DNA of 27,816 nt from a virus: the IMG/VR virus record IMGVR_UViG_3300008266_000364, positions 1 through 27,816 of that record. One strand, written 5' to 3'. The notes beneath the pieces were generated by a model that saw only the letters and a list, made by a program, of their open reading frames with translations, had not been told where the DNA came from and ran no database searches. Each line of letters begins with the position of its first letter. Position 1 is the stretch's first letter. Below are positions 1 to 27,816 of the stretch, in pieces. The position numbers and the translations under genes are program-made.

Positions 1-924
1 TCTTCTTGTAAGTCTAATGTTACCGAATGGTACAAGGTGAGCGGTTGTGGTACTCCTGCCACCCAAGTTACTGACGTATCTGGTTGGACTGTAAAATGTG
101 GTGATGTTGTAACTCTTACACTTCGTGCACATTCTTCTTACCTGGATACTCTGTACTTCAATGGTTTCACTCGCTCCGTAACAGTTCAAGCTCCTTGTTG
201 CGATTGCGGTGGTGATCCTTGTACTGATGTTGATGTTCCTGCTCTGATTGACCAGTTCATTCTGAAGCTTGAGCAACAAGCTCCTGGTAACAACCCAGAC
301 AACATTAACTTTAACGACTTCTATCAATTCCAAAGGATTGGTAATGATGCAAGTGCTATCCTCCGTATTTCTGGTAAGCCTCTTACTAGGTATGGTCAGC
401 CTTGTGACGTTGCTGCATTCCCTCATGAGTATGATAGGATGTGGTTCCGTACCTTCGTGTACAGTGGTCCTGCAACAACTGCTGACTTCATCGTAGCAGA
501 TAGCTGTAACATCGTTGCTGACGCTCAGGTTACTCAGCGTGCTTCTTATGCTACAGGTACTTCTGATGAGGTGAAGCAATTGGAGAAGAACTACTATAGC
601 TACCAAGCTGGATATTTGAAGCATCTCTACAGGATGGCTGGTTACAACGAGAACTTTGAGTCTTGGGTAACTGATGGTACCATCTATGATAGCTTCTATA
701 TCAAGTTCAACGAGTATGACAAATCTGTTTACTCTTGGGGTGACTATATTAAGGAAGACTCTATGGTTATCATTGCAGTTCCTCAATCTCTCACTGCAGG
801 TATCCAAGCTGTTCTTGAAGCTGGTCTTGGTGTAGTTGCTGATGATAATGCTTGTATCACTACAACATCTACCACCACAACTGTATGGCCAACCACTTCT
901 ACAACTACTACCTTGGTTCCTTAA
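1..924 (+). CDS. Probable major capsid protein, C-terminal part (5' end outside window)
   Basis: The frame is open from base 1, so the GTG at 37 is not the real start and at least 307 residues of a longer protein are present. I read it as the C-terminal part of a crAss-like major capsid protein, the shell-forming HK97-fold subunit. Reasons are its place upstream of the neck and tail genes, its length if an N-terminal half lies upstream, and the stretch from about 290 to 790 with segments such as YGQPCDVAAFPHEYDR and KNYYSYQAGYLKHLYRM that resemble this family from memory. A CCDCGGDPC cluster lies near the middle and could bind metal. The codons are visibly richer in C-ending forms (AAC, TTC, TAC) than in later genes, which fits very high expression. 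The last 25 or so residues are Thr-rich. TAA is followed in frame by TAG TAG. It could be another abundant structural protein. Confidence 0.6.
   Translation, partial: SSCKSNVTEWYKVSGCGTPATQVTDVSGWTVKCGDVVTLTLRAHSSYLDTLYFNGFTRSVTVQAPCCDCGGDPCTDVDVPALIDQFILKLEQQAPGNNPDNINFNDFYQFQRIGNDASAILRISGKPLTRYGQPCDVAAFPHEYDRMWFRTFVYSGPATTADFIVADSCNIVADAQVTQRASYATGTSDEVKQLEKNYYSYQAGYLKHLYRMAGYNENFESWVTDGTIYDSFYIKFNEYDKSVYSWGDYIKEDSMVIIAVPQSLTAGIQAVLEAGLGVVADDNACITTTSTTTTVWPTTSTTTTLVP
859..912 (+). repeat. Thr-codon tract at the 3' end of the capsid-like gene
   Basis: Two short runs of ACN codons with a few TCT codons are separated by Val-Trp-Pro. They form a Thr/Ser-rich C-terminal tail just before the stop codon. 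Similar tracts occur in three other structural genes in this window. Such tails are likely flexible and surface exposed. Confidence 0.85.
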
Positions 925-955
925 TAGTAGACGAAGAAACAATTATCATATAACC

Positions 956-999
956 TAAGCCAGAGGGTGAGAGGATTCAATCTCAAATCCTCTGGCTTA
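956..999 (+). terminator. Hairpin after the capsid-like gene
   Basis: An 11-bp perfect stem pairs 956-966 (TAAGCCAGAGG) with 989-999 (CCTCTGGCTTA). An inner pairing of TGAGA (968-972) with TCTCA (981-985) extends it. It is followed by TTTATTTA rather than an unbroken T run, and the next start codon is only 15 bases on. It could be a leaky terminator that lowers expression of downstream genes relative to the capsid gene, or a 3' stabiliser of the capsid mRNA. Confidence 0.6.
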
Positions 1000-1014
1000 T
1001 TTATTTAGAATAAC

Positions 1015-1572
1015 ATGGCAGATCTTAAATTAGACATATTAGTAATTCCAACATATAATGTTAAAACGTTGGGTATTGCTGATGCGTCCACCTACCCAAG
1101 TACTGTTACAGCTCCCACTATTGAAATGAATGTTCCTGGTTTTGGAGATGTCAGTCTGCCGTTCAATATTAACGACTTTAATATCTACACTTCTCAGTCT
1201 CTGGGCATCACTGCTGTGGGAGAACCACTTATTGCCTTACCTGATGGAGTGTATTACATTAAATATTCTGTTACTCCTGCGTACCAGAACTACGTAGAAA
1301 AAACCATCATTCGTGTTGATAAGCTTCAGGAAAAATTTGATTCTGCGTTTATGAAATTAGATATGATGGAATGTGATGCTGCGATTAAAAAGCAACAGAA
1401 AGTTGATTTGAATAGCATCTATTACTTCATCCAGGGAGCAATTGCTGCTGCAAACAATTGTGCTGTTGCTACATCAAATAAGTTGTATGCACAGGCAAAT
1501 AGAATGCTTGATAACTTTATCAGGAACAACTGCAATTGTTACGGTAATAATTACATAAATAATTTTAACTGA
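1015..1572 (+). CDS. Conserved phage structural protein, probable neck or tail component
   Basis: This 185-residue protein has two visible halves. Residues 1 to about 100 are rich in beta-forming residues, with segments such as LPDGVYYIKYSVTP that suggest a beta-sandwich. Residues 100 to 170 look helical (VDKLQEKFDSAFMKLDMMECD and AIAAANNCAVATSNKLYAQAN). The C terminus is Asn/Cys-rich (NNCNCYGNN). The helical half resembles small structural proteins of Bacteroidetes and crAss-like phages as I remember them, where the gene lies in the virion block. I cannot say which ring or hub subunit it would be. The start follows an A/T-rich leader, ATTTAGAATAAC, with no Shine-Dalgarno sequence. The stop is TGA, and the next gene starts two bases later. 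Confidence 0.75.
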   Translation: MADLKLDILVIPTYNVKTLGIADASTYPSTVTAPTIEMNVPGFGDVSLPFNINDFNIYTSQSLGITAVGEPLIALPDGVYYIKYSVTPAYQNYVEKTIIRVDKLQEKFDSAFMKLDMMECDAAIKKQQKVDLNSIYYFIQGAIAAANNCAVATSNKLYAQANRMLDNFIRNNCNCYGNNYINNFN

Positions 1573-1573
1573 T

Positions 1574-1717
1574 ATGGCAAACTGTAGAAACTGCGGAATG
1601 AAAGTTGGTTGTGGATGTCAATTAATTAATGGCCTGTGTTCAGCATGTAATAATGCATTGAAAACAGCAGCACAAAGAATAAAAAATGTTATCACCAAGG
1701 CTTACAAACTGTATTGA
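1574..1717 (+). CDS. 47-residue Cys-rich zinc-ribbon-like protein
   Basis: A short frame begins with ATG one base after the preceding TGA and ends with TGA. It encodes 47 residues. The first 25 contain CRNC, CGC and CSAC, spaced as a compact zinc-knuckle or zinc-ribbon arrangement (Cys at 4, 7, 13, 15, 22 and 25). The remaining 20 residues are basic and helical (ALKTAAQRIKNVITKAYK). The gene is tightly packed between two structural genes and overlaps the next start by 32 bases, so translation is likely coupled. The role is unknown. A nucleic-acid or protein-binding accessory factor for assembly is a guess based only on the Cys pattern. Confidence 0.75.
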   Translation: MANCRNCGMKVGCGCQLINGLCSACNNALKTAAQRIKNVITKAYKLY

Positions 1718-1952
1718 GTGCACAACTATAACTGTTCTTCTTTCAGAAATTGATTGCAAGATAGCAGAGTTGGCAAATAATGAATACAATAACATTGTGT
1801 TCGCCCTAAACTATCCTCTCCCTGGGACAGTGCTAGATGATCTTCTTAATTACAAAAGAATACTAAGGTATAGATATTGTGATGGAGATTATGCACCACC
1901 GTTCACCATAAATGAGATAGCTAGTAGAGTAAAAGTATTAATCCATAAATAA
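1686..1952 (+). CDS. Hypothetical small protein in structural block
   Basis: This 88-residue protein overlaps the upstream Cys-rich gene by 32 bases. The upstream sequence is AAAGAATAAAAA, an A-rich leader typical of Bacteroidetes starts. The N terminus has NCIECTTITVLLSEIDCKIAEL, a mostly helical segment with three cysteines. The middle has a short NYPLPGTVLDDLLNYKRILRY stretch, and the C terminus is helical. No transmembrane segment or catalytic motif is visible. It lies between a probable zinc-ribbon protein and the collar/fibre gene, which suggests an accessory or assembly role, but I do not recognise a function. Confidence 0.65.
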   Translation: MLSPRLTNCIECTTITVLLSEIDCKIAELANNEYNNIVFALNYPLPGTVLDDLLNYKRILRYRYCDGDYAPPFTINEIASRVKVLIHK

Positions 1953-1960
1953 AATTAAAA

Positions 1961-3079
1961 ATGGCTTGTTCAAATTGCTATAACGGATGTGCCGAGATTG
2001 TATCTGATAGGTGCGTCAAATATACAGGACTTGATGTTCCTGCCTTAGGTATTCAAAACGGTGATTCACTATCTTTGGTGGAAGCATCTCTGATAGAATT
2101 TCTCACAAATGCCATCACTGGCGTTTCTATTATTCCCATCATAAATCAATCTATTCTGTGTGAGGTGGTTAGTAAATATCTCCCAGACTGTGGAGAGTTT
2201 AATCTAAATGCTTACATAACTGCTTTAATTCAAGCAGCATGTGATATACAGGAACAAGTAGATATTTTGGATGGTAGAGTTAATACAATTGAAGCAAGTT
2301 ATTCAGTAGGGTGTCTTACTGGAGTGAGTTCTAACTCAGGTACACATGCTATCTTGCAGGCTGTTATTACAAAACTCTGTGATATAGATACAAGTTTGGC
2401 AGCCCTTGCTTTAGATGTAGACACAAACTATGTAAAGATTGCAGACTTGAATGATCTCATCCAAGCATATCTAGATAGTATAGCTTCATCTACACAGTAT
2501 TACACAAAGATGGTTCCATATACGGTTGTAGAGTATTATGGTTCTCTTTCTAACTTTGATGCAACAGGTGCTGGTCTTGGAGATTGGGTAAATATCTATT
2601 TGTGTAATGGGCAGAACGGTACACCAGATAAGCGTGGAAGGGTTCCAGTTGGAGCAATTCAGCTTGTACCTGGAGGTGCTCTAAATGCTGCTGTAAATCC
2701 AGCTACACCAGGTAATCCTAACTATGCTGTAGGTGATGTCACTGGAGCAAATACAATCACTCTTGACGCAACACAAATTCCTTCTCACACTCATGGTGCT
2801 ACTGTTACAGATAATCACTATCACTTTGAATATGCTGATGTTGTAAACACTGTAGATTCTACTGTAGATGCTACAAGTTATGTTGCAAGAGCTCTTAATT
2901 TAGCTTCTCCAACTGAATTGGAATATACTATGAATTCTAGTCCAACTGTTCCTACAGTTGGTAGATCAGGCGGTACACAAGGCTCTATATCTGTTTCTAA
3001 TGCGTCTACAGGTGGTGGATTAGCTCATGCTAACATTCAACCTGTTCTTGCTTGTTACTATATTATGTACATCCCTTAA
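1961..3079 (+). CDS. Phage tail-collar/fibre protein
   Basis: This is a 372-residue fibre protein. Residues 1-50 contain a Cys-rich start (MACSNCYNGCAEI) and a segment CVKYTGLDVPALGIQNGDSL that looks like a virion-attachment module. Residues 50-185 are helical with two possible coiled-coil stretches (IQEQVDILDGRVNTIEASY and LAALALDVDTNYVKIADLNDLI). From about 190 a C-terminal collar-like domain follows, with the diagnostic NGQNGTPDKRGRVPVGA, then IPSHTHGATV and the ending NIQPVLACYYIMYIP. These three features mark the phage tail collar domain, found in short tail fibres and head fibres. The protein is probably a trimeric fibre on the virion surface that contacts the host or glycans. It starts after AAAATTAAAA, and the next gene begins eleven bases after its stop. 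Confidence 0.88.
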   Translation: MACSNCYNGCAEIVSDRCVKYTGLDVPALGIQNGDSLSLVEASLIEFLTNAITGVSIIPIINQSILCEVVSKYLPDCGEFNLNAYITALIQAACDIQEQVDILDGRVNTIEASYSVGCLTGVSSNSGTHAILQAVITKLCDIDTSLAALALDVDTNYVKIADLNDLIQAYLDSIASSTQYYTKMVPYTVVEYYGSLSNFDATGAGLGDWVNIYLCNGQNGTPDKRGRVPVGAIQLVPGGALNAAVNPATPGNPNYAVGDVTGANTITLDATQIPSHTHGATVTDNHYHFEYADVVNTVDSTVDATSYVARALNLASPTELEYTMNSSPTVPTVGRSGGTQGSISVSNASTGGGLAHANIQPVLACYYIMYIP

Positions 3080-3089
3080 ATTTAAATAA

Positions 3090-3695
3090 ATGGCTTGCTA
3101 TCCAGGCACTCCTTGTAATCCCTGCACTCCTGTAAAAATGACATTTCCAAAGAAATGTGATAATGGTTGGCTTAGTTCCTTTATATTAAATACTGGAAAT
3201 ATTACATATAATGGTCCAAACCTTTCAAATACAGGTGTGGATACAGGAGATAATTTAAATGTTGTTTTACAAAAAATAGACGAAGAATTTGATCCTGTAA
3301 CACTAGTTCAAACCCTTCTTTATACAATTCAAAACAATCCATCGTTACAAGTGACTTTTTGTACACTTGTTAATGCATGTTCTACAACCACTACTACTAC
3401 ATCTACTACAACTGAAGCTCCCACTACTACAACTACAACTACCACAGACGCTCCTGGTCCTTATGCGTACGGTGCTTTATATGGTATTAGTTATGCTGCT
3501 TCTTGTGGAGCATCTGGTCCTTCAACAACACGTTGGTCCACAGATCCAATTCCTCCTGTTATCGGAACATTCTTATATCAAAACTACGCAATGACTAATC
3601 CTGTTATAGATGGTTGGTATCATAATACAACTTTAAATATAACATGTCAAGTGACAGGAGGATTAGGTGAGATCACAGACATACAATCTTGTTAA
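3090..3695 (+). CDS. Thr-linker fibre or decoration protein
   Basis: This 201-residue protein has three parts. Residues 1-97 hold a Cys/Pro-rich N terminus (MACYPGTPCNPCTPVK) followed by ITYNGPNLSNTGVDTGDNLN and a short helix VVLQKIDEEF, matching in outline the N-terminal module of the upstream collar protein. Residues 98-120 are a Thr-rich linker with TEAP and TDAP motifs. Residues 121-201 form a small domain rich in Tyr, Gly and Trp with three cysteines, which looks like a compact beta domain. It is last in its transcription unit, directly before a strong terminator. A virion-surface decoration or minor fibre with an exposed terminal domain is a reasonable inference. The terminal domain is not recognised. 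Confidence 0.7.
   Translation: MACYPGTPCNPCTPVKMTFPKKCDNGWLSSFILNTGNITYNGPNLSNTGVDTGDNLNVVLQKIDEEFDPVTLVQTLLYTIQNNPSLQVTFCTLVNACSTTTTTTSTTTEAPTTTTTTTTDAPGPYAYGALYGISYAASCGASGPSTTRWSTDPIPPVIGTFLYQNYAMTNPVIDGWYHNTTLNITCQVTGGLGEITDIQSC
3381..3446 (+). repeat. Thr-codon tract inside the fibre-like gene
   Basis: Two runs of ACN codons, with a TCT interruption and one Glu-Ala-Pro, encode a Thr-rich linker. It joins the N-terminal anchor module to the C-terminal domain. The Glu-Ala-Pro punctuation recurs in the tract at 12186-12281. Confidence 0.85.
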
Positions 3696-3724
3696 AATCC
3701 TGTTTTGTTGGTTTTACAGGATTT
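3695..3724 (+). other. Hairpin just upstream of the terminator
   Basis: AAATCCTGT (3695-3703) and ACAGGATTT (3716-3724) form a perfect 9-bp stem that begins on the last base of the stop codon. It lacks its own T tract and sits directly before the intrinsic terminator. It may protect the mRNA 3' end or act with the terminator. Confidence 0.55.
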
Positions 3725-3726
3725 CT

Positions 3727-3755
3727 CCCCTAGCGTTTCCACGCTGGGGGTTTTT
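3727..3755 (+). terminator. Intrinsic terminator
   Basis: CCCC, a one-base bulge and AGCGT (3727-3736) pair with ACGCT and GGGG (3741-3749) around a four-base loop, TTCC. An uninterrupted T5 run follows, then ATTTA. This is the most GC-rich hairpin in the window and has the classical form of a Rho-independent terminator. It ends the transcription unit holding the fibre genes. Confidence 0.9.
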
Positions 3756-3757
3756 AT

Positions 3758-3778
3758 TTATAATCAAGTTGATTATAA
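3758..3778. promoter_or_regulatory. 21-bp perfect palindrome, possible operator
   Basis: Two 10-base arms, TTATAATCAA and TTGATTATAA, flank a single G. The palindrome lies between the terminator and the phosphoesterase gene. It contains TATAAT-like sequence on both strands and is followed by a second small inverted repeat (TAACC-T-GGTTA, 3783-3793). The symmetry and position suggest a binding site for a dimeric regulator or a phage promoter element. The downstream half could also belong to an AT-rich hairpin. Confidence 0.45.
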
Positions 3779-3799
3779 TAGATAACCTGGTTAATTAAA

Positions 3800-3807
3800 T
3801 AAATTTG
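3800..3807 (+). promoter_or_regulatory. Bacteroidetes-type -7 element candidate
   Basis: TAAATTTG matches the TAnnTTTG -7 consensus of Bacteroidetes housekeeping promoters. It directly follows a terminator. The same eight bases recur at 17376-17383 in the other long intergenic gap. A convincing -33 element is not seen at the usual spacing here. The element overlaps the TTG codon at 3805, so if it is active the phosphoesterase must start further downstream. Confidence 0.3.
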
Positions 3808-5112
3808 GAGAATTTCAAAAAGAATTCTATCTTTACTGCAATTTTAACCAAACAAAATCCTATGTTGGGAAATCAGCATCTTTTAGAACAACTTCAGCAG
3901 ATGCTGAATTGGAAGAAAAGTAAGAAGTATTACGCAGATAAATTGGGAATTACAGAGGGTGAAGTTAATGAGTTACTGAAAGAACTTAAATACAAGAACA
4001 GTATAAATGATGAAGCTGAGGCAGCAAGTTATATTGAGGAGCTAGAAGAAGCTGTAATTAGATTTCAAGAAGATGTGCTAAAGGGAACAGGAGAGGTGGT
4101 ATTTAATTCTCCTGAAGAAATCAGATCTCTGGAAGATCTTATTGAGAAGTGTAAGATTGACACAAATAAGTGGGAAATAACTAAATATGTCCAGAACTAT
4201 TGGGGAAATGCTAAACAACCTCACTGGCAGGTAAAAGCTTGGCTTGGTAAAAAATCCAATGAGCAAGAGTTTCAGGACTCATTCATTGACTTCCTGGAAA
4301 ACTATAAGCCCCTTTCTCCAAGTGTGATGAGTCCTAAATATGAGACAGAAAAATCTAATGGATGTCTTATTATAAATAAACAAGACTCTCATCTTAATAA
4401 ATTGGATGTTGATGGATTTAATGATGTAGAAGACAGATTTGGTGCATTTGTAGAAAAGATTGAAATCATTATAAATCAAGCTCAACTGTCCAATAATCTA
4501 GAAGAAATCTACTACATAATCGGATCTGATGAATTCAATAGTGAGTTCACTGGAACTACAACAAAAGGCACTCCTCAGCAAAACATCATGCAATACCACG
4601 AATCATTTTCTAGGATTTGTGACCATGAAGTGAGTGTAATAAATCTTCTTCTGCAAAAGTGTGATTACTTACATGTCATCTATGTTCCAGGTAATCATGA
4701 TGAGTTTGTGGGGTGGCACATGGTGAAATGGTTGAAAACCTATTTCAGAAACATTAGTAGGATCAGTATTGATGATTCTCCAAATTATAGAAAGTACACA
4801 AGTTATGGTACTACAGCCATGATGTTTAACCATGGGGATGCTATAAAGCCTGCTAAACTTGCTGCTTTGTTCCCAATGGAATATAAAGAAGAATGGTCCT
4901 GGCATGATAATTTCTACATATTCACTGGTGATAAACACCATGAATTGAGCCAAGACTTCAATGGAATTAAATTTTACCAAATCCCTGCATTTTCAAATGC
5001 TAAAAGTTCCTGGGATGACAAGAATGGATACACCACTTCAAGAGCTGAAGTGACAGCATTCTTGATAGACTTTGAAGAAGGAATGACAAATATATTCAAA
5101 CAGTATTTATAA
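3805..5112 (+). CDS. Calcineurin-like metallophosphoesterase with N-terminal helical/HTH-like region
   Basis: This is a probable metal-dependent phosphoesterase of 435 residues if TTG 3805 is the start, or 416 from ATG 3862. The superfamily motifs appear in order: DSH at 194-196, GSDEFN at 240-245 (degenerate GDxxN/D), GNHDE at 296-300, H343 in FNHGD, and GDKHH at 375-379. Together these supply the usual Asp, His and Asn ligands of a two-metal centre. Residues 25-65 (WKKSKKYYADKLGITEGEVNELL) look like a helix-turn-helix, suggesting nucleic-acid contact, so a nuclease acting on DNA or RNA is likelier than a protein phosphatase. The gene stops as TAATG, coupled to the ring protein gene. Its place inside the virion block suggests use during assembly, packaging or ejection, but this is inference. 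The substrate is unknown. Confidence 0.85.
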   Translation: MENFKKNSIFTAILTKQNPMLGNQHLLEQLQQMLNWKKSKKYYADKLGITEGEVNELLKELKYKNSINDEAEAASYIEELEEAVIRFQEDVLKGTGEVVFNSPEEIRSLEDLIEKCKIDTNKWEITKYVQNYWGNAKQPHWQVKAWLGKKSNEQEFQDSFIDFLENYKPLSPSVMSPKYETEKSNGCLIINKQDSHLNKLDVDGFNDVEDRFGAFVEKIEIIINQAQLSNNLEEIYYIIGSDEFNSEFTGTTTKGTPQQNIMQYHESFSRICDHEVSVINLLLQKCDYLHVIYVPGNHDEFVGWHMVKWLKTYFRNISRISIDDSPNYRKYTSYGTTAMMFNHGDAIKPAKLAALFPMEYKEEWSWHDNFYIFTGDKHHELSQDFNGIKFYQIPAFSNAKSSWDDKNGYTTSRAEVTAFLIDFEEGMTNIFKQYL

Positions 5113-5840
5113 TGTCAACACTAAGAAAACTTGTTTCAGATGTGCGTTCTATGCATAAGGTATTGTCTACCGACAGCCTTATCACAGATAGAGCTATTGC
5201 GTCTGAGATCAAAAATAACTCTCTATTGTTAATTAAGAGAGAAACAAACCTCAGAAAGCTTTGGGCTACTGATACTTTGTTCACTACCATTTCTTGTCTT
5301 GAGATGGTAGAAGTTCCTATTTCTGAATGTTGTGATTTTGTAGATCCTTGCACTGTTGCAAGAACCAAATACAAGATCCCTCGTATAGCTGAAGGTAACT
5401 ACCAATACATAATTCAGGGTGTTTATTCTATAAACGCTATGAGTGGTAGAGGAACAAAGTTTAAAGAAATCACTGTAAACAGGTATGTAAATCTCATAAA
5501 ACTTCCAGTGATAAAAAGAGAAACTTACTACTGGATAATGAATGACTATCTGTATGTAAGTAATCCACTACTTCAGTCTATTAGAATATCTGCATTGTTT
5601 GAAACAGATGTTCCTAATGAGATGATGTTTCCTGAATGCGGATGTGGAGGAATAGAATATACTGACGAAGAGTGGTGCAAGAACCCACTTGACAAACCTT
5701 ATGCCTTACCTGGATATTTAGAGAAGCAAGTGTTAGAACTAACTTCTCAAAAAATGTTAAACACCTATTTTAGAATTAAAACTGATCAAACTTCAGATGG
5801 AGTGGATGGGCAAGCTCCTAACACAACAAATACCCAATAA
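5112..5840 (+). CDS. Ring/neck structural protein
   Basis: This 242-residue protein starts inside the previous stop (TAATG) and ends in another TAATG. The N terminus (MSTLRKLVSDVRSMHKVLSTDSLITDRAIASEI) is strongly helical and resembles a conserved ring/neck protein of crAss-like phages as I remember it. The middle has alternating beta-forming stretches. A cluster ECGCGG around residue 178, followed by a further Cys, could bind metal. The last 25 residues are polar and probably flexible. Its place directly before the IHF-like, ring 1 and muzzle genes supports a role in the connector between portal and tail. It could be any of the smaller ring proteins; I cannot pick one. Confidence 0.7.
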   Translation: MSTLRKLVSDVRSMHKVLSTDSLITDRAIASEIKNNSLLLIKRETNLRKLWATDTLFTTISCLEMVEVPISECCDFVDPCTVARTKYKIPRIAEGNYQYIIQGVYSINAMSGRGTKFKEITVNRYVNLIKLPVIKRETYYWIMNDYLYVSNPLLQSIRISALFETDVPNEMMFPECGCGGIEYTDEEWCKNPLDKPYALPGYLEKQVLELTSQKMLNTYFRIKTDQTSDGVDGQAPNTTNTQ

Positions 5841-6313
5841 TGAGAGTGAAGATTGACTGGAGAAGTTCCAGTAAAGAAAACTATATAAACTTTTGCAAAA
5901 AGAATCCTTCCATAAAAATATCATTTGATGAGTGGAAGAATATCATCTATTTGTTCAACGAGTCATTTAAAAATTACATACTAGAGACAGGAGAAAGAGC
6001 TAAGCTTCCTTTTGGTTTTGGTGAGTTCTCAATCAATAAAAAGAAAAGAAGGAAGAAGAAAGGATTGAATGATGAGTTTGTAAACCTTCCTATAGATTGG
6101 AAAAAGACCAAGGAAAAAGGAAAGGTGATTTACAATTTTAATTTTCATACAGAAGGCTATTTCTTTGGATGGGTTTGGTTTAAAGAAACCGCAAGACTCA
6201 AGAATACAGAGTTGTGGTATTTCAAACCTACAAGAACCACGTCCAGATTACTGTCTCATTACATAAAAACCAACGAGAAATATCAACATATTTATCGTGA
6301 ATGGAAAAAATAA
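5840..6313 (+). CDS. IHF/HU-like basic protein of the virion block
   Basis: This 157-residue, strongly basic protein starts in a TAATG overlap. Residues 43-80 read YILETGERAKLPFGFGEFSI followed by KKKRRKKKG. This resembles the part of HU/IHF proteins where helix 2 leads to an LPGFGxF turn and then the DNA-binding arm. Crassvirales are known to encode an IHF-like subunit in the tail block next to the tail tubular gene, and this gene sits directly upstream of that gene here. The C-terminal half (FFGWVWFKETARL and TTSRLLSHYI) is aromatic and unlike HU. The assignment rests on a short motif and on position. It could instead be a connector protein that merely carries a basic patch. Confidence 0.5.
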   Translation: MRVKIDWRSSSKENYINFCKKNPSIKISFDEWKNIIYLFNESFKNYILETGERAKLPFGFGEFSINKKKRRKKKGLNDEFVNLPIDWKKTKEKGKVIYNFNFHTEGYFFGWVWFKETARLKNTELWYFKPTRTTSRLLSHYIKTNEKYQHIYREWKK

Positions 6314-6318
6314 AATAA

Positions 6319-7287
6319 ATGTCATACTACTACAAGTATAATTTTACAACACCTGAAGTCGTTTATTCCACTGTAAAGGAAGAGCTCAAGAGCTATTTTG
6401 ATACAGGAGCAATAGATGATTTGATGTTCCCCACCTATCTAGACAAATGTCTTAGAAAGCTGGGTAGAACTAGTTATGTAATTAGCGAACAAACTCTGTA
6501 TGTGGATGACTTTGAAGCAAGGCTTCCTGACAACTTTTATGCTGTAAGAGAAGCATGGATGTGTACAGAGATTCCTCAATACCCATATCAGACAGCAAAC
6601 TCTTTCTATTCTCAAGCAGCTGATATTACAACAATTCAAGTGAGTCCTGTTATATCAAGTGGGCAACCCTGTACTAACCTTGAGTGCACAACAGGATGTC
6701 CTGAGTGCATGCCTGAATTGATACAAGCTGTTTACAAAACAAACAATTCAGTTGCTAGGTCTTACACAAAATCATATCTCCTGAAACCAGGAAACATATC
6801 AGCCAGAGGTAAGTGTGATGTTAATTATGCAGATAACTGGGAGTTTTACAGCACCCCTCCTCCATTGCATGAATTCACCCCAAATTCTGCTGGTTATGAT
6901 TCTTTTGACATTAGGGGAAATAAATTTGTTACAAACTTCAGAAGTGGCATAGTTCATCTGATATTTTATGCAACAGAGTATGATGCAGGAGGAAATCAGA
7001 TGATTCCAGATAACTTCCGTATTAGGGAGTATATTGAAGCATTTATTAAATACAAGGTGTTTGAAACTCTGTCAAATCAAATTAATGATGAGACCTTTGA
7101 TCAAATCCAAAGAAAGCTAGGATATTATAAACAGCTTTCTGAAGAAGCGTTTATTATGGCAGACATTGAGATTAAAAAGCAAGATGTCTATGCTAAACAA
7201 CGTAGAATAAAGCAGGATTTGAATAGGTTTAACATGTATGAACTTCCAAACAGAGTAAGCAGATATGGCTGGAGAAGGAACAACTAA
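6319..7287 (+). CDS. Ring protein 1 / tail tubular protein
   Basis: This 322-residue protein is likely the ring that sits below the portal, named tail tubular protein or ring protein 1 in crAss-like phages. It has a helical N terminus (VVYSTVKEELKSYFDTGAIDDLMFPTYLDKCLRKLG), a central beta-rich region, and a long helical C terminus from about 240 to 305 (IEAFIKYKVFETLSNQINDETFDQIQRK and onward). This helix-beta-helix plan is the usual one for head-tail adaptor proteins of podovirus-like phages. A Cys cluster at 118, 123, 127 and 130 lies in an apparent insertion and could bind zinc. The start follows AAAATAAAATAA. The last 23 bases overlap the start of the muzzle gene, which suggests coupled production of two contacting proteins. 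Confidence 0.75.
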   Translation: MSYYYKYNFTTPEVVYSTVKEELKSYFDTGAIDDLMFPTYLDKCLRKLGRTSYVISEQTLYVDDFEARLPDNFYAVREAWMCTEIPQYPYQTANSFYSQAADITTIQVSPVISSGQPCTNLECTTGCPECMPELIQAVYKTNNSVARSYTKSYLLKPGNISARGKCDVNYADNWEFYSTPPPLHEFTPNSAGYDSFDIRGNKFVTNFRSGIVHLIFYATEYDAGGNQMIPDNFRIREYIEAFIKYKVFETLSNQINDETFDQIQRKLGYYKQLSEEAFIMADIEIKKQDVYAKQRRIKQDLNRFNMYELPNRVSRYGWRRNN

Positions 7288-10200
7288 TATTATCCAAGAG
7301 AATAATGTAGCTCGCACTGGACTGAACATGGACCAATCCGTGAATCAGGTTCAGAAGGGACAACTTACGTATGCCCTAAATGCTGCTGTAGAAAACTTTG
7401 ACTCAAACTCTGTTAACTATCAGAATGAGCCAGGGAACGAACTTTGTTTGGAATTCCCTGAGGGATATCATCTTATTGGTACACATCTTATTAATGAGCA
7501 AAACAAACACATATTCTTTCTTACAAATCCTGAAACAGGAGCTTCTGAGATTGGATATATGGATAATAATGATTGTGTCTATCGCACTTACATTAGTGGC
7601 AATTGTTTAAACTTTAACATAAACAATCCAATACACAAGGTGGTGCATAAGATAACAAATTGCACTACAGAAATCTATTGGACAGATGGTCTCAACCCTA
7701 GGCGTTATATGGATTTGAATAATCTTCCATATAAGATTGCACCTGGTACAGACGTTTGTGATAACCAAACAATCCCAGAACTAGATTGCAATAGACTTAA
7801 GATACAACCTAATTTCTCTATACCTGAGCTTGAGGTGGCTGGTATTGCAAGTGGTGGAGGTCTGACAGCTGGTACATATCAATTTGCTATTCAATATTGT
7901 GATGTTGCAGGAGATGCTTATACATCTTATTATTCTGTAACAAACCCTACCCCTATTGCAGATCCAGCAATTACAACACCAAACTTTGATTATCCTGTTG
8001 GAAAATCTATTTTGTTAAACATTAGCAACATAGACACAACTGGTTATTTCAAATACTATAACGTTGCTGTTATTAAAACAGTGAACGCAATTACATCTGT
8101 TGAGCTCATTGGGACATTTTTCATTGATGACTCTACTAATACAATCACTTATAGTGGTCAGAATCAAACTCAAGTAAGACTTACAACTGATGACATATTT
8201 GAGAAGTTTCCATATTACGATATTGCTCAAGACCTGACAGCTGTTCAGGATGTTCTTGTTTGGGACAATCTTACATCAATAGACAGAATAAACTATCAGA
8301 AGATTGCAAATCAAATTGATCTAAAATGGCAAACATACAAGCTTCCTGCAAATGAAGACTACTCAGATGAGCTGAATGCTACAAATCTGAGAGGATACAT
8401 GAGGGATGAGGTGTATGCATTTGAGATAGTGTTTCTTCTTAGAAATGGTAAACAAACAGATGGTTTTCACATTCCAGGTAGAGAAATCTCTTATACAGAG
8501 CTTATACAACCCGATGTTCCAAATACCAATCCTGACTTTATAGGAGATGGTACAAGTGCTCCTTATTGGAAAATATACAATACAGCTTCTGTCATAGGAG
8601 ATGCTACTGGTTCAAACATTGGTAATGCCACTCCATATAAGTATGGTGAGTTTGCTTATTGGGAATCCACTGAGGTGTATCCCTGCAATGAAGATGTTTG
8701 GGGAACTCTGGCAAACCAACCTATCAGACACCATAAGTTCCCTGATGTATTAGTTAGTCCTATATTTGAAAGTGGTACACCAGTTATACAAACTGATGGT
8801 ACGTACGCAGGACTAGTGATGGAAAATAGAGCAATATTTCCTATTGGTGTTAGAGTGGATGTTCAGCAAATTGAGTATTTGATAACAACATCTGACCTAC
8901 CTCAAGACCAAAGAGATAATATTGTAGGATTTAAAATTGTTCGTGGTAATAGATCTACTAATCAGTCGATTGTAGCAAAGGGTATTCTTAGAAACGTTGG
9001 TGAATATGATAGAGAAGGAACAACTTATTACTTCCCTAACTATCCGTACAATGATCTTCGTACTGATCCTTTCCTTTTAGAAAAGAACAATGCTTACAAT
9101 CAAGAATGTATCACATATGTATTTACGTGTACTACAGATGGTTTATATGAATACACTGATTGTTTCGTCAACTCTGTAAACAGCGAAGCAATGGTTGCTG
9201 GAACAGAATATACAGTTTGTTCTCTCACTGTACCTGTAGCAATAACTGGAACAATATCTACACCAAACGCAATTCAGTATGATACATATTTTATAAAATG
9301 TGATGGCATTATAGTGAAGTTTGGATATATAGATCCTATAACATTAAACACTGAATATATAACACTAATTACTGCTCAATCTAGAACAATACAAGTTGAG
9401 GCTGGAACAGTACCAAATGTAGCATTTAGAATTGGTGGATATACATTAAGATTAGTTTCTGAAAGTAGTGATGGTCCAAATGAATATTGTTATCCTGATC
9501 AACTTGAAGCATTTAACACAGATGCATCTAAATACAGACAAGTATTTAACTCACCAGATACATCATTTGGTAGACCCTTCCTTGGAGATATTCTAAAACT
9601 TGAAAGTGCAATATACGGTACAGGCAATGCTCACTTTGTTCAAGTGGAAGATAATGCTAATTACAAACTGTTAACTAAAGAGGCACAACAAGATGCACTT
9701 GCTTCTTCCGAAAAAATTGCTGATATTACAGCAACATTTGATGCTGCTGCAATGTTTGCTGCATATCAATCCTACTTGCAAATCTATATAAATGGAATAA
9801 CTAGAAGAAACTATGCATATTCCTACAATTCTATTGCAAAATATGGATACTCAGCAGCCATAGATAATGGACTAGGTGTTAAACAAAGAACACTTGGAAT
9901 TGCTCAATATCTTATCCCTGGAGTTCAATCCGCTGGTGACAATCACAACATCAACAACTTCCAGAGAGAATCTTCTGTATACCTGAAGACAATAGAAGAT
10001 AGAGATGGTCTATCTGTTTCTCCTCTACCGTTTCCAAGTGACACTCCTAATCTTTTAACTAGTGGTGGAACTAGTGTTGTTGAAGATAAGTCTAGATATA
10101 TTGCATCAAATGTTCCAGATTCAAATAATTGTTATCAACCTGAGAAACTGTTTGACATAACCACCGTATCTTATTACGCATCACTGAAGAATATATTTGT

Positions 10201-11950
10201 TAATCAGTGGGGTCAGATGTACTCGTATGAAACAATTGATACAGGATTCCAAAGAAACCTTGACAACCTAACAGCTGATCCAGTTGTCACTGTATTTGGT
10301 GGAGATACATTTATTAACAAATTCTCTTTCAAAACAAAGCTTCCTTTCTTTATTGATAATAGAGTGGGAGCTCCCGATGATAGTGACATATTCTATGATG
10401 AGATAGGTAATGTTGCCTATCCTGCATACTGGCATTCATCTAGATCTATTCTTTATGATTATGTGACATCAGAAACTCCATCTCCTGAAACATTAAAAAA
10501 TATCATATCAATCAAAGCTCACAACTTTGATTGTCCAAATAGTCAGCTACCTGCACCAGATTCGTCTGTTACACCTGCTATTGTGAATCCTGGAAGGACA
10601 TATTATGATGGTAAGTTTTATTTATTTGCCTACGGTATTCCTACATTCTACTGTGAGTCGACAGTGAATGTAGATCTTAGGCAAGCATATAACAATAAAG
10701 AAGGTGATTTCTATCCACACGTGAGTACAGGTATTCCTGATCAATGGTTGCAAGAAAGTTTTGTAACTATTGCTCAAGATAACACCTATTATTATAATAG
10801 CACGTTCTCAAAGCAAAACAATGAGAACTTCTTCTCACATTTACCAATAGATTGGAAAGAGCAACTCTGTTATACTAATTTCCCATTCAGGGCAATTTAT
10901 TCTGACAGACAACAAAGTTTCACAGATAATAGGATAAACAGCTGGTTGATTTACAGACCCATTAGCTTCTTTGATTTCCCACAGAACTATGGTAAACTTA
11001 CATCTCTTGATGGAATTCAGAACAGAGCTGTACTTGCTAGGTTTGAGAATAAGTCATTGTTGTATAACACAATGTTGACAATTGACACTAGCAATCCTCA
11101 GGCTGCTTATGTAGGAAATGATACATTATTTAGGAGTGCTCCTCCAATTGACTTTGCAGAAACAGATCTTGGATTTGTAGGAAGCCAACATAAAATGTTG
11201 CTTAAAATACCTCAAGGACAAGTTACAATAGATGCTAAAAGAGGTCAAGTGTTTCTGGTTACAGGTAATAGTGTAAAAGATTTGTCTGGATTTGGTTCAG
11301 GATTAAATAGGTTCTTTACAGATCATCTAGCATTTGAAATACTTAGGTATTTTCCAAATGTCCCTGTAGATAACCATTTTAATGCTGTAGGTTTACATGG
11401 AGTGTATGATAGCAAGTTTGACAGAGTGATTATCAGCAAGTTGGACTATATTCCTCTCAATGCTAATATTAAATATGATGCCACTGAAAATAAGTTTTAT
11501 ATAAATAAAACCTATGGTACATCTGTTCTGAAGCAATATGTAGAACTTACAGATGGAGATTACTTCTGTAACAAGTCTTGGACACTTTCTTACAATTTCA
11601 ACACTAATAGCTGGGTAAGTTTCCATAGCTACATTCCCAACTGGTATATTGCTGAGAACAACTTCTTCTATTCTGGTATAAATGGAGGTTGTGATTTGGA
11701 AGCAATTGCTGCTCAAGAAGTTGAATGCACACCAGATTGTACGTTAGAAGGAACAATTAGTGTGTTTGATTGTGCTCTCGAGGGTGAGGTGGAAATTGTA
11801 ATCACCACCACTACAACCAGTACAAGTAGTACCACTACTAGCACTAGTACAACAAGTACAACAACTACGGCATATCCTCCAGAATGTAATCTAGATGGGG
11901 TGGCTCTAATCATAACTACAACTACAACAACCACAACAACAACTCCGTAA
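7265..11950 (+). CDS. Tail stabilisation/muzzle protein, Thr-rich C terminus
   Basis: A 1561-residue protein starts inside the preceding gene. Its N terminus (ARTGLNMDQSVNQVQKGQLTYALNAA, then NEPGNELCLEFPEGY and CTTEIYWTDGLNPRRYMDL) matches my memory of the giant tail protein of crAss-like phages, called tail stabilisation protein or muzzle. That protein forms the lower end of the short tail. The middle is beta-rich without recognisable catalytic motifs. The core seems to stop near residue 1472 (WVSFHSYIPNWYIAENNFFY). The last 85 residues are unrelated in style: four Cys-x-Leu-Glu/Asp units (C1476, C1492, C1503, C1541), a Thr/Ser tract from about 1514 and a final run of ten Thr. The domain that normally follows the core seems to be encoded in the gene at 12608. 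Confidence 0.8.
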   Translation: MAGEGTTNIIQENNVARTGLNMDQSVNQVQKGQLTYALNAAVENFDSNSVNYQNEPGNELCLEFPEGYHLIGTHLINEQNKHIFFLTNPETGASEIGYMDNNDCVYRTYISGNCLNFNINNPIHKVVHKITNCTTEIYWTDGLNPRRYMDLNNLPYKIAPGTDVCDNQTIPELDCNRLKIQPNFSIPELEVAGIASGGGLTAGTYQFAIQYCDVAGDAYTSYYSVTNPTPIADPAITTPNFDYPVGKSILLNISNIDTTGYFKYYNVAVIKTVNAITSVELIGTFFIDDSTNTITYSGQNQTQVRLTTDDIFEKFPYYDIAQDLTAVQDVLVWDNLTSIDRINYQKIANQIDLKWQTYKLPANEDYSDELNATNLRGYMRDEVYAFEIVFLLRNGKQTDGFHIPGREISYTELIQPDVPNTNPDFIGDGTSAPYWKIYNTASVIGDATGSNIGNATPYKYGEFAYWESTEVYPCNEDVWGTLANQPIRHHKFPDVLVSPIFESGTPVIQTDGTYAGLVMENRAIFPIGVRVDVQQIEYLITTSDLPQDQRDNIVGFKIVRGNRSTNQSIVAKGILRNVGEYDREGTTYYFPNYPYNDLRTDPFLLEKNNAYNQECITYVFTCTTDGLYEYTDCFVNSVNSEAMVAGTEYTVCSLTVPVAITGTISTPNAIQYDTYFIKCDGIIVKFGYIDPITLNTEYITLITAQSRTIQVEAGTVPNVAFRIGGYTLRLVSESSDGPNEYCYPDQLEAFNTDASKYRQVFNSPDTSFGRPFLGDILKLESAIYGTGNAHFVQVEDNANYKLLTKEAQQDALASSEKIADITATFDAAAMFAAYQSYLQIYINGITRRNYAYSYNSIAKYGYSAAIDNGLGVKQRTLGIAQYLIPGVQSAGDNHNINNFQRESSVYLKTIEDRDGLSVSPLPFPSDTPNLLTSGGTSVVEDKSRYIASNVPDSNNCYQPEKLFDITTVSYYASLKNIFVNQWGQMYSYETIDTGFQRNLDNLTADPVVTVFGGDTFINKFSFKTKLPFFIDNRVGAPDDSDIFYDEIGNVAYPAYWHSSRSILYDYVTSETPSPETLKNIISIKAHNFDCPNSQLPAPDSSVTPAIVNPGRTYYDGKFYLFAYGIPTFYCESTVNVDLRQAYNNKEGDFYPHVSTGIPDQWLQESFVTIAQDNTYYYNSTFSKQNNENFFSHLPIDWKEQLCYTNFPFRAIYSDRQQSFTDNRINSWLIYRPISFFDFPQNYGKLTSLDGIQNRAVLARFENKSLLYNTMLTIDTSNPQAAYVGNDTLFRSAPPIDFAETDLGFVGSQHKMLLKIPQGQVTIDAKRGQVFLVTGNSVKDLSGFGSGLNRFFTDHLAFEILRYFPNVPVDNHFNAVGLHGVYDSKFDRVIISKLDYIPLNANIKYDATENKFYINKTYGTSVLKQYVELTDGDYFCNKSWTLSYNFNTNSWVSFHSYIPNWYIAENNFFYSGINGGCDLEAIAAQEVECTPDCTLEGTISVFDCALEGEVEIVITTTTTSTSSTTTSTSTTSTTTTAYPPECNLDGVALIITTTTTTTTTTP
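11804..11944 (+). repeat. Two Thr-codon tracts at the 3' end of the muzzle gene
   Basis: The first tract (about 11804-11872) mixes ACN with AGT/AGC codons. The second (11915-11944) is ten Thr codons in a row before Pro and stop. Between them lies one Glu-Cys-Asn-Leu-Asp-Gly unit. Because both tracts are preceded by a similar Cys-x-Leu-Glu/Asp-Gly unit, the region looks like a duplicated module. Confidence 0.85.
11834..11849 (+). repeat. Direct repeat, copy 1
   Basis: ACTACTAGCACTAGTA is found again at 12198-12213, inside the Thr tract of the next gene. It is read as Thr-Thr-Ser-Thr-Ser in the frame of both genes. A second shared word, ACAACAAGTACAAC, begins at 11849 and at 12225. Confidence 0.9.
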
Positions 11951-11960
11951 AATATAATAT

Positions 11961-12605
11961 ATGGCACAAACAGTATTAATAACATTAACAACCGCTGGAG
12001 CTGATACAGGTCCTTTTGATTTGTATTCAGATGCAGATGGTTATGTTGCACCATTTGAAACAGGTGTTAGTAAATCATCTTTAACAGCAGGATATGTATC
12101 AGTGTTAGTACCTGATCTTGCTACTATAATAAGAGTTAAGTCAGAAAGTACACTTTGTACTAACTATGTAGATCTATCGTTAGTTACATCTACCACAACT
12201 ACTAGCACTAGTAGTACAAGCACTACAACAAGTACAACCACTGAAGCACCAACCACAACCACTACAACTACTGAAGCTCCAGAGATAATCACAATTGATG
12301 CTTGTGGTGCTATACAAGCTGATGGTTCTGGTAATGTAGTAGTTTATGCTTATGCAAGTGGAGCAGTTGATACAAATGTTAGTGTAGATGTTACCTGGAC
12401 TGCTGCAGATTTGAGCACTATTAGTGGAACTGTAACAATTGGTTCTGGAACAACTTGTGGAACTGCTACGTTGACAGGAGCTGATCCTAGTGAAACTGGT
12501 GCCAATTTGGAAATAGATACAATAACTCCAGGATCATTTGGTAATCAAACTTATGTAGAAGGAACAGAAAATCTCTCTTCTTCTTGCACAACCTGCCCAG
12601 AATAA
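11961..12605 (+). CDS. Thr-linker protein with C-terminal beta domain
   Basis: This 214-residue protein has an N-terminal beta module (residues 1-72), a Thr/Ser-rich linker with two Glu-Ala-Pro marks (about 76-107), and a C-terminal domain rich in Val, Thr, Gly and Ala (108-214). The last resembles an immunoglobulin-like or other small surface beta domain (SVDVTWTAADLSTISGTVTI). Two Cys close the end (CTTC). Its N-terminal module aligns with that of the next protein, sharing an AG, a Gly-Val turn, the KSSL-x-x-G motif and a Cys near the end. It starts after AATATAAT ten bases behind the muzzle stop. It is probably a virion decoration linked functionally to the muzzle. It is not a recognised family, so the role is inferred. 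Confidence 0.7.
   Translation: MAQTVLITLTTAGADTGPFDLYSDADGYVAPFETGVSKSSLTAGYVSVLVPDLATIIRVKSESTLCTNYVDLSLVTSTTTTSTSSTSTTTSTTTEAPTTTTTTTEAPEIITIDACGAIQADGSGNVVVYAYASGAVDTNVSVDVTWTAADLSTISGTVTIGSGTTCGTATLTGADPSETGANLEIDTITPGSFGNQTYVEGTENLSSSCTTCPE
12186..12281 (+). repeat. Thr-codon tract with Glu-Ala-Pro marks
   Basis: About 32 codons, mostly ACN with AGT/AGC interruptions, encode a Thr/Ser linker broken twice by Glu-Ala-Pro. The pattern is the same as in the tract at 3381-3446. Confidence 0.85.
12198..12213 (+). repeat. Direct repeat, copy 2
   Basis: This is identical to 11834-11849 and in the same codon register within its own gene. The copies are 364 bases apart. Confidence 0.9.
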
Positions 12606-12607
12606 AT

Positions 12608-13477
12608 ATGAGTAAGGCAATTGTCATAAAATTAAAAAAGGCTGGAAGTAGACTAAGCACGTTCTCTATATCTGACGATATGGGGAATGTGCTTGCTACT
12701 GACGTGCCCAAAAGTAGTTTAATTTCAGGACTAGCACTTAGTGTGAATGATTCTGTAAAGGTGGTTGTTTTATCATCTACAGGAGTTAATTGTTGTTCTA
12801 AGAAATGGAACATTCCTGTTACAGAGATTTGTTTAACAGATCTAGCAGCAATCCAATATACAGAAGCAAATACATCATCTCTCTGGAGACATCTAACAAA
12901 TCCTGTAATATATAACACATTTTACGGATGCACTAAGTCTTATATTATTGAATATCCTTTTGCATATCAATATTACGATGAGATACTTCAGAACGTAAAA
13001 GACTATACAAAAGCATACAAATATCTATCTCCTGACGATGGTGTATTTAATGATAATAGAAGGGTGGCAATTAATGGATATTTCAACAAAGCTGTATTGT
13101 ACAATGATCAGCAGAGTACAGGGGTACTTGAGCTTGTTGCTAAACCTATGAACAATCTAAATGCATACTTGAAGTATCCTGTATATAACACTGATAGTAA
13201 GACAATTACGTATACCAAGTCAGACAATTTCTATCAATACAATACATTCTGGTCTCTAGTAAAAGATAAATCTATACCTTTGTTTACAAAGACTTGTGAG
13301 TCTCTGTCTATAGATAAAGTGGTTAACCAGATTAATATGGACTATGGAAAGAGATCCTTCAAGAAAGAACCTCTAAGAGCTAAGGATTTGAAGGTGAGAC
13401 ATATTCTAGATAACTCAGATGAAACTCACCTTGTTTCTCAATTCATTATAACACCAAGCCAAATTTCTTACAAGTAA
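12608..13477 (+). CDS. Detached muzzle C-terminal domain with N-terminal beta module
   Basis: I place the start at ATG 12608, after AATAAAT and two bases behind the previous stop, rather than at the in-frame ATG 12584 inside the upstream gene. The protein is then 289 residues. Residues 1-70 repeat the N-terminal module of the preceding protein (IVIKLKKAG ... VPKSSLISG ... CC). From about residue 85 the sequence changes to SSLWRHLTNPVIYNTFYGCTKSYI and continues to EPLRAKDLKVRHILDNSDETHLVSQFIITP. This is the kind of sequence I expect at the C terminus of crAss-like muzzle/stabilisation proteins, directly after the segment that ends the 1561-residue protein. It would fold with the muzzle in the virion. 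It stops as TAATG, coupled to the next gene. Confidence 0.65.
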   Translation: MSKAIVIKLKKAGSRLSTFSISDDMGNVLATDVPKSSLISGLALSVNDSVKVVVLSSTGVNCCSKKWNIPVTEICLTDLAAIQYTEANTSSLWRHLTNPVIYNTFYGCTKSYIIEYPFAYQYYDEILQNVKDYTKAYKYLSPDDGVFNDNRRVAINGYFNKAVLYNDQQSTGVLELVAKPMNNLNAYLKYPVYNTDSKTITYTKSDNFYQYNTFWSLVKDKSIPLFTKTCESLSIDKVVNQINMDYGKRSFKKEPLRAKDLKVRHILDNSDETHLVSQFIITPSQISYK

Positions 13478-16400
13478 TGGCAAAGAAGTTAACATCAACA
13501 AAAGCTAAAAAGATCCTCCATGATAAAGAAGTTCATGGACAACCTCTTACAGATAAACAAAGAAGATTCTTTGGTGCTATTGCTGGAGGAGCTAAGCCAT
13601 ATAAAGCTCAGAATGGTATAGAAGGAACAATGGGTGGATTGACAGACATTGGCTTTAATTATAATGGAGCATGGGGTGGAACAATGCAAAACGGTGGGTT
13701 AACATTTCTTCAACCTACAAGTAGAAAGTTGCCAAAAGGGTATGTTATTCCATATAACACTCCTAGTACAGAGTTAGCAATGTCTATAGGTGGAGAAGGT
13801 AATGAGCTAGCTTATTTGATTCCATCATTTAAAGGTGGTAAATCTTTAAAAGATCCTGTAGGCGAGTTTAGAAAAACAGGAGAACATTTAGGTGGTCCAT
13901 TTAAAACATGGCAAGAAGCTGATGAATGGGAAAGAACAGTGAGACATCCTTATGTAGAAAAAGGACAATCTATCCCTACACCTTTAAAGAGATGGGGAAA
14001 AGATTTTGCAATGGGAGGTTCTCTACCTGGAGCTGTTGGATTCATGTACGCACGCACGCAGGGAGCTGCTCCTAACAATGGTCCATATGCAAAGAAGACA
14101 AAAGCTAGTGCACAGAATGGTGCAGAAATGAAATACTACCAACAGGGGTTGGATTTTAAACCTAAGACCATTAGCAAGAAAGGATCTAAGATAAAGAAGG
14201 ACGATGATGGTTATTGGAATCCAGAGAACTGGGGAGAGCCTGTAGAAATAAGCTCACCATTCATAACAATGGAAGGAGTGTATGAACCTCTCCTTGGAAT
14301 ATCAGACACTGGTGATACACAATTAATGTTCCCAGGAGAAGATTATGAATTTGATGGAGAATCAGTAACAGAATATCCTATAGGTAAAACTGGAGTCAGT
14401 GTTAACAAAGCTGATGAGGCTCCCCTGAAAAAATTAGACCAACTACTTAATTTTACAAATTATAACGAAATGGCAAAAGCTAAAAAGGGTAAGAAACTAT
14501 CAAAAGCCCAATTCGGAAGCTATATTGGTGGTGAATCAAAAGTACAACAACCATTTGACTTCAGAGGAGTATTTGATGATTTGGACTATATGGCAACTGG
14601 AAAAACCAACGCAATGAGAGCTGAAGAAGCTAGATTGGCAAAACTCAATGCTGATCAAGATCAACAGTATTATAATTCTCAAAACACTGGTGGTCTGTCC
14701 ATGATGTTTGGTAAGCATGGTGTTAATGTTCCAAAATACCAATATGGTGGACCTCTTCCATTTATTGATGAGCAAGGACTTGTTCAGGCTCCTGGAGGAG
14801 TTGTAACACAAGACCAGACAAATTACCTAGAATCTATTGGTGCTATGCAACCAGTAGGTGGTCAATATACACAACAAGGTCAATCAAAAAAACAAAAGTC
14901 TTTGGCAACCACCGCTGCAGGAAGACTTTTGGATAAAGGAATTAATGCACTTGGTCCTATTGCAAAACCTATTGGACAAGTTGTTAATGCTGCTAGAAAG
15001 GTGGATCAGTCCATCAAACAAGCTCAGAAAGCTAGACAAGCTGGTAACTTGGCTAAGCTTGCTGTAGAAGCATCTTCTACTGGACCAGAAGAAACAAAAC
15101 GTAGATATGTACGTCCAGAAGATAATCTCATACAACCTGGTCAAGTTGGAAATGCTTATGGAACAGGTATGGGTTTTCTTGCCAAAAATGGAATGCAGGT
15201 TGGAGGTAATCTAACCGAAATTCAAAATATGTACAATCCTGGTGATATATACATGGATCTAGGATATGAACCAATGGATGATAGCAATCAAGTAAAACAA
15301 TACAAGAAAGGTGGTAAGGTGAAAATGGCAGATGGTGGTGAAACACTATTTAATATAGCTAGTAATCCAACATTTGATAAAATAGGAAAATATTCAACTA
15401 TTGGAGGTGATGTTGTAAGTGGATTTATTGATATAGGCACAGAACGTAGGATGAAGCAGAATCAACAATTGTTGGGACAAGCTGCTTTCCAACAGGGTAC
15501 ACAAAGTCTTCAGAATCAATACAGTAGTGTTATGGAAGATGGTGGTGGATTGAAATATCTAAGTCATGATTGGCAACCACAGGTTATCACCAAGTTTGGT
15601 GATTATGATTTGAAAGATCTTCTTGCACCACCTAAAGATGCGGATATGCTTAGGTCTGGTGGTCATTTGAAAGACTACAGTTACACTGAGCCTAGTAAAA
15701 GAGCTCTACAAACCTACGCAATGGGTGGTGAACTTCAGACACACTGGGGTGGAGATGCTGAAACTATTTCTGAAAACCCATACTTGCCAGATGGTGGTGA
15801 AACCATTATGTTCAGAGGACAATCTCATGAAGAAGCTGATGGTAAAGGGAGAACAGGTATTGGTATTACATTTGGTGACAATCCTGTAGAAGTGGAAAGG
15901 GGTGAACCAGCTGTAAAACTTAAAGATGGTGGTACAGGAGAAGATAGTCTTGTTGTGTTTGGTAACATGAAGATTCCTTCCTATGGTGTAAGTGAGCTTG
16001 AGGATGATAAAGCCAAGGGTAAGAAGTTCAAACACTACGCTGCTGATTTGAGTAAGATAGAGAAAAAAGCAGAGAAGACAAGTGATAAAGCATTGGAAAT
16101 CATTGATGATGTAGATGGATATAGTCCATTTGATCTTCTTAAATTGAATACAGGAAAAGCAATGTTGCAGGGATCAGATACTACATACAAAGAAGTTGCT
16201 GATAAAAAGAACATTCTTGCAGGCGTACAGAACGCAATCCTTGACACAGCTAAGGAACAAGGATTGGAAAGTGATGCTCTTGCCAAGGGTAAGATTAAAA
16301 AAGCTAAAGATTCAGATATGGCTAAGTTTGGTAAAAGTATTAATAAGGCTCAGAAAGGAAAGAATATAAACATTGACATGTCTAAGTTTCTTCCAACTGC

Positions 16401-17310
16401 TGAACAGGTGGCAGCTGAAGATGCTGCATTTAGAGCAGCAAATCCAGAACCTGTTTCTTCCTATGATCCATATTCTGCTTTTCTGCAAAATGAACATCCT
16501 ATTGAGAAGTTCGAATCTATCACAGATCTGCCTACTGCAAAAGAGTTAAAAGAATTAGAGGCAAGAAAAAAGAAAACACTTCTTGATAAAGGATTGGAAG
16601 CATACGACACACTCTACCCATACATCAAACCTGGTATCAGAAACCCACTTGACCCAGGTCAGCTAGCTGGAGAAATGTACGCTTTGGCTACCAATCAGTT
16701 GGAACCAGTACAAGCACAAACATACACACCTCTTCTTGAAGAAGTGCCCACTGTTTCTTTCCAAGACCAATTAAACGAAATCCAGGCTCAAGCAAATGCT
16801 GCAATGAGATTGACAGGTAACAATCCTGCAGCACAGGCAAGCATTGCTTCTCAAGCTGCTGCTGCTAAAAATAAGGTGTTGGCTGAGCAATTCAGAACCA
16901 ACCAATCTCTTCAACTTGAGTCTCGCAGAAGAAATCTTGCCACTCTAAATGATGCCACTCTCAAGAATCTGGCTATCCTAGATCAACAATATCAAAGACA
17001 AGCTCAAGCTAAATCTGCTACAAAAACCCAGGCATTTGAAGCTCTTAGCTCTATTGCTGAGAAAATTGCTAAAAATAAAGCAGAAACCCTTTCTGCAAAT
17101 GTTATGGCAAATATGTATCCACAGTTCTCATATGGTCCTCAGGGTAGAATTTACAGCACAGGAGTAACAAAGTTCAACATTCCTACAATAGCAGATTACA
17201 CTACTGAAGATCTTCAAAAAATACTTGATGCTAGAAAGGTAGAGGATAAGAAAAAGAAACCTACCACTGGTAAAAACGGATCTATCGTAAAAGCTATTAA
17301 AAACCTATAA
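13477..17310 (+). CDS. Large internal virion (cargo) protein
   Basis: This 1277-residue protein starts in a TAATG overlap. Residues 11-38 carry HDKEVHGQPLTDKQRRFFG, a short N-terminal motif frequent in large phage virion proteins. A second familiar block is VGFMYARTQGAAPNNGPYAK (187-206). A third is a Gly-rich domain at about 765-840 with PDGGETIMFRGQSHEEADG and VEVERGEPAVKLKDGG. Between them run many short marks of the form NG or GG after a hydrophobic or basic residue. The C-terminal part, about 1090-1230, is Gln/Ala-rich and helical, with a basic tail. No enzyme motif is evident. By its place after the muzzle and by these blocks I take it to be a cargo protein, packed in the capsid or tail and ejected. 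A tape-measure-like role is the main alternative. Confidence 0.65.
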   Translation: MAKKLTSTKAKKILHDKEVHGQPLTDKQRRFFGAIAGGAKPYKAQNGIEGTMGGLTDIGFNYNGAWGGTMQNGGLTFLQPTSRKLPKGYVIPYNTPSTELAMSIGGEGNELAYLIPSFKGGKSLKDPVGEFRKTGEHLGGPFKTWQEADEWERTVRHPYVEKGQSIPTPLKRWGKDFAMGGSLPGAVGFMYARTQGAAPNNGPYAKKTKASAQNGAEMKYYQQGLDFKPKTISKKGSKIKKDDDGYWNPENWGEPVEISSPFITMEGVYEPLLGISDTGDTQLMFPGEDYEFDGESVTEYPIGKTGVSVNKADEAPLKKLDQLLNFTNYNEMAKAKKGKKLSKAQFGSYIGGESKVQQPFDFRGVFDDLDYMATGKTNAMRAEEARLAKLNADQDQQYYNSQNTGGLSMMFGKHGVNVPKYQYGGPLPFIDEQGLVQAPGGVVTQDQTNYLESIGAMQPVGGQYTQQGQSKKQKSLATTAAGRLLDKGINALGPIAKPIGQVVNAARKVDQSIKQAQKARQAGNLAKLAVEASSTGPEETKRRYVRPEDNLIQPGQVGNAYGTGMGFLAKNGMQVGGNLTEIQNMYNPGDIYMDLGYEPMDDSNQVKQYKKGGKVKMADGGETLFNIASNPTFDKIGKYSTIGGDVVSGFIDIGTERRMKQNQQLLGQAAFQQGTQSLQNQYSSVMEDGGGLKYLSHDWQPQVITKFGDYDLKDLLAPPKDADMLRSGGHLKDYSYTEPSKRALQTYAMGGELQTHWGGDAETISENPYLPDGGETIMFRGQSHEEADGKGRTGIGITFGDNPVEVERGEPAVKLKDGGTGEDSLVVFGNMKIPSYGVSELEDDKAKGKKFKHYAADLSKIEKKAEKTSDKALEIIDDVDGYSPFDLLKLNTGKAMLQGSDTTYKEVADKKNILAGVQNAILDTAKEQGLESDALAKGKIKKAKDSDMAKFGKSINKAQKGKNINIDMSKFLPTAEQVAAEDAAFRAANPEPVSSYDPYSAFLQNEHPIEKFESITDLPTAKELKELEARKKKTLLDKGLEAYDTLYPYIKPGIRNPLDPGQLAGEMYALATNQLEPVQAQTYTPLLEEVPTVSFQDQLNEIQAQANAAMRLTGNNPAAQASIASQAAAAKNKVLAEQFRTNQSLQLESRRRNLATLNDATLKNLAILDQQYQRQAQAKSATKTQAFEALSSIAEKIAKNKAETLSANVMANMYPQFSYGPQGRIYSTGVTKFNIPTIADYTTEDLQKILDARKVEDKKKKPTTGKNGSIVKAIKNL

Positions 17311-17319
17311 CTGAATCAG

Positions 17320-17365
17320 TTATACCAACTTAACAGAAACCGTTACAGTCTCTTGGTTGGTATAA
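17320..17365 (+). terminator. Hairpin between the two large cargo-type genes
   Basis: TTATACCAAC (17320-17329) pairs perfectly with GTTGGTATAA (17356-17365). The 26-base loop contains a small TAAC/GTTA pairing. The tail is TATTTTAAATTAAATTT, T-rich but interrupted. It lies in the second longest gap of the window, just after the cargo protein stop. It could be a weak terminator or an mRNA processing site. Confidence 0.5.
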
Positions 17366-17383
17366 TATTTTAAATTAAATTTG
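17352..17383 (+). promoter_or_regulatory. Candidate Bacteroidetes-type promoter
   Basis: TAAATTTG at 17376-17383 fits the TAnnTTTG -7 consensus. CTTG at 17352-17355, 20 bases upstream, is one mismatch from the TTTG -33 element. The start codon at 17399 is 15 bases past the element, leaving a very short leader. A phage polymerase might use other signals, so this stays a candidate. Confidence 0.4.
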
Positions 17384-17398
17384 CTAACTTAATCCATC

Positions 17399-20251
17399 AT
17401 GGCTTCATTTACAGACCAAATATTGCAATCTCGCCCGTATGTGCAGCAATTGCCCCTAGAGGCAATGGCTCAAGTGGGCATGTATAAGCAACAGAAGTAT
17501 GAAGAAGGAGTACAGAAAATTCAAAGTCAGATAGATAAAATAGCTGGCCTAGACGTTATTAGAGGAGCAGATAGAGGTTATCTTCAATCCAAACTTAACG
17601 AATTGGGCAGTAAACTTAAAAATGTGGCTGCTGGTGACTTTTCTAACTTCCAATTAGTAAACTCTGTAGGAGGGATGGCTGGTCAAATTGCAAACGATCC
17701 CACTGTAAAATCTGCTGTAAATTCTACAGCATGGTATAGAAAACAAAGGGAATTGATACAAAAGGATATTCAAGAAGGTAAGTCAGATCCTGCCAATGTG
17801 GACAATTTTGAAAAATATGCAAATGTTTGGTTAAATTCAACAAAAGCTGGAGAATCTTTCAGTAAAGAATATATGCCACATTTTGATGTATTTAAGTTTA
17901 CAAAAGAAACTTTTGACGCTGTACAGCCAGACGGATATACATTTGATCAGATTTTCCAGCTTGATAAGAATGGTAGACCTGTTACCATTAAATCAAAAGA
18001 TAAAAATGGTAAGGAAATTGAAACTCCAGTTTATTCTACAACTATGACTAGGTTGGAGAGAGAAGGTAGATTTCCTAAAAAAGTCCAAGAAACACTACAG
18101 CAGGTGTTCTCTGATCCTAGGGTTAGTAGACAACTTGGAATTACAGGAGAGTACAATTATAAGAATTACGATGAAACTGCTCTTGTTAAAAAATTACAAG
18201 ATCAGAAAGAGGATACTAGATCAGCTCTTGAAGATAGGCTTTTAGATCTCAATGCTAGAAGAACTAATGGAGAGGATGTGCAAAAAGATATAGATGCTGT
18301 CACTGAAAGGTTGAACTCATTAGATGTTAATTATAATAGTTATATTGAGCAGGCAAAAAAGAATCCAGATCAAGTGAGGGCTAATCTTTATAAAGAACAG
18401 GTTTTTGATAGATATACAACCATGTTTGGAAAGATAAGTACCAAACAGCAAAATATGGAAAATGCTGCTTGGAGAGCTCAGTTTGAGATGCAGAAAGAAG
18501 CAAATGCTCAATCTAGATGGGCTCAAACAGAATCAAGAGAAAGATGGGAGTTCAAAGAAGAACAAGAGTTTAAAGATAAACAACTTGCGCAAGCTTGGAA
18601 TATTGCTGTATTAAATGCTAGTACAAAAGGTGCTGGTAAAAGTGGTGCTGCTAAAGGATTAGGTTTACCTGAAGATCTATCTAGATATGAACAAGGTAAT
18701 CAATTCTCAGATATAGATGTTATTCAACTTCAAGCAAAAGACTATCAAGATGCAGCCGATAGTTTCACAAAAAGTTCAGCTGACTTTATCTGGGACAACA
18801 GTGGATTTAGCAATATACAAGGAAACAAAGATAGATTAAATAAACTTATCAGTAGTGGAAAGTCCCCTGCTGAAGCTAAATACACCATCCTGTCTGAACT
18901 TGCAAAGAGAAGAAATGTACCTGTTGAGGACTTTATGACTCAATATGTAAATTCAGCAACTAAGAACTATAATAATCTTTCTAACGAACAGAAAGCAAAA
19001 AACCCTAGTGCAGCTGATGCATATAGAAACTTTGTTAATAGTGAAAAGGCTTTTAAAACTCAGAGAGCAATCTCAGAAAATATTGATAAAGAACAAGCTG
19101 CTAGGTTTGGTCCTACATCTAAAGAGGCAAATAAACAGTTAAAAGGTGTTCTAGATAATGTTAAAGAGCAAACTGTTAAGATAGGAGGGACAAAATATAA
19201 CATCACAAAAGATGATGTTTATGACTTAGGTCTCTGGTTAAAAGGAAATCTTTCTGTTCTTGGAACTGCTGGTGGTGTAGATGAGAGCATGCGAGCTGCA
19301 GCAAATGAAGCAGCAAAAAGATTAGAATCAAGAGGAAAAGGAGATTTGATCTCTGCTGTTAGACAAAATAATTTAGGTAGAAGAGCATATAGAGGTGGTC
19401 CTATCACAGCTGTGTCTGATGCAGTGAGATCTGGATTTGGTTTAATTCCAGCAATTAAAGACATCACTGTAGGTATAGATGATTATTATGGCACTCTTTT
19501 TCAAGATGTTGACAAGGTGTTCAATGTAGTGGATAAGAAAGACTTTGTAGAATCATATAAAGGAAGAGCTGATGTTATTAGAAGGGCATATAATATACAA
19601 CCAAATCTCAAAACAGCAGTGTTCACTGGTGACGCTGAAACAGATAGGCAACTTCTTTATGATGTAAAAAGATGGGCAGGTGAATATGGAACTGAGACAG
19701 GTGGTAAAATAAATGCTTCTGGAGATTTTGGTGAATTTAGAAAATCTTTGGCTGAAGTGAGTGATCCTTCCAAGATAACATTAAGTGCACAACCAAAGGT
19801 GACCGATGGTAAAGTGAGTGTAGAAATAGTAGCATTTGGTGAAGGTTCTGAACGTATAGGCGGTATGACCATTCAACCTGATGAAGCCATGTCAATTGGT
19901 ATTGATGTAAACAATCTGTATGAATCAAGAGAAGTTGCAGGACTAAGAAACTATATCAATTATAACAAAGGTGTAACATCTGCTGGAGATCCTATGTTAA
20001 AAGAAACTTACGTACAGGGAGATGCATACTTTAATCCAAATGATTTTCCACAGTTACAAAATTCAGGATATTCAGCAATGGGAAATGTAGTGTTTCAAAA
20101 TGGTAAATACTATCCTATTGTATATGTAAATGATGGTAGATCAAGAAGTGAGATTAGACAATTACCAGGTAGTCCAAGTTTGTCAGCTGCAGTTAGTGCT
20201 CTTACGCAAATTAAACCAGTAGCTGCTGAAGCAGTATTAAATAAATACTAA
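17399..20251 (+). CDS. Internal virion protein, probable ejected cargo
   Basis: This 950-residue protein is mostly helical and polar. The N terminus reads SRPYVQQLPLEAMAQVGMYK followed by QQKYEEGVQKIQSQIDKIAG and AAGDFSNFQLVNSVGGM. This block resembles, from memory, a conserved internal virion protein of crAss-like phages encoded before the giant polymerase-region genes. The middle (about 355-415) has charged helices rich in Trp and Glu (AQTESRERWEFKEEQEFKDK) and a flexible Gly/Lys/Ala stretch (GKSGAAKGLG). No enzyme motif, signal peptide or clear membrane span is seen. The gene follows a hairpin and a promoter-like site, so it may start its own transcript. Its stop overlaps the next start as TAATG, suggesting matched amounts of two co-packaged proteins. 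Confidence 0.7.
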   Translation: MASFTDQILQSRPYVQQLPLEAMAQVGMYKQQKYEEGVQKIQSQIDKIAGLDVIRGADRGYLQSKLNELGSKLKNVAAGDFSNFQLVNSVGGMAGQIANDPTVKSAVNSTAWYRKQRELIQKDIQEGKSDPANVDNFEKYANVWLNSTKAGESFSKEYMPHFDVFKFTKETFDAVQPDGYTFDQIFQLDKNGRPVTIKSKDKNGKEIETPVYSTTMTRLEREGRFPKKVQETLQQVFSDPRVSRQLGITGEYNYKNYDETALVKKLQDQKEDTRSALEDRLLDLNARRTNGEDVQKDIDAVTERLNSLDVNYNSYIEQAKKNPDQVRANLYKEQVFDRYTTMFGKISTKQQNMENAAWRAQFEMQKEANAQSRWAQTESRERWEFKEEQEFKDKQLAQAWNIAVLNASTKGAGKSGAAKGLGLPEDLSRYEQGNQFSDIDVIQLQAKDYQDAADSFTKSSADFIWDNSGFSNIQGNKDRLNKLISSGKSPAEAKYTILSELAKRRNVPVEDFMTQYVNSATKNYNNLSNEQKAKNPSAADAYRNFVNSEKAFKTQRAISENIDKEQAARFGPTSKEANKQLKGVLDNVKEQTVKIGGTKYNITKDDVYDLGLWLKGNLSVLGTAGGVDESMRAAANEAAKRLESRGKGDLISAVRQNNLGRRAYRGGPITAVSDAVRSGFGLIPAIKDITVGIDDYYGTLFQDVDKVFNVVDKKDFVESYKGRADVIRRAYNIQPNLKTAVFTGDAETDRQLLYDVKRWAGEYGTETGGKINASGDFGEFRKSLAEVSDPSKITLSAQPKVTDGKVSVEIVAFGEGSERIGGMTIQPDEAMSIGIDVNNLYESREVAGLRNYINYNKGVTSAGDPMLKETYVQGDAYFNPNDFPQLQNSGYSAMGNVVFQNGKYYPIVYVNDGRSRSEIRQLPGSPSLSAAVSALTQIKPVAAEAVLNKY

Positions 20252-23200
20252 TGCCAGAGAATAAAGAAAATTTCATCAATAGACAAGGTGTTGCTCTAGG
20301 GCTTCCTGTAACACCAATTGTTCCTTTTCCACAAATAGCCACTGGTGAACGTGGAGGTGGTGCAGCAAGTATTTCTTTAAATGACTATTTTACAGATCAG
20401 TTAAATAGAGCAAAACCTGGTGGAATTGAAGATATTCCATTGTCTTCATTTTATATTGGTGAAAGATACCCTGAAACCAGACCAGGTACAGATTATGAAG
20501 AGATGGCTGCACAGCAGCAATCTGCTGCTGATAGATTAGCAAATGGAACAATTAAGATGTTTGGTACAGCAGCATCATCCTTAGCTTCTGGTACAATAGG
20601 ATTAGTATATGGTGTAGGTGCAGCAGCATTTGAACAAAGATTAGCATCATTAATAGATAATGATGTAACAAGAAAAATGGATGAATTATCCAGAAATCTT
20701 GAAGACTACCTACCTAACTATTATACAAAAGCAGAACAAGATGCTGAGTGGTATTCTACAGATAATATACTTACTGCAAACTTTTTCTCAGATAAGATAA
20801 TAAAAAACCTAGGATATTCCCTGGGTGCTCTTGGTGGAGGTATTGCTTGGTCAAGACTATTTAAAGCAATAGGTTTAACAAATGCATTGGTTAAGGCAGG
20901 TGCAGGACTTGAAGCTGCTACAGCAGTTGAACAGACAATGACTAATGTTCCAAAGCTTGAGAAGTTCTCAGCATTTGAAAGTGCATTGAATTCAGCTGCT
21001 CAAAAGTATCTGAAAACACCAGCTGCAAGAGTGTTGAATAATTCTGATAGGATTCTCACATCTGCAATGGGAACATTCGGTGAAGCCTCTATTGAGGGTT
21101 TGCAAAACATGAATGATTTCAGAACTAAAGCAATTAGTGAATATGTAGATACATATGGTGAAAAACCAACAGGAGAAGCTCTTGAAAGAATAAATGAAAC
21201 TGCAGATAAGATTGGTATGTATACATGGGGATTCAACTCCATGTTACTTACAGCAACAAACTATGTACAACTTCCTAAAATATTAGGATCCTCTAGAAGA
21301 GCTGATAAGGCAATGATTAATGAAGTGGGTCAAGAAGTTGTTGGTGGAGATTTTACTAAAACTATTGCAAAAACAAAATTCGGTAAACTTGTTGATGGTG
21401 CTAGAGGAATTGCACCACTATTCTTCTCTGGAACAGAAGCATTTGAAGAAGGTGCTCAATTTGCTGTTCAAACTGGTGTAAACAATTATTTCAAAAGGGG
21501 TTACGAAAATAAAGAATCTGCTAAATCTTTTTTGTCATCAATCAGTGGAGTTTCAAATAATATTTTTGGTGAGGGTGTAGAGAAAGCTCTTAATACAAAA
21601 GAAGGACTGGAGAATATATTGATTGGTGGATTCTCTGGAGCACTTCAGAAAGGTGGGGTTGTAGGTACATATGTTGATGAAGAAACTGGTAAGACTAAAT
21701 TTGGATTTGGTAAATCAGGAACACTTGGTGAACAAGGAGTGTTTGGACTGGGAGGAGAAAGAGCAAAGAACACAGAACTTGCAATAACTGCTTTGAATAA
21801 AACTAAGATTGCGAATGTTCTTGAAGATCAAGCTAAATATGTAGGAATTGCTTTAGGTTCTCAAGATTTGAGACAACAGGCAATTGCAATTAATGATAAG
21901 CTGTCAGAAAAAGAATATGAAGCAGATTATACATTTTCATACTTAATGCCTAGAATTAAGTACGGAAAGGTACAATCTGTAATGAATGAGCTTGATTATT
22001 ACGAATCCCAGATAATGTCTGAGAACGGTTTTGAAGAACTTCAAGATAAGGGGATTGTAAATCAAAATGAATCAAGACAAGCGTTCCTTGCTAGAATAAA
22101 TACTCTGAGAGAAACAGCAAAGAGTATGGACCAAATGTACTCTGTAATTAGAGACAGGTATGAGAATGTTGTTGATGAGAATAATAGAAAGAAGTATTCA
22201 GACGAAACTCTAGATAAGCTTGTATATGCTTCTTCTAAGATAAGGGATTACGACAATAGAATTCCAAACATAAATCAAAATCTTGTTGAGTCAGGTATTA
22301 TTGCACAGTCTGTTTTAGATGATATTATTAAAAATAATGAACCGTCTGTTGAGGCAACTAAACAAGTGTTAGATGAAATAAATAATCTTGACACTGTAGC
22401 TGATGATAAAGATGCACTGAAAAAGAGCTTACAAGATTTGATTGAAGTTTCTCTTCGTAGAAAGTTGTTTATAAATGACTACAATGGAATTATTGAAAAC
22501 CCACAGCAATACGAAGAAGTAGAAAAAGATATTGAAACAGAAGAGCCTGCTATTGTAAAACAAACAATTCTTCCAGAAGGAGCAAAAAGAAAGAAGACAG
22601 TAGAGAAAGAAGTTGAGGTGGGTAGAGAATATTCTCTCAGGAGCATTGCTAAGGTGGAGGGTAATAAACTTAGAATATCCCCTAAGCTCACTGTTCTTTC
22701 TAAAACACTTGGTGGAGAATACGAAGTGAAGCTTCCTGATGGAAAAGTTACATTTCTGAAACCAGAAGAATTCAAAGCCTACGAACTTACAGAACAGGAA
22801 ATAGACAGTAAGGATTTTGAATCTATTGTAGATGATGCAATTGACACTGTTCTAAGGAAAAAGAAATACAATAAGATTGCTAAGCCTGAGGGTAATAAGG
22901 TGGCTTATGTTAACTCATTGGACAACCCACAACTTCTTGCTGACATTGAAAAAGAAGTGAATGCTAAATCTGAGGAGTTCTTTGGTCAAATTGCTGAAGA
23001 AGAAAGATTGGCTAAAGACACAGCTCTTAATACAGCATTAAATGAAACTAGTGACACAGGTGTTCCAACAAAAGACTTTGATAAAGGAACATTTGAACCA
23101 GATAGTAAAAAGACAAATCAGGAAGTTGTAGATAGTACAACAGGTCCTGTAGAGGGATATTCTCAGAAGGAACCTTTAGCTGAACATCATGTTCGTGCTA

Positions 23201-26200
23201 ATAGGTTTGGAGCTAATTATTATACATTTGCTAATAGGGATAATTTCCGTGGTGTAGTAGTTACCCAAGGTAATGAAAAGCAACTTCTTGTTCCTGGACT
23301 TATGCAATGGCTTAAGGACAAGGGTTTGGCTAGTGCTCCTGTAGATCCTACTAAAACTATCGCAATGGTTGTAATGGGACTTGATCCTGTTACAAATGAA
23401 AGATATTTTGTAGGTGTAGATGGTAAGAAACTTGATAAGCCTACACTAGATACAATCATCTATCAGACATTCCCTGAAACTTTAACATGGTCTGGTGGAG
23501 ATTCAATGTTTAGAGACACTACAGATGAGGATACTAGAAAAGCCTTGACAAAAGATTTTATGGCTTGGAGAGAACAAACTCTTGCCAATCCTACAAACGA
23601 TCTGTATAAAATTAGTGCATCCTTTGGAAGTCCTCAACGTGTTGTAGCATCTTTGGATGAAAAAGGTAAACCTATATTCGATAGGACAGCTACAGTACCT
23701 GTTGAAGAATCTGGTCTTATATCTGAAACAGATTTGAGAACTAGGAGAGTGGTGGGTGTTCCCACAACAGATGGTGCTGTTGTATATGGATCTTCTACAT
23801 TTAACGATGTTAAAGGTGTTCCATTGTTATACACTAGCAATGGATTGGTTAGATTGAACAATAGAAATATTAGTAAGCCTGAAGCTGAGTTGATTTACAA
23901 TGCTATTGCAAAACTTGCTAGTAATCTATTTACAGATAAGAACCTGAAAAGTAATGAGTCTGTAATGCTTTACAACTGGTTGAAATCAGTTGTATATTGG
24001 GGTACACCAAAAGATCCTCAAGGAAACAGAAAACCTGCTGCTTTTAGTAGTGTGTTCTTTGATGAGGGTATGCTTATAATGGGTAAGGAAGAAAAGAAGT
24101 TTTCAATCAAACCTTCTGATCTCAAGAAAAACAAAGCTGCAATCATTGAGGAATTGCAGAAAATGTATAACAATGTCAATTCTACACTTGTAACTGGTGG
24201 TCAGAAAGGAGATTGGAACAAACCATATCAAGAAATCACAGCAATCACGCCTGAAGGAATTGAGACAAGAGAATGGAAGAACTATCAATCATTCCTCCTC
24301 TCTGCAAAGAATCCTGATGGCAGTGCAAGAAATGCAAAGACTATTCCTCTTACAACCAGGATTAGACCTTTGAAGAATGCTGAAGATACAAATAGAAAAG
24401 GAATCTATTTCACCCTTATAGATAAGAAGGGTAACACGTCACAGGAGGTTCCTCCTGTTCAACCACAAAAGAAGGTGGTTGTACCAGCCACAGAAACTGA
24501 GGCTAAGAAAACCCAGCCTGTAAAGAAGTTTGACCTCTCTGGAAAAGAGAATGTAATAAACACAAAACTTGGTGAATTTACATTTACAATAAACAAGGAG
24601 AAGTTTGAAGAAACAGATGGTAGGCAAGGAATACTGCTTCCTGATCCATCTACCGATCCTGCATATGAAACTATGCTAGAATCAGCAATTACAAAACTTG
24701 GTACAATTCCTAACTCAGGAATTACAGAAGACACTCCTTTTGATGATGCTACAGCAATTGCTGAGAACATGATTAGGAAAATTATTGGATCTGAGGTTAA
24801 GAAACAATTAGCTCCTGCTCCAGCAGCTGAGGTAGTGGTTGCAACAGCACCTGTTGTTCCTGCTCCAACAGCTCCTGTTTCTACAGATGTTAAAGCTGGC
24901 AAAGAAAAAGAAGTATTTTCAGAAACTGATAATAAAGGAAGAACTTATACTTATTATTCTAATACAACAGAAAAAGATGGCAGAATAAAAACTACATTTA
25001 CTTTTAACAGGTCAGATAAAGATGCTTCTCAAAGAAACAATGCTACGTCAGGTATTCCTGTAGAAAAAGCATTAGGAAATAAATATACTATTGATGAAGA
25101 ATCTTTACCTGAAGGATTAAAAGTAGTTGGAGTAGTAGAAATTAGAATAACTGAAAATGGTGCTGCTGCCATTGTGACTGTTGAATCAGAAGGACAAAGA
25201 TGGCAAGCCGAAGTTAAATTAAATACTAATACTACTTACAGTGCAGAACTAGCTGCTTTAGAAGGAGCTAAACCTGCTGAAGAAACTAAACCTGCTGTTT
25301 CTCGTAGTTTACAAGATAAAATTAATCAAAGAAAACAAGCTGGGTCTACTAAAAGAGGTAGTGACTTTAGATTGATGTTAGCTCAGGACATGAAAAAGTT
25401 CAAGCCTGAGAACTGGTCTAAGGTGGAAGCATTTCTGAAATCAGCCTATCCAAATATTCCTGTATACAGAGTTAAGAATTACATTTTAGCTGCTAATGGA
25501 AGAAGAGCACATGGTATGTTCCAAGATGGAGCTATCTACTTATCTGAAACTGCAGAAGTGGGTACAGTTTATCATGAGGTGTTCCATGCTATATGGCAAG
25601 CTCTTACAGATCCTGCTGAACGTGCTAATATTCGCAATGAGTTTATTAGCAGAGAAGGAACATTCTTTGATAGAACTAACTTAAAGAATGTTAAATACTC
25701 TGAAGCTACAGAGAAGCAAATGGAAGAAAAGCTTGCTGAAGAACTCAGAGACTATTTCCAGGAGGGTAAGATTCCACAAAAGCCTGCAAAGGTTAAACAA
25801 TCTTGGATAGCTAAACTGTTCTCTGATATAGCTAACTTCTTTAAGACATTCTTCACTGGAGAAAATGCTAAATCAAATACAGAGAAACTGTTTGAGAAAA
25901 TAGGATCTGGTTATTTCAAACAAGCCACTCCATATGATTCACCCCTATCATTTGCTAAAAAAGGATTTATAGACATAGAAGATGTTGTTGGTGGTGAATT
26001 GGCTGATTATAGTTTGGATGCATTTACAGGTGAGCAGGTGCATGATTTGATGCAACACATGACTTACATTGTTGTGAGAGATTTGTTTGTAGAGAACAAG
26101 GGACTATTTGAAATTGAAAAGATTACCAGAGAAGAAGAATACAAAAAGCTTCAGGATGAGCTGGGTGATTTGATGGCTGAGAACATTGTTGATGTTAACA

Positions 26201-27816
26201 AGATGGTTACTGAGGGAGAAGCTACAGCTGCTGAGGCTGATATGATGATTGATCATTACAACAATTTTTATGAGAACATCATAAATAATTGGGAATCACT
26301 TATTGAGAAGCACGAGGAATATCTCAAAACATACAACATTGAGTTTGATGATAATAATGAGATTGATTACAATAGCCTTGAAAAAGGAAAAGATGATGCT
26401 TATTCAGATTCTAGAAAGATAGATAACATGAGAAAAACCAACGCAGCTGTTAAACTGTTGTTGGCAAGTTTACCTGTTGTTAATGCTAATGGAAGTGAGA
26501 AACTTTCTTCTATTGGTGGATATACACTTCTTCCCATGAGTGAGATATTCATGGGAACAATAAACAATGTTCACACCTCTCGTAGCATGACAGAGATGTT
26601 GAATAGGGTTAAAGCTATGGCTGATGATGATCCTAAATACATCAAGCTATACAATCGTCTTTCTAAACTCAAGAACATTGATGAGCTTGATAATAAAGCA
26701 GACCTTCAGCTTCTCTCTGCATTCTGGAGATCATTCAAGAAACAATCTCCTACAGTTAAAACTGTTTATGTCCTAGACAATGGAGATATACAAGTAGGAG
26801 ATGCTAACTTCACCACAGCTGCTAGACAGGTAAGGGATGAGTTTATCAATAGCATTAAAGATAAGATTGCCAAGGGTAGCAAGTATTTCAAGAAAGCTGA
26901 GAATGGCAAATCCTATATTGGTAATTCAGAGGCTATAACAGATGAAAAACTTAAAAGCCTTGAAGCTCAGGTGAGCTTTATGAATGAATTGGGTATTGAG
27001 TTTGATCTAGATAGGCTTTCTAAAATGCCTGAAAAGACTTTGTTCTCTGCAGCTGTAAATGGTATTAGGACAAGTATTGCTGGTGCTAAGAGTGTTATTA
27101 GTATTGGTGGAAGAACATTAAGTATAGATGGTCGCTTGCGTGAACTTTCTGAGATTAAAGCTAAGATGGATAATCCTGAGTTCAGTAGTACATACTATAA
27201 TGTAAATGGTGAACTTACACAGACATTCATAGGAACCAATGCTGCTAGTGATTTGTACGATATGTTGTCCCAGATAGACAATTTAAGTGAGCTCTCTGGA
27301 ACTCAATATGAATATTTGCTTACAGATAGCTTTAAAAATAACTCTGTTCTTTTGTACAAGATGTTTGATAAAGAGTCTGGAAAACGTATAGAGGGTACAG
27401 AAGAACTTATGCAAACTGCATATGCTGATGGTACAGTGAACCAGAAAACTGGCAAGCAGAAAGAATCTTCAAAACTAAACTATAAAGAAAGGCTTCTGCA
27501 AGAACTCAACTTAAATATTGCAGGATACTATCTCAACCTTATTCCTGGTGATGCGGCTATTGAGCACATGATGTACATGGGCAATACAGTTGATAAGTCA
27601 GAGATATTAGGTAATTACAAACGTGCACAAACCATATTTAGAGGATATCTGGAGGATGAAATTTCTCTTGCCAAAGATAAGAATCGTTTTGTAGCCAAAG
27701 GTAAGAAAGCTGATGAATTACGTTTCTTCAAAGGAATCCTTGGAGAAAAACTTCAAGCTGATGTTCTATCGTTTGAAGGATCTACAGATGATTTGTACAA
27801 AGAATATGGTGATGAT
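20251..27816 (+). CDS. Giant virion protein with zincin-like metallopeptidase motif (3' end outside window)
   Basis: The frame is open from the TAATG overlap to the last base, giving 2522 residues with no stop. Residues 100-130 and 186-210 are rich in Gly, Ala and hydrophobic residues (TIGLVYGVGAAAFE, LGALGGGIAW) and could insert in a membrane. A Pro/Ala-rich linker spans about 1521-1544. A beta-rich module (about 1551-1665, TDNKGRTYTYYSN ... NEEDED turns) follows, and a second linker lies near 1670. Then comes YHEVFHAIW with HEVFH at 1775-1779, the zinc-binding HExxH of zincins. LAEELRDYF at 1828-1836 could supply a Glu ligand. The rest is mainly helical. In Crassvirales, giant proteins here include the virion RNA polymerase, some with a zincin domain, but I see no DxDxD-type polymerase motif, so that part would lie downstream or in another gene. 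Confidence 0.75.
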   Translation, partial: MPENKENFINRQGVALGLPVTPIVPFPQIATGERGGGAASISLNDYFTDQLNRAKPGGIEDIPLSSFYIGERYPETRPGTDYEEMAAQQQSAADRLANGTIKMFGTAASSLASGTIGLVYGVGAAAFEQRLASLIDNDVTRKMDELSRNLEDYLPNYYTKAEQDAEWYSTDNILTANFFSDKIIKNLGYSLGALGGGIAWSRLFKAIGLTNALVKAGAGLEAATAVEQTMTNVPKLEKFSAFESALNSAAQKYLKTPAARVLNNSDRILTSAMGTFGEASIEGLQNMNDFRTKAISEYVDTYGEKPTGEALERINETADKIGMYTWGFNSMLLTATNYVQLPKILGSSRRADKAMINEVGQEVVGGDFTKTIAKTKFGKLVDGARGIAPLFFSGTEAFEEGAQFAVQTGVNNYFKRGYENKESAKSFLSSISGVSNNIFGEGVEKALNTKEGLENILIGGFSGALQKGGVVGTYVDEETGKTKFGFGKSGTLGEQGVFGLGGERAKNTELAITALNKTKIANVLEDQAKYVGIALGSQDLRQQAIAINDKLSEKEYEADYTFSYLMPRIKYGKVQSVMNELDYYESQIMSENGFEELQDKGIVNQNESRQAFLARINTLRETAKSMDQMYSVIRDRYENVVDENNRKKYSDETLDKLVYASSKIRDYDNRIPNINQNLVESGIIAQSVLDDIIKNNEPSVEATKQVLDEINNLDTVADDKDALKKSLQDLIEVSLRRKLFINDYNGIIENPQQYEEVEKDIETEEPAIVKQTILPEGAKRKKTVEKEVEVGREYSLRSIAKVEGNKLRISPKLTVLSKTLGGEYEVKLPDGKVTFLKPEEFKAYELTEQEIDSKDFESIVDDAIDTVLRKKKYNKIAKPEGNKVAYVNSLDNPQLLADIEKEVNAKSEEFFGQIAEEERLAKDTALNTALNETSDTGVPTKDFDKGTFEPDSKKTNQEVVDSTTGPVEGYSQKEPLAEHHVRANRFGANYYTFANRDNFRGVVVTQGNEKQLLVPGLMQWLKDKGLASAPVDPTKTIAMVVMGLDPVTNERYFVGVDGKKLDKPTLDTIIYQTFPETLTWSGGDSMFRDTTDEDTRKALTKDFMAWREQTLANPTNDLYKISASFGSPQRVVASLDEKGKPIFDRTATVPVEESGLISETDLRTRRVVGVPTTDGAVVYGSSTFNDVKGVPLLYTSNGLVRLNNRNISKPEAELIYNAIAKLASNLFTDKNLKSNESVMLYNWLKSVVYWGTPKDPQGNRKPAAFSSVFFDEGMLIMGKEEKKFSIKPSDLKKNKAAIIEELQKMYNNVNSTLVTGGQKGDWNKPYQEITAITPEGIETREWKNYQSFLLSAKNPDGSARNAKTIPLTTRIRPLKNAEDTNRKGIYFTLIDKKGNTSQEVPPVQPQKKVVVPATETEAKKTQPVKKFDLSGKENVINTKLGEFTFTINKEKFEETDGRQGILLPDPSTDPAYETMLESAITKLGTIPNSGITEDTPFDDATAIAENMIRKIIGSEVKKQLAPAPAAEVVVATAPVVPAPTAPVSTDVKAGKEKEVFSETDNKGRTYTYYSNTTEKDGRIKTTFTFNRSDKDASQRNNATSGIPVEKALGNKYTIDEESLPEGLKVVGVVEIRITENGAAAIVTVESEGQRWQAEVKLNTNTTYSAELAALEGAKPAEETKPAVSRSLQDKINQRKQAGSTKRGSDFRLMLAQDMKKFKPENWSKVEAFLKSAYPNIPVYRVKNYILAANGRRAHGMFQDGAIYLSETAEVGTVYHEVFHAIWQALTDPAERANIRNEFISREGTFFDRTNLKNVKYSEATEKQMEEKLAEELRDYFQEGKIPQKPAKVKQSWIAKLFSDIANFFKTFFTGENAKSNTEKLFEKIGSGYFKQATPYDSPLSFAKKGFIDIEDVVGGELADYSLDAFTGEQVHDLMQHMTYIVVRDLFVENKGLFEIEKITREEEYKKLQDELGDLMAENIVDVNKMVTEGEATAAEADMMIDHYNNFYENIINNWESLIEKHEEYLKTYNIEFDDNNEIDYNSLEKGKDDAYSDSRKIDNMRKTNAAVKLLLASLPVVNANGSEKLSSIGGYTLLPMSEIFMGTINNVHTSRSMTEMLNRVKAMADDDPKYIKLYNRLSKLKNIDELDNKADLQLLSAFWRSFKKQSPTVKTVYVLDNGDIQVGDANFTTAARQVRDEFINSIKDKIAKGSKYFKKAENGKSYIGNSEAITDEKLKSLEAQVSFMNELGIEFDLDRLSKMPEKTLFSAAVNGIRTSIAGAKSVISIGGRTLSIDGRLRELSEIKAKMDNPEFSSTYYNVNGELTQTFIGTNAASDLYDMLSQIDNLSELSGTQYEYLLTDSFKNNSVLLYKMFDKESGKRIEGTEELMQTAYADGTVNQKTGKQKESSKLNYKERLLQELNLNIAGYYLNLIPGDAAIEHMMYMGNTVDKSEILGNYKRAQTIFRGYLEDEISLAKDKNRFVAKGKKADELRFFKGILGEKLQADVLSFEGSTDDLYKEYGDD

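Follow-up and report, generated by a model that had tools for sequence, protein, structure and literature searches.

The window, by which we mean the whole stretch of 27,816 bases analysed here, is an IMG/VR record from a crAss-like phage. Its genes run in the order ring 2, IHF-position gene, ring 1, muzzle, two small genes and large cargo-position genes, as in crAss001, where ring 1, the muzzle and cargo-type genes follow one another alike; the two ring genes were assigned by Pfam, and position was the sole basis for the IHF-like and cargo-type genes (Table 1). The muzzle, a conserved gatekeeper in infection by crassviruses, is thought of as one chain. Here, the large muzzle ORF is followed by a middle gene and by a C-terminal gene.

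Table 1. Features of the muzzle locus in the window.
Feature	Position	Strand	Evidence
Ring 2	5112-5840		Pfam
IHF-position gene	5840-6313		Position only
Tail ring protein 1, upstream neighbour, fixes synteny	6319-7287	+	Pfam CrAss_Ring_1, 37.7 bits (cutoff 27)
Large muzzle ORF, 1561 aa	7265-11950	+	
Muzzle core, residues 1-1472, N-terminal muzzle part up to the break	7265-11680	+	crAss_MUZ, PHROG 37948 and 15100, tblastn
Conserved stub after the break	11681-11725	+	Column counts, 116 loci
Stub Cys1476	11690-11692	+	
C-terminal core extension, variable and rich in Thr, with CxLxG repeats	11726-11950	+	
Middle gene, 214 aa: module A (residues 1-85), Thr linker, C-terminal beta-type module	11961-12605	+	
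C-terminal gene, 289 aa	12608-13477	+	
Module A', 88 aa, new domain at the N-terminus of the C-terminal gene	12608-12871	+	
Module A' Cys62 and Cys63	12791-12796	+	
Muzzle C-terminal domain (CTD), 201 aa, separately encoded	12872-13477	+	
CTD Ser91	12878-12880	+	
CTD Cys108	12929-12931	+	

The first-pass annotation had claimed that the large protein is a typical muzzle core up to about residue 1472 which then changes to low-complexity repeats, and that the gene at 12608 resumes the muzzle; both readings held. The 1561-residue protein matched Pfam crAss_MUZ with 143.4 bits (cutoff 27), the best stretch being residues 12-304, and in tblastn searches against intact muzzles its homology stopped at residue 1472-1473, to resume at residue 89-90 of the 289-residue protein. 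PHROG 15100 (1783 aa) matched the core with its positions 9-418 (E 1.6e-32) and residues 89-287 of the later protein with positions 1587-1781, the last 195 (E 6.4e-13). Between the homologous parts lie 89 repeat-rich codons, rather than the 85 or so first proposed, a Thr-linker gene and a beta module of 86-88 aa, with the ORFs otherwise as described. Aligned to full-length muzzles, a check proposed along with the annotation, residues 1286-1472 of the large protein and residues 89-289 of the C-terminal gene product fell contiguously on the same single proteins in four intact muzzles, those of Leptolyngbya phage Lbo-JY46, csAssE-Sib, MT837925 and Flavobacterium FpV4, with a gap of 6-21 nt, and were contiguous also in L280, an intact relative. 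In most intact relatives the two segments are 3-30 nt apart within one ORF; the reference muzzles thus do not end where the core ends, nor did the 289-residue protein prove to be an unrelated family that is always encoded separately. It may be noted that the 289-residue protein had no Pfam match at all, that the CTDs of the window and of 57 relatives did not match crAss_MUZ_C (PF25729), and that a direct sequence search of PDB with either protein returned no muzzle, while the profile and structure routes succeeded. The link of the CTD to crAss_MUZ_C goes through FpV4, to whose C-terminus it aligns and which itself matches PF25729 (E 9.5e-10), and through profile alignment.

To place the break we used crAss001 gp44 (PDB 7QOK, 7QOL; PF25731 crAss_MUZ and PF25729 crAss_MUZ_C; PMC10172136), a homologue of these proteins over the length of the core and again from the start of the CTD. 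Profile alignment put the core end on gp44 residues 1027-1232 (E 4.7e-9) and the C-terminal piece on 1236-1309 (E 3.1e-6), and the boundary of Pfam's MUZ and MUZ_C families on gp44 (1235/1244) coincides with the break. According to PMC10172136 the IG2 and crass domains of gp44 end at residue 1021, and on our reading of its domain map the remainder of the chain would comprise beta-propeller and ring-joining domains. The break likely falls in a hairpin turn of the C-terminal beta-propeller region (EFYAF-KDG-KMWEQ in gp44), and not in the distal crass domain, which refines the earlier reading. This placement comes mainly from the alignment and the published domain map, because the models themselves reach no more than modest confidence (pLDDT 59-60). 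The intact L280 protein, modelled across the break (pLDDT 59), had solved crAss001 muzzle chains as its best matches, its residues 33-486 superposing on gp44 1026-1371 with Z 11.2 and a Foldseek E-value of 4.4e-9; it is for this intact sister that the gp44 C-terminal fold was recovered. The model of the 289-residue protein was poor in its muzzle part as against a well-predicted module A', and pLDDT of the CTD was somewhat higher in the contiguous sister context than alone, in runs whose input alignments differ.

The split is not confined to this record. All scans together gave 186 distinct loci with a core end and a full CTD, 18 of them intact and 168, from many metagenomes, split into two or three ORFs at the same residue. 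This recurrence argues that the break is due neither to chance nor to assembly error. That the window is a single 27.8-kb metagenomic contig would have allowed for an error in sequencing or assembly, or for gene decay; given the intact ATG and the purifying selection described below, together with the number and spread of the loci, we regard the probability of such an artefact as negligible. In a tree built from 48 split sequences and 13 intact ones, all the split ones formed a single group (UFBoot 99) whose sister was the intact L280 (100), which points to a single origin of the split, while the one-ORF muzzle was kept in L280 and its relatives L287-L289. The break is a trait fixed throughout a clade rather than a peculiarity of this phage. 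One further locus (L307, 4236-6515) has broken reading frames in both the core and the C-terminal gene, reflecting assembly errors or decay. A plasmid search for relatives gave no match, and a search of genome contigs for a host link found no relatives either.

The C-terminal gene has a start of its own. In the 161 split loci counted, its start was ATG in every one, the core stop was TAA in 158, and an in-frame stop lay within 30 nt upstream of the CTD ATG in 88%. Median dN/dS was 0.088 for the CTD, 0.162 for the core end and 0.56 for module A', and the CTD gene is thus under strong purifying selection. These data bear on whether the two chains end up joined, be it through frameshifting, through readthrough or recoding of the stop, or through an intron or intein. 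Recoded stops, introns and inteins occur in zeta crAss-like phages, as described in PMC12386605 and PMC7886860, and the core and CTD of the window are by coincidence in one frame; however, the core-to-CTD frame offsets are spread 57/49/55 over the 161 loci, and the TAA stops and the stops ahead of the CTD start stand against any continuous product. At gathering scores no Rfam intron family matched the window; the gap is protein-coding, and many loci carry complete module-A genes between the parts. A frameshift or readthrough product was rejected, as there is neither a fixed frame relation nor overlapping ORFs, and we hold fusion of any kind to be very unlikely.

Besides the muzzle part, the C-terminal gene carries a new domain. 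In nearly all of the 117 distinct split loci examined first it consists of a module A' of 85-88 aa followed by 201-203 aa of muzzle; module A' was present in all 117 and absent from intact relatives. Its model is a beta-sandwich (pLDDT 72-89) with weak FN3/Ig-like matches. An HMM of the N-termini of the C-terminal genes matched residues 1-85 of the middle gene (E 2.1e-13), and this family HMM links modules A and A' even though BLASTP of one against the other in the window gave nothing. The beta module, which the first-pass annotation had listed between the two muzzle parts, is now placed within the C-terminal gene as a homolog of the start of the middle gene. An NCBIfam PilV match to the middle gene was set aside as far below its cutoff. 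Module A also stands at the ATG start of separate genes elsewhere in IMG/VR and would be a widespread N-terminal module of these phages; at L190, L196, L201, L212, L227 and other loci it begins separate genes, is followed by variable ends and belongs to no Pfam family.

What lies in the gap varies greatly. Between the core and the C-terminal gene, 68 of the 117 loci have no gene, 44 have one and five have two, and these middle genes nearly always start with module A, which was never found inside a core extension in the same loci. The core extension after the break measures 16-857 aa in the 117 loci and 17-1695 aa in relatives, the shortest natural tail, in L123, being the stub alone. Extensions contain tandem repeats, and CxLxG repeats number 343 in 161 extensions against 28 in shuffles; the CxLxG peptides sit between Thr runs, at 11681-11947 of the window and in core extensions of relatives. 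The first-pass annotation held the inserted domains to be exchangeable, and near-identical contigs L056 and L084 agree with this, as they share identities of 1.00 in the core and 0.96 in the CTD and of 0.23 in the insert. What fills the gap is a set of variable, exchangeable domains on Thr linkers. It is possible, though we think it the less probable reading, that the gap does no more than tolerate insertions, with extensions that are neutral or structural and display nothing. Thr-rich repeats can grow by slippage, and most long inserts match no known family, which speaks for such tolerance and leaves receptor binding as something we infer. On the other side, near-identical genomes have replaced their inserts, some inserts belong to folded-domain families (Fib_succ_major in L115, DUF5122 propeller repeats in L146), and module A begins separate genes.

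A further pattern concerns the cysteines around the break. After the break nearly every core carries a conserved stub, N-x-[G/C]-C-D-[L/F]-[E/D]-A. Over 161 loci, stub position 1475 and position 91 of the CTD protein both had Cys in 90 and neither had it in 71; for stub 1476 and Cys63 of module A' the counts were 160 and 1, and for the intra-chain pair A' Cys62 and CTD Cys108 they were 38 and 123, with no mixed locus for any pair. The pair 1475/91 ranked first among 27,742 inter-chain column pairs. On the tree the cysteine changes coincided in 3 of 3 and 5 of 5 cases, and because these events are so few (3 and 5) the perfect tables overstate the independence of the loci. Seven loci outside the count agree with the pairing, and none of 18 intact relatives has Cys at the turn. 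In the window, where position 91 is Ser, the Cys1476-Cys63 pair would be the only inter-chain staple, accompanied by a bond predicted between Cys62 and Cys108 of the C-terminal chain. Disulfides between crAss001 tail proteins are known, and inter-chain disulfides, either within one subunit or from one subunit to its neighbour, probably staple the broken muzzle here. This co-variation also speaks to whether the C-terminal piece is a separate protein with a place of its own in the virion, outside the muzzle. Its own start and its new N-terminal domain are what such a protein would have; yet it adjoins the core in every locus examined, is strongly constrained, and has cysteines that, right at the break, vary together with those of the core stub, so that we consider a separate protein improbable. 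The co-varying cysteines likewise lend support to the earlier claim that the terminal domain is supplied in trans.

As a whole, the split, the independent start, the new modules, the constraint, the turnover and the cysteine co-variation, all established by comparison of sequences, are best explained if the crAss-like phage of the window makes its muzzle, the tail-tip protein, from two chains, which we consider very probable. The sequences show that in the ancestor of the clade the muzzle gene was opened once at a short turn (gp44 1232/1236), that the conserved stub and a variable Thr-linked C-terminal extension were added to the upstream piece, and that the downstream piece acquired an ATG and module A', related to the N-terminal module of free-standing genes. 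Each chain would be translated from its own gene, the two genes being neighbours, and the C-terminal chain of 200 aa, in six copies per tail, would complete the core fold in trans, held by one or two inter-chain disulfides at the break (Cys1475-Cys91 and Cys1476-A' Cys63). With less certainty, the opened turn might serve as a display site, bearing exchangeable adhesion-like domains on a free chain end. Because the CTD starts on its own, stops, indels and swaps in the gap would spare this essential domain. This clade, spread over many metagenomes, has opened its muzzle without losing it and made the break a site of turnover for surface domains, a natural design for placing variable domains on an essential structural protein with its fold shielded from changes in the insert. 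The split also yields sharp predictions, namely the cysteine pairs and a muzzle of two or three chains.

A muzzle in three ORFs was seen at six loci with a second break (L272, 1-5737; L298, 3-5726; L301, 2-5726; L303, 3-5726; L304, 1-5726; L330, 884-6707). Here the core ends within the hairpin loop ahead of the main break, and a further gene with an ATG of its own, starting for example with MADENTK or MAEEKK, provides the next ~55 residues, the stub and the extension. The stub of L330 is unlike that of the others, which suggests that the second break arose more than once. We lean towards a general reading in which exposed turns of a tail-tip protein act as break-and-display sites, the chain being cut at one or two of them, with each new end carrying exchangeable surface domains and with cysteine pairs that arose only in the split lineage rejoining the pieces in the virion. 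The intact muzzles of L267 and L268 carry roughly 200-300 additional residues, inserted in frame within the hairpin that precedes the break site, the same loop as that of the second break; owing to this location they were rejected as intermediates at the main break.

Among known systems, gp44 is one chain of 1371 aa; it is the split clade that has module A', an insert at the turn and the stub. In the muzzles of Lbo-JY46, csAssE-Sib, Cellulophaga phi17:2, FpV4, L280 and L287-L289 core and CTD are contiguous and can be aligned to either side of the break; they are single ORFs without cysteine at the turn. BACON/Ig-like display proteins of crAss-like phages (PMC6949934, PMC13370021) likewise are modular beta-sandwich domains of fast turnover, and displayed Ig-like proteins can act as adhesins (same references), but they are whole separate proteins, while the domains of the split clade hang from a break inside the muzzle. 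In the parts of the published crAss muzzle-protein literature that were searched we found no mention of a split muzzle. Automatic annotation misses the C-terminal gene, which has no Pfam family to be recognised by and appears in public records as an uncharacterised protein: Virus NIOZ-UU157 A0A7S9SU37 (287 aa, BFVD) is 56% identical to the 289-residue protein over its full length, and a deposited genome therefore already carries the C-terminal gene, unannotated. Another BFVD entry, A0A8S5LXY9 of CrAss-like virus sp. ctRQZ5 (142 aa), is annotated as a muzzle C-terminal domain protein and could be another separately encoded CTD or a fragment.
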